The translations under genes were made by a program, and so were the position numbers. The notes beneath the pieces were generated by a model. It was not told the DNA's origin, did not search any database, and saw only the letters and a list, made by a program, of their open reading frames with translations. From Geopsychrobacter electrodiphilus DSM 16401 (GTDB lineage: Bacteria > Desulfobacterota > Desulfuromonadia > Desulfuromonadales > Geopsychrobacteraceae): a DNA stretch of 64,000 nucleotides. Shown here one piece after another: positions 1-64,000 of the stretch. Each line of letters opens with the position of its first letter. Position 1 is the stretch's first letter. The stretch lies in the NCBI RefSeq assembly GCF_000384395.1, contig NZ_ARWE01000001.1:2010894-2074893 (forward strand), written 5' to 3'.

Positions 1-60
1 CATCAACGAGTTGCCTTGCTACTCTTGGCATGGAGCCCCCTCCTCTACGAACGAGTGTAA
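1..60 (+). CDS. possible C-terminal end of a truncated gene
   Basis: The first frame is open from the window edge to a TAA at 58-60 and encodes 19 hydrophobic-rich residues ending in LLYERV. This could be the tail of a gene that starts before the window, but 20 codons is too little to separate from chance. The REP-like hairpins begin six bases downstream, which is where such elements usually sit (after a gene end). No family can be assigned. Confidence 0.2.
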   Translation, partial: HQRVALLLLAWSPLLYERV

Positions 61-65
61 GATTA

Positions 66-264
66 GGGGGACAGGCACCTAACGGAGCCAGTCCCCAATG
101 AAAATATTGTACTTCCGGACCTTCAGGGACTGGCTCCGTTAGGTGCCTGTCCCTTTTTCGACCGCGACCGTATCGACCGAAGGGGACAGGCACCTGCGGA
201 GCCAGTCCCCAATGAAAATATCGTAAGACCGAAGGGGACTGGCTCCGTTAGGTGCCTGTCCCCT
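66..264. repeat. two tandem REP-like long hairpins
   Basis: Two units of about 80-90 bases follow each other. Each has an arm of the form GGGGACAGGCACC...CCAGTCCCC, a short spacer beginning AATGAAAATAT, and then the reverse complement of the arm, giving a nearly perfect stem of about 28-30 bp (66-96 with 125-154, and 181-210 with 232-261). Each arm is also weakly self-complementary at its ends (GGGGAC...GTCCCC). This architecture is typical of REP/BIME elements mobilised by RAYT (TnpA-REP) transposases. No RAYT gene lies in this window. A fragment of the same sequence occurs inside the subtilase gene at 4641-4674. Confidence 0.8.
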
Positions 265-291
265 TAAGGAAGCTGTCCCCTCCGATAACGC

Positions 292-2085
292 CTAGCGAAT
301 CACCCAGGGGCTGCGCGGGATCAGGGCGGGTTCCGGACCGGGGCCGATTTGCAGGATATAACAGCCCTTGGAGGCGTAGCGTTGGCCTGAGCCGAAGCTG
401 AGGCGTTCATAATCGAAGACGATCTTGTCCATCTGCATGCTCAGCACATCAATGAGATAATCGCGGTTAAGATTGTCGTAAAGCAGCCGTAACCCCTGGG
501 TGACCGACTGAGCGAGCATGACGGCCGTCCGGGTCGCGACACGCTTGTCGGCAAAATTCTTATAGGTGGTATTGATCGGATTTGGCGCCAGCTTGCCGAG
601 CCCCTCTTCGTCCCCGAAATAGGGTTTGAGTCGGTAGGGGAAGGTGATATAGACCTGGGGCCGCAAGCTGTCAGGGATTGTGGTGAGTTGAGCGCCCATG
701 ATGCTGGACGAGACAAAAATACTCGCATCAGCGGCCGCTTGAGCGGCGATATCCTGCAAGTGCGGCAGGATTTTGGCGTCGGCCCAGATGAAGAGGAATT
801 GTGGCTTGATATTGGCGATCAACCGGGAAAGCCTGGTCTTGTCCTGCAGAAGTTCAGCCGTCACCTCGATACGCTCGACGGTCGCCTTGGCCGCGGATTG
901 ATTGACGGAGGAAAACCCCTTGGCCAGGGCACGTCCGGCGTCCGAGTTCTGCACCAATTGCAGGATTCTGCCCTGCGGCTTTTTTAGGAGCAATGGTTGC
1001 AGAAAACGTGCTGCGGCCTCGCCTTCCTGGAAGTAGCCCTTATTCAGGTAGAGGGTATACCAGGAGTCGCTGTCGACCACGGGCAACATGGTGATGGGAA
1101 ACAGACAGGGTAAGCGTTGTGCCTCACAAAAATCGTGGATAGGTTGCCAGCTCTGGTTGGAAATCCCGCCGAGGACGGCAAACACCGGGTCGGCATTATA
1201 GTAGGCGGCAAGCTGTTTTGCCCAGGTTTCGGGTGGGCCTTTAAGCTCCCAGAGCGCCAGGGAGGTTTTTCGAAAGGAATACTTCATGTCGCCGGTCGGT
1301 TTGTAACCAAACTTCAGGAAGTCACGGTACATATCAAGCTGATGGTTCTGGGAGGCAACGAAGCGCCGCAGCTGAACCAGCATCGCTTCGCGATCTGCGG
1401 CGCTGACATCATCAGTCAAAATTGTCGCAAACTTTATGAGAGTCGGGCTGGCCCCCGGGGAATCGTGGGCCGAGAGCAGTTCCAGATAACGCACCAGAAT
1501 GGCCATATCAGACGGGGTTAAAGGATAGCGCGGCATAATGCCGTTAAAAGTGGTCCCTGCAGGGTCATCCCCGTAGCGCAGCGCCTCCTTAAGGCTTTCA
1601 CGCGTATAGGCGGGCCGTTTCTGAATGGTTTTGGCGTAAGTATAACGCCCGTTAATATCAGGACGATCCTGAATCGACGGCGGTCTGATATAGGGTTTAT
1701 AGAGTTTGCGTCCGGTCGCCGCAGGCGTGACCACTCCGCCTTCGACTGAGCCGACTCCAGAGCGCAGGTGACAACTTTCGCAGGAGAACGCCGAGCTGTC
1801 GACACTCATCTCTCCATACAAAGCTTCCATTACCTGGCCCGAAGGGAGAATCCCCTCGCGATACATGCGCTCGCCGAGATGGAGAACCTCGTCATCCGTG
1901 AGGCCATGCAGCAGTGGATCGGGATTCTCCAGGTAAAATTCGAGTGACCGGTCTTCAGCGACCGGCGTCAAGAATTTGTTCGCGGGGTCGGCTGGTTCTA
2001 TCGAGCTGGTCACGGCCACAGCCAGGTTCGCGCGTGCAAAAAGCAGCAACAGCAGGCAGAACCCCTGAGCCAGTCTTCGGGTCAT
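292..2085 (-). CDS. cytochrome c domain fused to ABC-type periplasmic binding protein
   Basis: Exported protein of 597 residues. A signal peptide (LLLLLFARANLAVA) is followed by a mono-haem c-type domain with CESCH at about residues 102-106, preceded by a DDEVLHLGERMYREG helix typical of class I cytochromes. Residues about 220-590 resemble a periplasmic ligand-binding protein of the branched-chain amino acid/ABC substrate-binding type (two-lobed fold, e.g. GRILQLVQNSDAGRALAKGF). I chose the ATG at 2085: it follows an AGGAG and starts directly before the signal peptide, whereas the longest frame begins at a TTG. No permease or ATPase genes are adjacent, so an electron-transfer or redox-sensing role is more likely than transport. 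That is inference. Confidence 0.75.
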   Translation of the reverse strand: MTRRLAQGFCLLLLLFARANLAVAVTSSIEPADPANKFLTPVAEDRSLEFYLENPDPLLHGLTDDEVLHLGERMYREGILPSGQVMEALYGEMSVDSSAFSCESCHLRSGVGSVEGGVVTPAATGRKLYKPYIRPPSIQDRPDINGRYTYAKTIQKRPAYTRESLKEALRYGDDPAGTTFNGIMPRYPLTPSDMAILVRYLELLSAHDSPGASPTLIKFATILTDDVSAADREAMLVQLRRFVASQNHQLDMYRDFLKFGYKPTGDMKYSFRKTSLALWELKGPPETWAKQLAAYYNADPVFAVLGGISNQSWQPIHDFCEAQRLPCLFPITMLPVVDSDSWYTLYLNKGYFQEGEAAARFLQPLLLKKPQGRILQLVQNSDAGRALAKGFSSVNQSAAKATVERIEVTAELLQDKTRLSRLIANIKPQFLFIWADAKILPHLQDIAAQAAADASIFVSSSIMGAQLTTIPDSLRPQVYITFPYRLKPYFGDEEGLGKLAPNPINTTYKNFADKRVATRTAVMLAQSVTQGLRLLYDNLNRDYLIDVLSMQMDKIVFDYERLSFGSGQRYASKGCYILQIGPGPEPALIPRSPWVIR

Positions 2086-2111
2086 CAATTGCAATCTCCT
2101 CGGGTTAAAAA

Positions 2112-2774
2112 TTAAAATTTATAGGCCAGACCTAAAAGCCCGATGTGTGCCTTCATATCAAGGGTGACCTTGCTGCCATCAACCAGCCTGAGCTCGGGTT
2201 GTGCGCTGATAAAATAGCGGTAACCCAGATCGAGCCGCAGGCGGGAATTGATATCCATAGTCAGACCACAACCCCCCTGCCCGGCAAAGACGACGCTCTC
2301 GTCATTTATCACCGGCAGCCCGCTGACCCGCAGCTGATCAACACGCACCTGCGCGGCACCGAGTCCGACGCCGAGGTAAGGGAGCAGCCACGTCCGGTTG
2401 TGAAAGACCGTGAAGGTGTTGAAGAGCAGACTGCGGACCTGTATCTCGCCGCTGGCGGGAAATAAGCCGTCACTGAATTCGGCCCGGGTGAGGCTGTTGC
2501 TCGACTGGGTGTAGGCCAGCTCAACCCGCCCCTCCCCCAGCACACTGTAGGCGGGCAGGTCATAACCCAGGGTCAGGGTCACCAGCTTTCCCGGGTCACT
2601 TTTAAGATTAAACCGACCGAGGCTATCGGTTGCCGAGGCTTTCCCCAGAGTCGGAACGCCGTAATATGCCCCGAGATAAAGACCGCTGTGTGAACCTGCC
2701 AGAGGCTTGGCCTGGGCCGTTGTGCAGAGCAAAATCATGACAAACAGGGTGCTCGTCAGCTGCCGCATGTTCAT
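2112..2774 (-). CDS. outer membrane beta-barrel protein (OmpA/porin-like), 220 aa
   Basis: A signal peptide (MRQLTSTLFVMILLCTTAQA) is followed by a mature region of alternating aromatic/hydrophobic strands with glycine turns (GLYLGAYYGVPTLGK, LGVGLGAAQVRVDQL) and a terminal GLAYKF. This is the C-terminal aromatic signature read by the BAM complex. The length fits an eight-stranded OmpA/OmpW-like barrel without a periplasmic domain. The ATG at 2774 has AAGG eight bases upstream and gives a clean signal peptide; the longer frame adds 14 unlikely residues. It precedes the cytochrome/binding-protein gene on the same strand by 26 bases, so the two are probably cotranscribed. Substrate unknown. Confidence 0.75.
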   Translation of the reverse strand: MNMRQLTSTLFVMILLCTTAQAKPLAGSHSGLYLGAYYGVPTLGKASATDSLGRFNLKSDPGKLVTLTLGYDLPAYSVLGEGRVELAYTQSSNSLTRAEFSDGLFPASGEIQVRSLLFNTFTVFHNRTWLLPYLGVGLGAAQVRVDQLRVSGLPVINDESVVFAGQGGCGLTMDINSRLRLDLGYRYFISAQPELRLVDGSKVTLDMKAHIGLLGLAYKF

Positions 2775-2876
2775 GTTGCATACCTTTCTTGTTGTACTTT
2801 CACGCCAGGGAGACAATCGGCGGCCCGACCCGGCGACAGATGGAGTTTTTAAGCGTTTAACGCTGTGGGTACCAGA

Positions 2877-5489
2877 TTAATAGCTGTTAAATCCGGTACT
2901 GAAATCGATGCCGGTCAGACTTTGAGTGTCCAGGCTGATCTGGACCGGGTCCGTGAGCAACGGATAGCTACCGCAGGCCTCGCCGGAGTCGCAATTTTGT
3001 CCGTCGTTGTCCAGGTCGCTGCTTGCGGTCACGTAGTATTTTCCAGTGCTCAGCCCGGTAAAACTGTAGTGATAAGTCCCGCTGACAGGATCAGCGCTGA
3101 CACTGAGAGTCTTCAGCCGGTTACCGGTGGCGGGGTCGACCAGATAGACGGTTTGCCGTCCCGCGTCGGCCACCCCGCTGGCCCCGACCTGCAGCAGCAG
3201 GGAGACAGAGAAACTCCCCGGCGTATCGGTGGTAAATGTGACCGCGTCGCTGTACACCCCGTCACTCAACCCGGTCCTATCGACCGTCACTGTATAATCT
3301 CCAAGGCCGCTGCCGGGCGGCGCCTCGGTACCCAAAACCACGGAGCTGATCCAGGGCGCGGTAAAGCTGACGCCGGTGATGTTAAGCGTGCCCCCGCCGG
3401 CATTCGACAGAGTGAGAAGGAGTTTGCTGGCGTTGGCCCCAAAATTCAACAGGCTCGGACTGAGTGCTAGCGAGGGCGGCAAACTGCCGCCACCGGCAAG
3501 AGCCAGAGTGGCGAGCAGGGCTTTCTGGGCATCAATCAACCCGTAACCGAAGCTGTCGTTACGCACCGCAGCCCCGTCGGCGCCGAGGTCCTGGGTGAGG
3601 GCGCCGGCGGCCAGCAGCAGATCGAACTCCGCCGGCGTCAGGGTCGGATCAACGGCCAGCATCAGGGCGGCAACCCCGGCGACCTGGGGAGCGGCCATGG
3701 ACGTTCCCATGTAGGGGACATAGGTATAGGTCAGGGGTGTGGTGCTGTCGTTGCCGCTGGTACTGATGATGCCGTCGGGGACACCGTCCCCATTGCGGTC
3801 GGTGGTCAGATTACCGCCCGGCGCGGCGACATCGATGAAGGCGCCATAATCTGAATAAGGTGCGAGGTTTTTGTCAATATCAACAGCACTGACCGCGACA
3901 ACGTCGGCGTAGGCCGCGGGGTAGACCGGCAGATTTTTCGCCGCGTTCCCCGCCGCCGCGACCACAATAATCCCGGCATCATGCAGCTGAGTGTAGAGAT
4001 CCTGTTCGGCCTGTGAGAACCCGCCGCCACCAAAGCTGAGGTTGAGGACATTGGCCGCGGTCACCGGGAAGCTGTTTGCATCGTTGCTCAGTCCGGCGGC
4101 ATAACGCACCCCCTGGATGATGTCATAGCTGGTGCCGTAGTTCACGCCCAAGACCCGCACCGGCATAATTTTCGCGGCCCAGTCGACGCCGGCGACTCCG
4201 AGGGCGTTATTTCCGGCGGCGCCGAGAATACCGGCGACATGGGTGCCGTGAAATGAGCTTGTGCCCCCCGGCAGGCTATGATCGCCGGGATCTTCGGGGT
4301 TCGGATCGATGCCATCGCCGTCTGCGCCGCTCAGGGGGTCGGAGACGAAGTCGTAACCGGCGCAGTTGTCCGTAGCCGTACACAACCGCCCGATAAGATC
4401 GGGGTGCGCGGACAGGACCCCGGTATCGAGGACCGCGACCACCACAGACGGACTGCCGGTGGACAGATCCCAGGCCTGCGGCAGATTGATCAGCCCGGCC
4501 TGCCACTGCACAGCATAGGAAGGATCATTGGGGACCAGCAGCGGACGACGGATATAGTTGAGATCTGCACTGGCCACATCGGCCCGGCGCCGCAGGCTCT
4601 TGACCTGGTCAAGGGTGGCGCGCTTCGCCTGCTGCAAGGCGGTGCCGGTCCCCTTACTCAGGGTGCCTGTCCCCGTCGCACTCTGGGCGCGAACTGCATT
4701 TGCGCTGCCGCTCAGGCGGTAGAGTTGCGACTCGCCGGGACGGCCCGCAAGGGGCTCGAGTCCCAGGCTTGAAAGCTGGCTGGTCACCGCCTGAGGCGTT
4801 ATTCCCGGAGCGGGCTTTTTCAGCCGGACGATGACCTGGTTGGGCACGAATTCGTCCTCGATATGCAGGGAACGTGACAGAGTGGTGAAAGGGGCCTGTC
4901 CGATGCTGAGGGTATAGTTCGAGCCGGCATTGAAAGCGTAGACCTGCAGATAGTAATCACCGCTGGTCAGGACCTTGATCACCTCCTGCCGCGTCAGCCC
5001 CTCTGAGGTCTGGGCATCCAGCAGAGTGGTGGGATTCACCAGGAACAGGTCAAAATCGGGATTAGCGAGATTGGCGCTGTTGCCATCATGATCGGAGATC
5101 GTCAGGGTAACCGTTTGTCCGGCGGTCAGGGTGACCCGGTACCAATCCTGGAGATCGGCGACGGCGGAGAAACGGTCGCCGCTTACGCCGGTCGGAACGG
5201 CGGTCGCATACCCACCCAGAGTGACCGGGTTGGAGAGGGTTTGAGCATTCGCCGGGTCATCATTACTGACCGCTCTGGACTTGGGGTCGTTAGTGTCTAC
5301 ATCGACAGCACTCGTCGCAGCGGGCGTGATGGTTCCGCTCAGGCTGTAGGTTTCAGATGCAGGTGCCCCGCCCCCGGGTTGCGAGACCAGAGCACGCGTC
5401 GGGGTGCTGTCTCCGCAGGAGGCCAGAAACAACAGGGCAATAAACCCGAGCCCGACGAAGACCATTTTAAAGCTGACAGACATAGACAC
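2877..5489 (-). CDS. subtilisin-like (S8) serine protease lipoprotein, 870 aa
   Basis: The signal peptide ends in a lipobox (LASC, Cys25), so the protein is probably membrane-anchored on the outer face. Order: PPC (pre-peptidase C-terminal) beta domain at about 105-195; fervidolysin-type propeptide at about 212-315 (FVPNQVIVRLKK); S8 catalytic domain at about 335-660 with Asp355 (AVLDTGV), His414 (FHGTHVAG), oxyanion Asn515 (AAAGN) and Ser597 (GTSMAAPQVAG), so the triad is intact. It ends with a beta-sandwich and a carboxypeptidase-regulatory-like domain carrying a calcium-loop-like stretch (SDLDNDGQNCDSGE). The Thr/Gly stretch near residues 271-285 in the propeptide is encoded by REP-like DNA. 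Substrate not inferable. Confidence 0.9.
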   Translation of the reverse strand: MSMSVSFKMVFVGLGFIALLFLASCGDSTPTRALVSQPGGGAPASETYSLSGTITPAATSAVDVDTNDPKSRAVSNDDPANAQTLSNPVTLGGYATAVPTGVSGDRFSAVADLQDWYRVTLTAGQTVTLTISDHDGNSANLANPDFDLFLVNPTTLLDAQTSEGLTRQEVIKVLTSGDYYLQVYAFNAGSNYTLSIGQAPFTTLSRSLHIEDEFVPNQVIVRLKKPAPGITPQAVTSQLSSLGLEPLAGRPGESQLYRLSGSANAVRAQSATGTGTLSKGTGTALQQAKRATLDQVKSLRRRADVASADLNYIRRPLLVPNDPSYAVQWQAGLINLPQAWDLSTGSPSVVVAVLDTGVLSAHPDLIGRLCTATDNCAGYDFVSDPLSGADGDGIDPNPEDPGDHSLPGGTSSFHGTHVAGILGAAGNNALGVAGVDWAAKIMPVRVLGVNYGTSYDIIQGVRYAAGLSNDANSFPVTAANVLNLSFGGGGFSQAEQDLYTQLHDAGIIVVAAAGNAAKNLPVYPAAYADVVAVSAVDIDKNLAPYSDYGAFIDVAAPGGNLTTDRNGDGVPDGIISTSGNDSTTPLTYTYVPYMGTSMAAPQVAGVAALMLAVDPTLTPAEFDLLLAAGALTQDLGADGAAVRNDSFGYGLIDAQKALLATLALAGGGSLPPSLALSPSLLNFGANASKLLLTLSNAGGGTLNITGVSFTAPWISSVVLGTEAPPGSGLGDYTVTVDRTGLSDGVYSDAVTFTTDTPGSFSVSLLLQVGASGVADAGRQTVYLVDPATGNRLKTLSVSADPVSGTYHYSFTGLSTGKYYVTASSDLDNDGQNCDSGEACGSYPLLTDPVQISLDTQSLTGIDFSTGFNSY
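4641..4674. repeat. REP-like fragment inside the protease gene
   Basis: The plus strand reads GGTGCCGGTCCCC, then a short spacer, then GGGTGCCTGTCCCC. It carries the same GGTGCCTGTCCCC core as the hairpins at 66-264. It lies in frame in the propeptide-coding part and encodes about 12 Thr/Gly-rich residues. It looks like a decayed REP insertion tolerated by the reading frame. Confidence 0.6.
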
Positions 5490-5557
5490 CTCTAAGTTTG
5501 TGTGAACTGTGCAAGCCGGCGACCTGCGGGTTCAGGTTCCTATGGGCCCTGTAAGTC

Positions 5558-5676
5558 CCCTGTCACAGAACTTTTTGCCTTCTCCCTGAAGGAGAAGGTG
5601 CCCGCAAGCCGAATGAGGGGAGCCTTCTGCTACCCTCCCCCTCCTCTGACCCTCTCCCTGGGGGAGAGGGAATTGA
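5558..5676 (+). repeat. dispersed intergenic repeat, copy 1
   Basis: About 115 bases start at CCTGTCACA and end at GGGAATTG. They contain two short palindromes (CTTCTCC...GGAGAAGG and CCCTCTCCC...GGGAGAGGG) around a GCCCGCAAGCCG core. A diverged copy occurs in inverted orientation at 21143-21249. Between the subtilase start and the SCO gene end nothing else is visible. Confidence 0.65.
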
Positions 5677-5691
5677 GCAGAATCTTTACTT

Positions 5692-6366
5692 TTACTTGCC
5701 GAAATCTAGCCCGGCCCTGCGGAACTCCTCAAGAAAAATCTTGCCGGTCAGCATGCCATTGAGGCGGATCCAGTTATTATGACCAGGCAGTCGGATAAAA
5801 TTAAGCGGCTGATGGTCCATTTTATCGGCGACAAACGCATTAAACGCCGTGGTAACCTGATCGATTTCGGCCCGGCTTCCGGTCAACAGGGTCCAACCCG
5901 GCTTGCCATGAAATTTCTGCAGGTAACGGTTCAGGACTTCGGGCGTATCATGTTCGGGATCGATGGTGACGGAAACCAGCACCACCTGATCACTTTTATC
6001 CCCCAGTTGGCGCTGCAGATCGATATAGCCCATGGACAAGAGAGGACAGATGGTGGTGCAGGTCGCGTAGATAAAATTAACGATGACCGGCTTGTCGCTT
6101 TCAAGCAGACGAGGCAGAGAGACCATCTTGCCGGTCTGATCCTTCAGCATCAAATCGGGAATCTGGTAAGTTTCGACGCTGCGCGTGTAGCCTTTTTTAT
6201 CCATCATCGCCTTATGCTTGGCATGATCTGCAGCCGACATGCCGGACATACCCGACATCCCCGACATCCCGGACATGCCCGACATTGAAGTGTGCTCCGC
6301 GCAACCGAAAAGGCTAAAAATCAAGCAGACCGAAAGGATAAACAAACATGAATTTCGCAAATACAT
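5692..6366 (-). CDS. SCO1/SenC-family copper chaperone, Met-rich lipoprotein
   Basis: Thioredoxin-like protein of 224 residues that in this family delivers copper to, or reduces, the CuA or CuB centre of haem-copper oxidases. It has a lipobox (SLFGC, Cys22), the copper-binding CxxxC (Cys103-TTI-Cys107) and the downstream His in DHQ (about residue 185), so all three classical ligands are present. Residues 28-43 form a Met-Ser-Gly repeat (MSGMSGMSGMSGMSGM) followed by a His/Met-rich stretch (DHAKHKAMM), which may add Cu(I) binding. ATG at 6366 has GGAG seven bases upstream and opens the signal peptide; the longer frame adds 50 residues without an RBS. It lies 32 kb from the cbb3 operon. Confidence 0.88.
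   Translation of the reverse strand: MYLRNSCLFILSVCLIFSLFGCAEHTSMSGMSGMSGMSGMSGMSAADHAKHKAMMDKKGYTRSVETYQIPDLMLKDQTGKMVSLPRLLESDKPVIVNFIYATCTTICPLLSMGYIDLQRQLGDKSDQVVLVSVTIDPEHDTPEVLNRYLQKFHGKPGWTLLTGSRAEIDQVTTAFNAFVADKMDHQPLNFIRLPGHNNWIRLNGMLTGKIFLEEFRRAGLDFGK
6235..6287. repeat. 9-bp tandem repeat encoding Met-Ser-Gly units
   Basis: About six imperfect copies of GACATNCCG on the plus strand encode the (Met-Ser-Gly)n stretch of the SCO protein on the minus strand. The copies differ mainly at one position. Unit number could change by slippage without breaking the frame because the unit is nine bases. Confidence 0.8.
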
Positions 6367-6487
6367 AAGAAAGCTCCCTGTCAAGGTTAAGGCGTTAGAA
6401 TAAGAAGAAGTAATTTTGACCGCGGGGGAAAAAGGTTCTGCTCTGCCAACTGACAGCCTGGTCTTCATCAGGGATGATCGAGGCCAT

Positions 6488-7930
6488 TCAACTGCTGCCT
6501 TTTCTGGCGTCACCATAGCCGTGTTTTTTTAAGCGCTTGTTCAAGGTCTGACGACCAATGCCGAGCATCTTACTTGCAAGACCCTGATTACCCCGGGCGA
6601 GCTTCATCGCTTCATCGACCATATAATCCTCGACTTCACCGATGGTGGGAAAATGGCCGAACAGGGTCTTGAGAGGATCTTCATCAGCGATCACCGGTTT
6701 TTCATGCCCTGTAGAGGATCGCTGATGATCACCAATCACCGCGCTGAACGATTTCATCGACAGGACTCCGCCGGTATGACGAATGACGGCATCACTGACC
6801 AGGGCTTCAAGCTCACGAATATTCCCCGGAAAGTGGTAGACACTCAGAACAGCGGCGAGTTCAGGCGGGACGGTCGGTTTCTTTTTACCCAGATTTTTTG
6901 CAGCAGCATTCAAAAAATGTTCCAGCAACAGCGGAATATCTTCCTGTCGTTCCCGCAACGGCGGGACATTAACCTGGTGAGCGAACAGACGATAGTAAAG
7001 GTCGTTGCGAAAGCGGCCCTCAGCAATAAGCTGCTGAAGATTGCGGTTTGTCGCCATGATGAGCCGCGCATCACTCTTTTGTACCAGATCCGAGCCGACC
7101 GGATAATATTCCTGCTCTTGCAACAGGCGCAGAAGTTTAATCTGCGAAGCCTCGTTCATGTCCCCGATTTCATCGAGAAACAGGGTCCCGCGCCCAGCTT
7201 TGGCGATCAAGCCGTCGCGAGTGACTTCGGCGCCGGTGAAGGCGCCTTTTTTATGCCCGAACAGGGTGTCCGTAAACATATTATCATCAAGGCCGGCGAT
7301 GTTGACTGCGACAAACTCCCCTTTACACCCACTGATTTTATGAATAGCTTGTGCGACAAGCTCCTTGCCCACACCGGTCTCCCCGACAATTAATATCGGT
7401 TCTCGGGTCGGTGCAACAACCTCGATATACTGGAAGAGCGCGCGCATCTTCTTGTCGCCGGTGATAATTCTGGTGAAGACTTCCGGATAGTCCAGGCGGT
7501 CGGAGAGCATGTATTGCTTGAGCGATGAGAGCTCTTTGGCCATGCTGCGCATTTCAAAGGCTTTCCGCAAAGAAGAGACCAGCCGGCTCGCCTCTACTGG
7601 CTTGACCAGATAGTCAAAGGCGCCAAGTTTCATCGCCTCGACCACCGTGTCTATCTCGTCATTTGCCGTGACAAGAATTACGGGTATATCAGGATATTCC
7701 TGAACAATTTTAGGGAGGAGTTCGATGCCTGAAACCTTGGGCATGCGCAGGTCGAGCAAAATAACCGCAATCGGCTCCTGGGCAAGGAATTCAAGGGTTT
7801 TTGAACTGTCAGACAGGGTGACGATGCCATAAAACCCATGCGCCTGAAGACTTAATTTTGTTGACTGGAGATTTTGTTCCTCATCATCGACCAACAGAAT
7901 TTTTCTGATCTCGGAAAACGGTGGTACCAC
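6488..7930 (-). CDS. NtrC-family sigma-54-dependent response regulator
   Basis: Receiver domain at about residues 8-125 (ILLVDDEE, phospho-acceptor Asp in ILLDLRMP, Lys in VKPVE), AAA+ sigma-54 activation domain at about 150-385 (GETGVGKE Walker A, GAFTGA loop that contacts sigma-54), and a C-terminal Fis-type HTH (ASKMLGIGRQTLNKRLKKHG). I chose a GTG at 7930 because GGGGGAGG lies six bases upstream and it gives the usual length of 480 residues; the longest frame to 8095 adds 55 residues with no domain. The histidine kinase gene immediately upstream on the same strand is its probable partner. Targets are not visible here. Confidence 0.88.
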   Translation of the reverse strand: MVPPFSEIRKILLVDDEEQNLQSTKLSLQAHGFYGIVTLSDSSKTLEFLAQEPIAVILLDLRMPKVSGIELLPKIVQEYPDIPVILVTANDEIDTVVEAMKLGAFDYLVKPVEASRLVSSLRKAFEMRSMAKELSSLKQYMLSDRLDYPEVFTRIITGDKKMRALFQYIEVVAPTREPILIVGETGVGKELVAQAIHKISGCKGEFVAVNIAGLDDNMFTDTLFGHKKGAFTGAEVTRDGLIAKAGRGTLFLDEIGDMNEASQIKLLRLLQEQEYYPVGSDLVQKSDARLIMATNRNLQQLIAEGRFRNDLYYRLFAHQVNVPPLRERQEDIPLLLEHFLNAAAKNLGKKKPTVPPELAAVLSVYHFPGNIRELEALVSDAVIRHTGGVLSMKSFSAVIGDHQRSSTGHEKPVIADEDPLKTLFGHFPTIGEVEDYMVDEAMKLARGNQGLASKMLGIGRQTLNKRLKKHGYGDARKGSS

Positions 7931-8114
7931 GCTCAACCTCCCCCGGATATTGGAATCACTACAAGGACCATGTAACCGACATTCTTTCGCAGCTTGCTGG
8001 TTTTTGGAAACCTCAGCTGCGGTGCGCTTTAAGCCGTCTAACTTAGGTCGGGTAACAGAAATCATGCCTTGCTGCCCCGCCAACCCCCTACGCAATTTTA
8101 CGAAATCCCATCAA

Positions 8115-10316
8115 TTACAGGGTACTAGGAAGTTTAACAGTAAACGTTGTCCCGCTGTCAAATGAACTGAAAAATTCCAGCTGCCCGCCATGATCCTTGA
8201 TGATCGATTGACTGATTGAAAGCCCAAGCCCCGTCCCTCCTGAATCAAGCTTCGTTGAAAAAAATGGTTCCAGGATTTTTCCCTTCAATTCATCAGAAAG
8301 TCCGCAACCCTGATCATGGACTCTGATCAGAATCTGCCCGGAGTCGGGATCAAGGCTGGTCGATATGGCAACCGAACAGCTTCTGTCAGGCAGTGCCTGA
8401 CACGAGTTCATCAACAGATTGATGACGACCTGGCCCAATTGTTGGGAACTGCCTTTGACCAGGGGGAGATGCCGGGCGAGATCAAGTTGAAAATTGTCCG
8501 TATACTTGGCCAACTCGTAATGCAGCATGCTGACAGCGGAGAGCACCACATCATTTATTTCAATGTCCGTTAAGACAAGAGCCCGGTCTTCCCGCACAAA
8601 ACGTTTCAAATCATTAACAATCGCCTTGATTTTTTGAGAGCCGTCAGTCAGGCCTTTGAACAGAAGCGGGACCTGAGTTTCCAGTTCATTGAAAGGGAAT
8701 CCTCCCAGATAAAAATCGCCGGTCTCGCGATAATATTGCTGCAGGATGTACTGAGCATCATTCCAGACTTTACCCAGCAGCTGCGCATTCGCCAAAACAT
8801 AATTATTCGGATTATTTATCTCATGCGCTATCCCTGAGACCAGCAGCCCGAGAGATGTCATTTTGTTGGTCTGGATTAATTTAGCCTGTAATTCGCGGGT
8901 TTCAGCTTCGAGCCGCACCCGCTCACTGATATCGCGCAAGGTGACGTAGATGACAAATTCTCCACGCAGAATTATTTTTTTCGCGCGCAGGGAGATCGTC
9001 ATCTCGCTACCATCGCATTTGTGGTGTCTCAGGGTTTCAACTTCAATCTCACCAGAGAGATCAACCTCAGCAATGGCCCGGGTAAATTGCTGAAAGGGTT
9101 CCTCGTCACAAAACAGCTGAATACCTGAGGTCAATATTTCCTGTTTGCTGAAGCCATAGAGTTTTTCCGTAGTCGCATTCAGATCGAGGACTTCACCCGT
9201 CCCCGTTTTAAAAAAGAGGATGGCATCTTCGGTTTGGTCAAATATTTCACGAAAAATGTTGTTGCTGGCCAGCAGGGCCTCCTCGGTCGCTTTTCGTTGG
9301 GTGATATCATGAAATAAGAGCAGGTATTCAACCGGGCCGTCCCGCTTGACCTGACTGACCGACAGGTCAAGTACCAGGGGGACGCCATCCTGTCGTTTGG
9401 ATTTGAGATCATAAAACTCAAGGGGCTGATCGATTTTTTCATCAGCTATCCTCATCAGCTCTGAAGTCAGCTCGAATTCATTTGAATCCAACAGCTCCGC
9501 CGCTGATTTCCCGATGACCACCTGGGCCGGAATCCCAAAAATTTTCTCTGCGGAGCTGTTGAAAGATTCAATTATGCCCCTCAGGTTAACCTTAATAATG
9601 GCATCCGCCACCTGATCATAGATGAGGTTGGTTCGGGCGCTTTCAGAGAGCGCATGACGTCTGAGAGGACGCACCACCAGAATGTATAACAGCGGTGAAA
9701 TCAGCACCAGAGTGACGAACCCGTCCAACAATTGATACTGAACGTCCGTTAAATGAAACTGGAAATGCGTAAAGGCGATCTCTTGCAGGAGATCGGCGAG
9801 AAAAATCATAAAGAGCAAAAGAACGACAAGGGTTCCGGGCGCGCTGACAAAATCGGCCAGGGGTTCAAATCTGAGGTGAACCTCGAGGCGGTAGAGGAGC
9901 CACCAGAAGAGCGGCGCACTGAAAAGGACGGTTAAGGCGCCATCATAGACGCCGGCGAGTTCGGTGGTGGTGTCTATGCCAAACCAGGGCAGGCACAGCA
10001 TGAGGCTGAATTCAATCAGGAACAGAACGGCAAGCACCAGAAAATAAAGCGGGATCACATTCTTGAAAAAATAGAAACCGGGCTTAACTTTGCCACGAAC
10101 AGCAGGCCTGAACACAAAGAACCACAGAGGCAGGGCGATGACGCAAAGCAGCAGGGTTGCGTCGATCAAGGCATCCTGGACTACAGGGATGCGGGCAAAC
10201 ACATTGCGATAATACTGCATGACCAAAACTTCAGCGGCAAAAACGGCCATCAGCAGCAGACAAAAAACGCCTGCCATCGTAGAAAACTGAGTCGGTTCAG
10301 CCTCAGGCTTGGTCAT
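8115..10316 (-). CDS. membrane PAS-domain sensor histidine kinase
   Basis: Protein of 733 residues. The first about 230 residues contain around six hydrophobic segments (an uncharacterised integral membrane sensor). Two PAS domains follow (about 235-350, 355-480, the second with a PAC motif). Then comes a HisKA domain with the phospho-acceptor His in SGIAHEINNPNN, and a HATPase_c domain with N box (QVVINLLMNSCQA), DQGCGL and GTGLGLSIS. It lies upstream of the sigma-54 response regulator on the same strand, with 184 bases between, and 33 bases after galE. The NNPNN form of the H-box region is common in deltaproteobacterial kinases paired with NtrC-type regulators. Signal unknown. Confidence 0.88.
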   Translation of the reverse strand: MTKPEAEPTQFSTMAGVFCLLLMAVFAAEVLVMQYYRNVFARIPVVQDALIDATLLLCVIALPLWFFVFRPAVRGKVKPGFYFFKNVIPLYFLVLAVLFLIEFSLMLCLPWFGIDTTTELAGVYDGALTVLFSAPLFWWLLYRLEVHLRFEPLADFVSAPGTLVVLLLFMIFLADLLQEIAFTHFQFHLTDVQYQLLDGFVTLVLISPLLYILVVRPLRRHALSESARTNLIYDQVADAIIKVNLRGIIESFNSSAEKIFGIPAQVVIGKSAAELLDSNEFELTSELMRIADEKIDQPLEFYDLKSKRQDGVPLVLDLSVSQVKRDGPVEYLLLFHDITQRKATEEALLASNNIFREIFDQTEDAILFFKTGTGEVLDLNATTEKLYGFSKQEILTSGIQLFCDEEPFQQFTRAIAEVDLSGEIEVETLRHHKCDGSEMTISLRAKKIILRGEFVIYVTLRDISERVRLEAETRELQAKLIQTNKMTSLGLLVSGIAHEINNPNNYVLANAQLLGKVWNDAQYILQQYYRETGDFYLGGFPFNELETQVPLLFKGLTDGSQKIKAIVNDLKRFVREDRALVLTDIEINDVVLSAVSMLHYELAKYTDNFQLDLARHLPLVKGSSQQLGQVVINLLMNSCQALPDRSCSVAISTSLDPDSGQILIRVHDQGCGLSDELKGKILEPFFSTKLDSGGTGLGLSISQSIIKDHGGQLEFFSSFDSGTTFTVKLPSTL

Positions 10317-10349
10317 TGAAAAGTAATCCCCTACAGCAAAGTAAAAAAC

Positions 10350-11369
10350 TCACACCTTGGAATTATACCCTTTCGGGTTGTTGCATTGCCAGTTCCAGCC
10401 GTCGCGACACATTTCGTTTAAGCCTTTTTCGGCGAACCATCCCAGTTCGCGGTGGGCAAATGAGGGATCGGCGTAGCAACTGGCGATATCCCCCGGCCTC
10501 CGCGCAACAATCTGATAAGGGACCTCGCGGCCGGAAGCTCTGGAAAAGGCCTTGATCATATCCAGAACCGAGTACCCCTGCCCGGTGCCGAGGTTGACGG
10601 ACACACAGCCAGGTTTCTGCGCCAGGCGCTGCAACGCGCGCAGATGTCCCCGGGCTAAATCAACAACATGAATATAGTCCCGCACGCCGGTTCCGTCAGC
10701 GGTTGGATAATCGCCGCCAAAGACCGAGAGAGAGTCACGTTGACCGACTGCAACCTGTGCAATGAAGGGGAACAGATTATTGGGTTTCCCCTGAGGGTCT
10801 TCCCCGATCAAGCCGGAGGCATGCGCACCAACCGGATTGAAATAGCGCAGGATTGCGATGCGCCAGGCAGGGTCAGAGACCTGCAGATCACGCAGCATCT
10901 CTTCAATAAAGAGCTTGGTCCTGCCGTAAGGATTTGTCGCTCCGGTTGGAGCATCTTCACGAATCGGCAGGGAGCGGGGATCCCCGTAAACAGTCGCCGA
11001 CGAACTGAAGACCAGGGTTTTGACGCCAGCGGCAGCCATGGCTTCACACAGGGTTGCGCTGCCAGCGATATTGTTCTGGTAGTAAGACAGCGGTTTTTCG
11101 ACCGACTCCCCCACCGCTTTAATCCCGGCAAAATGGATAACCGACGCGATTTCATGGGACTGAAACACAGCATCCAGGGCAGACCGGTCACAAACATCCG
11201 CGCGAATCAGCTCTACTGATTTTCCGGTGATCCGCTCGACACGTCTCAGCGCTTCGGGGGAGCTGTTACTGAGATTGTCATAGACGACGACCTCGTAACC
11301 CCCTTGCAACAGTTCAACAATGGTATGGCTGCCGATATAACCGGCGCCGCCTGTAACCAGAATTTTCAT
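10350..11369 (-). CDS. galE: UDP-glucose 4-epimerase
   Basis: Short-chain dehydrogenase-type epimerase of 339 residues that interconverts UDP-glucose and UDP-galactose for envelope polysaccharides. The N-terminal Rossmann motif GGAGYIGSH, the catalytic Ser in [10 protein letters not shown] and the YxxxK dyad (NPYGRTK) are all present. Characteristic GalE stretches follow ([41 protein letters not shown]). Length is normal. It lies 18 bases after the Crp-family gene and 33 before the kinase, all on the minus strand, so it may be part of a longer transcript despite unrelated function. Confidence 0.95.
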
Positions 11370-11387
11370 TCAGGGCCCCTGCAGTTA

Positions 11388-12077
11388 TTAAATAGTTTTT
11401 TGAGAGAGGGTTTCCAGAAATTTCCGGTCGAGGATCTCAATTCGCTTGCCCTCGACCAGGATCAACTCTTCATCGGCCAGCTTGCGCAGGCTGCGAGAGA
11501 GGGTTTCGCTGACAGTTCCAAGGTTTGATGCGAGCTGGCTTTTGTTGACGGGGAGCTGACAGCTGCCGTCCGCTTGAGGTTTAAGGGTGAGCAGGTAACC
11601 GGCCAGGCGCGCCGGAACATCCTTGAAGGTCAACTCCTCGATCTGGTGTGCGAACTGACGCAAAAACTGCGACAGCCCGGCAATCATATTGATGGCGATG
11701 CCGGAGCGCCGATGCAGAAGATCAAGAAACTCCCGCCCGGGCAAAAACACCAGTTCAGCAGGACAGAGGGTTTCGGCGAATGCCGGATAAAGCCCGTCAC
11801 CAAATATGGCCGCTTCGGCGAAGGTGTCGCCGCTGTGGACAATATGCAGAATCCGTTCTTTGCCGTCTGCAGAAAGTTTGTAGATCTTGATGCGCCCGGC
11901 GCTGATAACATAAAATCCGCTGGCGGCCTCCCCCTCCGAAAAGAGCAGGCAGCCGCGCTCTTCGGTCTGGAGCCGCGCGAGGGTGCACAGCGCATCAAGA
12001 TCCGCCTCAGGCAACCCGGCGAACATGCGACAAAACTTGAGACCGGCCCTGATTTTATCCCTGTCATTCGTGGCCAT
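11388..12077 (-). CDS. Crp/Fnr-family transcriptional regulator
   Basis: Cyclic-nucleotide-binding-like beta barrel at about residues 15-135 (GFYVISAGRIKIYKLS, GDTFAEAAIF) with a C-terminal winged helix of the Crp type at about 155-225 (LPVNKSQLASNLGTVSETLSRSLRKLADEELI). No N-terminal Cys cluster for an Fe-S centre is visible, so it is not a classical Fnr. A haem- or redox-sensing Dnr-like or other ligand is possible. Its ATG overlaps the stop of the chemoreceptor gene by one base, indicating translational coupling. Targets unknown. Confidence 0.88.
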   Translation of the reverse strand: MATNDRDKIRAGLKFCRMFAGLPEADLDALCTLARLQTEERGCLLFSEGEAASGFYVISAGRIKIYKLSADGKERILHIVHSGDTFAEAAIFGDGLYPAFAETLCPAELVFLPGREFLDLLHRRSGIAINMIAGLSQFLRQFAHQIEELTFKDVPARLAGYLLTLKPQADGSCQLPVNKSQLASNLGTVSETLSRSLRKLADEELILVEGKRIEILDRKFLETLSQKTI

Positions 12078-14098
12078 CAGCTCTTTTCCTGTATCTGTTT
12101 GAGTCGGTCGATGACGTTCCGGCTCTGATCCCGCCGCTTTTCCATGTCATTAAAGATGAGCATGGCGAGTTCACTCACGGAGTCGACGGCGCCCTCAATA
12201 GCATCGCTGTTCTGGCGCTGCTGCAGAGTCGCATCAACCATCCCCTCGGTCATGTGACGCACATCCTCGATAGCACGGACAATACTGCGTGCCCCCTGCG
12301 CCTGTTCACGCGAGGCGCTCGAGACCTGTTCGGTCATGTTTCCAAGCTCTTCGATGGAGCGGGTAACGAACTCCGCCGAAGTTGACACTTCACGGGTCGC
12401 CTGCCGGATCCGCAGCGCCATTTCCATGGCCTGACCAGCAGTATCGAGGATCTGGCCCAGCGCCATATCGGCTCCTCGCCCCTTGTCAAAACCATTGTCG
12501 ACCAGTTTCTGGGTGTTGCCGATCTGAGTTACAACCTGGATCATGCCATTCTGCATATCACGGATCAAACCGGCGATGGCGGCCGAGGAGCGGCCCGACT
12601 GTTGGGAAAGTTCACGGATCTCTTCGGCTACGACCGCGAAGGAACGCCCCTGCTCTCCAGCCTGCGCCGCAATAATCGCGGCATTCAACGCCAGCAGGTT
12701 AGTCTTTTGCGCGATATCTGAAATAACCGAGGTGATACTGCTCACCTCGGAACCCAGCCCGGAGAGCTTGCTCATGGCTGTCGCCGCCTCTTCGACCCCG
12801 GCGCGGATTCCGGTCAGGCCTTTGAGGGTCTCCTGTACCGACAGGGCACCATGCTCGGCGCGTTCACTCGCCTGTTGCGACATCTTGTGCGACTGCACGC
12901 TGTGCTCTTCGACGCTGCGAATCGCGGCGGCTATCTCACTCATGGCAGAGATCGACTTCTCCATAAATTCTGAGAGCTGCAGGATATTCCCGCCAACCTG
13001 CTCAATTGAAACCGAGATCTCCCCGGAAGCAGACTGGGTGGCATTGACGGCATCACGAATGACGTCGGCGGAGCTGGCGATATCCCCAACCAGCTTTCGC
13101 GTGGAGCTGGAGGAGGCCTTCAGTGAAGCGAGCAGTTTCTGATAACGTTCGCGGTAGTCATTAAGCGCCTTGAAGGTCAGTTCAAGTTCATCTGTCAGAT
13201 TAACCACCGCGCCGACCAGCTCCATGCGGACAATGGCCGCCGACAGTTGCCCGGTCAGCAACTTCAGCGTATCGGAGTCTGTCTCCTCCAGGGGGCGGGT
13301 ACTGTTTTTATTGTCGAGGCAAATCAGGGCAGTAACATTGCCGTTGACCACCACCGGGCTGATCAAAAAGCTCTTGGAGCGCAACTGCGGGATTTCATCA
13401 CAGGGGGGCTTAAGGCGGAAGTCCTCAGGCATGAGCTGTACGTCATCGATAAAGAACTGGCGTTTCTCGATAACTGCCTTGTAGAGGACACCGGCTCTTT
13501 CATCCAGCGGCAAGGTGACCCCCTGAACAAAAACGTCCCGACCCCCGCGGCTGTCGACAAAGCGCAACAGCTTCTCGGGGGCGTCCACCATAAGCAGATT
13601 GACCCTTTCGAATTCGAGCACATCGTGCAGGGCGTTACAGCTCAGGCCATAGAGCTCGTCTTCATCCATCGAACTCTGGAAGCGCGCTGAAATTCCATGA
13701 AAATTACGGATTCGATCGTTCAGTTCGCGATAACGCCGGGCAAAATCCTCTTTTTGCCCGGCGACCGTACGGTGCATCTCGTCAAGACGATCGGCGCGCT
13801 GATGAATCTGCTGGGCAGAGCGGCCGATAAAATAGCCGAAGAAGCTCAAAACAATCGAAGTCCCTGCCCCCATGTAGATGTAGTGGAAAAGGTTTTCCCG
13901 GGTCGCAACAATATCGAGCAGCATGCCGCCAAAAAAACTACCCTCCGCCCTGCCGAAAAAAACCGCTCGCAGCAGCATCCATCCGAGGGGCGCGGCGACT
14001 CCGAGCATAAACCCGGCGAAGGCATACAGGTAGCAGCGATCGAGTCCGTCGCTGCCATGAGATGGAGCGACTTGAGGGGAGGAACTAATTTCATTCAT
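12077..14098 (-). CDS. GAF-domain methyl-accepting chemotaxis protein
   Basis: Protein of 673 residues with two hydrophobic segments near the N-terminus (about 25-80) and only a short loop between them, so the sensor is cytoplasmic. A GAF domain spans about 140-300 ([25 protein letters not shown]). The MCP signalling domain covers about 380-670, with the hairpin tip [27 protein letters not shown]. The tip reads IIAAQ where most receptors have IEAAR. I preferred the ATG at 14098 (GCAGG a few bases upstream) over the longest frame, which adds 13 residues. No CheA/CheW genes are nearby; it is coupled to the downstream Crp-family gene. Confidence 0.88.
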
Positions 14099-14188
14099 GC
14101 AGACCTGCCTGTGATTATATGAACCATTAACGAGCACGACTTGCCAATATCTTTGATGCTATGCCGGGCACCCGCCCCATCGCCCGCC

Positions 14189-14590
14189 CTATTTTTTTTC
14201 GGTCGCGATAACCAGCTTAATGAACCCTGCATTTTTGGCGCTCTCCATCAACTGGACGACCTTACCATGTTTGACATCTTTATCCGCCATCAGCAAAAAC
14301 GTAATTTCAGCGGCCTTGTCGCCATACGCCTGCAAGCGTTGCGTGAGACCTGCGAGATCGACCGGCTCTTTTTCAAAGAAAATCGTCCCGTCCGCCCGCA
14401 GGTAGACCCGGACCTCATGGGCTTCTTTTTTTAACACTTGAGATGAGGATTTTGGCAGATTGACGGTCAGACCAGGTGTTTCAATGAAGGTGGTGGAGAT
14501 CATGAAGAAAATCAGCAACAAAAAGACGACATCGACCATGGGAGTCAGATCGACGCGGGGAGATTCAACCTGACGACGACGAAAGCCCAT
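14189..14590 (-). CDS. exbD: ExbD/TolR-family biopolymer transport protein
   Basis: Inner-membrane protein of 133 residues with one transmembrane helix at about 15-37 that contains the conserved proton-carrying Asp (DLTPMVDVVFLLLIFFM), followed by a periplasmic domain (TVNLPKSSSQ, ADGTIFFEKEPVDL). With ExbB it forms the proton-motive-force motor that energises TonB-dependent outer membrane transport or Tol-Pal. Its start overlaps the ExbB stop by one base. No tonB or tolA is visible in the window, so the exact system is open. Confidence 0.9.
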   Translation of the reverse strand: MGFRRRQVESPRVDLTPMVDVVFLLLIFFMISTTFIETPGLTVNLPKSSSQVLKKEAHEVRVYLRADGTIFFEKEPVDLAGLTQRLQAYGDKAAEITFLLMADKDVKHGKVVQLMESAKNAGFIKLVIATEKK

Positions 14591-15195
14591 CAGCGGGTCT
14601 CACCGATCAGGTCGACAATCTGCATGCTGTACTCTTCCATTTCAAGAATCGCACGATCAACCCGACTGGACAGGTATTTGTGCAGCAGGATGGTCGGCAC
14701 TGCCAGGGACAGGCCGGCGGCCGTCGTCAACAACGCCTCTGAAATTCCACCACCGAGGGTGGCCGGAGTCCCGACCCCTTGGGTGGCCATGACGTTGAAG
14801 GCGCGGATCATACCGAGGACAGTGCCGAGCAGACCGAGGAGCGGGGCGATAGTTGCGATGGTGCCGAGCAGACCAAGATAGCGTTCAAGGGACGCCGTTT
14901 CGCGATGCCCGACCTCTTCAACAAGGGTCTTGATATGCGCCCGACTGGTGCCGCGGTGTTTCAGGGCCACCTGCAGGATACGTCCCATGGGGGTGTCCTG
15001 CTGATGGCAGAGGTTGAGAGCCTGCTCATAGTGTTCGGCAATGATTAAACGTTCTACTTCACGAAACAACGGAGCAGTCGACCGTTTCAATGAATGGTAG
15101 GTCCAGATCCGATCGAAAAAAATCGCCAGGGCGATAATCGAACAGACCAGAATCGGATACATGAGGGCCCCGCCCATTTTGAATAGTTCAAACAT
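14590..15195 (-). CDS. exbB: ExbB/TolQ/MotA-family proton channel protein
   Basis: Inner-membrane protein of 201 residues with a first helix at about 10-30, a long cytoplasmic segment, and two further helices at about 105-130 and 150-175. The conserved block LLGLLGTVLGMIRAF and the AGLSLAVPTILLHKYL helix are diagnostic of the MotA/TolQ/ExbB channel. It forms the pentameric stator around the ExbD dimer. It is coupled to exbD, which follows it. The length is that of ExbB/TolQ in this group. Confidence 0.92.
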   Translation of the reverse strand: MFELFKMGGALMYPILVCSIIALAIFFDRIWTYHSLKRSTAPLFREVERLIIAEHYEQALNLCHQQDTPMGRILQVALKHRGTSRAHIKTLVEEVGHRETASLERYLGLLGTIATIAPLLGLLGTVLGMIRAFNVMATQGVGTPATLGGGISEALLTTAAGLSLAVPTILLHKYLSSRVDRAILEMEEYSMQIVDLIGETR

Positions 15196-15352
15196 TCAGG
15201 TTGTTTCCCTTTTGAAATATGATGCGCTCGCCATTCAATCTGATACTTTTTGCGAAAGCATTAAATATGGTGAATCAGAGGACAATATCACAAGGATATC
15301 AAGTCGCAAAGGGTTAAGCGCGAACAACCGGGGATGGACATCCACAACCTGA

Positions 15353-15853
15353 TTACAAATAAACATGCCTGGCCATCGCCTCTGCTCCCAGGTCCAGTAA
15401 ACCGACGCTGCACCGCTCGGCTCTACCCCGGTGCTCAAGAGCACTCCCGGGATTAAACAGCAACAGGCTGCCGCGCCTTTCGAGGAAGGGCTGATGACTG
15501 TGCCCGAAGATAAGGACATCCAGAGTCTGTCCACTAAATTCATTGAGGACCCGGGTGGGAACTTCATCCGGGGCACCCCAACCATGGATCAGTCCGATCC
15601 GGAAGCCTGCGAACCGCAGAACTCTCTTGACTGGCAAGCCCGGTCTTGCCGGGTCCATATTCCCGCGAACGGCATAAAACGGGATATCGTCAAAACAACT
15701 CTCCAGTTCGGGTAAAATTATATCCCCGGCATGCAGGATGGCATCGACTTCGGCAAAGAGGCCATTTTTTAACCCGAATGAAAATTCAAGCGCATCACCA
15801 AGGGTGGTTAAATGGGTATCTGATAGAATTCCTAACCGGCAGATATCATTCAT
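15353..15853 (-). CDS. YfcE/MJ0936-family metallophosphoesterase
   Basis: Small calcineurin-like phosphoesterase of 166 residues. Metal-binding motifs run in order: SDTHLT (D-x-H), LHAGDI (GD), VRGNMD (GNxD/E), IGLIHGW (H) and FGHSHQP (GHxH). This compact form hydrolyses phosphodiesters such as bis-p-nitrophenyl phosphate in characterised homologues; the natural substrate is usually unknown. It reads toward exbB with 157 bases between, so a separate promoter is likely. A palindrome lies 43 bases upstream of its start. Confidence 0.9.
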   Translation of the reverse strand: MNDICRLGILSDTHLTTLGDALEFSFGLKNGLFAEVDAILHAGDIILPELESCFDDIPFYAVRGNMDPARPGLPVKRVLRFAGFRIGLIHGWGAPDEVPTRVLNEFSGQTLDVLIFGHSHQPFLERRGSLLLFNPGSALEHRGRAERCSVGLLDLGAEAMARHVYL

Positions 15854-15895
15854 GTCTGTATCCCTTTTGAGGGAAAATCTCCCTCACTTCAAACG

Positions 15896-15921
15896 CATAA
15901 TGGCCATTTTCAGCCATTATG
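15896..15921. promoter_or_regulatory. palindrome, possible activator or operator site
   Basis: CATAATGGC, eight bases, then GCCATTATG is a perfect 9-bp inverted repeat. Its centre lies about 150 bases upstream of the start expected from the sigma-54 promoter at 16036-16050, the distance typical of enhancer sites for NtrC-type activators. The core TGGC-N8-GCCA resembles sites in the gap between the kinase and regulator genes near 33.1 kb. It could instead serve the divergent phosphoesterase gene. Confidence 0.55.
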
Positions 15922-16035
15922 TGCATATTTTATCTTGAATATCAGCTTGCAGCCTTATTCCCCTGAAGGACTAAAGGGCACCTTGACGCCCGCTACCAGC
16001 CTGATACAGTTGGCGGAATGTCGATTTTTTAAAAT

Positions 16036-16050
16036 TGGCACTGTGATTGC
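16036..16050 (+). promoter_or_regulatory. sigma-54 (-24/-12) promoter of malic enzyme
   Basis: TGGCACTGTGATTGC matches the RpoN consensus TGGCACN5TTGC, with GG and GC at exact spacing. Transcription would start near 16062, leaving a leader of about 187 bases before the malic enzyme ATG. The rest of the 395-base gap (15854-16248) holds the palindrome at 15896, a possible sigma-70 promoter at 16093 and a leader hairpin at 16140. Confidence 0.75.
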
Positions 16051-16092
16051 GTCTATAATCGTTCAAATAATGCACCACGGATACGTAAAGAC

Positions 16093-16119
16093 TTGACTTA
16101 ATTTTAGCGAAACTATAAT
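16093..16119 (+). promoter_or_regulatory. possible sigma-70 promoter of malic enzyme
   Basis: TTGACT, 15 bases, then a perfect TATAAT; reading the -35 one base earlier (CTTGAC) gives 16-base spacing. It would start transcription near 16126. Just downstream, 16140-16166 forms an 8-bp GC-rich hairpin (GGGCAGGA...TCCTGCCC) followed by TTGTCT, which could be a weak attenuator or a stabilising 5' stem. Confidence 0.5.
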
Positions 16120-16248
16120 TTTTTAGCCCGACTAAGGTAGGGCAGGACTTGAGAGAGATCCTGCCCTTGTCTCATCACGAGACCGGTTCAATCGACATTC
16201 CTGCTGGACAAACAGTGCCAGACACCATTTCACAGGAGGTAAAAGCAG

Positions 16249-18513
16249 ATGGCAAAATTGAGTGATGCGCTCGAATATCATAGAATGGGCCGAAAAGGGA
16301 AGATTGAGGTTATCACCACGAAACCCTGCGCAACCAGCCGGGACCTGTCTCTTGCCTACAGCCCCGGCGTCGCCGAGCCCTGTCTTGAAATTGAAAAAAA
16401 TCCGGCTGATGCCTACGAATATACCGCCAAAGGCAATCTGGTCGCGGTGGTGAGCAACGGCACCGCCGTACTCGGTCTGGGCAATATCGGCGCCCTGGCG
16501 GGCAAGCCGGTTATGGAAGGGAAAGGGGTTTTATTCAAGAGCTTCGCCGATGTCGATGTTTTCGATATTGAGCTCGACACCCAGGACAGTGACGAGATTA
16601 TTCGCACCGTCAAACTGCTTGAGCCGACTTTCGGCGGGATCAACCTTGAGGATATTAAAGGACCTGAGTGTTTCTACATCGAAGAAGAGCTGAAGAAGAT
16701 CATGAATATCCCGGTCTTCCACGACGACCAGCACGGGACTGCGATCATCTCCGCCGCCGGCATGATCAACGCCTGTGAAATCTCCGGCAAAGATATCACC
16801 AAGGCCAAGATGGTCGTCAATGGTGCCGGCGCCGCAGGTATCGCCTGCGCCAACCTGGCGATCACCATGGGGATCGACAAAAACAACGTCATTCTCTGTG
16901 ACACCAAGGGCGTTATTTACAAGGGTCGCACCGAGGGGATGAACGCTTACAAGGAACGCCTCGCGGCTGAGACTGACGAACGCACCCTGGAAGAAGCGAT
17001 GGTCGGCGCCGACATCTTCTTCGGCGTTTCGGCCAAAGGTGCTCTGACCGCCGAAATGGTCAAATCTATGGCAAAAGATCCGATCATCTTCGCCATGGCC
17101 AACCCCGACCCAGAGATTACCCCGCCTGAAGCCAAGGCGGTGCGAGATGACGTTATTATCGGTACCGGGCGCTCCGATTATAATAATCAGGTTAATAATG
17201 TGCTCTGCTTTCCCTTCCTCTTCCGCGGCGCCCTCGACGTTCATGCCAGCGCCATCAACGATGAGATGAAACTGGCGGCGGTCAAGGCCCTGGCTGATCT
17301 GGCCAAGGAAGAAGTCCCTGATTCTGTGCGTAAAGCCTACGGCGGCGCCGAGATGAAATTCGGTCGTGAATATATCATCCCCAAGCCCTTCGATCCACGC
17401 GTTCTGTTGCATGTCGCACCGGCGGTCGCTCAGGCAGCCATGGACAGCGGTGTCGCGCGCAAGCCGATTGTGGATATGGAGAAATATGTCGAACACCTCG
17501 AAGCCATGCAGGGACGCTCCAAAGAGATCATGCGTTCCCTGATCAACAAGGCCAAGTCCAACCCGAAACGAGTGGTCTTTCCCGAGGGTGATGACGAAAA
17601 AATTCTACGCGCCGCGCAAACCCTGATTGAGGAAGGGATCGCCAAACCAATTCTGATCGGCGATGAAGAAGAGATTCTGGCCAAATGCCAGGAGATGGGG
17701 ATCGAAATGAACCCTGCCATCGTCATCGTAAACCCGAAGACCTATGCCAATCGGGCCGCCTACATCGATGAGATGTTCGCCATGCGCCAGCGTAAAGGGA
17801 TCACCCGCGCTGAGGGCAAACGCATGATCAAGAACAACCGCAACTACTTCGGCGCCATGATGGTTCACCTGGGCGACGCCGATGCGCTGCTCTCGGGGAT
17901 CGACCACCACTACCCCGAAACCATCCGCCCTGCCCTTGAGGTCATCGGCAGACAGGATGGTCTGTCCAAGGTCCACGGGGCCTACATGATGGTCTCGAAG
18001 AAACATATCTCTTTCTTTGCTGATACTACGGTGACCATTGAACCCTCTGCTGAAGAGTTGGCTGAAACGGCAATACTGACTGCCGAGGTCGCCCGCGGCT
18101 TTGATATCGAGCCGCGTGTCGCGATGCTCTCTTTCTCGAACTTCGGTTCCACCAATCATCCGCTGGTCAGCAAGGTGCAAAAGGCCACGGCCCTGGTCAA
18201 GAAACAGGAGCCGGGGCTGCAGGTTGAAGGTGAACTGCAGGCCAATGTGGCACTCGATCCAGACCTTGTCGAAAAGCAGTACCCCTTCTCAAATATCAAG
18301 GGGAACGCCAACGTCTTTATTTTCCCGGATCTGCAGTCGGGCAACATCAGCTACAAACTCCTGAACAAACTTGGCGATACGGAAGCGGTCGGCCCGATCC
18401 TGATGGGCATGAAAAAACCGATCCATGTCCTGCAACGGGGCGACGATGTGGCTGACATTATCAACATGGCGGCTGTCGCCGTGGTTGATGCCCAGAAGCT
18501 CGAAAGTAAATAA
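16249..18513 (+). CDS. maeB: NADP-dependent malic enzyme with phosphotransacetylase-like domain
   Basis: Hybrid malic enzyme of 754 residues that decarboxylates malate to pyruvate. The malic domain (about 1-160) and the NAD(P)-binding Rossmann domain (about 160-405, motif NGAGAAG) are followed by a phosphate acetyl/butyryltransferase-like domain (about 430-750, [15 protein letters not shown]), which in characterised MaeB proteins is regulatory and binds acetyl-CoA rather than acting as Pta. A strong AGGAGGT lies nine bases before the ATG. The upstream sigma-54 promoter suggests control by an NtrC-type activator, which fits carbon-source-dependent regulation. It is monocistronic, ending at a strong hairpin. 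Confidence 0.95.
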
Positions 18514-18535
18514 AAGCCCAGCTCAAATCATAATC

Positions 18536-18569
18536 AGAAGAGGGTGCTGTTCACGCAGCACCCTCTTCT
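18536..18569 (+). terminator. terminator after malic enzyme gene
   Basis: A perfect 14-bp stem (AGAAGAGGGTGCTG with its complement) and a 6-base loop lie 22 bases after the stop. The following sequence (GGTTATTCCTGCTTTTCTTT) is T-rich rather than a pure T run. Confidence 0.8.
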
Positions 18570-18705
18570 GGTTATTCCTGCTTTTCTTTAACGCCGCTTT
18601 TTTGCTAGGATCAGCTTCCTGAAACAGAAGGGAGTAGCCTGGACGCCCATTAATCGCCACGCCTCGCATCTCTCGCCATACACCTCTCGCTTTTCTGGAG
18701 TTTTT

Positions 18706-20097
18706 ATGAAATACCGTTCAACCCGCGGCAAAGTCAATGGCATCCCTTTTTCAGAAGCTGTCATGATGGGCCTCGCCGACGACGGCGGTTTGTTGCTCCC
18801 GGAATCGATTCCGCTGCTGTCCGCCACTGAACTTCAGCAGATGGCCGACCTCAGCTATCCCCAGCTTGCGCTCAGGGTGCTTTCGCATTACATCGATGAT
18901 ATTCCGCAAGCCGAGCTGAAAGAACTGATCGACCGCTCCTATGCCACATTTCTTCACCCCGAGGTGACCCCGGTGATGCACAAGGACGGGCTGTTTATTC
19001 TCGAACTCTTTCATGGCCCGACCCTGGCGTTCAAGGATATCGCCCTGCAACTGCTGGGCAACCTGTTTGAGTATATGCTGGCGAAGACCGGGTCGCATAT
19101 GAACATTATCGGTGCGACCAGCGGTGACACCGGCAGCGCTGCGATCTACGGCGTGCGCGGCAAAAAGGGTGTCAATATCTTCATTCTGCACCCCAAGGGA
19201 AAAGTCTCTCCGATTCAGGAGATGCAGATGACTACGGTCACCGACCCCAACGTTTTCAACATCGCCGTCGAAGGCACATTTGATGATGCCCAGGCGATCG
19301 TCAAGGAGATCTTTGGCGACCTCGACTACAAACAGAAGCATGCGCTGGGCGCCGTCAATTCGATCAACTGGGCACGTGTCCTGGCCCAGGTCGTCTATTA
19401 TTTTTATGCCTTCTTTCAGGTTCAGAAAACCACCGGCTGTTCAGAAGTCGAATTTTCGGTGCCGACCGGGAATTTTGGCGACATCTTCGCCGGATATGTC
19501 GCGAAACAGATGGGTCTGCCGATCAAAAAGCTGATTCTGGCCACCAACGGCAACAATATCCTCAGCCGCTTCGTTAACAGCGGGGACTATTCTGCCGCCA
19601 AGGTTAATCACAGCCTCTCCCCCTCTATGGATATTCAGGTTGCAAGCAACTTTGAACGCTACCTCTTCTATCTCTATGAGGGGAACTCAGCACGGATCTG
19701 CGCTGCCATGGAAACGTTTAAAAAAGAGGGCGTCCTGCCGGTTTCGGCGGAGGAGCTCAGCCAGGCTCAGCAGATATTTTCAGCCGCTTCGATTACCGAT
19801 GCCGAGACCTTGGCGACCATTGGCGAGTTCGCATTCTCGACCGGTTATATTCTTGATCCGCATACCGCGGTCGGAGTTCAGGCTGGCAAACGCGTGGGTT
19901 CAGGGGATTGCCCCTTGATTTGCCTGGCAACCGCCCACCCCGCCAAATTTGGTGAGGCGGTGTATGCGGCTTGTGGCGAAGACCCGGAACTCCCCTCCGC
20001 TTTTCAAGGGATTGACCAGCTGGAGAAGCGTCTGGAAACCTTGCCAGCCGATATCACTGTCATCAAGGACTATGTCACCAGATACGCGCTCAGCTAG
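18706..20097 (+). CDS. thrC: threonine synthase
   Basis: PLP enzyme of 463 residues that converts O-phosphohomoserine to threonine. It shows the N-terminal MKYRSTRG and DDGGLLLPE signature of the E. coli/yeast-type (class II) enzyme, the PLP-binding lysine in GPTLAFKDIALQ, and the phosphate-binding GATSGDTGSAAI. Length matches the family. GGAG lies seven bases upstream of the ATG. It is flanked by terminators on both sides, so it is transcribed alone; no hom or thrB is adjacent. Confidence 0.96.
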   Translation: MKYRSTRGKVNGIPFSEAVMMGLADDGGLLLPESIPLLSATELQQMADLSYPQLALRVLSHYIDDIPQAELKELIDRSYATFLHPEVTPVMHKDGLFILELFHGPTLAFKDIALQLLGNLFEYMLAKTGSHMNIIGATSGDTGSAAIYGVRGKKGVNIFILHPKGKVSPIQEMQMTTVTDPNVFNIAVEGTFDDAQAIVKEIFGDLDYKQKHALGAVNSINWARVLAQVVYYFYAFFQVQKTTGCSEVEFSVPTGNFGDIFAGYVAKQMGLPIKKLILATNGNNILSRFVNSGDYSAAKVNHSLSPSMDIQVASNFERYLFYLYEGNSARICAAMETFKKEGVLPVSAEELSQAQQIFSAASITDAETLATIGEFAFSTGYILDPHTAVGVQAGKRVGSGDCPLICLATAHPAKFGEAVYAACGEDPELPSAFQGIDQLEKRLETLPADITVIKDYVTRYALS

Positions 20098-20161
20098 GAG
20101 TCTGTCGGACTACCCATGAGCAGGCCACAAATCCAGCTGTTTGTCCCAACTCTAATCCCAT

Positions 20162-20197
20162 AAAAAAGCTCATCTTGACTTTCAGATGAGCTTTTTT
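20162..20197 (+). terminator. terminator after thrC
   Basis: GCTCATCT, an 8-base loop, then AGATGAGC followed by TTTTTT. The A run before the stem extends pairing and lets it work on the minus strand as well. Confidence 0.85.
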
Positions 20198-20250
20198 ATG
20201 GTTTAATCTTCAGCAGACATCTTTTCCCAGCCAAGAGAAAGGTATTCTCC

Positions 20251-21072
20251 ATGTTTCAAAATATCAATCAAGAGACCCTGATGACCCTCGTTCAGGAATA
20301 TGCTTTACCTCTGTTCTGGGCCCTGCTCATTCTGTTCGTTGGACGGTTGGTCGCCAGAGGGTTTACCAGCATGATTCGGCGAGCCATGGCACGGGCCAAG
20401 ATTGACGAAACTCTCATCAGTTTCACCACTCATGTCACTTATATCGCCATGCTGGCCTTTGTCTTTATTGCGGCGCTCGGCAAGCTTGGAGTTGAGACGA
20501 CCTCCTTTGCCGCCGTGCTCGCTGCCGCAGGTCTCGCCATAGGCCTGTCATTGCAGGGGTCGCTTTCCAACTTCGCTTCGGGGGTGATCCTGATTCTGTT
20601 TCGTCCTTTCAAGGCCGGCGACTTTGTCGAGGCGGGTGGCGTTGCTGGCGCTATCGAAGAGATTCAGATTTTCAGCACCAAGATTCGTTCTCCGGATAAT
20701 AAACAGATCATTGTCCCGAATGGACAGATCACCAGTAGCACCATCGTCAATTATTCGGCCAAGGAAACCCGCCGCATCGATCTGGTGATCGGCGTCAGCT
20801 ATAAAGATGATCTCAAGAAAGTCCGTACGGTCTTGCAGGAGATTCTAGCCAACGAGCAACGGGTCCTGGTCGATCCAGCACCTGTCATCGGCCTGCTTGA
20901 GCTCGGCGACAGCAGCGTCAACTTCGCCGTTCGCCCCTGGGTTTCGACCGGGGATTACTGGCCGGTACGTTTTGACCTGCTCGAAACGATCAAACTGCGC
21001 TTTGATGCAGAGGGGATCTCCATCCCGTTTCCGCAACGCGACCTGCATATTGTTTCGGGAAAAGTCGCTTAA
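20251..21072 (+). CDS. mscS: small-conductance mechanosensitive channel (MscS family)
   Basis: Inner-membrane channel of 273 residues that opens on hypo-osmotic shock. Three transmembrane segments lie at about 15-35, 60-82 and 86-120. The pore-lining TM3 has the Gly/Ala-rich pattern (AAVLAAAGLAIGLSLQGSLSNFASG). The cytoplasmic beta domain follows (RPFKAGDFVEAGG, IVPNGQITSSTIVNYS) and the C-terminus is short. Length is close to E. coli MscS (286). AGAAAGG precedes the ATG. It is a single-gene unit. Confidence 0.94.
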   Translation: MFQNINQETLMTLVQEYALPLFWALLILFVGRLVARGFTSMIRRAMARAKIDETLISFTTHVTYIAMLAFVFIAALGKLGVETTSFAAVLAAAGLAIGLSLQGSLSNFASGVILILFRPFKAGDFVEAGGVAGAIEEIQIFSTKIRSPDNKQIIVPNGQITSSTIVNYSAKETRRIDLVIGVSYKDDLKKVRTVLQEILANEQRVLVDPAPVIGLLELGDSSVNFAVRPWVSTGDYWPVRFDLLETIKLRFDAEGISIPFPQRDLHIVSGKVA

Positions 21073-21106
21073 CCTTCCGCTTCGGGTCTCCCTTTTAGCA
21101 TGGGCA

Positions 21107-21138
21107 CAAAAAAGCCCGATCACTCAGGTGATCGGGCT
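21107..21138 (-). terminator. terminator for the OmpA-like gene (minus strand)
   Basis: An 11-bp stem (AGCCCGATCAC paired with GTGATCGGGCT) and a 4-base loop are followed on the minus strand by TTTTTT. On the plus strand there is no T run, so it chiefly ends transcripts from the OmpA-like gene, though the stem may also protect the mscS transcript. Confidence 0.75.
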
Positions 21139-21142
21139 CGGT

Positions 21143-21249
21143 CAATTCTCTCACTGAGGGAGAGGGGGGATAGTTGCAGCCGGCTTCCCCCTCATCCGGC
21201 CTGCGGCCACCTTCTCCCCTGGGGAGAAGGGAGGAAATTGTGTGACAGG
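21143..21249 (-). repeat. dispersed intergenic repeat, copy 2
   Basis: The reverse complement runs from CCTGTCACA to GAATTG and aligns over its whole length with the repeat at 5558-5676, sharing the CTTCTCC...GGAGAAGG palindrome, the GCCGCAGGCCG core and the CTCTCCCT...GAGAG end. It lies between the minus-strand terminator and the OmpA-like gene end. Confidence 0.65.
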
Positions 21250-21297
21250 AGCCTTTCGCCCCCTAAAGGAAGCTATACGCTTTGGAGCATGGCTGAT

Positions 21298-22827
21298 TTA
21301 TTCCGCGGTATGGATAATCACATCAATGCGTCGATTGATTGCGCGGCCAGCGGGAGTGTCGTTTTTGACCAATGGGCGCTCCGAGCCGTAACCGATCGCC
21401 ATGACCTTCTCGGGTTTAATCGCTTCATTGGCGACAAAATACTTCCGTACCGCATTGGCGCGCTCCTGTGACAGTTTTTCATTAGCCGCCGCCGAACCGC
21501 TGCTATCGGTATGCCCTTCTATCACCACATCCGGCTCTCCAAAGGTGTGGATTGCCGAACGAACAGTGCTCAATAAGTCATAATTATCAGGGGTAATAAA
21601 CGCCCGACCTACGGGGAAGCGGATAGCCTTAAGCCGGATGACCAAATCGTGCCCCTGCCGGTAAACTTCGGCCTGATCTTTCGAGAACAGCTTCTGAACT
21701 TCAACAAACAACATCTGAAACCGATGTTCGGCCTCCAGGGTGGCCTGAGTTTCACGCTCCTTGGCCTCCAGCAGTTCACGGGCTTTTTGAGCCTCTTTGG
21801 ACTCCCCTTCGAGGAGCGCGATTTTGTCTTTGAGCCCAAGAATCTCCTGCTGCCGGTCTGCGATATCGGCCTCAAGCGACGTGCGGTCGTCTTTGAGCTT
21901 TTTCTGCAGGAACAGATTATCCTTTTGCAGGGCAGCTATTGTGGCGTGAATATTCTCAAGCTGGACCTTCCACTCCATATCACGCATATCGGTCGCATGG
22001 AGCTGCGTGGTCGTATCATGCAAAACAGTTTCGAACCAGAGCACGGACTCTTCGTCGCTTAAGGTTTTGAGGCGAGCAATCTGCGCCAGAATCTGGTCAA
22101 GCCTCCGGGCCTGGAACAAGGCAGCATTGGCCTTGAGCTGAATCTGGGTCGTTTCATAACGATGAGCGGTAATAAACTGATCGGCCTCAGCCAGCTTTTT
22201 TTGAGCCAGCGCGTACATTGACGGCGCCAAAGAGCTCGCTCGCTCAGCTTCCGATTTTTTTAATTGAGTGATTACAGCGTTAAGTGCGTGCAGTTTTATG
22301 GCGCGTAACTCAAGATCTGAGTAGCCGTCAACAAGGTCGGATTCCGCCTTTTTAGCAGCAGCAATCTCCCCGTTTTCGATCCCGCGGGTAACCTCGAGGA
22401 AGGCTTCTTCAAGTTTCTGGAATTCTTTAGCGAACTCTGTCGCATTGACTTTAATCGCGGCATTACGTGCGTCGACGGCCTGGCCGATGACCGCTTTTGT
22501 TACGCGCGAGTAGTCTTCGGCCTTTCCCAGATAGGTCTTGGCATAGGCTATATTTCCCAGAACTTTTTGCGACCCTTCGCCGAGGGATATCCCCTTCCGG
22601 GCACGCTCGAGAGCAAGACCGGCCTGCGCAAACCAGTGGGGAGACAACATATCCAGCTGGTTTTGACGAGCAGCTAAAATGGCCTCGTTCAGGGCGGTAA
22701 ACTGGGGAACAAGTTCATCCGTCGGCGCAACCTTCTCCGGGGTGACCTGAGGTGTGCTGCATCCGGAGAGGACAAAGAACAACATCAGCAGTCCAATCCA
22801 TAGCGCCGTTTTTACCTGTCGATACAT
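21298..22827 (-). CDS. OmpA-family lipoprotein with long coiled coil
   Basis: A lipobox (VLSGC) after a short signal peptide is followed by a DUF4398-like helical region (LARQNQLDMLSPHWFAQAGLALERA), a long Gln/Glu/Lys-rich coiled coil (about residues 290-385), and a C-terminal OmpA peptidoglycan-binding domain (about 400-505, VIEGHTDSSGS and RAINRRIDVII). It probably anchors the outer membrane to peptidoglycan. I used the ATG at 22827 (GGAG six bases upstream) rather than the longer frame that overlaps the methionine synthase gene. It starts about 30 bases after that gene on the same strand. Confidence 0.88.
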   Translation of the reverse strand: MYRQVKTALWIGLLMLFFVLSGCSTPQVTPEKVAPTDELVPQFTALNEAILAARQNQLDMLSPHWFAQAGLALERARKGISLGEGSQKVLGNIAYAKTYLGKAEDYSRVTKAVIGQAVDARNAAIKVNATEFAKEFQKLEEAFLEVTRGIENGEIAAAKKAESDLVDGYSDLELRAIKLHALNAVITQLKKSEAERASSLAPSMYALAQKKLAEADQFITAHRYETTQIQLKANAALFQARRLDQILAQIARLKTLSDEESVLWFETVLHDTTTQLHATDMRDMEWKVQLENIHATIAALQKDNLFLQKKLKDDRTSLEADIADRQQEILGLKDKIALLEGESKEAQKARELLEAKERETQATLEAEHRFQMLFVEVQKLFSKDQAEVYRQGHDLVIRLKAIRFPVGRAFITPDNYDLLSTVRSAIHTFGEPDVVIEGHTDSSGSAAANEKLSQERANAVRKYFVANEAIKPEKVMAIGYGSERPLVKNDTPAGRAINRRIDVIIHTAE

Positions 22828-22855
22828 ATTCGCTCCTTCAATATTTGCGGCCTTA

Positions 22856-25288
22856 TCAAACAGCAAAATACTTCGCCTGGGGATGATGCACGACCAGAGC
22901 TGACGTGGTCATCTCTGGGACCATCTCATAATTTTCGGTCAAACTGACCCCGATCCTTTCGGGCTTCAGCAAATCAAACGTAGGCTGCTGCAGTTCAAGA
23001 TCAGGACAGGCCGGATATCCGAAGCCGTAACGACTGCCGCGATACTTCTGCACCACAAAGCCGCCGACGTCCTGGGGTTCAGCCGTCGCTATCCCCATTT
23101 CGAGACGCATCTGCATATGCCAGTATTCAGCCAGGGCATCCGTCAATTCGACACCAAAGCCGTGCCACAGCAGGTACTCTTTATAGCTGTCTGAATCATA
23201 GAGAGCCCTGGTCTTCACCGCCATCTCGGGCCCAAGGGTAACGACGAAAAGGCCAGCGATATCCCCACCCTCTTTTTGAGTTCGGAAAAAGTCGCTGATA
23301 CAGAGGTTGGGTGCAAAGCCCTGACGGGGGAACCCGAAACGATAATCTTTTCCCTCATCTTCCAGGATCAGTTCATTCTCTTCACTGCGGCACCGATAGT
23401 ATCCCCAGGAAACCTGTGGATTTAAAAACCCTTCGGCGAGCGCCTCAGCCTTGATCCGGGCATAGGCGGGAAGCACCTCGTCTGCGATCAATTTAGCATA
23501 ATCCTCAGCCGAGAGTTTTCCGCGCCGGTAACCCCAGCGACCGCGAAACAAGGCCTGCTCATTCACCAACGAGAACAGGGGTTCAAGCTCCTCTATTCGT
23601 TTTGTGCTTGAACCGAGAAACGGAGTGGAAGGGACATCAATATTCCGTTCGACCTCTATCCTGGGTCCGGGACGAGCCCCGGCAGCGGTCTCTCTTATTT
23701 CAAATTTTGTTGACGCCAGGGTTCCTGCTTCGAACTCACGAACGGCTTTAAGTCCGGCGAAAGCATCGGCACAATACACCACTGGCGCCTTATAACGCGG
23801 GACACAGTCCGTGGCGACGAATCGGGGGGTTAAGGCTGCACCACCGAGGAGAATCGGCTGGGTCAGACCGGCATCCTGATATTGGCCGAGATCTTCTTTC
23901 ATCAACAACGCTGACTTCACCAACAGGCCTGAGAGTCCTATGACATCCGGCTTGAGTTCGCGGGCCTTGGCGATGATCTCTTCGGCCGGCACCTTGATTC
24001 CCAGATTGTAAACTTTGTAGCCGTTGTTGGTGAGGATGATGTCGACCAGATTTTTGCCGATATCGTGCACATCACCGGCAACCGTGGCGATCAGGATGCT
24101 GGTCTGCTCTTCCCCCTCAATCTTCTCCATGAAGGGTTCGAGCAGTGCGACCGAGCGCTTCATCGCTTCGGCCGATTGCAGCACAAAGGGGAGCAGCAAT
24201 TCACCACGGCCGAAGAGCTCACCCACCTCACGCATCGCCGGGACCAGCAGGGTATTGATGATATCGAGCGGTCGCCAGCGGCCGCGAAGTTCTGTCAGCA
24301 GGTCCTCGAGCCCGTCCTTGTCCCCTTTGAGAATTTTCCGCCGCAGCACCTCTTCGAGCCGCACGCTTGTTTTATCCTCGTTTTCATCCTCTTCGACGGC
24401 TTGTTCAAAATGATCAATAAAAGCCATCACCGGATCGGCTCCGCGGTTATACAGCAGATCGAAGCAGACCTCGCGGTCCTCCTGACTGATAGAGGCGAGG
24501 GGAACGATTTTGGCCGCATCGACGATGGCCGTATCAAGCCCGGCCTCGACCGCTTCATGCAGAAAGACTGAATTGAGAATCTTACGGGCTGCCGGTCGCA
24601 GGCCGAAGGAGATGTTACTGACGCCAAGGGTAAAGCTGACTCCGGGGAGTTCCTGTTTAACCTGACGGATCGCGTTCAGGGTCTCGATTGCCGCCGTTCG
24701 CATGCTGACATCGCCAGAACCAACGGTAAAGGTCAGCAGATCGAAGATCAGGTCCTGTGGGCGTAAGCCGTAGACGTTCACGGCGAGATCATGAATCTGT
24801 CTGGCGGCAGCAACCTTCTTTTCACAGGTCAGAGCCATCCCCTCTTCGGTGATGGTTAACGCCACGACCGCAGCGCCGTATTTCTTCGCAACTCTGCAGA
24901 TGCGGTCGAGATTCTTGCCGCCGTCTTCGAGATTGATGGAATTGATAATCGCGCGACCGGGATAGAGCGGTAACGCCTCCTCGATGGTATCGGGGCTGGT
25001 CGAGTCGATCACCAGTGGCGCCTTGCAGGAACCGGCGCAGAGACTGATCATCTTGAGCATGTCGCTCTTCTCATCACGTCCGGCATAAGCAACGCAAATA
25101 TCCAGCAACTGAGCCCCGCGCGCCTCCTGATCAAGGGCCACCTTGAGACAGGCGTCCCAGTCTTCGGCCAACAGCGCTTCACGAAAAGCCTTGGAGCCAT
25201 TGGGATTACAGCGTTCGCCGATCAAGAGGGGTGGAATCTCCTGAGAGAGCTCGACGGCCTGATAGAGACTGGCAACTGATTTCTTCAT
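22856..25288 (-). CDS. metH: methionine synthase, folate-, cobalamin- and activation-domain part
   Basis: Protein of 810 residues with MetH modules 2-5: pterin (methyltetrahydrofolate)-binding barrel at about 15-285 (LLIGERCNPNGSKAF), cobalamin cap at about 315-400, B12 domain at about 405-540 with the base-off ligand motif DVHDIGKN, and a SAM-binding reactivation domain at about 590-805 (GFGYPACPDL). It transfers the methyl group from CH3-H4folate through cobalamin to homocysteine. The homocysteine/zinc module is absent from this chain and is encoded by the gene immediately upstream, which overlaps by four bases. Together they equal the usual about 1,200-residue enzyme. Confidence 0.93.
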   Translation of the reverse strand: MKKSVASLYQAVELSQEIPPLLIGERCNPNGSKAFREALLAEDWDACLKVALDQEARGAQLLDICVAYAGRDEKSDMLKMISLCAGSCKAPLVIDSTSPDTIEEALPLYPGRAIINSINLEDGGKNLDRICRVAKKYGAAVVALTITEEGMALTCEKKVAAARQIHDLAVNVYGLRPQDLIFDLLTFTVGSGDVSMRTAAIETLNAIRQVKQELPGVSFTLGVSNISFGLRPAARKILNSVFLHEAVEAGLDTAIVDAAKIVPLASISQEDREVCFDLLYNRGADPVMAFIDHFEQAVEEDENEDKTSVRLEEVLRRKILKGDKDGLEDLLTELRGRWRPLDIINTLLVPAMREVGELFGRGELLLPFVLQSAEAMKRSVALLEPFMEKIEGEEQTSILIATVAGDVHDIGKNLVDIILTNNGYKVYNLGIKVPAEEIIAKARELKPDVIGLSGLLVKSALLMKEDLGQYQDAGLTQPILLGGAALTPRFVATDCVPRYKAPVVYCADAFAGLKAVREFEAGTLASTKFEIRETAAGARPGPRIEVERNIDVPSTPFLGSSTKRIEELEPLFSLVNEQALFRGRWGYRRGKLSAEDYAKLIADEVLPAYARIKAEALAEGFLNPQVSWGYYRCRSEENELILEDEGKDYRFGFPRQGFAPNLCISDFFRTQKEGGDIAGLFVVTLGPEMAVKTRALYDSDSYKEYLLWHGFGVELTDALAEYWHMQMRLEMGIATAEPQDVGGFVVQKYRGSRYGFGYPACPDLELQQPTFDLLKPERIGVSLTENYEMVPEMTTSALVVHHPQAKYFAV

Positions 25289-26208
25289 CGGCTCACCTCC
25301 CGCTTGCCCGGCACCGCACCGACAAGTTTCTCACAGAGTGCCTTGATATGCGCCGGGCTGGTACCGCAACAGCCCCCGACGATACTCACCCCGAGCTTTG
25401 TCACAAAATTATACATCTGACCAGCGAAGTCGACGGGAGACAAGGGATAGGCCGTTTCGCCGTTGACGACTTCAGGAAGACCCTGATTGGGGATCACGGA
25501 AATCCGTTTCGGCCAATGGTGTGAAAGTGAGCGCACGTGACTCGCCATATCCTGCGGTCCGGTCGCACAGTTAAGCCCGAGGGAGAACAGATCAAAGGGC
25601 TCGAGGGTCGCGATGACGGCAGCGATGTCTGATCCGACCAGCATCGTCCCCTGCTGCTCGATAGTCACCGAGACGAGCACCGGCAGTTCGAGTTTTGCGG
25701 AGGCAAGCACCTCGAAGACGCTGATCATGGCGGTCTTGGTCTGCAGCAGATCCTGGCAGGTTTCGATCATCAGACAGTCAACCCCGGCCTCAAGCAAGGC
25801 TTCCACCTGCTCACGCGTAGAACGCGCAAGATCCGCGACGGAGATATGGCCCAGACTCGGTAATTTTGTCCCTGGTCCGACGGAGCCGGCAACATACTTA
25901 CCGGTCTTTCCGGCAATCGCGGTACGGGCAAGTTCAACCGCCCGGCGATTGATCTCCTTGACGCGATCCTGCAGCCCGTATTCTGCAAGGACCACGCTGG
26001 AGGCGCCGAAGGTGTCGGTTTCAAGCACCATCGCCCCGGCATCGAGCATACTCTGATGCAACCGAATAATAAATTCCGGTCCATGGAGATTGAGAACCTC
26101 GTTACAGCCATCACAACCGGCCCAGGCTTCATCGGGTATCGTCATCTGTTGCAGATTGGTTCCGCAGGCACCATCAAAAATCAGTACCGGGTGATCGCTG
26201 AATCCCAT
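25285..26208 (-). CDS. methionine synthase, homocysteine S-methyltransferase part
   Basis: Homocysteine-binding (betaine-homocysteine methyltransferase-like) barrel of 307 residues. It shows the family opening (VLIFDGACGTNLQ) and the zinc-ligand cysteines: the first in GLNCATGP and the pair in VGGCCGTSPAHI. It corresponds to module 1 of MetH. It overlaps the rest of the enzyme by an ATGA junction, which favours equimolar synthesis and complex formation. A stand-alone methyltransferase is less likely given that gene order. No riboswitch was recognised upstream. Confidence 0.92.
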   Translation of the reverse strand: MGFSDHPVLIFDGACGTNLQQMTIPDEAWAGCDGCNEVLNLHGPEFIIRLHQSMLDAGAMVLETDTFGASSVVLAEYGLQDRVKEINRRAVELARTAIAGKTGKYVAGSVGPGTKLPSLGHISVADLARSTREQVEALLEAGVDCLMIETCQDLLQTKTAMISVFEVLASAKLELPVLVSVTIEQQGTMLVGSDIAAVIATLEPFDLFSLGLNCATGPQDMASHVRSLSHHWPKRISVIPNQGLPEVVNGETAYPLSPVDFAGQMYNFVTKLGVSIVGGCCGTSPAHIKALCEKLVGAVPGKREVSR

Positions 26209-26581
26209 ATTATTTAACCCTGTTGATAAAATTGATATCTATGGAACAGGATGGTCAGAACTTAAACCAGCATTAAACCAAAACCTGTCGCACGCAAATA
26301 GAAGAGCCGGTAATTATACGCAGATAATCGGCATGAAAAAAAGGCTTTGCATGATAAATTAAGGGCCTCTTTTTCATTTCAGTTCACGAATGATTTTAAT
26401 ATACTCTCATCTACTGTTCTTTCTCCCCAGGTGGAGATCTTTTTTTTGGCACACAGAGTTCATCCGACAGCGGGATTAGTGCTATAAATCAATACACATG
26501 GGGGCGATGTCTACATGAAAATTCGTAGCCTTGATCAGAGAACAAAATGACCTGTCTGCCTCCTGCTGCAAGGAACCGATA
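26209..26581. other. divergent intergenic region, no gene seen
   Basis: This gap separates the methionine synthase genes (minus) from the MshEN-domain gene (plus) and should hold promoters for both. An A-rich/T-rich inverted repeat (GAAAAAAAGGC near 26337 with GCCTCTTTTTC near 26370) is visible. A TGGCAC at about 26458 lacks the matching -12 element and is not called as a sigma-54 promoter. No cobalamin or SAM riboswitch core could be seen by eye. Confidence 0.5.
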
Positions 26582-27850
26582 ATGACGGAACGTCTGGGCG
26601 ATTTACTTGTTGCTGAAAACATGCTCTCCCATGAACAGCTTGAAGAAGCCATTGAGGCTCAATCACTTTATGGCGGCCGCCTGGGAACGAGCCTGATCGA
26701 GCTTGGCTTTCTCAGCGAAATTGAGATTGCCAGAACCCTGAGCCGCAAACTGCAGCTGCCCTACATAGAACCTGACCTGTTAATGAAAATCCCTGCTGAA
26801 GTCATCGCCCTGGTGCCTCAAAGACTCGCCAGTAAACATCAGGTGATTCCCTGCCGTCTGGAAAAAAAACGGCTTTTCCTTGCGATGTCCGACCCAACCA
26901 ACCTGACAATTATTGATGCCCTTGCCTTCCGTCTGGGGTTTATCATCGTACCGGTTGTGGTCCCTGAGATCCGGCTGATGCTGGCCCTGCAAAAATATTA
27001 TCGCCACGATCTCTCTTTGCGTTTTCAAGCCCTCAGCCACAAGCTGGCGGCACCGAAACCGGGGGTTGGTGTCCCCAAAAAACAAAGTCTACCCAACTCG
27101 AAGCGCGTCTTGCACCACTCTCCCACAGAGGAAGACATTCTGGAACTTTCAGACGCTGATATTCTTGGAGATGAGACCAATATCCCTGATGCCTGGCCAC
27201 TGCTCGGTGAGAATGAATCCCTCGACAGGCTTTCCGATCTTGAATATCAGGAATTGGTCAGCCTGCCCGAAAACTTGTCCGTTGTTCCGTCCGGGAAAGT
27301 GGCTGACGGCGCAGATCAGACACAATCGGCCGCGGAATTTGAGAAATTACGCGCTGTTGGACAGCACCCTTTCATGCTGTGCTGCAAGCGCTTAAATACA
27401 GCAGAAGACCGCGAAGATATTGCCAACGCCCTCATGGACTATATCGAGCCCCTCCAGGGTGGTGCTGGCCTGTTGATGGTCAAGGATGGAATGGCAATCG
27501 GCTGGAAAGGCGCCTTTGAGGGCAAGGAACTTGTCAATTTCGACCAGTTGCAGATCCCTCTCAATCAACCTTCAATCCTCAAAACCGTGGCCGATACACA
27601 ATCACCCTACACCGGCCCGCTGCCGAAAGAGCTCAACAACGTGCTACTCTCAAGCCGCTTCAGCCCGAATTTGCCCACCTCAGTCCTCCTGCTGCCTTTA
27701 TATTTGCGCGGACGACTTGTAACCCTGCTCTACCTGCAAGGTGCCGATGAAGCCATGCAGGCGAAGCTTCCGGAGTACCAGAAGCTCATCACCAAGGCCG
27801 CTATGGCGTTTGAGATGCTGATCCTCAAAAACAAAATCCGTATGGGGTGA
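26582..27850 (+). CDS. MshEN (GspE N-terminal) domain protein
   Basis: Protein of 422 residues with an N-terminal MshEN domain made of two tandem 24-residue-type motifs (RLGDLLVAENMLSHEQL and RLGTSLIELGFLSEIEI), followed by the second half of the GspE N-terminal fold (about residues 60-140). A low-complexity linker and a C-terminal GAF-like region follow (about 265-420). No ATPase domain is present, so it is not a secretion motor. MshEN domains in MshE bind c-di-GMP through RLGxx(L/I) motifs, which both copies here retain; binding is inferred. The ATG at 26582 has AAGGA seven bases upstream. The next gene follows after six bases. Confidence 0.7.
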   Translation: MTERLGDLLVAENMLSHEQLEEAIEAQSLYGGRLGTSLIELGFLSEIEIARTLSRKLQLPYIEPDLLMKIPAEVIALVPQRLASKHQVIPCRLEKKRLFLAMSDPTNLTIIDALAFRLGFIIVPVVVPEIRLMLALQKYYRHDLSLRFQALSHKLAAPKPGVGVPKKQSLPNSKRVLHHSPTEEDILELSDADILGDETNIPDAWPLLGENESLDRLSDLEYQELVSLPENLSVVPSGKVADGADQTQSAAEFEKLRAVGQHPFMLCCKRLNTAEDREDIANALMDYIEPLQGGAGLLMVKDGMAIGWKGAFEGKELVNFDQLQIPLNQPSILKTVADTQSPYTGPLPKELNNVLLSSRFSPNLPTSVLLLPLYLRGRLVTLLYLQGADEAMQAKLPEYQKLITKAAMAFEMLILKNKIRMG

Positions 27851-27856
27851 AATCCA

Positions 27857-28654
27857 ATGACGGTTTATGAATCCGGTCATATCCAACCCTCCAGGGTCGA
27901 AAAATTCAATTTTGCACTGACGGCAACCCCTGACCAGATTTTCCAGCTTATTCTTGAAGAAGACCCTGAAGTTCTCAAGGTTTTGCTGCGGAACCCCAAC
28001 CTGAAAGAGGAGCATCTTCTCACGCTGCTCAAGCGTCGGGACCTGGCTGAAGACCTGATCAACCATATTTATCAGCGTCGCAAAACCAACATCTCTCACC
28101 CCCTCATTCTGGCGCTGGTGAAAAACCCAGGCACCCCGGGAGCGCTGGTAAGGAGTCTCCTGCCAAACCTGCGCCTGTTCGAACTCGTCGATCTCTGTTA
28201 CATCCCCGGCGTAACCCCGGACCAACGTTTTGCCGCAGAACGCACCATTCTTCAGCGCCTACCAACCACGCCTGTCGGAAATAAAATCACCCTCGCGAGA
28301 CGCGCGACGTCCACCATCGTTGGAGAACTTCTCAAGGAAGGGGACGCTCGCACCGTCGAAGCCTGCCTAAATAGCCCCCGCCTGAAAGAAGCCGCAGTAT
28401 TCCAGCTGTTAACTGGTCCGCAAGCAACCGCAACGACCATATCAATGGTGGCTCGCCACAGCCGCTGGCAACAACGGCCGAACCTGCGGATGGCGATACT
28501 CAAAAATCGCCAGACACCGACTGTCTGGTTCACGCTCTGGTTACCGACACTTACGACACCCTTATTAAATCAGCTGCTTTCCAGTCAGCGATTATCGGTT
28601 CAACAGAAGGCGCAGCTTCGCGCTGAATTAAACAAGCGCGGAGGGAGACGTTAA
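27857..28654 (+). CDS. conserved-looking alpha-helical protein of unknown function
   Basis: Protein of 265 residues without signal peptide or transmembrane segments. It is built of short repeated helical units that look like HEAT- or leucine-rich-variant repeats (EVLKVLLRNPNLKEEHLLTLL, TVEACLNSPRLKEAAVFQLL, LILALVKNPGTPGALVRSLL). The pattern of NP/NS turns about every 35-40 residues suggests a solenoid. It starts six bases after the MshEN-domain gene and is surely cotranscribed, so it may act as that protein's partner. I do not recognise the family. Confidence 0.65.
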   Translation: MTVYESGHIQPSRVEKFNFALTATPDQIFQLILEEDPEVLKVLLRNPNLKEEHLLTLLKRRDLAEDLINHIYQRRKTNISHPLILALVKNPGTPGALVRSLLPNLRLFELVDLCYIPGVTPDQRFAAERTILQRLPTTPVGNKITLARRATSTIVGELLKEGDARTVEACLNSPRLKEAAVFQLLTGPQATATTISMVARHSRWQQRPNLRMAILKNRQTPTVWFTLWLPTLTTPLLNQLLSSQRLSVQQKAQLRAELNKRGGRR

Positions 28655-28876
28655 TTTTGCGCAAGCATCAAATTTAATACTGACCAAACTCCGCGGGTTT
28701 TATGGCGCAAAACATAACGACCGAATTTGCATCGCAATCCCGCCTCTCGAACCCTGAAATCACCAGGCCAATCCCTGTATTTATCGAGTTTAATCTTTGG
28801 CAGAATTGATTTTTAAACGTGAAAATGAAATGATGCGCTCCCTTGCTTGAACTAGCCGAAATTCAGGAGATACCTG

Positions 28877-30625
28877 GTGAAATTATATGTCAGAACACAG
28901 CTTGAACAGATTATTGAAAAGCTTAAAGAACAGCAGGTTATCCCTCAAGAGCTAACCCCACACTTCACTGTTGAGCGGACCAAAGACAAGAGTCATGGCG
29001 ATTTTGCCAGTAACCTGGCGCTGACCCTTGCAAAACCGGCCGCGGCAAATCCGCGTCTCCTCGCCGAGAAAATTGTCGCCTTATTACCTGATGACGGCGC
29101 CATCAGGAAGGTGGAAATTGCCGGGCCCGGCTTCATTAATTTCTTTCTCGATGAAAGTTGGCTTTCGCGCCAGGTCTCCCTGGCCCTTGCCGATCCGCGC
29201 CTGGGTGTGACTACAACCGAGGCCCCAAAAGTTGTCGTGATCGACTACTCTTCGCCAAACCTCGCCAAAGAGATGCACGTGGGTCATCTGCGTTCAACGA
29301 TCATCGGTGATGCGGTGGCCCGCACCCTCGAATTTCTTGGTCATAAGGTTATTCGCCAGAACCATGTTGGGGATTGGGGAACGCAGTTCGGCATGCTGCT
29401 CGCGTTGATGGAGCTGTTTCGCCAGCAAGGTCGTGAAATCAGCATGGAGCTCTCTGACCTGGAAGGTTTCTATCGCCAGGCTAAACAAGAGTTTGATGCC
29501 TCGGTTGAATTTGCCGAGCGGTCTCGTCAGCTGGTCGTTGAACTTCAATCGGGCGACAAAAACTGTCTCATGCTCTGGCAGGAATTCTTAAATATTTCAC
29601 TCAGCCACTGCCAGAAGATCTACGACCGACTTGGTGTCGGCCTGACTCCTGCGGCCATTCATGGTGAAAGTGCCTACAACGCCGATCTTCCGCTTGTCAT
29701 CAGGGACCTGGATAAAGCAGGATTATTAACCGAAAATCAGGGCGCAAAGTGCGTTTTTCTGGAAGAATATAAGGGACAGGACGGCAACCCCATGCCGATG
29801 ATTGTCCAGAAGAAGGATGGCGGATACCTTTACGCAACGACCGACCTAGCTGCCTTGCGCTATCGTCAGAATCAGCTGCATGCGGACCGCATTCTCTATT
29901 TTGTCGATGTTCGTCAATCTCACCATTTTCAGCACCTTTTCTCCGTCGCGCGCAAGGCGGGCTTTCTCGCCGAAACGACGCAGGTTGAGCATATGGGCTT
30001 TGGCACGGTCATGGGCGATGATGGCAAGCCTTTCAAGACCCGCAGTGGCAGCGTCGCCAAGCTGGCAGACCTGATCGACGAAGCGGAAAAGCGGGCCCGC
30101 ATTCTGGTGTCTGAAAAGAACTCCGAAATGTCGCCCGACGAACTCGACGAAATCGGCCGGGTGGTCGGCATTGCTTCGATCAAATACGCCGATCTGTCTA
30201 AAAACCGCACCAGCGATTATCTGTTCAGCTTTGACAATATGATCAGTTTCGAAGGAGATACGGGGCCTTATATGCTCTACGCCTACACCCGCGTCGCCAG
30301 CATTTTCCGTAAGGCCAAACTTGTTGAAGGCACAGTATCCGGGGAGATTCTTCTCGGCGAGGAGATCGAGCGTGAACTCGCCAACCAGCAGATTCAGTTC
30401 GCAGAAATATTAAACCGGGTCGCCGAGCGCGGCACCCCTCACCTGCTTTGCGCTTACCTGTATGAATTGGCTTCGACTTTTTCAAGCTTTTACAAACAGT
30501 GTCCTGTTCTCACCGCTGAACCAGAGGCCTCGCGAAACAGTCGCCTGCAACTGTGCCTGCTGACTGCGAAAATTCTCAAGCAGGGGCTTTCTCTCCTCGG
30601 AATCGGCACTCTGGAGCGCATGTAA
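28877..30625 (+). CDS. argS: arginyl-tRNA synthetase
   Basis: Class I aminoacyl-tRNA synthetase of 582 residues that charges tRNA-Arg. It has an N-terminal Add-1-type domain ([13 protein letters not shown]), the HIGH-equivalent [12 protein letters not shown], catalytic Rossmann fold with [12 protein letters not shown], and C-terminal anticodon-binding DALR domain ending in [11 protein letters not shown]. The KMSKS loop is degenerate ([11 protein letters not shown]), as usual for ArgS. The start is a GTG with AGGAG seven bases upstream; no better ATG precedes. The 222 bases before it hold no recognisable gene. Confidence 0.96.
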
Positions 30626-30664
30626 CCCCGATCGGGTTACAGATCCGCCCCTGAATGGAAACAT

Positions 30665-31060
30665 ATGAGCTCCAAATTTAATTGCCACTGCTGCGGCAAT
30701 TGTTGTCTAATGTTGGTCGATGCCTACAATGGCTGCGTCAGTAATGCAGACATGAAACGCTGGCAAAAACAGGGTCGGGATGACCTGCTCGCCTGGATCG
30801 AAACCCTCGACCTTGGCCCGGGCAACCAGTTGCACACCGCCTGGATCCACCCCGAAACCGGCGACGACGTTGAGCGCTGCCCCTGGCTGCTCTACAGAAT
30901 TAACGCCAGCGGCTACCTCTGCGGTATCGAAGCGACCAAGCCGGATCATTGCCGCGCCTACCCCGAACATCAGCGCCACGCGTCAACCACCGGTTGTCAG
31001 GGGTATTGTGCGGAGTATGTCACATCCGCCCCACAGGAAAGGCTCCATGATGAGTCATAA
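30665..31060 (+). CDS. YkgJ-family cysteine-cluster protein
   Basis: Protein of 131 residues. It opens with the CxxCxxCC-type cluster (CHCCGNCC) and has further cysteines in the expected places (ERCPWL, YLCGIEATKPDHCRAYP). This is the UPF0153/YkgJ family, proposed to bind zinc or an iron-sulfur centre, with no settled function. The ATG at 30665 follows the argS stop by 39 bases, with only a weak purine tract as RBS. It overlaps the next gene by 11 bases. Confidence 0.85.
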   Translation: MSSKFNCHCCGNCCLMLVDAYNGCVSNADMKRWQKQGRDDLLAWIETLDLGPGNQLHTAWIHPETGDDVERCPWLLYRINASGYLCGIEATKPDHCRAYPEHQRHASTTGCQGYCAEYVTSAPQERLHDES

Positions 31061-31388
31061 ATCCAAAGTCAAAGATATTTATGTCGCAGATATTTCATTC
31101 GAAGTGGTCGAAGAAGATCTGCAGAAGCTCTTCTCCGTCTGCGGCACGGTCAAAGCGATTAACATGTTGAAAGATGACCGCACCGGGCATTTTAATGGTC
31201 GGGCGTTTATCCGGATGGCGAGCGATGCCGAAGCCAAAGAGGCGATCAATATGCTGGACGGAACGCGACTGATCAATCGCTGCATCAGCGTAAGCGCCGC
31301 ACGCGATAAGCCGATTATTGAACCGATTGAGGAGACCGCAGTCAAAAAATCACGCCGCCCCAGGCCGGGGAAAGGGCGCCGTAAATAA
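31050..31388 (+). CDS. RRM-domain RNA-binding protein
   Basis: Protein of 112 residues with a single RNA recognition motif (about 5-80): RNP2-like DIYVADIS and RNP1-like HFNGRAFIRM, then a basic tail (KKSRRPRPGKGRRK). Small RRM proteins of this type occur in cyanobacteria and deltaproteobacteria and are thought to act as RNA chaperones, often with cold-shock control. Two adjacent ATGs (31047, 31050) are possible; AAGG is best placed for the second. It overlaps the YkgJ gene in another frame and ends before a strong terminator. The longer open frame to 30780 is a shadow. Confidence 0.9.
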   Translation: MSHKSKVKDIYVADISFEVVEEDLQKLFSVCGTVKAINMLKDDRTGHFNGRAFIRMASDAEAKEAINMLDGTRLINRCISVSAARDKPIIEPIEETAVKKSRRPRPGKGRRK

Positions 31389-31414
31389 ACCCGCAACGAC
31401 CTGTAAAAAAGATG

Positions 31415-31455
31415 AAAAAGGCAGCGAGATATTAAACTCTTGCTGCCTTTTTTTT
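31415..31455 (+). terminator. terminator after the RRM gene
   Basis: AAAAAGGCAGC, a partly paired loop, then GCTGCC followed by eight T. The A run before the stem means it may also end minus-strand transcripts from the sigma-54 regulator gene. The rest of 31389-31589 shows no gene. Confidence 0.85.
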
Positions 31456-31589
31456 AAAAAAATTACTTCCTCCCTGAGGAGTTCAGGATGGAGCGAGGAA
31501 CGATCCGTTAAGGGACCGTGGAGAGAGTTGCTTCTGGCGGAGTGGGTACAGCAGGACGCAATCGATCGAGCTATTTCAGGTCAAAGTTT

Positions 31590-32951
31590 TTAGCTGAGTT
31601 CGTATTTTTCCAACTTGTAGCGCAATGTACCCCGGGGCACATTGAGAATACGGGCGGTTTTGGCGACATTTCCGCCGGTAATCGAAAACGCCCTGGTGAT
31701 CAACTCTTTTTCAACCTGACAAACCACATCATCCAGCACTATCCCTTCCGGCGGGATTTCAAAACGGAAAGGGACCTCGCTTTGGGGAGCCTCTCCCCAG
31801 ATTTCCCGTGGAAGATGGGCGGGTTTGATCTCATCAACATTGTGCATGATACAGATCCGCTCAACGACATTGCGCAGTTCGCGCACATTCCCCGGCCAGT
31901 GATAACGCAGCATCAGATCCAGGGCATCAGGTGAGAAAGAGCGTATCGCCTTGTTAAACTCACGACTGAAGCGCTGCAAGAAGTTCTCGAGCAGGCAGGG
32001 GATGTCTTCACGCCGTTCGCGCAGAGGTGGAATGTGAATGGGAAACACATTTAAACGATAATAAAGATCCTCGCGAAATTGCTTCGCTTCGATGGCATCT
32101 TTGAGTTCGGCGTTGGTCGCTGCGATGATTCGCACGTTGATGTCTATATTCTGATTTCCACCCAATCGTCTGATCTTGCGATCTTCGAGAACGCGCAGGA
32201 GCTTCACCTGCAGCCCCATATCCATTTCGCCGATTTCATCCAGAAAGATCGACCCATTATTTGATTCTTCAAAAAGCCCAAGTTTGCGGGTTTTCGCGTC
32301 GGTAAATGCACCCCTTTCATGTCCAAAAAGCTCACTTTCCAGAAGATTAAAAGGCAGGGAACCACAGTTAATCTCGATAAAGGGTTTATCGACCCGAGGC
32401 GAGAGCCTATGAATGGCCTGGGCAACAAGTTCTTTACCTGTCCCGCTCTCGCCGGTGATGAGAACTGTCGCTGTTTCATGCTTGGCGACCTCCCGGATTT
32501 GATGAAAGATCTGCAACAGCGCCGGACTATTTCCGACCATGTTGATATCTTTCTCTTCACGGGCCAGGCGCTTGACCATACGCCGCAACGATTGTGTTTC
32601 AAGTGCCAGCTTCACAATCAAATGAATCGCATCGGCCTTAAACGGTTTTTTTATGTAGTCATAAGCGCCAATTTTTAACGCGGCGACGGCGCTTTCTACG
32701 GTGCCATAACCGGTAATAATGATAACAAGCACTCCGGGGTCGGCTTCCTTGATCGCTCGCAAAACGTCAAGACCACTTTTATTGCCCAGATTAAGGTCGA
32801 GCAGGACCAGACCGACCTCCTCTTCACTGACAATACGCACGGCCTCATCGGGAGAATCGGTTGACTGAGGCCGATAGCCGTCATCCGCCAGTATCCGTTC
32901 AAGGTTCTCCCGGATAAACGCCTCATCATCAACAATCAGAATTTTTTCCAT
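31590..32951 (-). CDS. NtrC-family sigma-54-dependent response regulator
   Basis: Protein of 453 residues: receiver (ILIVDDEAF, phospho-acceptor Asp in LVLLDLNLG, VKPFKAD-type lysine region KKPFKAD), AAA+ domain (GESGTGKE, GAFTDA, RELRNVVERICIMH) and Fis-type HTH (GNVAKTARILNVPRGTLRYKLEKYEL). The sigma-54 contact loop reads GAFTDA instead of GAFTGA; Gly-to-Asp here is uncommon and its effect should be considered. The Cache-domain kinase gene directly upstream is the probable partner. CAGGAG lies upstream of the ATG. Confidence 0.9.
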   Translation of the reverse strand: MEKILIVDDEAFIRENLERILADDGYRPQSTDSPDEAVRIVSEEEVGLVLLDLNLGNKSGLDVLRAIKEADPGVLVIIITGYGTVESAVAALKIGAYDYIKKPFKADAIHLIVKLALETQSLRRMVKRLAREEKDINMVGNSPALLQIFHQIREVAKHETATVLITGESGTGKELVAQAIHRLSPRVDKPFIEINCGSLPFNLLESELFGHERGAFTDAKTRKLGLFEESNNGSIFLDEIGEMDMGLQVKLLRVLEDRKIRRLGGNQNIDINVRIIAATNAELKDAIEAKQFREDLYYRLNVFPIHIPPLRERREDIPCLLENFLQRFSREFNKAIRSFSPDALDLMLRYHWPGNVRELRNVVERICIMHNVDEIKPAHLPREIWGEAPQSEVPFRFEIPPEGIVLDDVVCQVEKELITRAFSITGGNVAKTARILNVPRGTLRYKLEKYELS

Positions 32952-33057
32952 ACCCCGGACTCCTGTAAATAATCACAGCAGAATCGCTTCATTATGAAAC
33001 ATCGTATTAAAAATATAGTGTTGATGAGTTCAGGAAGGCAAGATAATTGGTTAATTT

Positions 33058-33137
33058 TGGCCACTTTAAGCGGGCTGAGCTTAGCGGCCATTCGGATCTA
33101 CATATAAAGCCCGAAACAAAGTGGCCGTTTTTAGCCG
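33058..33137. promoter_or_regulatory. repeated TGGC-N8-GC motifs and large dyad between kinase and regulator genes
   Basis: The 179-base gap between the kinase stop and the regulator start contains TGGC-N8-GCGG at 33058-33073 and TGGC-N8-GCCG at 33122-33137. They also form the ends of an imperfect dyad (GGCCACTTT at 33059 with AAAGTGGCC at 33118, and CGGGCT at 33071 with AGCCCG at 33108). It could fold as an RNA hairpin in the transcript or be a set of activator sites. The same TGGC-N8-GCCA core forms the palindrome upstream of the malic enzyme. Confidence 0.45.
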
Positions 33138-35644
33138 GCAATACCCTTAGGGTTTAATGGCAGGGTCAGGCAGATGCGCGTGCCCTGACCGAGGGTACTT
33201 TCAGCGCTCATTGTCCCTGCATGTTCCGAGATAATATTATGACTGATCGAAAGGCCAAGTCCTGTCCCCTCGCGTCCTTTACTGGTATAGAATGGCTCAA
33301 AAATCAGGCCGAGTTTTTCAGGTTCTATTCCGTAGCCGTTGTCAATAATTACAATTTGAACTCCCTGGCGCACGCATCTGGCGGCAATCTTTAATTGGCC
33401 ACCGTCTGGCATGGCATCAATGGCATTACTGAACAGGTTAAGAAACACCTGCTTTAAACGGTCTACATCAATCGACAGGAAGGGCAGCCCGCTATCGTAA
33501 TGAGTGGCAATTTCAATTCCCTGTCTTTCACATTGTTTCCGGACGAGAAAAATTGAATCATCGATGACCTGCGTTAAGTCAGCTGAAACCAGGCGGGGGG
33601 TTGAGGGTGCCGAGAAGTGCAGCAGTTCACCAACCAGGCCCTCAAGTCTTTCAATTTCCCCCAGGGCTTTGCGGATCAGGAGTTGGTCCTGTTCCTGCCC
33701 TAAAAGGCGGTCATGCAGATCATCCAGCAACAAGCTCACACCCGTTAAAGGGTTACGGATTTCGTGCGCAATTCCTGCCGACATGCGGCCCAGCGACGCC
33801 AATCGATCCATACGTGACATCTGCTCTCGCATATTGACCCGCTCTGTAAGGTCTTCAACGGTCAACAGCCATCCAGCCTGACGCCTGAAACTGAGAGGGA
33901 ACAGAGACAAGCGATAGGTCAGGTGCCGGTCATTCCGCTCAAGAGATATATATTCTCCCCAGGCCTGCTGTTCCATAGATGAAAAAGCCTTCTCTAGCCC
34001 TGCGTGAAACTCGGGCCAGTCCTTGAGAATTTCTGGCCAGGGAGCCGCCGCCTGAGGTTGTATTATCCCCAAAATTCTGGTAGCAGGCCCGTTAAGGGTC
34101 ATCACCTGCCTATTCTGATCAAAGGTCAGAATTCCGGTTTCGATATTTTCGACCACCGTGTGCTTGAAGTTTCTTTCACGAATAATCTCCTGCCGCGAGC
34201 GGCGTAACGCCTGCAGGGTCTTTAAGAGTCGCAACTGTCGCAAACTTAAATCGTTTGCCATCCGGTTAAATGAATCGGCCAGCACACCAACCTCATCCTG
34301 TGATTCGACTTCAACCCGAATCTCAAGATTTCCGCGCGCCATCTGACGTGTTCCCTCGGTCAACAACAGCAGAGGGCCAACGATACTGCTGGAAAAACGA
34401 TAGGCGATCGCAATAACGAACAGGACCGTCATGGAGATGACAAACCAGGATTCATTCAGATAGTTAGTGATCTCTTTTTTTATCAGACCGGCGGTGGCCA
34501 GGGCGGGTTTATGAAAGTTTTTTACCTCGGCGCCGATGGTAATGCCGCCAAAGATTTTATAGCGCTTATAATCCCCTTGATTGTAAAAAATAGGAGCGTA
34601 GGCCATGATTTTACGCGACCCCCCGATATTGGTAATATCGACCACTCCCCGCTTTCCCTGACGCACAGCCTCGCTGACTTCAGGGTAATTCTGATGAATA
34701 AAACCCGCCTTGAACAGATTAAAAGGGATACGTCCGGCTTTCAGAGTTTCAGCGTTTGTCTCTGCGCTATAGGCCGGCACCAGGGTTCCCTTATGATCAT
34801 AGCCCCGAATGTCCCAATATTTGGGATGGGTAATCATCCAGCCTTCATCATCAAACATGAAGGCATAATTACCACTGGCGTAGGAGGGGAAAACCGTATA
34901 GCGCTCTTCTGTCGGCGAAATGTGCTGGGTAAACTCCATCAAGTGACGATGATCGAGGGAGAGGACGACGATCCCCTGCAGAGTGTTGTCTTTGTAAATT
35001 GGGGTTGCAAAGCGAATAACCCCCTGATACGGCGTCCCCTGCACCGCCTCCAGCGGGGTTTCAGCGCCTTGAAGTTGCTCATCGCGGCTCACGTACCAGC
35101 CGGCTAAATGAGAGACGTATATTTCACCGGCGCGCAGTTTTTGCGTCTTATTAAAATAGTCTTCACTTTTATAGGTGGTGTTGGCCGGATCAGAGACATT
35201 GCGCAATTGCAACGAAGGGCGACCAGCGACTACGCGTATCTTCTCCTGCCCTTTCGCATCGATATATGCGAGTTCATGATAAATGAGAATCTTTTCCTTG
35301 ACCTCAATCGGCGTGTCGTTTGTGCCGCGACGGTACCAGACGTTACGTTCATGCCCCCATGCGAATTCAAGGTAAGAGTCCTGACTGGGTTCGAGCAGGG
35401 CGAGATCCCGAAGATCCCCTTCAACCTGGGCCAGAAAACCACTGACTTCGCGAGCGACCATCTCAGCACGCAGCTCGAGGGACTGGGCAGCCTGGGCATC
35501 CAGGGCCTCAGTCGTTCGTTGACGCAATAAATTTTCAACCAGGCGCAGACTCTGTTGGGAATTAACCAGCAACAGAATCAGGGGGATCAGTGACAACAAC
35601 AGAAAAGCCCCGAGGACTTTTTTATGCAGATTGATCTTGAACAT
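33131..35644 (-). CDS. Cache-domain sensor histidine kinase
   Basis: Protein of 837 residues: first transmembrane helix at about 10-28, a large periplasmic region of about 360 residues with double-Cache character ([44 protein letters not shown]), second helix at about 392-412, HAMP, PAS (about 490-600), HisKA with [16 protein letters not shown] and HATPase_c ([25 protein letters not shown]). dCache domains bind small extracellular ligands such as organic acids or amino acids; the ligand here is unknown. It lies upstream of the sigma-54 regulator on the same strand. Confidence 0.9.
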
Positions 35645-35660
35645 CCGTCTCCTTCAAACG

Positions 35661-35692
35661 AAAAAACCGCCCCCGACAGTTAACAGGTGCGG
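35661..35692 (-). terminator. terminator after the polyprenyl synthase gene (minus strand)
   Basis: On the minus strand a GGCCGCACC...GGGGGCGG imperfect stem is followed by TTTTTT. It separates the polyprenyl synthase gene from the Cache kinase gene. Confidence 0.6.
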
Positions 35693-35722
35693 CCTTTATT
35701 TGAGGTGCTAAAGATACCCGCC

Positions 35723-36691
35723 TTATTTACTGCGTGCCACGACATAGTCTGCGAGGTCAAAAAGTGCGTCGCGCACCTCACTCTGCGGGAAAATTTCAAG
35801 ATGTGATTTTGCAAGCTGTATTCTTTCAACAGCCCGCATGCGGGTATATTCAATGCCATTATGCGCTTCGATCAATTCACAAACGCGCTCGAGGTCGCGA
35901 TCTGACAGGTCGTCGAGTTCAATGACCCGCTTGATTTCAGCCCGTTCGGCCTCATCAACAAGCGCATAGGTCCTGATCAGCGGCAGCGTCATCTTCCCTT
36001 CTTCAAGGTCATGTCCACGCGTCTTGCCAAACTCTTTTTGATCGGCAACGTAGTCGAGAGCATCGTCCATCAACTGAAAAGCTATCCCAATTTCAAAGCC
36101 GAACTCACGCAAGGCATCTTCCCGTTCGGGAGACGCCTCCGCAAGCACAGCGCCTACCTGACAGGCGGCGGCAATAAGGATAGCCGTTTTATCGCGGATA
36201 ACCTCGAGATATCGCTTTTCATTGACCTCAAGGTCAGCCGTATTCAATAACTGCTGCACCTCGCCTTCGGCCATCTGAGTCGTAGTGTCGGAGAGCAGTT
36301 GCAGGATTTTCAAACTCTTGCAGCCAACCATAACCGAAAAAGACTTGGCAAAGAGGAAATCCCCAACCAGAACTGAGGCCTCGTTCCCCCAAACAGCATT
36401 GGCCGAGCGGTTGCCGCGCCGCAGCTCGGCGCCATCGACGACATCATCATGCAATAATGTCGCGCTGTGAATGAACTCGATTACACCTGCGAGCTCAATA
36501 TGATAGTCCCCTGTGTAATCACACAACTTTGCTGCCAGCAGCAACAACATCGGACGGATTCTCTTGCCACCACTGGAAAGCAGGTACTCTCCCACCTGAC
36601 CAATCAATGGTACATCAGACGCCAGATTCTTACGGAATCGTGCCTCAACGGCCAGCATGTCTCCCTGTATCAGGGCCGAAACTCGCTCCAT
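35723..36691 (-). CDS. ispB: trans-polyprenyl diphosphate synthase (octaprenyl type)
   Basis: Isoprenoid chain elongase of 322 residues that makes the side chain of respiratory quinones. Both Asp-rich motifs are present: first LLHDDVVDGAELRRG and second FQLMDDALDYV, with the GKRIRPM substrate-binding stretch near residue 40. The region before the first Asp motif carries small or aliphatic residues (IEFIHSATL), consistent with a long-chain product such as the menaquinone tail. Exact chain length cannot be read from sequence. No other quinone genes are adjacent. Confidence 0.92.
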   Translation of the reverse strand: MERVSALIQGDMLAVEARFRKNLASDVPLIGQVGEYLLSSGGKRIRPMLLLLAAKLCDYTGDYHIELAGVIEFIHSATLLHDDVVDGAELRRGNRSANAVWGNEASVLVGDFLFAKSFSVMVGCKSLKILQLLSDTTTQMAEGEVQQLLNTADLEVNEKRYLEVIRDKTAILIAAACQVGAVLAEASPEREDALREFGFEIGIAFQLMDDALDYVADQKEFGKTRGHDLEEGKMTLPLIRTYALVDEAERAEIKRVIELDDLSDRDLERVCELIEAHNGIEYTRMRAVERIQLAKSHLEIFPQSEVRDALFDLADYVVARSK

Positions 36692-36776
36692 TTAGGTTAT
36701 ATATCCATCTCTTTTAGGTGTGGGAAAAGTTTCTGCCGCATTCTAAAAACCGTATGCCCCGATGTCAAAGACTTTT

Positions 36777-38279
36777 TCATGACAGTTGAGAGGCATTTTC
36801 ATCAATATCACATGGTAGATAGATTAGAATACGTGCTCCCCCAAGGGGAGATTCAAGGGCTTCGATACTACCGCCATGTTCTTCGATCAACTTACGACAG
36901 ATCGCCAGACCCAGGCCGGTCCCCTTCCCTTTCTCTTTGGTTGAGAAAAAGGGATCAAAAATGGTCCCACGTTGTTCCTCTGGGATGCCCGGGCCATCAT
37001 CATCGACACTGATCTCTGCCCCGGCTTTTGTCCTTTTCAACTCGACATGAATCTTTCCCGATTCATCAAGCGCCTGAACCGCGTTTAATAGCAGATTAAC
37101 CAGGACCTGTCGCAACCGATCTGGGTCGCCGATCAGTCCGGGCACCAGAGGGTCAAGCTGCATACTGAAGAGAATTCTGCGAAACAGTTTTTGTGGCTGG
37201 AGTGACGCCCAGGTCCCTTCAATCAATTCTGTTAAATTGATCGGTTCCCATTGCCGGGCTCCGGTACGAGAGAGGCTGAGAAGACCGCCGGTAATTCTTT
37301 TACAGCGCAGACATTCATCCACAATTGCCCTGACATCGTCACGACGTTTGTCCGCAGGGTCCAGATCTTCAAGCAGGAGTTGTGCATAGCCAAGAATAAT
37401 CCCGACGGGATTGTCAATTTCATGAGAGACGCCTGCCGCAACCTGCCCTACCGCAGCCAAACGTTCCGCCCTGGCCAGGCGATCATAGATTCTATGAAGT
37501 TCTTCGTTGGCATGGGTCAACTGCTCATTGCGATGGGTCAACTCTTCACGGCTTGCCCCAAGACTGCTGGCCATATCATTGAAAGCTCCGGCTAAAGCGG
37601 TGAGCTCATCGGAACCACGCAAAGGCAGGCGTATTTCAAGTTCTCCACGAGCGATAGCCCGGGCACCCTCTGTCAGTTGCTGGATGGGACGGGTCAAACG
37701 CCTGGCAACCAAAGCCGCGAGCAACAATGAGACAAGGGCCGCACCGAGCGCAATTCTCAAAAACGCCTGATGGATTTCTTGTAATCGCTGATCAACGGTC
37801 CTGAAAGAGTAATAAAAACGTACATTAAGTAATCGGGATCCGGCCGGGCTGAAAGCTGGCACTACCACATCGAGCACTCGGCGCCCCTGCTGATCGGCGA
37901 GTATCCTGTAGCTCAGGTCACTACTATCGCTCTCAAAGATCGAATCTGTCGGCAGGTCCTGCTTTGAAAATCCAGGGAAAATAGCAGAGCTGAAGAGTTC
38001 ACGACCGGTGACTGAATGGAGTGAAAAACGTATTAAATCATGACTGAACCCGAGTCGCTGAACCATTTCCCCTTGCTGCAATGGCGATAGCTGGGTGAAA
38101 TCTCCCCGAAAATGCTTGAGAATCTCGGGGGTTGAAAACCTGGCCGCAGCCAGATGTTGAGCCTGTAGATGTTGTTGCCAGAGGACAGCCTGTCGCTTCT
38201 CCAAAAGACCAAAGGTTACCAGCAACAAGGTCAGCAGCACTGCCCCCGTGTATAAGAATAATTTTTTCGCAAGGCTCAT
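36777..38279 (-). CDS. HAMP-domain sensor histidine kinase divergent from cbb3 operon
   Basis: Protein of 500 residues: transmembrane helix at about 7-25, extracytoplasmic sensor of about 135 residues, second helix at about 163-185, HAMP (about 185-240), coiled coil, HisKA with AAGVSHEIDNPVGIILGYA and HATPase_c (NLLLNAVQALDESGKI, GTGLGLAICRKL). No response regulator is adjacent; the next gene downstream is ispB. It is transcribed divergently from ccoN, sharing a 235-base promoter region, so a role in oxidase or redox control is possible but unproven. Confidence 0.88.
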   Translation of the reverse strand: MSLAKKLFLYTGAVLLTLLLVTFGLLEKRQAVLWQQHLQAQHLAAARFSTPEILKHFRGDFTQLSPLQQGEMVQRLGFSHDLIRFSLHSVTGRELFSSAIFPGFSKQDLPTDSIFESDSSDLSYRILADQQGRRVLDVVVPAFSPAGSRLLNVRFYYSFRTVDQRLQEIHQAFLRIALGAALVSLLLAALVARRLTRPIQQLTEGARAIARGELEIRLPLRGSDELTALAGAFNDMASSLGASREELTHRNEQLTHANEELHRIYDRLARAERLAAVGQVAAGVSHEIDNPVGIILGYAQLLLEDLDPADKRRDDVRAIVDECLRCKRITGGLLSLSRTGARQWEPINLTELIEGTWASLQPQKLFRRILFSMQLDPLVPGLIGDPDRLRQVLVNLLLNAVQALDESGKIHVELKRTKAGAEISVDDDGPGIPEEQRGTIFDPFFSTKEKGKGTGLGLAICRKLIEEHGGSIEALESPLGGARILIYLPCDIDENASQLS

Positions 38280-38370
38280 ATGTGGTGAGGGTACCTTATT
38301 TGTTCCTCTGTTTCACACATCTTTTATTATTCCCGGATTTGCCGCATGCATAGATAAGAGTATTTTTTAT

Positions 38371-38399
38371 TTGACAGTTTCGTTGATGCCTCCTAGAAT
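38371..38399 (+). promoter_or_regulatory. sigma-70-type promoter of the cbb3 operon
   Basis: TTGACA, 17 bases, TAGAAT: a full -35 and a 5/6 -10 at ideal spacing. Transcription would start near 38406, giving a leader of about 110 bases. No clear FNR box (TTGAT-N4-ATCAA) was found around it. Confidence 0.65.
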
Positions 38400-38514
38400 C
38401 ATCACCCTTCAAGTAATCATTACCTGTCTCTTAAATTGACATTGCCCCACTTTAACTTAGACTCTCTCAAATATAAATTATCCCTGATTCGGGGAGACAA
38501 TAACAGGAGGCCAT

Positions 38515-39930
38515 ATGGAGAAACCGGAATACAACACAGACATTGTCAGGAGTTTTATACACTGGAGCGTTCTCTGGGGGCTGGTTGCAGTCCTGGTTGG
38601 TGTCACGGTTTCGTTTCAAATGACCAATCCTGAACTGAACTTCCCTCCCTATTTCACCTTCGGTCGTCTACGCCCGATTCATACCAATGCCGGTATTTAC
38701 GGCTGGGGGGTCGGCACCATCTTCGCCATGTTCATTTATATCACCCAACGACTGTGCAAGGTCAGGATCTGGAGCGACAAACTGGCCAGGTTCCAGCTGT
38801 GGTTTTTTAATATCACCATCCTCGCCTCGGCGGTCACTCTACTCCTTGGCTACACGACGTCCAAGGAATATCACGAGATGGAGTGGCCGATCGACCTGAT
38901 GGTCATCGTCCTCTGGGTGGTCTTTGCCATTAACATTATTATGACGATTATCAAGCGTCAGGAAGAGCAGATGTATATCTCGCTCTGGTACATAATGGCG
39001 TCAATCATCGGCGTGGCGATCCTTTATACGGTTGATGCCGCCGAAGTCCCGGTTTCACTGTTTAAATCCTACTCGGCCTATGCCGGGACCAATGATGCCA
39101 ATGTACACTGGTGGTTCGGGCACAATGCGGTGGCAATGGCCTTGACCGCCCCGCCGCTGGCGATGTTCTACTATTTCCTGCCAAAAACAACCGGGGTGCC
39201 GATCTACAGCCATAAGCTTTCGATCGTCGCCTTCTGGTCACTGATCTTCATGTACCTCTGGACCGGAGCCCACCATCTACTCTGGACCCCGGTGCCCGAC
39301 TGGATCCAGACGTTGGCGATGGCCTTTTCGGTGATGTTGATCGCCCCCTCCTGGGGCTCGGTCATCAACGGCTACATGTCGATGAAAGGACAGTGGCACC
39401 AGATGCGCGAGAACTACATTGTCAAATTTCTGATCCTCGGCATTACCTTTTACGGACTGCAAACCCTGCAGGGACCAATGCAGGCGATCCGTTCCTTCTC
39501 GGCGTTTATCCATTACACCGACTGGGTGCCTGCCCATATCCACATGGGCACCATGGGTTGGGTCTCGATGATCAGTTTCGCCTCCATTTACTATATGGTT
39601 CCGCGTATCTACGGCAAAGAGATCTATAGTATCCCTCTGGCAAACCTGCACTTCTGGTTGGTTTTGATCGGACAGTTGGTCTGGACAATCTCACTCTGGG
39701 TCGCCGGGGTGATGCAGGCCGGGATGTGGAACGCCATGAATCCAGATGGCAGCCTGACCTACACCTTTATGGATACCATGGTGCAAATGTACCCCTTTTG
39801 GTGGGCACGAACCTTTGGCGGGCTCATCTTCCTCAGTGGGCTCCTGGTCTTTATCTACAACCTGTTTAAATCTTTCCAGAGCGGTGAGAAGACCGTCTCC
39901 GTTGCCACCACCGCAGCAGGGAGGGCCTAA
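38515..39930 (+). CDS. ccoN: cbb3-type cytochrome c oxidase subunit I
   Basis: Catalytic subunit of 471 residues of the high-affinity cbb3 oxidase, carrying the low-spin haem b and the b3-CuB centre. About twelve transmembrane helices are visible. Haem and copper ligands lie in IHTNAGIYGWGVGTIFAMF, WWFGHNAVAMALTAPP, GAHHLLW and HIHMGTMGWVSM. AACAGGAGG precedes the ATG. Three bases separate it from ccoO. The operon continues with assembly genes, so this is a complete locus for microaerobic respiration or oxygen detoxification in an otherwise anaerobic-looking genome. Confidence 0.97.
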   Translation: MEKPEYNTDIVRSFIHWSVLWGLVAVLVGVTVSFQMTNPELNFPPYFTFGRLRPIHTNAGIYGWGVGTIFAMFIYITQRLCKVRIWSDKLARFQLWFFNITILASAVTLLLGYTTSKEYHEMEWPIDLMVIVLWVVFAINIIMTIIKRQEEQMYISLWYIMASIIGVAILYTVDAAEVPVSLFKSYSAYAGTNDANVHWWFGHNAVAMALTAPPLAMFYYFLPKTTGVPIYSHKLSIVAFWSLIFMYLWTGAHHLLWTPVPDWIQTLAMAFSVMLIAPSWGSVINGYMSMKGQWHQMRENYIVKFLILGITFYGLQTLQGPMQAIRSFSAFIHYTDWVPAHIHMGTMGWVSMISFASIYYMVPRIYGKEIYSIPLANLHFWLVLIGQLVWTISLWVAGVMQAGMWNAMNPDGSLTYTFMDTMVQMYPFWWARTFGGLIFLSGLLVFIYNLFKSFQSGEKTVSVATTAAGRA

Positions 39931-39933
39931 GTC

Positions 39934-40800
39934 ATGTGGGAGAAGAGACCTATCCTGTTTTTGATTCTGGCGACTGTCGTCATCATGATCGGCACCACCG
40001 TAACAATGATCGTCCCATTCCTGTCGGTTAATACCGAAGCTGACCGAATTGCCAGTGTCAAACCCTACACCCCGCTGCAGCAGGAAGGGCGCGACATCTA
40101 CATTCGCGAAGGCTGCAACAATTGTCATACTCAAACCGTTCGCCCGCTGGTCAGTGAGGTGCTGCGTTATGGTGAATATTCCAAATCGGGCGAGTTCGTG
40201 TACGACCGCCCCTTCCTGTGGGGCTCAAAACGCACGGGTCCGGATTTAGCACGTCTGGGTGGAAAATATCCCGACTCCTGGCATTACAAGCACCTGGAAT
40301 CACCGCGCGCAATGATCACCGGCTCAAACATGCCGGATTATGGCTGGCTGAAGGCGAACCCTCTCGATCCTCAGATGATCGAACGCAAGATGAAGGTTCT
40401 TCACTTCCCTTACTCGGCCGCACAGCTTTCCGACTTGGCTGATAAAAATGAGATGGATGCCCTTGTCGCCTATCTGCAGAAACTGGGGAGCGATATCCCC
40501 TGGCGCAAGGCCGCTCAAGCGACCATTGTCGGTGAATTGAAAAATCCCTATGCCGGCGCCTCACACGAGCAGATAGAACCCTGGGAAAAAATGTTCGAGA
40601 ACACCTGTGCTCCCTGTCATGGCGAGCATCGCGAAGGCGGAATCGGGCCATCTCTGATTCACACAAAAAAAACCGAAGCGGAATTATTCAATATTATTTA
40701 TAACGGTATCGAAACTGGCGGGATGCCCTCTTTCGGCAGCATGGGTTCAGACAAAGTCTGGCAGATGGTCAACTTCGTCAAACACTACGAGGATGATTGA
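39934..40800 (+). CDS. ccoO: cbb3 oxidase subunit II fused to a C-terminal cytochrome c domain
   Basis: Membrane-anchored cytochrome of 288 residues. The N-terminal helix (about 7-30) and first haem site CNNCH (61-65) with the CcoO signature (TQTVRPL, WGSKRTGPDLARLGGKY, MPDYGWL) are normal. After the usual end of CcoO an extra domain of about 85 residues carries a second haem site CAPCH (225-229) with a Met ligand in GGMPSFG. This domain resembles the last cytochrome c domain of CcoP. No separate dihaem CcoP is encoded in the operon, so this fusion probably supplies the electron entry haem. Confidence 0.93.
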   Translation: MWEKRPILFLILATVVIMIGTTVTMIVPFLSVNTEADRIASVKPYTPLQQEGRDIYIREGCNNCHTQTVRPLVSEVLRYGEYSKSGEFVYDRPFLWGSKRTGPDLARLGGKYPDSWHYKHLESPRAMITGSNMPDYGWLKANPLDPQMIERKMKVLHFPYSAAQLSDLADKNEMDALVAYLQKLGSDIPWRKAAQATIVGELKNPYAGASHEQIEPWEKMFENTCAPCHGEHREGGIGPSLIHTKKTEAELFNIIYNGIETGGMPSFGSMGSDKVWQMVNFVKHYEDD

Positions 40801-40802
40801 TT

Positions 40803-40943
40803 ATGGACCTGGCCTCAATTCTGTACCTTGGCGTGACCTCTCTGTTCATCGTTATCTTTGTGGTGATCGTTGTGCGGACCTACAGCCGCAAAAATCGGGA
40901 CAAGAACGAAACCGCCAAGTATCACATGCTGGATGACGATTGA
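40803..40943 (+). CDS. CcoQ-like small membrane protein, 46 aa
   Basis: A short gene starting two bases after the ccoO stop. It encodes one transmembrane helix (YLGVTSLFIVIFVVIVVRTY) and a charged cytoplasmic tail ending in AKYHMLDDD. Position and topology are those of CcoQ, which stabilises the cbb3 complex. The tail closely matches the end of CcoS in the same operon (AKYRMLDDDDDD), which is not usual for CcoQ. Could be a CcoQ/CcoS-derived paralogue. Confidence 0.75.
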   Translation: MDLASILYLGVTSLFIVIFVVIVVRTYSRKNRDKNETAKYHMLDDD

Positions 40944-40986
40944 TCGGGGCAACCCACAGCGCTTTTCTTTGACAAGGATGGTACTT

Positions 40987-41199
40987 ATGAACAGTATCGA
41001 TCAACATACGGACGAACACGCAGACGGCATCGTTGAGGACCGCAAACAAGCCCCGCCGATCTACTTTAATATCCTTTTTTACGGCTTGATCGTCTGGGGG
41101 GTCATCTTCATGGCTTATTTCCTGCTGAGTGGTTGGAGTTCTCACCAGGAATTTGCTCAAAAGATGAAAATTCATCAGAATCAAAGTTCCAGCAAGTGA
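40987..41199 (+). CDS. CcoP/FixP N-terminal membrane-anchor-like protein, 70 aa
   Basis: The protein begins with a hydrophilic stretch rich in His and Asp (DQHTDEHADGIVED), then PPIYFNILFYGLIVWGVIFM, a single helix that resembles the FixP_N domain of CcoP (P-x-I/Y-x-x-x-FY). A short tail follows and no haem site is present. It therefore looks like CcoP reduced to its anchor, with the cytochrome part attached to CcoO. The ATG at 40987 has AAGGA eight bases upstream; the stop overlaps the next start (GTGA). Confidence 0.7.
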   Translation: MNSIDQHTDEHADGIVEDRKQAPPIYFNILFYGLIVWGVIFMAYFLLSGWSSHQEFAQKMKIHQNQSSSK

Positions 41200-42494
41200 G
41201 TTCACCTAAAGGGGGGAGCATTCCTCCCCCCTTTAATTTACAGGCTAAAACAGGGAATAATCGCCTTCTCGGCCCGTATCGACGCAGCTTTCAGTGGCTT
41301 ATAAGTCTGCTGATTCTTCTGCTCCCCTGGGCGCATGTCGACTCGGTTAGCCTGTTGCGGGTCGACTTCACAACCTTAAGCCTGCACCTGTTCGGTGCGA
41401 CCTTAAGAATCGAAGAACTCTACCTGCTGCTTTTATTCAGCCTCGCGCTGGCTCTCTTCTTCTTATTAACCACCCTGATTTTTGGCCGCGTCTGGTGCGG
41501 ATGGGCCTGCCCGCAAACCACTTTGAGTGACCTTGCTGAATGGGCCGCGCGGAAATTGAAACTGAAGGTCAGTGGCTTTCGTCTGGCTGGCGCTGTCTGG
41601 CGCAAAGCTCTGCTCCACATTTTTTTCCTAATGGTGGGGTTGTTAGTCGCCAGCAATCTGCTCTGGTATTTCATTGAGCCAGAGCGATTTTTCAGACAGC
41701 TATTCCACGGCCAGCTGCACCCGGTGGCCCTCGGTACCCTGATAGTTATCACGGCAACCGTCTATTTCGACCTGGCCTTTCTGCGTCGCATTATCTGTCG
41801 CGATTTCTGCCCCTACGGTCGCTTTCAAACCGTGCTGGTTGACACCAGCACCCTCGTGCTGCATCTCCCTGCGACGGAAGCCCCACGCTGTATCAAATGT
41901 GGCGCCTGTGTGCGGGCTTGTCCGATGGAGATCGATATCCGTCGCGGGTACCAGATTGAATGCATCAACTGCGGACGCTGTCTGGATGCCTGTCGCCGGG
42001 TGATGAACAAGCGCAAAGAACCTGGTCTGATCGGCTATTATTTCGGTATCAATGGTGAAGGCCCGCGTGCCATTTTCAACCCGCGGACTCTCTTGTTAGC
42101 CTCCGGGTTCATGGCACTGTCCATCTTACTCGTTTGCGCAATAAAGCTTCGCCCTGAAGCAACCCTCAAGGTCGCGCTATCTCACCAGGTCGCTAGTCGT
42201 CGCCTTAAGGATGGGGACCAGGTCAGCTTCTTTAACGCCTGGATCAATAATCGGACCACCACTAAAGCCGAATATCATTTGTCGGCCGAAGATCAAGGTA
42301 ACGGTCAAAAATTAGTCTTGAAAGGGCCGACCCATGGCATCATCGTGGATGGTGGACAGAATCAAAAGGTCGATTTTGTATTGCTCACCCCTTTCACCGG
42401 AGAGGAGAGTCGGGTTAGCTTTAGACTCATCGCCAAAGATGGAAGCAAATTGGCGGAAACTGACGCCTTAATCACCCCCAGACAAAGCAGGTAA
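41196..42494 (+). CDS. ccoG: cbb3 oxidase assembly protein CcoG (FixG/RdxA), polyferredoxin
   Basis: Membrane polyferredoxin of 432 residues that in other bacteria reduces Cu(II) during cbb3 assembly. It has several transmembrane helices, the GRVWCGWACPQTTLSDL signature, two [4Fe-4S] sites (CIKCGACVRACP, CINCGRCLDACR) and a C-terminal Ig-like periplasmic domain (about 340-430). I propose the GTG at 41196, which overlaps the preceding stop as GTGA; the longest frame begins inside the previous gene. The RBS is weak, so the start is uncertain by a few codons. Confidence 0.93.
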   Translation: MSSPKGGSIPPPFNLQAKTGNNRLLGPYRRSFQWLISLLILLLPWAHVDSVSLLRVDFTTLSLHLFGATLRIEELYLLLLFSLALALFFLLTTLIFGRVWCGWACPQTTLSDLAEWAARKLKLKVSGFRLAGAVWRKALLHIFFLMVGLLVASNLLWYFIEPERFFRQLFHGQLHPVALGTLIVITATVYFDLAFLRRIICRDFCPYGRFQTVLVDTSTLVLHLPATEAPRCIKCGACVRACPMEIDIRRGYQIECINCGRCLDACRRVMNKRKEPGLIGYYFGINGEGPRAIFNPRTLLLASGFMALSILLVCAIKLRPEATLKVALSHQVASRRLKDGDQVSFFNAWINNRTTTKAEYHLSAEDQGNGQKLVLKGPTHGIIVDGGQNQKVDFVLLTPFTGEESRVSFRLIAKDGSKLAETDALITPRQSR

Positions 42495-42495
42495 C

Positions 42496-42954
42496 ATGGT
42501 CACCTTAAAGCGAATAAGTCCTTACGTTCTGTTGATTTTCCTTCTGCTCGGCTCCTTTTTACTCTTCTCGGCCTGGTCGGCACGACAGGCGGCGACCAGA
42601 GGCAGCCAGATTTCCGATATCAACTATTACAGTAAGGGGCTTAAATATAACAACACCCGTATCGAAGAACGCGCCGCAGCAAGCCGTGGCTGGAAACTTA
42701 CGACTGAAATAAACAATAATAACCTGAGGTTCAGCCTCTCCGACAAGGACGGTCATTCGATAAGCCATGCCAGCGGAGAATTAACCCTGTTCCTCAGCCA
42801 AGAGGACCGAGTGGTGCACCTGCAAACTACCGAACCGGAACCAGGCCTCTACCTGCTCAAGCTTCCCGATGAAATCAAGGGCAATCTACAGGCACGGATA
42901 GTGTTTGAACAACAGGGCGTACGTATCAGTCGTCAATTACTGGTAAACATCTGA
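42496..42954 (+). CDS. ccoH: FixH/CcoH-family cbb3 assembly protein
   Basis: Protein of 152 residues with one N-terminal membrane helix (about 8-26) and a periplasmic beta domain. The INYYSKGLKYNNTRIEERAA stretch matches the FixH signature (YYxKGL...). CcoH is needed for late assembly of the cbb3 oxidase and interacts with CcoN. It starts one base after ccoG and ends one base before ccoI, the classical ccoGHIS order. Confidence 0.9.
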   Translation: MVTLKRISPYVLLIFLLLGSFLLFSAWSARQAATRGSQISDINYYSKGLKYNNTRIEERAAASRGWKLTTEINNNNLRFSLSDKDGHSISHASGELTLFLSQEDRVVHLQTTEPEPGLYLLKLPDEIKGNLQARIVFEQQGVRISRQLLVNI

Positions 42955-42955
42955 G

Positions 42956-45346
42956 ATGCCGGCCACTGAACGTCAATACTGCGTCCACTGTGGCCTGCCG
43001 ATTTCACCGTTGGATCTGGTGACAGAAACCAGCGCAGATCAGACGTTTTTGTTTTGCTGCCAGGGTTGCCGTGGCGCATGGCTTATAATTCGCGGCGCCG
43101 GGCTGGACAGTTTCTACTCGCGCAAAGAGCTTAAGCACGACCCTTTAAAAAAGATAAACGTTACTCCTTTTGATCCTGTATACCTGCAAAACTTTGTTAC
43201 CGAGAGCTCCACCGGAGCCGAAATCAGTCTGATTATCGATGGTATTCACTGCGCCAGCTGCATCTGGCTGATTGAAAGATACATGCGGCAGCTGCCTGGC
43301 GTTTTAATGGCCAGGGTCAACTTCGCAACGCATCGGCTGCTGCTGCGTTTTGATTCCGGGGTAACTGACGTCTCGCACCTCTGCTGGAAATTATCTCAAA
43401 TAGGCTACCAGCCGCGCCCCTACTCCAAGGATGAGCTCCGCACCTCAATGGAGAGCGAACGTCGCAGCCTGCTGCTCCGATTTGGCACCGCCGTCTTTCT
43501 CTCGATGCAATTGATGGGCTTCTCCATCGCCCTCTACGCAGGCTACTTCAAGGGAATCGACCCACAAACTCGCCTCCTGTTGCAAACTCTGGCAGCTCTG
43601 GTTACAACACCGGTCGTATTCTATTCCGGCTACCCTTTTCTGCGTGGCGCCTGGTTTTCTCTGCGTAACCATTCGCCGAATATGGATCTGCTGGTCGCTA
43701 TCGGCTCACTTACGGCTTATTTTTATAGCCTGTTTGCGTTGACAACCGGGCGTGAGGTCTATTTTGATTCGGCCGCGATGATCGTCACCCTGATCCTGGC
43801 CGGACGACTTTTCGAGAGCGGCGCCAGACATCAGGCCTCGGCCGGTCTGGATCGTCTTCTGCACCTCTCCCCCCCCATCGCCAATCGCCTGATTGATGGG
43901 CAAAGCCTGCCGATCGAAAGTCGCTTGCTCGAACCGGGTGATCTGATTCAAGTTTCACCGGGAGACCGTTTTCCCATCGACGGTTTGATTATTTCCGGGA
44001 GTTCTGAAGTTGACGAAGCGGCCGTCAGCGGTGAATCCATACCGGTATTCAAACAGGCGGGAGAACAGGTAAGGGCCGGAACCCAAAACCTGAACGGAAT
44101 GTTGACGATAAAAGTCGTGACCAAGGCAGCCGATTCATTTATTGCACGGATCGGGCGCATGGTCGAAGAGGCACAAACACGCAATGCCCCGATTCAAAAG
44201 CTGGCTGATCGTATTTCCGGGATCTTCATTCCGCTGGTGCTGACCATCGCAATCCTGACCTATTTTTATTGGGGAGCCGATCACAACGCCCTGCTTCACG
44301 CCATTACGGTTCTGGTTGTCGCCTGTCCCTGCGCGCTGGGGCTGGCAACCCCGACGGCAGTTATGGTCGCCACGGGGCGAGCGGCTGAAGAAGGAGTCCT
44401 GTTTCGTGGTGGGGACGTACTGGAAGCGGCGGCCGGACTCAACCTCCTCGCTTTCGATAAAACCGGAACGCTGACAGCAGGTCACCCGCAGGTTGTTGGT
44501 GTCAAAGCGGTCAATAATCAGGATGAATTATTGCGTTATGCCGCACAACTGGTCTCGGCAAGTCGCCACCCGTTAGCCCGGGGAATCCTTAATGAAGCTC
44601 AACGCCAGCAAGTCGACAGCATATCGCTACAGAACGTTCAGCAAATTCCGGGAAAGGGTCTAATTGCAGATGGCGGAAAACTGCTGGGAGGAAGCGCTGA
44701 TTTCCTGAGATCTCATGGCATTTCAATCCCGGATACGCAGGGAGATCTCACCATAAGTGAAGTTCATTTTGCCCTGAACGGTTGTTACCTCGGGGTGCTG
44801 TCCCTGCGGGACATTGAGCGAAGCGAAGCAGGTGAGGCCTTGACCTTATTGCGCAGCCGTGGTTATACCAGTCTGCTCCTTTCTGGAGATCGACCAGGCT
44901 GCGTCAAAGAACTCGCGGACAAACTCCTCATAGACCAATGGTCGGCACCTTTGACTCCTGAATTAAAAACCAGGGAGATTGAGCGCCTGAAAAAAATGGG
45001 AAACAAAGTTCTGATGACAGGCGACGGGATCAACGATGCGCCGGCCCTAGCAGCAGCCACGGTCAGCTGTTCAATCGTCGGCAGCAGCGATATCGCCATG
45101 GAGCAGGCCGGGCTGCTGCTGACACGCCCGGACCTGATGCTGCTGCCCTGGGCACTAAAGACTGCACAAAAAACCATGTCAATCATTCGCCAGAATTTGT
45201 TCTGGGCCTTCAGCTATAACCTGGTGGCCATCCCCCTGGCTGCGAGTGGCAGATTATTACCCGTCTATGGTGCTGCCGCCATGGCTTGCAGTTCGATCGG
45301 AGTCCTCCTCAATTCGCTGCGCTTAAAAAGGATCCTGCCGCCATGA
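42956..45346 (+). CDS. ccoI: copper-exporting P1B-type ATPase CcoI (FixI)
   Basis: P-type ATPase of 796 residues that supplies copper for the oxidase. It has an N-terminal Cys cluster (YCVHCGLP, FCCQGC), a heavy-metal-associated domain with the GxHCASC motif (IDGIHCASCIW), transmembrane helices, the actuator loop (VSGESIP), the ion-channel motif VACPCALGLATP, the phosphorylation site DKTGTLT and the hinge TGDGINDAPAL. Length is typical. Its stop overlaps the ccoS start (ATGA). Confidence 0.96.
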   Translation: MPATERQYCVHCGLPISPLDLVTETSADQTFLFCCQGCRGAWLIIRGAGLDSFYSRKELKHDPLKKINVTPFDPVYLQNFVTESSTGAEISLIIDGIHCASCIWLIERYMRQLPGVLMARVNFATHRLLLRFDSGVTDVSHLCWKLSQIGYQPRPYSKDELRTSMESERRSLLLRFGTAVFLSMQLMGFSIALYAGYFKGIDPQTRLLLQTLAALVTTPVVFYSGYPFLRGAWFSLRNHSPNMDLLVAIGSLTAYFYSLFALTTGREVYFDSAAMIVTLILAGRLFESGARHQASAGLDRLLHLSPPIANRLIDGQSLPIESRLLEPGDLIQVSPGDRFPIDGLIISGSSEVDEAAVSGESIPVFKQAGEQVRAGTQNLNGMLTIKVVTKAADSFIARIGRMVEEAQTRNAPIQKLADRISGIFIPLVLTIAILTYFYWGADHNALLHAITVLVVACPCALGLATPTAVMVATGRAAEEGVLFRGGDVLEAAAGLNLLAFDKTGTLTAGHPQVVGVKAVNNQDELLRYAAQLVSASRHPLARGILNEAQRQQVDSISLQNVQQIPGKGLIADGGKLLGGSADFLRSHGISIPDTQGDLTISEVHFALNGCYLGVLSLRDIERSEAGEALTLLRSRGYTSLLLSGDRPGCVKELADKLLIDQWSAPLTPELKTREIERLKKMGNKVLMTGDGINDAPALAAATVSCSIVGSSDIAMEQAGLLLTRPDLMLLPWALKTAQKTMSIIRQNLFWAFSYNLVAIPLAASGRLLPVYGAAAMACSSIGVLLNSLRLKRILPP

Positions 45347-45492
45347 TGAAGACTATTCTGCTGTTGATGTTCCTATCCTTCTGTATTGGCACCGGGGTGT
45401 GGCTCTTCTTTATCTACGCCGTTAAAAAGGGGGAATTTGATGACATCGAAGCCGCCAAATACCGCATGCTTGACGATGATGATGATGATTGA
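45343..45492 (+). CDS. ccoS: cbb3 oxidase maturation protein CcoS
   Basis: Small membrane protein of 49 residues: one helix (TILLLMFLSFCIGTGVWLFF) and the CcoS signature GEFDDIEAAKYRMLDDDDDD. CcoS is required for cofactor insertion into cbb3 oxidase. The start is the ATG that overlaps the ccoI stop; an ATG one codon later is equally possible. The six-Asp end is encoded by a run of GAT codons. Confidence 0.92.
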   Translation: MMKTILLLMFLSFCIGTGVWLFFIYAVKKGEFDDIEAAKYRMLDDDDDD

Positions 45493-45581
45493 CCAATGCC
45501 AGGGGTATGAAATGCCTGATCCTGGCGATGATTTATTCCAAAATTTCACAGATTTTCAGGACTTGGCCAGGAAGGTCTGTC

Positions 45582-46280
45582 ATGAACTTTGATCCGCTGT
45601 ATACCCTTGCCTTTATGACAGCCCTGTTTGGCTCTGGTCACTGTATTGGCATGTGCGGGGGGCTGGTTAGCGCTCTCGGATTATCAACAGATGGCCGCCC
45701 CGCCGGCATGGTATTCCACCTGTTTTACAATCTGGGACGAACAATCACTTACACCTCAATCGGCCTTGCCGTTGGCTGGGTTGGATCAGCCCTGGTCTAC
45801 AAACAGGCTCTTCATGGAATTACCCGTTATCTGCTCCTTGGCAGCGACCTGCTGGTGATTCTTGCAGGGCTTGGCACCGCGGGGCTCTTCTCCTGGCTCA
45901 ACCTGTCACACTTCGAGTTTGCCGGTCCCATTCACAGTATGACCAAAGCGGCACGTAAATTACGCAAGCTGCCGGCAGCAGTCTCAGCTTTGCCCCTCGG
46001 CATTCTCTTTGGTTTTTTACCCTGCGGTTTTCTCTATGCAATGATCCTGACCGCGGCCCAGAGCGCTGATATGTTCAAAGCAGCAGGCATCATGCTGGCC
46101 TTCGGCTTGGGAACCATGCCGGCCCTGTTTTTTATCGGGAGTGCCGTTCACCTGATGGGACAATCAAAAAGAATTTGGATGTTCAGGGTAGCAGGAGCCC
46201 TGGTCGCTCTGATGGGATCATATAATTTTTATCGTCATATCCACATGTTCATGCTGGCTGGCAGTATGCACGCAGGATAA
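45582..46280 (+). CDS. TauE/SafE-like integral membrane protein at cbb3 locus
   Basis: Protein of 232 residues with about six transmembrane helices. The first contains SGHCIGMCGGLV and a later one LGILFGFLPCGFLYAMIL, the paired Cys/Pro motifs of the DsbD/TauE-like family often encoded next to cco assembly genes and thought to act in copper or thiol handling. I chose the ATG at 45582 with AGGAAGG six bases upstream. The longer frame starts at a TTG and adds 31 residues lacking membrane character. Transport substrate not known. Confidence 0.85.
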   Translation: MNFDPLYTLAFMTALFGSGHCIGMCGGLVSALGLSTDGRPAGMVFHLFYNLGRTITYTSIGLAVGWVGSALVYKQALHGITRYLLLGSDLLVILAGLGTAGLFSWLNLSHFEFAGPIHSMTKAARKLRKLPAAVSALPLGILFGFLPCGFLYAMILTAAQSADMFKAAGIMLAFGLGTMPALFFIGSAVHLMGQSKRIWMFRVAGALVALMGSYNFYRHIHMFMLAGSMHAG

Positions 46281-46282
46281 AA

Positions 46283-47218
46283 TTATTTTGCAATCGCATG
46301 GGGAGTTACTTTAACCGGGACAAAAACATGTTTTTTCTTGTCATATTTGTACCCTCCCGCGTCCCACATTTCTTCAATCAGATCCCAGTCATAATGAATC
46401 TGATTTGAGGCATCGACCATATCATTGACATCGAGTATCTCAAGATCATCAATAACTGAATTCCCATTGGTGTCAGCCCAATGCAGGGGAGCAATCTTCA
46501 AACTACCTTTGGAAGGGATCGCATAAGAAAAACCCTGCCCTTCGGGATTGGCAACCACGACACCACTCAAACGAATTTCGCTGTTAAATGCAATTTTTAA
46601 AGGGGGTTGAAGGATATATACAACCTTAATAACTTGGGCAGGACTGCGAATCATCCAACGGACATTGCCGTTCAAATTATCGACACTTGCCGGCGGCGGA
46701 TCGGCTTCAACCAGATTCCATCCCGGAGGAAATTCTTCTCTTATAATCAACCCTTTGAGTTTTTTCTTTGATGAAATTTCAAGATGGATGGGAACTCGGG
46801 CACCAGGCGCGGTATAATTCGGGATATGCCGATGACCACTCAGCAGATTCGGCGGAACAGATATTCTGTGGTTCAGAACGACGGCAACGATTAAGATCCC
46901 AACCAAAAGAATCGCACCAGCAACGTAGCGATTAAGATGACTTTTCTTAGGAAGTACTATCTCTTCTTGGGTGAATTCGAGGGGTTCGCTGTTTTCGGTT
47001 TTCAAGATCGCCTCGAGATCAACCTCGAGCGCCTCCGCAAGCTTAAGCGCGTTATCCCGACGCATCGTAGGGTAACGATTATTTTCCCAGCGCGAAACAG
47101 TATCAGTTGTAACGCCCACCACCTTGGCAACATAAAACTGGGTCAGTTTTCCATCTTCGCGGATCCGGCGGATCGCTTCACCATCTATCGAAACCGAGGG
47201 CGAGGAAAAAGTCTTCAT
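46283..47218 (-). CDS. membrane-bound XRE-type transcriptional regulator
   Basis: Protein of 311 residues with an unusual layout: cytoplasmic XRE/Cro helix-turn-helix (about 12-70, QFYVAKVVGVTTDTVSRWENNRY), linker, one transmembrane helix (about 97-115) and an extracytoplasmic part of about 190 residues with a beta-sandwich (RVPIHLEISSKKKLKGLIIREEFPPGW) and a dockerin/EF-hand-like calcium loop (ADTNGNSVIDDLEIL). This suggests a one-component sensor that binds DNA while reading the periplasm. It is convergent with the cbb3 operon and divergent from the tetrahaem cytochrome gene, which is a candidate target. Confidence 0.8.
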   Translation of the reverse strand: MKTFSSPSVSIDGEAIRRIREDGKLTQFYVAKVVGVTTDTVSRWENNRYPTMRRDNALKLAEALEVDLEAILKTENSEPLEFTQEEIVLPKKSHLNRYVAGAILLVGILIVAVVLNHRISVPPNLLSGHRHIPNYTAPGARVPIHLEISSKKKLKGLIIREEFPPGWNLVEADPPPASVDNLNGNVRWMIRSPAQVIKVVYILQPPLKIAFNSEIRLSGVVVANPEGQGFSYAIPSKGSLKIAPLHWADTNGNSVIDDLEILDVNDMVDASNQIHYDWDLIEEMWDAGGYKYDKKKHVFVPVKVTPHAIAK

Positions 47219-47284
47219 TTAAACCCTCCAGAAGCAAACCATCTATTCATCGCAATCCGGGGAGTCTAGCAGAAACAGGATACC

Positions 47285-47313
47285 TTGACAAACGGTAGTT
47301 AATATTGTACTCA
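47285..47313 (+). promoter_or_regulatory. possible promoter of the tetrahaem cytochrome gene
   Basis: TTGACA is followed 17 bases later by TACTCA, a poor -10. An imperfect palindrome (AGACA...TGTCT, 47331-47354) lies just downstream and could be an operator. The evidence is weak; the divergent 275-base gap contains nothing else recognised. Confidence 0.3.
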
Positions 47314-47493
47314 ACAGTCAAAAACCAATTAGACATTAAGCACTATAAGTGTCTGTATTTACTTGTTTGGATATCGACATCAGGCGACATTCATCCCGAT
47401 GTCTGATGACTTTCATTTTTACTTGTGGCAGTCTGGCCCCTGAGCGGTTTCGAAGCCCGTTTTACCTAACTGTTAAATTAAAGGGAGATTGAA

Positions 47494-47823
47494 ATGAAAA
47501 AATTACTGATTTTGATTGTTGCTCTTGCCATGGTGTCTGCAGCCGCAATGGTTGTCGTCGCCGAAGACAAAGGTCCCGCTGAAATTAAAATCCCTGCCTC
47601 CATGGGCGAAATTACTTTCCACCATGCAGAGCACCAAAAACGTGTTGCAGACTGCACCACCTGCCACCACAAAGGGGCGGGGACTGCTTGTCGTAGTTGC
47701 CACGGAGTTAAGCCTGAAGCACCGAAGGCAAAAGATGCGTTCCACAAAAAATGTAAAGGTTGCCATAAAGAACAAAATGGCCCAACCAAATGCAAAGCTT
47801 GCCACTCAGGCCCAAAGAGCTGA
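47494..47823 (+). CDS. periplasmic tetrahaem cytochrome c (c3/c7-like)
   Basis: Protein of 109 residues with a signal peptide (LLILIVALAMVSAAAMVVVA) and four haem sites: CTTCH, CRSCH, CKGCH and CKACH. Additional histidines (TFHHAEH, CHH, AFHKK) can serve as the distal ligands, as in class III cytochromes. Small Lys-rich cytochromes of this kind (PpcA-like in Geobacter) shuttle electrons across the periplasm to outer-membrane conduits. PpcA has three haems; this one has four closely spaced sites. RBS AGGGAGA precedes the ATG. It is a single gene with its own terminator. Confidence 0.92.
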   Translation: MKKLLILIVALAMVSAAAMVVVAEDKGPAEIKIPASMGEITFHHAEHQKRVADCTTCHHKGAGTACRSCHGVKPEAPKAKDAFHKKCKGCHKEQNGPTKCKACHSGPKS

Positions 47824-47888
47824 GATAACTCCACACGGCTTCGACGCAACTAAAAAGGCGGTCTGATTCAGGCCGCCCCAGACAACTG

Positions 47889-47927
47889 ACAAACCCCGCA
47901 TTTTCAAATGCGGGGTTTGTTTTATTT
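47889..47927 (+). terminator. terminator after tetrahaem cytochrome gene
   Basis: A perfect stem of about 15 bp (ACAAACCCCGCATTT with its complement) is followed by a T-rich tail (TTTATTTT). The remaining 47928-48202 shows no gene, only a possible promoter near 48094. Confidence 0.9.
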
Positions 47928-48093
47928 TGATCTTTTCCTGCTCCTTGTCCTGTCGCACGCCATCTTCTTTATATCCTTACCAGCCACAGGCGGTGGGCCC
48001 TTTTCCAGGGGACATCGCAATCCTCGCGTACGTACATTGACGATGACCCGGCAAGAAGTCTGACCCATCAATAATATTTGAGCTCTTTTTTAG

Positions 48094-48123
48094 TTGACCG
48101 TAAGTCTTTTATTGAATTAGATT
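48094..48123 (+). promoter_or_regulatory. possible promoter for the riboswitch-controlled FN3 gene
   Basis: TTGACC, 18 bases, TAGATT. Transcription would start near 48130, about 75 bases before the riboswitch. Only moderate match. Confidence 0.4.
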
Positions 48124-48202
48124 CACCGGGGTTGGAATATATCAAATCGCATAAAAAGATAATTAAACAAAGGGAAACACAGGCACACACCAAAAAAATA
48201 AA

Positions 48203-48290
48203 TCTCCGATAAGGGCAAAACCAGAGAGATCTGGTGACGCAAAGCCACGGGCCCAGTAACTAATCAGGGTAGCCGAGTTGCCGAAGAGAG
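48203..48290 (+). promoter_or_regulatory. GEMM-I cyclic-dinucleotide riboswitch
   Basis: The aptamer shows the GEMM-I core: GGGCAAAACC, a P2 stem capped by a GNRA loop (CCAGA-GAGA-TCTGG), the conserved GACGCAAAGCCACGGG, a P3 stem, and GGGTAGCCGAGTTGCCG before the closing P1. The GGGCA block matches that of c-di-GMP aptamers such as Vc2. Geobacter relatives with a G20A change sense 3',3'-cGAMP, so ligand identity should be tested. An intrinsic terminator follows 40 bases later. Confidence 0.9.
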
Positions 48291-48330
48291 TGATATTCAA
48301 GCTTCAACCACTCACACTACGCAAGCTCTG

Positions 48331-48365
48331 AACGCTCATCTCCGGTAACGAGATGAGCGTTTTTT
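48331..48365 (+). terminator. riboswitch expression-platform terminator
   Basis: AACGCTCATCT, a 9-base loop, AGATGAGCGTT and then a T run. It lies between the GEMM aptamer and the FN3 gene, so the switch probably works by premature termination. Confidence 0.85.
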
Positions 48366-48460
48366 CGTTTGGACTGACACATGGGAAACTAGTGCAGTTA
48401 TATAAACTCAATCTTGCCGGACACGGGCTGTCCCGCTAGGAAAACAGAAGAAATTAAAAT

Positions 48461-49303
48461 ATGATGAAACAAAAATACATCCCCTTAATTGTAGCCGGTC
48501 TGCTATTTATTCTGGCAAATACGGCATGCGCCCAGAACATCGCCCTCGCCTGGGACCCTAGTCCAGGGTCTGATGTCGTTGGTTATAAACTGTATTACCA
48601 GGCCAACGCACCGACCTTGCCACTAACCGGGAACGAGGCCACACAGGGAAGTTCACCTATTAATGTGGAGAACAGTACCAATTTTTCAATCAGCGTGCCA
48701 GACAACCAGATCTACTACTTTGCCGTCACGGCATACGATGCCGCGGGGTACGAAAGCACCTATTCCAACATTGTTGCCAGTGGATGGATACCACCATTAA
48801 TTGCTCCGATAAATGGTAGCGCGGCAGAACAATCTCAGACAGAAACCTTCAACTGGGAAACTGCTCCGGCAGCCTACAATGTCACATATACGCTCTACTA
48901 TGGGACTGATCCCCAGTTATCATTACTTCCCCCTTCCATAAGAACAGGGGCGAAAAGCATCCCACTTCAGCCGATATTGTTCTGTTCTCTGGTACTACTG
49001 ATCGGTATCATACTTTTCAACACCGATTGGCGTAGAACAGCTATTGCTACTGGAGTTATGACCTTGGCACTAGGATTTACGCTGACAGGGTGTGGTGGCG
49101 GTGGCTCTGCGGGCGGTCAGTCAATTTCAGGGACCAACAGTACAAATACGGTTGTTGTCGATGTGGGAACCAGCAATTATCATGTTGCCCTCGACCTGAA
49201 ACCTGCAACAACCTACTACTGGAAAGTGGTTGCCAATGACCAGACGAACCCAGGCCTGAAATACACGAGTCTGACCTACAGCTTTACTACGGTGTTAAAT
49301 TAA
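48461..49303 (+). CDS. exported FN3-domain protein with internal membrane/lipobox segment
   Basis: Protein of 280 residues. After a signal peptide (about 1-24), an FN3-like domain (25-108, LAWDPSPGSDVVGYKLYY, YFAVTAYDAAGYESTYSN) closely matches the N-terminus of the 58.1-60.2 kb protein. A second FN3-like domain begins at about 113 (TFNWETAPAAYNVTYTLYYGTD) but is interrupted at about 165-220 by two hydrophobic segments joined by NTDWRR and ending in a lipobox-like TLTGC followed by GGGGSAGG. It resumes at about 228 (YYWKVVANDQ). The gene is under a GEMM riboswitch. Function unknown; surface role inferred. Confidence 0.75.
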   Translation: MMKQKYIPLIVAGLLFILANTACAQNIALAWDPSPGSDVVGYKLYYQANAPTLPLTGNEATQGSSPINVENSTNFSISVPDNQIYYFAVTAYDAAGYESTYSNIVASGWIPPLIAPINGSAAEQSQTETFNWETAPAAYNVTYTLYYGTDPQLSLLPPSIRTGAKSIPLQPILFCSLVLLIGIILFNTDWRRTAIATGVMTLALGFTLTGCGGGGSAGGQSISGTNSTNTVVVDVGTSNYHVALDLKPATTYYWKVVANDQTNPGLKYTSLTYSFTTVLN

Positions 49304-49691
49304 AAAGGTCTTTAACGATCAAACCGCCGGAGATATTGAGTTTCACCATAAGAGACAGGGTCAGGGCCAGGATTGCGATTCATAAGCCGGAATTGCGGCT
49401 CAATATTTTTTTTCCTTCTGTTGTCCTGAGTGTTAAATTTATCGACAGTAAAACTCTGGTCTTTTCGTCATCAAAAATAGGAATTTGCAATTTACCTCGG
49501 ACAAAAAAGACGACCTATATACCTGTAAACACAGTAAAATATTTATTATACAAAGGTTAACACTTTTTATAGCTAAACACAGGCATTTTAGGATCGAGGC
49601 TTGCATTTCAATTATGACTTGTTTGATAATATTTACAGGGTTACCCTCTTGGAAATTTTTTAGAAAATGAGAGAGGAGTTCAATAAATACT
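49304..49691. other. gene-free region with a promoter for the PilZ gene
   Basis: This 388-base AT-rich gap has only short open frames without RBS. A reasonable sigma-70 promoter, TTGCAT-18-GATAAT, lies at 49601-49630 and would start transcription near 49637, some 55 bases before the PilZ gene. No terminator hairpin was recognised after the FN3 gene. Confidence 0.45.
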
Positions 49692-50063
49692 ATGAGTCAC
49701 GACACATCGAAAGTCAGAAAATACCCGCGCCATAAGGTCGTTCAACGAGCACTTGTTCTTATCAACCAGGGCCTCGATAGCCTTCCTTTTCACATCGTTG
49801 ACGTCAGCAAAGGCGGCTTGGCTTATCGTTATCTGGGGCCTCGTTTAAAGCAATCCAAGGCTTATAAAGTCAACCTCTACCACGAAACGGAATTGATTGT
49901 TGAGGGCCTCCCGGTCAAGCCAATTTCAGATCAGAGCTTAACCAAAAGCACAGTACCACTGAGAAGGGGAAGTTTCCGTTTTGAGACTCTTGATTCTGAG
50001 CAGAATGCTCTGATTGAACGCTTTATTAACACCTGCTCAGAACAGGCCTTGCCCACAACCTAA
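49692..50063 (+). CDS. PilZ-domain protein, probable c-di-GMP effector
   Basis: Single-domain protein of 123 residues. The c-di-GMP-binding signature is present: an RxxxR-like segment (RKYPRHKV) and, about 45 residues on, DVSKGGLA (D/NxSxxG). The rest is a six-stranded barrel plus a terminal helix. PilZ proteins respond to c-di-GMP by altering motility, polysaccharide or secretion machines. It lies between the riboswitch-controlled FN3 gene and the convergent prsR end, which places a second cyclic-dinucleotide reader in this island. Confidence 0.82.
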   Translation: MSHDTSKVRKYPRHKVVQRALVLINQGLDSLPFHIVDVSKGGLAYRYLGPRLKQSKAYKVNLYHETELIVEGLPVKPISDQSLTKSTVPLRRGSFRFETLDSEQNALIERFINTCSEQALPTT

Positions 50064-50141
50064 GCACCTGTGCTTCCAGTCACGCCAGCAACGGGGATGG
50101 ATCAGGCCCTGCCAAAAGAGAAATCAGTTTCTCGCTAAAAG

Positions 50142-51557
50142 CTACACAGAATAGTTGTGCAAACCATGTTTTTTTAAAAGGTCATATAGGGTTGGACGAC
50201 TGACAGACAATTGCTCTGCGGCTTTTTGAATGTTTCCTTGAGCCTGTTCTAATGCATAGCTCAGCAGGTCATATTCAATCCTCGAACGAGCATCCTTCAG
50301 GGTCAGGCCTTTGAGATTTAGCTGACCCGTAGCAGGGCATATTTCAGCTTCTACGACATCTTCATCTCCTGGTTCCGGTTGAGGCACGAATCCCAGATCC
50401 CAGGGTTCAATGATCGAGGTTTCCGCCATCACCACCGCGCGTTTTATTTTATTCTCCAACTCACGCACATTTCCCGGCCAGTGATAATCTTGCAGCCACG
50501 AGAGTGCCGCCTGGCTGAACCCACGGGTTTTCTTGCCAAATTCCTGACCGAAGCGACTCAAAAAAACATTGGCCAGCAACCGGATATCCTCACCGCGTTC
50601 GCGCAGGGGAGGCAATTCAAGACTGATAACACCGATGCGATAATAGAGGTCTTCACGAAACTGCCCCTGTTGAATCGACTCCATAATATCGATATTTGTT
50701 GCGGCTATAATCCGGGCATCAACGCTGATATCTTCGCGTCCACCAACCCGCTGAATCCTCTTTTCCTGTAAAAAGCGCAACAACTTCACCTGAAGCAAAG
50801 CTGGCATCTCGCCAATCTCGTCCAAAAACAATGTCCCGGAATCAGCATATTCCACCTTACCCTGGACCATAGCCTGGGCACCGGTGAACGAGCCCTTTTC
50901 ATGGCCGAACAATTCCGACTCAAGGAGACTTTCAGGAATTGCCCCACAGTTGATGGCGATAAAGTTCCCTGTCTTGCGCAGGCCGCCCTGATGAATTGCC
51001 TGGGCGACCATCTCCTTTCCGGTCCCGCTTTCACCCAGGATCAGGACCGGGACGTCGATTGAGGCAACTTTTTTGATCGTAGCGAAAACCTTCTGCATCT
51101 GGGGGCAGTTCCCGAAAATCCCCGAGTGCCCCTTACCGCTGTTCCGCACCCGCAACTGCAGGGCACGGTTCTCTTCTTCAAGCTCAGCAAGCTGAAAAGC
51201 GCGCACCAGGATGATCTTGAGCTCAGCGAGGTCGATGGGCTTATGATAAAAATCGTAAGCCCCAAGGTTGATCGCCTCCAGAGCGTTAGCGTGGTCTTCG
51301 TTCCCAGAAAGGATAATCACTTTGCAACTGGGTTGCTTTTGTAAAATAGCCTGCAAACAGCGCAACCCTTCGGTAGCGTTATCGACCTCCGGGGGTAATC
51401 CCAGGTCCAGGGTAACAACCTGCGGGCTGTGCTCATCAAACAGTTTAAGGGCTTCGTCGACCGACTCCGCCAGAAGGATTCGATAATCCTTGCCCAACCC
51501 CCATTTAAGTTGCTTGCGAATTTCCGAACTGTCATCAACAATCAGTAAATTTTTCAC
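50142..51557 (-). CDS. prsR: PEP-CTERM system response regulator, sigma-54 activator
   Basis: NtrC-type regulator of 471 residues. Receiver (LLIVDDSSEIRKQLKWGLG, phospho-acceptor Asp in VTLDLGLPP), AAA+ domain (GESGTGKE, GSFTGA loop, GNVRELENKIKRAVVM) and Fis-type HTH (GNIQKAAEQLSVSRPTLYDLLKKHGL). The sequence and its coupling to a PrsK-type kinase fit PrsR of exosortase/EpsH systems, which activates sigma-54 promoters of PEP-CTERM or exopolysaccharide genes. Its start overlaps the prsK stop by four bases. It is the last gene of the minus-strand run from 60.2 kb. Confidence 0.92.
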   Translation of the reverse strand: MKNLLIVDDSSEIRKQLKWGLGKDYRILLAESVDEALKLFDEHSPQVVTLDLGLPPEVDNATEGLRCLQAILQKQPSCKVIILSGNEDHANALEAINLGAYDFYHKPIDLAELKIILVRAFQLAELEEENRALQLRVRNSGKGHSGIFGNCPQMQKVFATIKKVASIDVPVLILGESGTGKEMVAQAIHQGGLRKTGNFIAINCGAIPESLLESELFGHEKGSFTGAQAMVQGKVEYADSGTLFLDEIGEMPALLQVKLLRFLQEKRIQRVGGREDISVDARIIAATNIDIMESIQQGQFREDLYYRIGVISLELPPLRERGEDIRLLANVFLSRFGQEFGKKTRGFSQAALSWLQDYHWPGNVRELENKIKRAVVMAETSIIEPWDLGFVPQPEPGDEDVVEAEICPATGQLNLKGLTLKDARSRIEYDLLSYALEQAQGNIQKAAEQLSVSRPTLYDLLKKHGLHNYSV

Positions 51558-53656
51558 ATCCCACTCCTGAGTGTCACATCCACATTTTGTCGCCGGTCAT
51601 CTCCACGCAGATCTGGCGCCAGAGGCAAGTGTAGCGTAAAACTGCTCCCTTCATCGGGTTGACTCAATACTTCTATCCGCCCACCATGCGCTTCCACAAT
51701 CTGGCGACATTGATATAAACCGATACCTAAGCCATTCTTCTTGGTTGTTGCAAAAGGTTTGAACAGCCGATTTTTAATAAAATCAGCGTTCATCCCGCAC
51801 CCTTTGTCCGTGACCCTCACAAACCCCCAGGAATTCTCTCTTCCATATTCGATTTTAACCTCGGCCAGATTCGCAGAAGCCTCGCGGGCATTGACGAGAA
51901 GATTTAAAATCACTTTATAAATTTCTTCGTCATCCGCATCAATCAAGGTCGGCGTGCCGTCAATTTGAACTTTACAACCACTTGTGACAACGGCATCAGT
52001 AATGATTTTTTGCACATCCACCGGGGTAGTAATCAGTTGAGGCTTTTCCTTAATATTTTTAAGGCGGGAGATCAAAGTCTTCATGTTTTGAACGGTCTGA
52101 TCAACCGTCTCGAGCATGTCTTGTTGGAATTCAGGGTCATCAATATAGTTACGCGCGTTATCCAGCATCAACGATAGTCCTGATACCTGGTTTTTTAGAT
52201 CATGCAGGACAAACGTTGACACCTTACCAATAGCTGCCAGTTCACGCACCGTCGTTAACTGCTCAGCCAAACTGATCCCCTGCAAGGTCGCAATAGATTG
52301 CCGTGCTAGCATGCGCATCAAATCATAATCTTCGTAGCTCAGTTGTTCGTTCTGATTAATCTGTCCGGCCAGCACGATAAATCCCGACAACTTATTATCA
52401 AAACGCAGTGGAATGATAAACGATGCCCCGGCAGCGCTCATTGTTTCGAGAAGCGGGCTCTCAAGCCCACTATTAACTTCTGTCAGATTAACAATCCAGT
52501 CTCTTCCCTCAAGTTCAGCCAGCATCGGATCTGATACTAAATAGCTACGCCAGTCCCGCTGAAACTCATAGTAGGCTACGCTTGAAAAAAAGTTCTCTTC
52601 CGGGTGCCGCAGATAAATGGAACCACCCTTAGTGCCAAAGGTTTCACAGAAAAAAACCAGAATTGCCTGTTGCAACCCGGACAGTGAGCCTGCGGTAGAA
52701 ACCCTATTAGTAAAAGCCAGCCACTGGTCCCGATAATCATATTTACTCTGGAAAAAATTTTTATGCAGCACAACCCTGACCCGACGACGCACGCTTTCTG
52801 AAAGAGACAGGAGTGAAACCACCACAGTACAAATCATCGCAACGGCCAGCATCAGGCTGCGATGTGCGCGAAGTTCCATATATTCCATGCCTTCGCCAAG
52901 CATCCCTAGCCCAAGGAGATAGACACCAAGCGCCAACAATATCATTGAACGATATGCTGCGTTTCGCGATATACAAATTACCTCACCACGACTGCGATAG
53001 ACTCGTGAGTAGAACAACAGACAGATTGTTAACAACAGAGCAAAGGCCCGCGCGTCCTGCAGCCTCATGTCCAACGAGCGATACAACAGGGTCTGGCTGA
53101 AATAGACGACCAGGGTACCTAACAAAACACAGATGGCAATAATTTCGAATTTGACGCGCCAGCGCTCATGCTGGTTTAAAGCCGAGAGGGTACGTTCCAA
53201 CTGCACCATCGGTAGAATCAACAGGCAGGATAAGATGAGGTAAAACCAGAAACCGGTACTGGTCAAAAATAGAAGCTTCTCCTCACCAAAATCGGGAGAA
53301 AAGAAAAGCCCTGCGGGATTCAGCCAGAAGCTCCAGAATGCAAATAAAAGAGCGAGCGGTAACAGCCAGCGAGAAGCCCGAGATAAATTTTTCAACCCTG
53401 ACGGACGACAGAAATTACCCGAATAAAAAAATGCGGCCAGAGGGAGACAACCTTCAAGCCGAACAACAAAGATCTTTAAACCCAGGTTCTCAGGGTGAAG
53501 AAGAATATTCGATTCCAATGCCTGGAGTGTAGCGTACAGAGCGAGCAGTACCAGCGGGGGGAGAAGTTCAGCGATACGAAATTTCAGGGCCAGAAAAAGA
53601 CCAAATAAGAAGGTCGCTATTAGGGAAATGACCGTGAGAGAAGAAATAAGCATCAC
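51554..53656 (-). CDS. prsK: PEP-CTERM system histidine kinase
   Basis: Kinase of 700 residues. About eight N-terminal transmembrane helices (residues 1-290), a GAF-like domain (about 320-470, GGSIYLRHPEENFF, FIIPLRFDNKLSGFIVLAGQ), then an unusual H-box (FVLHDLKNQVSGLSLML) and HATPase_c (LNLLVNAREAS, DKGCGM, GLGIGLYQCRQIVE). The HDLKNQ phospho-acceptor motif and this architecture define PrsK of exosortase loci. Together with PrsR it should control sortase-system genes through sigma-54. Confidence 0.93.
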   Translation of the reverse strand: MMLISSLTVISLIATFLFGLFLALKFRIAELLPPLVLLALYATLQALESNILLHPENLGLKIFVVRLEGCLPLAAFFYSGNFCRPSGLKNLSRASRWLLPLALLFAFWSFWLNPAGLFFSPDFGEEKLLFLTSTGFWFYLILSCLLILPMVQLERTLSALNQHERWRVKFEIIAICVLLGTLVVYFSQTLLYRSLDMRLQDARAFALLLTICLLFYSRVYRSRGEVICISRNAAYRSMILLALGVYLLGLGMLGEGMEYMELRAHRSLMLAVAMICTVVVSLLSLSESVRRRVRVVLHKNFFQSKYDYRDQWLAFTNRVSTAGSLSGLQQAILVFFCETFGTKGGSIYLRHPEENFFSSVAYYEFQRDWRSYLVSDPMLAELEGRDWIVNLTEVNSGLESPLLETMSAAGASFIIPLRFDNKLSGFIVLAGQINQNEQLSYEDYDLMRMLARQSIATLQGISLAEQLTTVRELAAIGKVSTFVLHDLKNQVSGLSLMLDNARNYIDDPEFQQDMLETVDQTVQNMKTLISRLKNIKEKPQLITTPVDVQKIITDAVVTSGCKVQIDGTPTLIDADDEEIYKVILNLLVNAREASANLAEVKIEYGRENSWGFVRVTDKGCGMNADFIKNRLFKPFATTKKNGLGIGLYQCRQIVEAHGGRIEVLSQPDEGSSFTLHLPLAPDLRGDDRRQNVDVTLRSGM

Positions 53657-53659
53657 AGA

Positions 53660-54298
53660 TCAAATTGGCAAAAATGTGTTTATAATTGGTACAAAATCAC
53701 GCATAAACTCTTCACCCGTCGCCAGAGCCTTTGCTTCATCCTGATGAATCATCAGAGACAAACGGATAAATGCTGAATCCCGCCGGTTCCTCAGGATAGA
53801 ATTTTTGATCATCACAAACTTCAGCGCATATTCATTGGTCAGCACCTCATCGCCCTCCTGAAACCAGTACAAAAACAACTGTTTCTGTTGATCTTTCTGA
53901 TAGACCGCGCTGACATAAGGGACTTTATGCCCGTTAATCAGAACAGAACGGACCTCATCATGCAGACGATTCCAGCCACTGCCCGGCAGACACTGCTTGG
54001 GCGAATGGATCGGTCCACTATCGGGCCCCCCGTCATGGAACCCGAGATAAAAGCCGAGTTGCTCACCACGTGAGTTTTGGTAGTTGCGGGACAGATAGTC
54101 AGACGGCCTTAAGACCTCAAGTACCTGCCCAGAAAAGTGCGATTCCCCGGTCATGACCCAGTTTGCGACTCGCAGCGGGAAAAGATTAAACGGTTTCCCC
54201 GTCGGCACCGCCACTTCAGTGCGAGTCTGCACATAGACAAAAGCCAGGCCAAGAATCACAAACAGCAGATAAAAACGCCAGGCTTTGATGGCATTCAT
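53660..54298 (-). CDS. epsI: exosortase-associated EpsI-family protein
   Basis: Protein of 212 residues with one N-terminal membrane helix (about 8-24) and a periplasmic domain. The HSPKQCLPGSGW motif is characteristic of EpsI. Other typical stretches are NYQNSRGEQLGFYLGFHDG and LYWFQEGDEVLTNEY. In many genomes it is fused to the C-terminus of exosortase; here it is a separate gene overlapping xrtA by four bases. Its biochemical role is not established. Confidence 0.92.
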   Translation of the reverse strand: MNAIKAWRFYLLFVILGLAFVYVQTRTEVAVPTGKPFNLFPLRVANWVMTGESHFSGQVLEVLRPSDYLSRNYQNSRGEQLGFYLGFHDGGPDSGPIHSPKQCLPGSGWNRLHDEVRSVLINGHKVPYVSAVYQKDQQKQLFLYWFQEGDEVLTNEYALKFVMIKNSILRNRRDSAFIRLSLMIHQDEAKALATGEEFMRDFVPIINTFLPI

Positions 54299-55128
54299 GA
54301 CCAGACCTTTCTTATCAAGCCACTGGCGGCAAACAATAACACCATCGCCAGAACAAACACGGCCATCCCGGCAAATTCGTGAAAAAAGCCCTCGGCTGCG
54401 GCAGCACCAAAATGCTGGGCGAGCAACCCCGTCACTATGACCCGAATCATATTGGTCGAAATCGCAATGGGAATAGTCAGGAGAACCAGAAGGATCCGGC
54501 GTGAAATTTTAGGTTGTGAAACTATAGCTAGAGCCACTCCCAGAGCCAGCAGCGACATCAAAGATCTCAACCCGCTGCAGGCGTCAGCCACTTCAAGAAC
54601 GGTCTGCGGGAACATGATAATGTTCCCTTCGCGCACCACCACAACCCCCATTAATTTTAAGGCAATGACCGAAAATTTGGCGACAAATAACTTCAGGGGA
54701 AACGCCATGGCGTCGTAAACAATATAGGGGAGCGGAATCATGAAGAAGAGAAAGCCGAGCGGCAGGGTCAATTGTTTTAACCACTGCCAGCCGAACAGAA
54801 ACAGGACAATTCCTGCCAGCAGCAACACGAACGACGCGCGCTTGGTAAAAAATTCCTGCGCCGCCAGCCCGGCAAAGAGAACCAGCAATGAGAACAGAAT
54901 CAGGAACAGTCCACTGTTGGCCGGTTTCGGCGGCAGCTGCTCCAGCTTATGCCGTTGTTGCCAGACAAAGTAACCGGAAATAAACGGGACCAACAAACCG
55001 TGGGAATAATTGGGATCATTCAACCAATCAAAAAAAAGCTTCTCAAAGATACCAGAATAAATCCCCGCAATGCAAAAGATAAGAATGAGAAATAGACTCA
55101 TTTGCTGTTTTGATAATGGCGAAATCAT
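54295..55128 (-). CDS. xrtA: exosortase (XrtA/EpsH type)
   Basis: Integral membrane transpeptidase of 277 residues with about eight helices. The proposed active site is intact: Cys184 (DACSGLRSL), Arg229 (TNMIRVIVTG) and His250 (FFHEFAGM). The N-terminal DPNYSHGLLVPFISGYFVW block is typical of XrtA. It is expected to cleave PEP-CTERM tripartite signals (PEP motif, membrane helix, Arg cluster) and pass the protein to the surface. The neighbours (EpsI, PrsK, PrsR, TIGR03790) support the assignment. No PEP-CTERM substrate was found in this window. Confidence 0.94.
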   Translation of the reverse strand: MISPLSKQQMSLFLILIFCIAGIYSGIFEKLFFDWLNDPNYSHGLLVPFISGYFVWQQRHKLEQLPPKPANSGLFLILFSLLVLFAGLAAQEFFTKRASFVLLLAGIVLFLFGWQWLKQLTLPLGFLFFMIPLPYIVYDAMAFPLKLFVAKFSVIALKLMGVVVVREGNIIMFPQTVLEVADACSGLRSLMSLLALGVALAIVSQPKISRRILLVLLTIPIAISTNMIRVIVTGLLAQHFGAAAAEGFFHEFAGMAVFVLAMVLLFAASGLIRKVWS

Positions 55129-55309
55129 AACAATTACAGTTTCCCCTCAATAAAAACGGCTGTTCAATCTGCGTGAATTCAGGAGCAGAGTGCCCCTGCA
55201 CTGGAAGAGACTTAAAGAATAGGTGGTAAACCCATGATCTGCAAGCGATTAATCGAATAGCCAGGCAGCACAACGCAAGGGTTTTAAAAAAATAAGTTCA
55301 ATACTCCAC

Positions 55310-56557
55310 TCACCTGATCTTTTGTTTAAGCCAGCGCGGACGATAAAGGGGATCCCCGAGCAGAACCATCTGCCACGAAAGATATCGCTGGCTGTGAAAA
55401 TAAGCTTCAACCAGGGTCTCGGCATCAACAGTCAGCAGCCTGAAAAAAAGCTCCGGTTCGGGAAAGGCCTGAATATAAGGCTCAGCAACCGGGCCGAGAG
55501 TGGCGGTGACGCCGTCCTCCAACATCCGTTTGCACCACCCCTGCCCTGGCCCTGCGCGCAGGGTCGCACATTCACCGCTGGCAATATGATAGCCGATGGC
55601 CCCACGCCGCCAATCAAAAGCATCGACGTACTTTGCCAAACTGTACCAACCACAATAGAGGGCTGCATCGGGTGCCTCACCAGCTTGAAACAGGCCCGGC
55701 TCAGCATTTATCACCACCGGCATCAGGTTGAGCGACTTCAATTGTTCAGCTGCCAGATGAATAGACTGATCATAAAGATCATAGCTGCGCAAATTCGGCG
55801 TTCGATTCGCTGGGCCCTTGGCGTCAAAATAAGCGGTCCCCCGCAGCCCATCACGTTCGGCGAACAGGCTATCATCAATCATGCGCCTGGCGATTGCCAG
55901 TGAAGGAGCATCAATGCGACTTCCCAGCAAAACTTCAGCTGGAGTGTTCTCCAATTTCAGATGCTGGTAACCGACAAAAAACGGATTCGGCTGCCAGGCG
56001 TCGAGCGCATAATCGTCCTTCAGTACCAGCGTCAACTCAGAATCGAGCGCGGCGCCAGAATCTGACTTACGGGAGCGACTGATTTTTCTATCCAGTAACT
56101 CTAACTGCATCCGATCAACCGCAACGCCAGAGCGATGTTCATCAGCAGATTGGATAGATTGCATTAAGGTGTCGCGCTGCCGTTGCAACCGACGCAACGC
56201 TGCCAGCTCCTTTTCTGTCAGTGCCGGGGGCGCGACTTTTAACGGTACACCGTAGAGGGTGACAAATGCACGGATAGAGCTTGAAGATTTTCGTGCCTGT
56301 ATAAAATCACGAACCGGTTGTGCAACCTGTTGGTTGTAGACCTTGCGCGAGCAGGATTCGTTGGCTTCGATGGTGAGCGTCAGCAAGTTTTCCGTGGGGA
56401 TGCTACGCTTTTCCATATAATAATGAGCCAGCTCGAGGCTCCCCGGCATACGCCGGTTAGCGATCACCAGAACTTCAGCGGGCGACAATGCCCAGGCGGG
56501 AAGAAAGATGCCACAGAGGAGGCTAAGCGTCATCAGTAGGATGAGGATAATTTTCAT
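55310..56557 (-). CDS. TIGR03790-family exported protein
   Basis: Protein of 415 residues with a signal peptide (LMTLSLLCGIFLPAWA). The mature part begins LSPAEVLVIANRRMPGSLELAHYYMEKR and contains ESCSRKVYNQQVAQPVRDF and YGVPLKV, the pattern of TIGR03790, a family of unknown function that occurs in exosortase-bearing genomes. A charged segment (about 125-170) interrupts the domain. The ATG at 56557 has no good RBS but overlaps a short upstream frame that does. 181 bases separate it from xrtA. Confidence 0.85.
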   Translation of the reverse strand: MKIILILLMTLSLLCGIFLPAWALSPAEVLVIANRRMPGSLELAHYYMEKRSIPTENLLTLTIEANESCSRKVYNQQVAQPVRDFIQARKSSSSIRAFVTLYGVPLKVAPPALTEKELAALRRLQRQRDTLMQSIQSADEHRSGVAVDRMQLELLDRKISRSRKSDSGAALDSELTLVLKDDYALDAWQPNPFFVGYQHLKLENTPAEVLLGSRIDAPSLAIARRMIDDSLFAERDGLRGTAYFDAKGPANRTPNLRSYDLYDQSIHLAAEQLKSLNLMPVVINAEPGLFQAGEAPDAALYCGWYSLAKYVDAFDWRRGAIGYHIASGECATLRAGPGQGWCKRMLEDGVTATLGPVAEPYIQAFPEPELFFRLLTVDAETLVEAYFHSQRYLSWQMVLLGDPLYRPRWLKQKIR

Positions 56558-56616
56558 ATCTGCTGTAATCGCGGATACAAGTCTGCGTTAAAAATTGGAT
56601 ACCCCCACCCACCCAC
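56554..56616 (-). CDS. possible 20-codon leader ORF coupled to TIGR03790 gene
   Basis: A GTG at 56616 sits seven bases after a perfect AGGAGG and opens a frame of 20 codons (GGWGYPIFNADLYPRLQQI after the start) whose TGA overlaps the TIGR03790 ATG as ATGA. The downstream ATG has no clear Shine-Dalgarno of its own. This suggests translational coupling through a leader peptide, but the frame is short. Confidence 0.4.
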   Translation of the reverse strand: MGGWGYPIFNADLYPRLQQI

Positions 56617-56880
56617 GTAAGATCCTCCTGAAGAATGTCTGGATTACTGAGTTTAGACGAAGAACTTGATGCTGAAGAATAGCAGAATTTACCGCCGGCG
56701 CATGGATAGTCAGAAAGACTCCCGGCAAAAGTGCATCAGACAATTTGGCAACGTTAAAATCCTCCGCCACACGGAGGTCGTCAAGAGTATCGATCGGCGG
56801 CTGGCCACCCTTCCACCGTACCGATAGAAAAGCATCCCGAGGCGCAGGCCGACCCAGCGATGAAAGGAGATACAATAGCC
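56617..56880. other. gap between lipoprotein and TIGR03790 genes, no certain gene
   Basis: A minus-strand frame of 95 codons (56588-56875) is open here, but it lacks an RBS, a signal sequence or family resemblance. I regard it as noise. No terminator hairpin is evident, so transcripts from the lipoprotein gene may read into the exosortase genes. Confidence 0.4.
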
Positions 56881-58086
56881 CTAAAAATTTGGGAGATCTG
56901 GCGGCAACTGATCGAAGATCGTTGTGAAACTCCAGCTAATGGGGTTAGTAACAGTGTTCCCATAAATGTCGGAAACAGCCGTAAGATCAACCCGGTAGGA
57001 TGAGAACGCCATCAAGTACACCTCGGATGAGAATTTAACCTGTTTCAGGACAGGATCATAAGAGACTGTTCCGGGTACCAAACCCGTTGGGCCGCTGAGC
57101 TTAAGTGTCTGCACCGATACTGATGCAGGGTCAAGTGCTTCATCAAAAGTCATGGAGATTAACGCATCGATGGATGCACTGCCATTGACTACAGGGCTCT
57201 GACTGATGACTCTTGGCGGGGTCATATCCCAAACTGGATTGGCGGCCAGTATACGTTCGCTATACCGATCAAGAAGTGTGGTATTTAACGCGGCGCTATC
57301 TATCCCCAACATAATGGAAGACTTGATCTCCTCGACCGCGACTGCATCAACTGCATTAATAAGTCTCTGCGCAATGATCGCACCATTATTCATCACCTGA
57401 TCGCTGATCATCAATGAACTTGCCTCCCTGTGGCTCTCAGCATAAATGGGACCGGTATTCTGCTCAACATCTGCCTGCAGGCTGCCCATCAAGGCTGCGG
57501 TAATGCGAGCGGCACGATGAACATCTACCATCTCAGGTTTCGTCTGTTGCTGGAGATAGTCCTCAAACAGGGAAACACCGCTGCTCAGGCCAAGCTTCGT
57601 ACGAACGCGGGTTTCTGCGTCCGCAAACGAAAGAGAGGGGTTTTTGTCGAGTTCATTCTTGACCAAGGTCGTCAGGGGGGAGACAAAGGACCAGTGACCC
57701 GCCGGGGCTTCAAGGATGTAACCCTCGGAGATACTCTGATTGCTCTGGTCTTCATCTACCGTCACACCTGCGATAATCTCGGCGACGACCGGATAAAGTC
57801 CCCCTTCCCCCGGCTGTATATCCAGTGAGAATCGACCTTGAGCCCCAGAGTTTGTCCATGGTTCATCATTATCCTGGCGACGATTACCGTTGCGATCCAG
57901 GAAAACCCTGGCATTAGTGAGATAACCATCGGCAACCTGCCCGTTCAAAACGGTAACGGAACCTGTGTTCGCCACGATTCCGCTGCCACTGCCAGTGTCA
58001 CCGCCACCTCCTCCACCGCCACAGGCGGCCAAAACCAAACCCAGGGATACGACGGTGAGACATTTTATATATTTAATAGTACGCAT
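56881..58086 (-). CDS. Gly-rich lipoprotein with C-terminal Ig-like domain
   Basis: A lipobox (VLAAC, Cys22) is followed by a run of Gly and a TGSGSG linker. The region at about 45-95 (VADGYLTNARVFLDRNGNRRQDNDEP) resembles a carboxypeptidase-regulatory or dockerin-like calcium-loop unit often seen in exported Geobacter lipoproteins. A helical middle part (about 125-280) follows, then a Big_5/SbsA-type Ig-like domain (about 293-390, PPRVISQSPVVNGSASIDALISMTFDEALD). GGGAG precedes the ATG. It starts 11 bases after the FN3/cadherin-like gene stop and belongs to the tandem-riboswitch transcript. Confidence 0.82.
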   Translation of the reverse strand: MRTIKYIKCLTVVSLGLVLAACGGGGGGGDTGSGSGIVANTGSVTVLNGQVADGYLTNARVFLDRNGNRRQDNDEPWTNSGAQGRFSLDIQPGEGGLYPVVAEIIAGVTVDEDQSNQSISEGYILEAPAGHWSFVSPLTTLVKNELDKNPSLSFADAETRVRTKLGLSSGVSLFEDYLQQQTKPEMVDVHRAARITAALMGSLQADVEQNTGPIYAESHREASSLMISDQVMNNGAIIAQRLINAVDAVAVEEIKSSIMLGIDSAALNTTLLDRYSERILAANPVWDMTPPRVISQSPVVNGSASIDALISMTFDEALDPASVSVQTLKLSGPTGLVPGTVSYDPVLKQVKFSSEVYLMAFSSYRVDLTAVSDIYGNTVTNPISWSFTTIFDQLPPDLPNF

Positions 58087-58097
58087 TTTTTTACTCC

Positions 58098-60170
58098 CTA
58101 TTGTTGCGGTTTTGGAACGATAAGAGACGCCGCCTCATTAACCGAATTGACGTAGATCCAGTAACCAACCCGGGGAATGAGGATCGCTCCTTGTGCTCCA
58201 GCACTGCTTTCGAAAATATTGTTGTTCCCCCAATCCAGGCCGGCGAAGCGATAAAGTCCGTTAATCACCTGCTGGCTACTGGCAGCTTCAGCCCAGGTTA
58301 TTGGCGCAGCTCCGGTGTTCTGAAATTGAACTTCTGCGAGGGGAACATTCCCGCCATAGGGATTAGAGATGAGATTCCAGCCGGTTTTGACCGGGATTTT
58401 ATATGTCAGTGTCGTGATCTCGCCAAATGATCCAAGGTCAGGCAGCAAGCTGTTAGTCATCCGTTTGATGACATAACCTTCACCTGGGCTCGCTGGGCCA
58501 TTAGTGTCAACCAGGGCGTAACTGCCATTACTGGTAACACTGTGAACCCAGCGAAAGGACTGGGTTGCCCCAAGCGCTTCGACACTGCTGAGTTGAGCAG
58601 GCGCGATATCTCCCGGGGTGCCGACGAGATTCTTTCCATTCAAAAGTTCAACCCGAGGACCAGCAAGTTCGGTCCCGACGGGTAAGCGGGAAAGAATATT
58701 GCCTTGCGCATCTCTGGTTTCAAAGTGGAAATGCTGAGACGCGGCCGGGCCGAGACAGGTTTTGAAAACGTAGGTCGCACCAACATTAACGTTGCCGCTT
58801 TCACGGGTCATTACATAGGCGTATCCGTTCAGGTGAAGAACAACCTCTGGCAATACCCCGCCAGAACTATCCTGCATGACAACCCGGAATATATATTCGA
58901 GGTCACCTTTTGGAAGTCCGGCAACAAGGTTGTTTGAGTCATCGCCATTATCAGCACGGCTGACACCAGGCAAACCGGTTTCCGCGGTGGGAAGCCTCAA
59001 CCCTTCGATTACAACCGAACCAACATTTATGGTGATTGCTTCAGAATCACTCAAGCTGCCGTCACTGACGTTGAAGGTCAGGTTATAACTTCCTACCTGG
59101 CTGCTGCCTGGGGTCCAGGAGAAGGTATGCGTTGTCGTATTGAAATAAGCTCCACTCGGCAGGCCAGCAACGCTGTAGGTCAAGCTGGTGCCGTCGGGGT
59201 CGCTAGCATTGACGGTGAAGCTTAACAGGGAACCCTCGTTGACCGTCTTGCTGCCGATGGAGGCTAACACCGGGGCCTGATTCAGGTTACCGACACTGAT
59301 CGTAATGGTTTCTGAATCACTCAGGCTGCCGTCACTGACGCTGAAGGTGAGGCTGTAGTTTGCCGCCTGGCTGCTGTTCGGCGTCCAGCTGAAGGTATGG
59401 GTCGTCGCATTAAAGGAGGCGCCGCCTGGCAGACCAGTAACGCTGTAGATCAAGTTGTTGCCGTCGGGGTCACTGCCACTAATGATGAAGATCAAGGCTG
59501 AACCTTCATTGACCGTTTTATTGCCAATAGAGGCCAACACTGGGGCGCGATTCAGATCACCGACACTGATCGTGATCGTTTCTGAAGCACTCAGGCTACC
59601 GTCATTGGCACTAAAGGTCAGGCTGTAACTCCCCGCCTGGCTGGTATTCGGTGTCCAGCTGAAGGCATGCGTAGTTGGATTGAAAGAGGCGCCTGCTGGC
59701 AGACCGGTAACGCTATAGGTCAGGCTGTTACCGTCGGGATCACTGGCACTGATTGTAAAGTTAAGGGTAGAGTTTTCGGTGACTATCTTGTTACCGATAG
59801 CTGCTAAAATCGGGGGCAGATTGGTGGTACCGCCAACTGCAGCACTAGTGACTATGTTGGAATAAGCACTCTCATAGCCCGATGCATCATATGCAACCAC
59901 CGCAAAATAGTGGGTTTGAGTATCGGCTAAACCGGTAATGCTCGTGCTTAAGGATGTTCCGACATCAATCGGCGAGTTACCCTGATTGGCACCACTGCCA
60001 TTGAAAGGCAGGGCAGAAGAATCGGCCCGATAATAGAGCTTGTATCCAGTAATGTCGCTACTTGGGCTGGGATCCCAGGCCAAGGTCACCGACTTAGCGC
60101 TGGCGACATTTGAAAGAATTAAACTGAAACAAAACGTGAAAAATAATATTTTGCCGATAATGTGAGCCAT
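58098..60170 (-). CDS. exported FN3/cadherin-like repeat protein under tandem riboswitches
   Basis: Protein of 690 residues with a signal peptide (KILFFTFCFSLILSNVASA). An FN3-like domain (about 22-108, LAWDPSPSSDITGYKLYYRA) homologous to that of the 48.4 kb protein is followed by three He_PIG/cadherin-like domains of 90 residues (ASDPDG, SYSLTF, DGSLS in each). A C-terminal part of about 285 residues (GWNLISNPYGG, PRVGYWIYVN) carries no membrane anchor or PEP-CTERM signal. The ATG at 60170 has GGAG seven bases upstream; the longer frame adds five residues. Probably a surface or matrix protein whose expression depends on a cyclic dinucleotide. Confidence 0.85.
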   Translation of the reverse strand: MAHIIGKILFFTFCFSLILSNVASAKSVTLAWDPSPSSDITGYKLYYRADSSALPFNGSGANQGNSPIDVGTSLSTSITGLADTQTHYFAVVAYDASGYESAYSNIVTSAAVGGTTNLPPILAAIGNKIVTENSTLNFTISASDPDGNSLTYSVTGLPAGASFNPTTHAFSWTPNTSQAGSYSLTFSANDGSLSASETITISVGDLNRAPVLASIGNKTVNEGSALIFIISGSDPDGNNLIYSVTGLPGGASFNATTHTFSWTPNSSQAANYSLTFSVSDGSLSDSETITISVGNLNQAPVLASIGSKTVNEGSLLSFTVNASDPDGTSLTYSVAGLPSGAYFNTTTHTFSWTPGSSQVGSYNLTFNVSDGSLSDSEAITINVGSVVIEGLRLPTAETGLPGVSRADNGDDSNNLVAGLPKGDLEYIFRVVMQDSSGGVLPEVVLHLNGYAYVMTRESGNVNVGATYVFKTCLGPAASQHFHFETRDAQGNILSRLPVGTELAGPRVELLNGKNLVGTPGDIAPAQLSSVEALGATQSFRWVHSVTSNGSYALVDTNGPASPGEGYVIKRMTNSLLPDLGSFGEITTLTYKIPVKTGWNLISNPYGGNVPLAEVQFQNTGAAPITWAEAASSQQVINGLYRFAGLDWGNNNIFESSAGAQGAILIPRVGYWIYVNSVNEAASLIVPKPQQ
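59007..59816 (-). repeat. three 270-bp tandem repeats encoding cadherin-like domains
   Basis: Units at 59547-59816, 59277-59546 and 59007-59276 each encode 90 residues with the order (A/P)P(V/I)LA(S/A)IG, SDPDG, GLP, FSWTP, DGSLS, ITI(S/N)VG. DNA identity is high, particularly between the second and third units, so copy number may change by recombination. Confidence 0.85.
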
Positions 60171-60222
60171 TTTTTTCTCCTGCATTTATTTGGACTGACT
60201 GTTTTAGCTATACGGTCAGGGC

Positions 60223-60262
60223 AAAAAAAGCGCTCACCTCGTTACCGAAGGTGAGCGCTTTT
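60223..60262 (-). terminator. terminator of the proximal riboswitch unit
   Basis: On the minus strand AAAAGCGCTCACCT, a short loop, then AGGTGAGCGCT followed by seven T. It lies between the proximal GEMM aptamer and the FN3/cadherin-like gene. Confidence 0.9.
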
Positions 60263-60300
60263 GAGTACAGGGAAAAATCAGGGCAAAAGTTAGCTAACAC

Positions 60301-60386
60301 TCTCTTCGGCAACCCGGCTATCCTGACTTTCAGGACCCGTGGTTTTGCGTCGCCAGATTTCTCTGGTTTTGCCCTTATCGGAGACT
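60301..60386 (-). promoter_or_regulatory. GEMM-I riboswitch, proximal copy
   Basis: The minus strand reads CTCCGATAAGGGCAAAACC, P2 stem with GAAA tetraloop (CCAGA-GAAA-TCTGG), CGACGCAAAACCACGGG, P3 stem (TCCTGA...TCAGGA), TAGCCGGGTTGCCGAAGAG. All hallmark GEMM-I blocks are present. It is nearly identical to the aptamer at 48203-48290 in P1/P2. A terminator follows 38 bases on. Confidence 0.9.
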
Positions 60387-60504
60387 AATTTTTGTATTTA
60401 AAACTAAGCCATCTACGTATTACTCCTGTTGCGCAAGGCAGCGGCAGTTCAAAATTTGATAGTCTAAAAATTCCGGATAAGTTTGAATCAAGGTAGGGTG
60501 AAAC

Positions 60505-60543
60505 AAAAAAGCGCCCACCTCAGTTAAAGAGGTGGGCGCTTTT
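60505..60543 (-). terminator. terminator of the distal riboswitch unit
   Basis: On the minus strand AAAAGCGCCCACCT, a loop, then AGGTGGGCGCT and six T. The stem sequence differs from the proximal one by compensating changes, so both are maintained as functional hairpins. Confidence 0.9.
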
Positions 60544-60582
60544 GATTGCGGGAGGATAAGGTGGGCAAACAATTGCGTACAC

Positions 60583-60666
60583 ACTCTTCGGTAACCCGGC
60601 TGTCCTTATTTGAGGACCCGTGGTTTTGCGTCACCAGATTTCTCTGGTTTTGCCCTTATCGGAGAC
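60583..60666 (-). promoter_or_regulatory. GEMM-I riboswitch, distal copy
   Basis: The minus strand repeats the proximal architecture: CTCCGATAAGGGCAAAACC, P2 with GAAA loop, TGACGCAAAACCACGGG, P3 (TCCTCA...AAGGACA) and CAGCCGGGTTACCGAAGAG. It precedes its own terminator (60505-60543), and the whole unit then precedes the proximal aptamer, giving two switches in series. Confidence 0.9.
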
Positions 60667-60749
60667 TTATACAGTTTTTATGAGTGCCTGATACTTTTCC
60701 ACTTTGGGAAAACGATTATTAATTAGAATACAATAACTTATTGGTTCGT

Positions 60750-60777
60750 ATTATGCCATATTTCAAAATGCAGTCAA
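60750..60777 (-). promoter_or_regulatory. promoter upstream of tandem riboswitches
   Basis: On the minus strand TTGACT, 16 bases, CATAAT. Transcription would start near 60743, about 77 bases before the distal aptamer, leaving a leader of some 570 bases. The 60667-60875 stretch is AT-rich and otherwise empty; the IS30 end lies about 100 bases upstream of this promoter. Confidence 0.6.
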
Positions 60778-60875
60778 GTACTTTTTTTAATTTTATTTTT
60801 ATTTTACAACTACTTAACATCACATGTATTTTCAAGAGATATCAAAATCTGTTATCGGTTTTTAAAAGGCCGGGC

Positions 60876-61997
60876 TCAAAATTGAAGTGCAACACTTTGA
60901 GGAGTTAAAGTGTTGCTATGGAAGATACCTACAAGCATTTGGATTGTACAGAGCGGGCAGTTATTCAAGTGGGACTGGAGCAGGGACATTCTTTGCGCTC
61001 CATCTCCCAGAGTTTGAGCCGTTCCGTGAGCACCGTAAGCCGAGAGTTGCAACGTAACCATTGGAAGCCACCGTCTTCCCGGTCAGGTCGGCGGGGCCGG
61101 CGACCGGTAGCAGGAGGCTATCGTGCCACACGGGCCGAGCACCGCGCCAGACAGCTGGCACACAAACCACGAAAGGATAAGCGACTGATCCCCGGCAATG
61201 CCCTCTGGTCGAAGGTTGTTTCACTCTTGCAGACGGGGAATTCACCAGAGCAGGTTTCTGGTACACTGAAGCGCATGCACCCCAAGGAGCCTCAGTTTCA
61301 GATCAGCCATGAAACCATTTACACGGCGATCTACACCATGCCGCGCGGAGAATTACGCAAAGAGGTCATTTCTTTGCTGCGGCAATCCCGCAAGAAGCGT
61401 CGGCCGCGCAGCCGTGGTGAAGATCGCCGGGGCAGTCTCCCCAATATGGTCAGCATCCATGAGCGCCCCCCAGAGGTGGACGAACGATTGGTTCCTGGCC
61501 ACTGGGAGGGCGACCTCATCAAGGGAGCGCGCAACGCATCGGCCGTGGGGACGCTGGTGGAGAGGACCAGTCTGTTCGTGGCTCTGGCCAAAGTCGACAA
61601 TGGCAGCGCTGAGTCCGCCCAGAAGGGGTTCAGCTATGTTCTCAATCGGATCGATGCCCAACGACGTTTAAGCATGACCTACGACCAGGGCAAAGAGATG
61701 GCCTGTCACGAGATACTGTCGGAGAAGACCGGGATCAAGGTTTATTTTGCCGATCCCCATAGCCCCTGGCAGCGAGGCATCAACGAAAACACCAATGGCC
61801 TGCTGCGCCAGTATCTACCAAAGAGTACGGATCTCTCGGCATTCTCTCAGGAGGAGCTTGACCAGATCGCCTTGAAGCTCAACGCCAGGCCGAGGAAAAG
61901 TCTTGATTGGAAGTGCCCAGCCGAAATTTTTCTGCCGGATTTCGATTTTCGCGAATACTATGGGCGCATTCTAGAACCTGTTGCACTTCGAACTTGA
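60876..61997 (+). mobile_element. IS30-family insertion sequence, apparently intact
   Basis: The 1,122-base element has 19-bp terminal inverted repeats at 60876-60894 and 61979-61997 (TCAAAATTGAAGTGCAACA against TCAAGTTCGAAGTGCAACA, 16 of 19 identical) around one full-length transposase gene. Size and the single gene fit IS30. The right repeat overlaps the last codons and stop of the transposase. No convincing short target duplication is seen (flanks GGC and AAC). It sits next to the leader region of the FN3/cadherin-like gene. Confidence 0.9.
60918..61997 (+). CDS. IS30-family transposase
   Basis: DDE transposase of 359 residues. The N-terminal HTH (LDCTERAVIQVGLEQGHSLRSI, SRSVSTVSREL) binds the element ends. 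The catalytic core carries the acidic triad: Asp in GHWEGDLIKG, Asp in MTYDQGKE and Glu in NENTNGLLRQYLP. These motifs define IS30. Full length, no frameshift, so probably active. GAGTTAAAG serves as a modest RBS. Confidence 0.95.
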   Translation: MEDTYKHLDCTERAVIQVGLEQGHSLRSISQSLSRSVSTVSRELQRNHWKPPSSRSGRRGRRPVAGGYRATRAEHRARQLAHKPRKDKRLIPGNALWSKVVSLLQTGNSPEQVSGTLKRMHPKEPQFQISHETIYTAIYTMPRGELRKEVISLLRQSRKKRRPRSRGEDRRGSLPNMVSIHERPPEVDERLVPGHWEGDLIKGARNASAVGTLVERTSLFVALAKVDNGSAESAQKGFSYVLNRIDAQRRLSMTYDQGKEMACHEILSEKTGIKVYFADPHSPWQRGINENTNGLLRQYLPKSTDLSAFSQEELDQIALKLNARPRKSLDWKCPAEIFLPDFDFREYYGRILEPVALRT

Positions 61998-62183
61998 AAC
62001 CGCCAAGCTAAAAACGTAGAACTGATCGCAGCAAGCGACAATCATATTTTTGAAACTTACAATCGTCTGTCATGATCCACACCCGGTTCTTAATCCCCTG
62101 ATAAATCAACATCTAATCAACTGGGTCCAGGTGATAAAAAACAGGTCTTTAAGTAAGCATCTTCACCCTTGAAATCGAGTAAT

Positions 62184-62276
62184 TCAAAACCGCTTTCTCG
62201 AACGATGGTCACCGTGATAGTAAATCAATCCTATAAATTCCATGAAAAGGTACTTTGCTCTTTTTAGCGACTGATA
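62184..62276 (-). pseudogene. out-of-frame C-terminus of the YdcF-like gene
   Basis: Reading on from the G run in the third frame gives YQSLKRAKYLFMEFIGLIYY and ten more residues before TGA at 62184-62186. The E-F-I-G-L-I-Y-Y ending matches the usual DUF218 C-terminal helix, so this is the original end of the gene. The run would need 12 or 15 G instead of 14 to connect the frames. Confidence 0.65.
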
Positions 62277-62878
62277 CCCCCCCCCCCCCCGAATAACTTC
62301 GTCGCATAGGTTGGGTAGATGCCCAACTCAATATCTCGATCATCTGCAAGCTGAGTAAAAGCCAAAAAAGATCTCTTTGTGTGATAGTCAGAGGTAACAA
62401 TTATTAAGCTGCCAAGATGGTTATCAAAGGCATAATCGAGGATATGTTTTACATCAAAGTAGGTTCCGCTTTTTGTAAAGGGTAATTTAACGATCGCGTG
62501 AACAGGAACCCCAGCTTTGATTAATTTCTGCTCTGCCCATTCAATTTTATACAAGTTTCTTTGGAAAGATTCCGACCAGGCACTTAAGACTCCATCGTTG
62601 GCCAGAATGACCCGTGAGGCTCGTCCCTGATTAAACAAAAGAGCTGCTGCCGGTAACCTTTCGCGTGCGCTCCCTGCCATTAAAACAATCGCATCTGCGT
62701 GAGCCAGAGGTTTCTCAAAAACCAAATACTCATCGAGTGCCATAAAAAATAGAATCAACCCCAGGATAAAAAAGGCTGGGATTAAAAACCCAGAGATAAA
62801 GAGGAGTCGCCACTTTCTCGTTATGGGAGATTTATTCTTTACATTAAAGAAATATCTCATCTCTCGGATGGGGTCCAC
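62264..62878 (-). CDS. YdcF/SanA-family (DUF218) membrane protein, frame broken at a G/C run
   Basis: Protein of 204 residues as it stands: N-terminal helix (about 28-50), then the DUF218 core with DAIVLMAGSARERLPAAALLFNQGRASRVILANDG and IIVTSDYHTKRSFLAF. The last residues (GGGGGISR) come from a run of 14 C on the plus strand and are followed at once by a stop. The expected family ending (aromatic residues, then an E-x-x-x-L-x-YY helix) is found in another frame directly after the run. The gene is therefore either shifted by the homopolymer, phase-variable or affected by a sequencing error. DUF218 proteins act in envelope or polysaccharide metabolism. GTG start; an ATG six codons on is possible. 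Confidence 0.75.
   Translation of the reverse strand: MDPIREMRYFFNVKNKSPITRKWRLLFISGFLIPAFFILGLILFFMALDEYLVFEKPLAHADAIVLMAGSARERLPAAALLFNQGRASRVILANDGVLSAWSESFQRNLYKIEWAEQKLIKAGVPVHAIVKLPFTKSGTYFDVKHILDYAFDNHLGSLIIVTSDYHTKRSFLAFTQLADDRDIELGIYPTYATKLFGGGGGISR
62277..62290. repeat. homopolymer of 14 C within a coding frame
   Basis: Fourteen consecutive C on the plus strand (G on the coding strand) mark the junction between two frames of the YdcF-like gene. Such runs change length readily during replication and are also prone to sequencing error. Confidence 0.95.
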
Positions 62879-62880
62879 AT

Positions 62881-63194
62881 GGCTATACGATTACCACTAA
62901 AATATCGAATCCAGGCATCCAGAATTGCAGCATTTGCCGTGACGAAATAAAGAGCAAATACAAAGTGCCTGTCCTATTGATTAATTACCAGACTCCAGGA
63001 AATTCTATGCACAAGGGTCGACTTATCGAAAATACCCTTTCACATACGGAGAAAAGAGTCAGCTGTAGACTTGGCCCCTAGAGTCATTTGGAGTGTTTTG
63101 TAGCGGTCTTTCACCTCCTGATCCATGCCGGCTTTTACCGACGCTTCCCTAATATTCCTTAGCCTTTCTATAGCCTTTCTAGAACGATTAGACG
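62881..63194. other. gap without recognised gene
   Basis: No open frame with an RBS, no RNA fold and no repeat family was identified between the YdcF-like gene and the acetyltransferase gene. The end of the region has a run of CCTTTCT-like repeats near 63160-63180. Confidence 0.4.
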
Positions 63195-63866
63195 TCAAAA
63201 AGTTGGTTTGGGTTGACGCCTACTTTTAAATTCACGGTAAACAGTTGCTCCAACAGCAAGGTCATCGGGCAGTACTGAATCTTCATCCAGATCGAGGCAG
63301 CGCAATAGCCCGGGTTCGTTTGCCTGATAGCGGTACCCGCTTTCTGGACAGGTCAGAATCCCCTGCTCATCGGGAGTTCCTAGCAGATGCCCATGACGGC
63401 TCATCCAACCTGTCTGCTTAGCAGGGACGCCAACCATCAGAGCATAATCGGGAACGTCCTTTGTCACCACCGCGCCGGCAGCGATAAAGGCATAGCGCCC
63501 AATGGTGGTGCCACAGACAACGGTAGCGTTAGCTCCTATGGTTGTTCCACGACGAAGCAGGGTTTTTTCGTAAAGCGCCTGACGTAAGACCTGTGAACGA
63601 GGATTGGTGACGTTCGTTAGTACGCAGGAAGGGCCGAGAAAGACATCGTCTTCAATCTCGGTCCCTTCATAAATAGAGACATTATTCTGTACTTTGACAT
63701 TGTTGCCGATAAGTGTGCCCCCAGAAACACAGCAGTTCTGCCCAAAGCTGCATTTCTCGCCAATTTTTGCCCCCGAAAGGACGTGACTGAAATGCCAGAT
63801 TTTGGTACCACTACCAACTTCAGCTCCATCATCAACATAGGATGATTGGTGAACAAAATAATCCAT
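63195..63866 (-). CDS. hexapeptide-repeat acetyltransferase (WbpD/WlbB-like)
   Basis: Left-handed beta-helix acyltransferase of 223 residues. Hexapeptide units (GTKIWHFSHVLSGAKIG, NNVKVQNNVSIYEG) include the NNVSIYEGTEIEDDVFLGP stretch characteristic of WbpD/WlbB, which N-acetylate UDP-3-amino-2-acetamido-2,3-dideoxyglucuronate for O-antigen synthesis. An added C-terminal part has CPESGYRY. The ATG at 63866 has GGAG six bases upstream; the longer frame adds four residues. It lies 12 bases after an aminotransferase gene, the natural preceding enzyme (WbpE-type). Confidence 0.88.
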   Translation of the reverse strand: MDYFVHQSSYVDDGAEVGSGTKIWHFSHVLSGAKIGEKCSFGQNCCVSGGTLIGNNVKVQNNVSIYEGTEIEDDVFLGPSCVLTNVTNPRSQVLRQALYEKTLLRRGTTIGANATVVCGTTIGRYAFIAAGAVVTKDVPDYALMVGVPAKQTGWMSRHGHLLGTPDEQGILTCPESGYRYQANEPGLLRCLDLDEDSVLPDDLAVGATVYREFKSRRQPKPTF

Positions 63867-63878
63867 GACGATCTCCAT

Positions 63879-64000
63879 TTAAGAAAGGGCTTCCTTAGCG
63901 CACATCACAATAAAATTTTGGTCTTTCTCGCTCAAATAAGGGTATATTGGTAGACTCACAATACGGGAAGCTACCTTTTCCGAGACTGAGAAGTCTCCGT
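63879..64000 (-). CDS. DegT/DnrJ/EryC1-family aminotransferase, C-terminal fragment
   Basis: The frame is open from the window edge to TAA at 63879 and encodes FSVSEKVASRIVSLPIYPYL and about 17 further residues ending in CAKEALS. The S-E-x-x-(A/S)-x-x-(V/I)-(L/V)-S-L-P-(M/I)-Y-P block is the conserved end of PLP-dependent sugar aminotransferases (WbpE, ArnB, DegT). The start lies beyond the window. Adjacent to the WbpD-like gene, it would form the 3-amino sugar on UDP-activated uronate. Confidence 0.85.
   Translation of the reverse strand, partial: GDFSVSEKVASRIVSLPIYPYLSEKDQNFIVMCAKEALS

Follow-up and report, generated by a model that had tools for sequence, protein, structure and literature searches.

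Two GEMM-I aptamers, each with a terminator of its own, precede a single operon in Geopsychrobacter electrodiphilus DSM 16401, and the locus raises the questions of which ligand the two units sense, in which direction they switch and what the second adds to the first. The window, i.e. the whole stretch of 64,000 nucleotides that was analysed (G000:C1:2010894-2074893), is part of a single-contig genome of 4.24 Mb, whose relatives include Desulfuromusa. The reading that we favour and regard as probable is that the units are two transcriptional c-di-GMP-I riboswitches, independent of each other and arranged in tandem in one leader of ~560 nt, which together would act as a pseudo-cooperative OFF device on a conserved two-gene operon. 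The features on which this reading draws are collected in Table 1.

Table 1. Features of the tandem riboswitch leader, its operon and the third GEMM-I unit of the window (window coordinates).
Feature	Position	Strand	Evidence or remark
Predicted sigma-70 promoter, TTGACT-16-(TG)CATAAT, extended -10 (TGCATAAT)	60777-60750	-	Best of 14 sites, 10/12 matches, TG before -10
c-di-GMP-I aptamer 1 (G20, A47, C92)	60663-60586	-	RF03167 70.7 bits, E 1e-14; RF01051 75.2 bits
Strand A1 (GUUACCGAAG + AGUG), 3' end of aptamer 1	60595-60582	-	Can pair with 5' arm and loop of terminator 1
Linker strand UUUGCCC, possible anti-aptamer strand	60569-60563	-	Sequence, inference; complementary to aptamer 5' strand GGGCAAA
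Intrinsic terminator 1	60543-60507	-	15-bp stem, then U-run; about -28 kcal/mol
c-di-GMP-I aptamer 2 (G20, A47, C92)	60382-60304	-	RF03167 64.9 bits, E 4.6e-13; RF01051 74.2 bits
Strand A2 (GUUGCCGAAG + AGAGUG), 3' end of aptamer 2	60313-60298	-	Can pair with CACCUUCGGUAAC of terminator 2
Intrinsic terminator 2	60261-60223	-	Hairpin 60261-60227, then U-run; about -25 kcal/mol
Regulated gene 1, secreted protein	58098-60185	-	695 aa; FnIII, three Ig-like (He_PIG/Big_9) repeats, conserved C-terminal domain
Regulated gene 2, probable lipoprotein	56881-58086	-	401 aa; Big_5 domain; conserved partner of gene 1
PrsR, PrsK, EpsI, exosortase A and TIGR03790 genes in a row	50142-56557	-
Third c-di-GMP-I unit, single	aptamer 48205-48286, terminator 48330-48362	+	RF01051 67.8 bits; A:T pairing -21.6 kcal/mol
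FnIII lipoprotein gene downstream of third unit	48461-49303	+

The window contains three full-length aptamers of the c-di-GMP-I clan (Rfam, cmscan; E-values from 1e-14 to 4.6e-13), matches that are far beyond chance. Both aptamers of the tandem pair exceed the RF01051 gathering cut-off of 35 and cover model positions 1-87, both carry the GNRA tetraloop on P2 (CCAGA-GAAA-UCUGG), and aptamer 1 is the top-scoring GEMM-I in the whole genome. The preliminary description had announced two complete GEMM-I aptamer-terminator units in series and had proposed a covariance-model search as the check; the search was significant for both copies, and each is followed by a hairpin with a U-run, which bears this part of the description out.

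To read the binding pocket, positions were set via the G21-C46 and C22-G45 pairs, position 20 being the base before and position 47 the base after the G21-C46 pair, in a numbering that we take to be that of the Vc2 structure. G20 and C92 are found in all 38 orthologous or window units and A47 in 37 of them, the motif not being found in the remaining one. At position 20, G is the mark of c-di-GMP binders and A that of cGAMP binders (PMC9481103), and an A20G change switches the selectivity of a cGAMP riboswitch to c-di-GMP (PMC6456294). Both aptamers thus have a canonical c-di-GMP-type pocket and, because of G20, are predicted to sense c-di-GMP. That they instead respond to 3',3'-cGAMP as members of the GEMM-Ib class, a ligand the preliminary description had kept in play, or to another dinucleotide, is in our estimate highly improbable. 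The cGAMP-signalling Geobacter belong to the same order, and the best E-value of both aptamers is to a variant model, c-di-GMP-I-GGC (RF03167), whose cut-off of 59 bits both exceed. The cGAMP class requires the A20 that neither copy and none of the 38 units has, however, and the consensus G47 of the variant model is replaced by A47 in both window copies, so that membership in RF03167 was rejected as well, ‘GGC’ being taken here, in our own interpretation, as bases 20/47/92 of the model consensus. In some relatives the Rfam variant names differ between the two copies (GGC, UAU), a difference that the pocket bases do not bear out.

Transcription of the leader is predicted to start at ~60742 on the minus strand, from a promoter-like site upstream of both aptamer-terminator units. 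Shuffled sequence yields at least as many promoter-like sites as the region does, and this site is supported by its score and its position; downstream of it, as far as the start codon at 60185, the promoter scan found no further minus-strand site. An IS30-family transposase gene (60918-61997, plus strand) is inserted ~100 bp upstream of this promoter, and farther on a DUF218 open reading frame (62264-62878, minus strand) has at its 3' end a run of ~14 C (about 62280-62293) that might be prone to slippage. The terminator-scan total for the region likewise does not exceed that of shuffles, and what speaks for the two terminators is their strength and their conservation in relatives. In both units, the 5' arm of the terminator begins 42-43 nt past the end of the aptamer, and the terminator contains no aptamer strand; the single leader therefore holds two aptamers of the same class with a complete platform each. 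The compensating changes previously noted between the terminator stems are present at one position, which is C-G in terminator 1 and U-A in terminator 2 (GCGCCCACC/GGUGGGCGC vs. GCGCUCACC/GGUGAGCGC); the loops also differ (CUCUUUAAC vs. CUUCGGUAAC).

In both units, GUUrCCGAAG at the 3' end of the aptamer, with a few bases of the linker, forms the complement of the loop and 5' arm of the terminator that follows, the target being CACCUUCGGUAAC in unit 2 and a shortened version, CACCUCUUUAAC, in unit 1. The pairing of strand A2 with terminator 2 reaches -24.9 kcal/mol (p 0.003 vs. dinucleotide shuffles) and that of A1 with terminator 1, where the pairing region runs further into the linker, -18.2 kcal/mol (p 0.009). 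Among 279 other hairpin-plus-U-run sites of the same DNA, a control set that replaced an earlier one with duplicate loci, nine pair as well as unit 1 and one as well as unit 2; this lone control (in L096) carries the second-unit loop of G083 and is thus a GEMM-linked terminator that the filter had let through. Of 34 GEMM-linked hairpins, 23 have the loop motif C[TC][TC]CGG[TC]A, vs. 3 of the 279 others, and the antiterminator pairs are formed to 91.7% across relatives vs. at most 61.5% when the pairing is slid. Minimum-energy folds of the nascent RNA, from a model without ligand or tertiary contacts, contain the A:T pairing just before the 3' arm of the terminator emerges, after which the terminator takes over.

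Several comparisons added less to this picture. With an aptamer strand that hardly varies, covariation was rejected as proof of the antiterminator: double-sided changes are confined to two pairs, and 120 of 500 shuffles show a covariation score at least as high. When the platforms of the two copies in a genome were exchanged, the pairing was not significantly weaker (p 0.26); across genomes, cognate aptamer-platform pairs beat random pairings (2/20000), a comparison confounded by kinship. An extension of the pairing by the linker only was not significant in the window units (p 0.2 and 0.09); of 37 units, 10 showed a significant one, and most of these are second copies in relatives. A genome-wide search with CTTCGGYAACG alone gave no more matches than the reversed pattern, and the GYAA part of the loop could alternatively be kept as a GNRA tetraloop.

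The strand layout suggests the direction of switching. In the OFF switch Cd1 of Clostridioides difficile, the terminator consists of strands T and H and the antiterminator of T, A and H, whereas in the ON switch of pilM the aptamer strand itself is part of the terminator (PMC9262584). Compared at the level of strands, the window units share the layout of Cd1, with an aptamer 3' strand A that is complementary to the terminator 5' arm T and a terminator made of non-aptamer strands. We therefore infer OFF polarity from sequence and folding, a point that the preliminary description had not remarked on. Without c-di-GMP, GUUrCCGAAG and the next linker bases would pair with the 5' arm and loop of the terminator, blocking the hairpin, and the polymerase would read on; in the window clade, the linker strand UUUGCCC may also invade the aptamer 5' strand. 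With c-di-GMP bound, the 3' strand would be locked in the aptamer, freeing the local terminator to form and stop transcription. As the polymerase must pass both units, repression would multiply.

Conservation of the arrangement was assessed upstream of orthologs of the Ig-repeat protein, sought via its C-terminal domain and found in 33 of 136 genomes of the order; the aptamer scan covered those upstream regions having enough sequence. Two aptamers in series precede the ortholog in 13 species (G000, G011, G013, G014, G016, G017, G018, G021, G081, G083, G086, G093, and G097) and three in G102, in which units 1 and 2 are identical in aptamer and linker. A single aptamer was found in G012, G019, G023, G036, G096, G112, and G113, a few of these singles being perhaps incomplete or accompanied by a second copy that scores below threshold. 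The doublet kept in 13 species and the triplet in another agree with the earlier suggestion that both units are probably under selection, and to judge from this distribution of sequences the tandem arrangement is an old, maintained feature. A GEMM-I triplet at L093:3878-4463, with a period of 254 nt and with the first two aptamers and linkers identical, is a very recent whole-unit duplication. Among Desulfuromusa-like genera, first-unit platforms tend to cluster with the first-unit platforms of other genera and second-unit platforms with second-unit ones, whereas in G013, G016, and G017 each genome's two aptamers cluster with each other. The support values for this grouping are mixed and the window-clade copies too similar to decide, but platforms appear copy-specific across genera and some aptamers homogenised within a genome, for which the simplest reading would be that the unit was duplicated long ago and its aptamers later underwent gene conversion.

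The other GEMM-I copies of the genome provide a comparison. The third unit of the window, on the opposite side of the exosortase/PrsK/PrsR cluster from the tandem pair, has the same OFF-type anatomy, and the product of the FnIII lipoprotein gene downstream of it has an N-terminus 48% identical to that of the 695-aa protein. In contrast, 10 of 12 other copies have an ON-type anatomy, in which the terminator 5' arm begins 15-19 nt inside the aptamer. These include two A20-type tandems, a triple array at G000:C1:500-848 (minus strand) and a double at G000:C1:2869655-2869871 (plus strand), comprising loci L006 and L009-L012, whose aptamers probably sense cGAMP. The GEMM-I of L014 has only a weak, ambiguous hairpin, and the single copy of L005 (C1:707448, G20) is followed by a separate downstream hairpin, as in the window. 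Four further single copies (L002, L007, L008, and L013) combine G20 with a flipped C21-G46 pair. From this anatomy, predicted polarity would track pocket type in most copies, canonical G20/G21-C46 pockets going with separate terminators. More tentatively, one fold may have been fitted with opposite platforms, serial c-di-GMP OFF units on a surface-protein operon vs. cGAMP-type A20 ON arrays, so that two dinucleotides would drive opposite surface programmes, with tandem OFF copies kept over genera, gene conversion of aptamers and copy-specific terminators; we hold this to be possible, with the odds somewhat against it.

Two other readings of the tandem pair have to be weighed at this point. c-di-GMP commonly promotes biofilm formation and surface attachment, and repression of an adhesin-like gene by this ligand would run contrary to that role, which counts against the OFF reading. 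The same pair might instead consist of ON switches, in which c-di-GMP prevents termination, as in the cGAMP riboswitches of Geobacter (pilM, pgcA): the characterised GEMM-I riboswitches of Geobacter with transcriptional platforms are ON switches (PMC6456294, PMC9262584), most other copies of this genome share their anatomy, and the free unit 1 linker GCCCACC could pair with the 3' arm of its terminator. Unit 2, however, has no GCCCACC-like strand, ligand binding could not dismantle in the manner of pilM a terminator that contains no aptamer strand, and the strand that the ligand would lock away is the very one that would block the terminator. ON polarity is unlikely in our view.

Alternatively, only one unit of the window may respond to the ligand, the other, probably unit 1, being a decayed copy or a constitutive attenuator. 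The pairing loop of unit 1 has lost CGG, its pairing is weaker than that of unit 2 and is equalled by more of the control hairpins, and the seven apparent single-unit relatives exist. Yet its aptamer scores as highly as stated above and keeps all pocket bases, the stem of its terminator carries the compensated change, and GCG/CGC, CAC/GUG, and CUCUU/AAGAG pairs persist in its nascent fold; we hold a single responsive unit to be rather improbable. We thus retain two ligand-responsive OFF units as the preferred reading.

What two such units would achieve was explored with a simple serial model, in which two independent OFF units sense the same ligand and expression is the product of both read-throughs. 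With 90% termination per bound unit, this model lowers residual expression from 10% to 1% and the half-point to 0.48 K. The 10-90% range, ~80-fold for a single unit, shrinks to 40-56-fold (48-fold at 90% termination). Deeper repression, i.e. the squaring of residual expression, is the main gain predicted by the model. The steeper dose response previously suggested is also predicted, but the sharpening is modest. A logic gate in the two-input sense, proposed alongside it, is unlikely because both aptamers should sense the same ligand; a combination of c-di-GMP and cGAMP inputs was discarded, as both copies and all orthologous copies have G20.

On the side of the target, tblastn searches in relatives showed that the conserved operon consists of the Ig-repeat gene and the lipoprotein gene following it. 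The preliminary description had named an adhesin-like protein and possibly the exosortase genes; a secreted Ig-repeat protein operon stands, whereas control of the exosortase genes has lost ground. In the window, a gap of 323 nt without a clear terminator separates the lipoprotein gene from the exosortase cluster, and in the stretches examined in relatives none of the TIGR03790, exosortase, EpsI, PrsK, and PrsR genes lies downstream at the same position. Given the gap and the lack of conservation, the link to the tandem riboswitch is weak and these genes were dropped as conserved targets; we found no connection between exosortase genes and these riboswitches in the literature. The genome encodes five PEP-CTERM proteins, none of them inside the window.

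The tandem architecture itself is not new, as the preliminary description had recognised: c-di-GMP-I comes first among the tandem classes of a published survey, with 347 doublets and 12 triplets (PMC9481103), and its tandems are enriched in Thermodesulfobacteriota (PMC12452182). The pair resembles the pseudo-cooperative tandems of that survey in having two aptamers with their own platforms in one leader and differs in its predicted OFF polarity and in its Ig-repeat and lipoprotein operon, conserved in a Desulfuromusa-containing family. Serial same-ligand c-di-GMP-I switches of a different phylum, with a more digital response, are alike in layout, the level at which they were compared. Tandem GEMM-Ib riboswitches with a transcription-termination readout precede omcAHG (GSU2885) in a related anaerobe, Geobacter sulfurreducens, and are cGAMP-type ON switches (PMC6456294), unlike the window pair with its G20 pockets, separate terminators and OFF anatomy. 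A tandem GEMM-Ib leader of this species has RNA-seq support, its second unit losing reads in a deletion mutant of the cGAMP synthase (PMC6456294). Cd1, for its part, is a single unit before flagellar genes (PMC9262584), whereas two units in series precede a surface-protein operon here. Possibly new are the conserved target, the OFF polarity predicted for this lineage and the contrast in polarity within one genome.

Standing before one and the same operon, the doublets and triplets, at least 14 in all, and the seven apparent singles form a natural set in which the benefit that cells draw from tandem c-di-GMP riboswitches can be tested by comparison or deletion. With predicted OFF units and ON-type A20 copies in one genome, an opposition between c-di-GMP and cGAMP in the control of surface-protein genes could, in turn, be tested directly.
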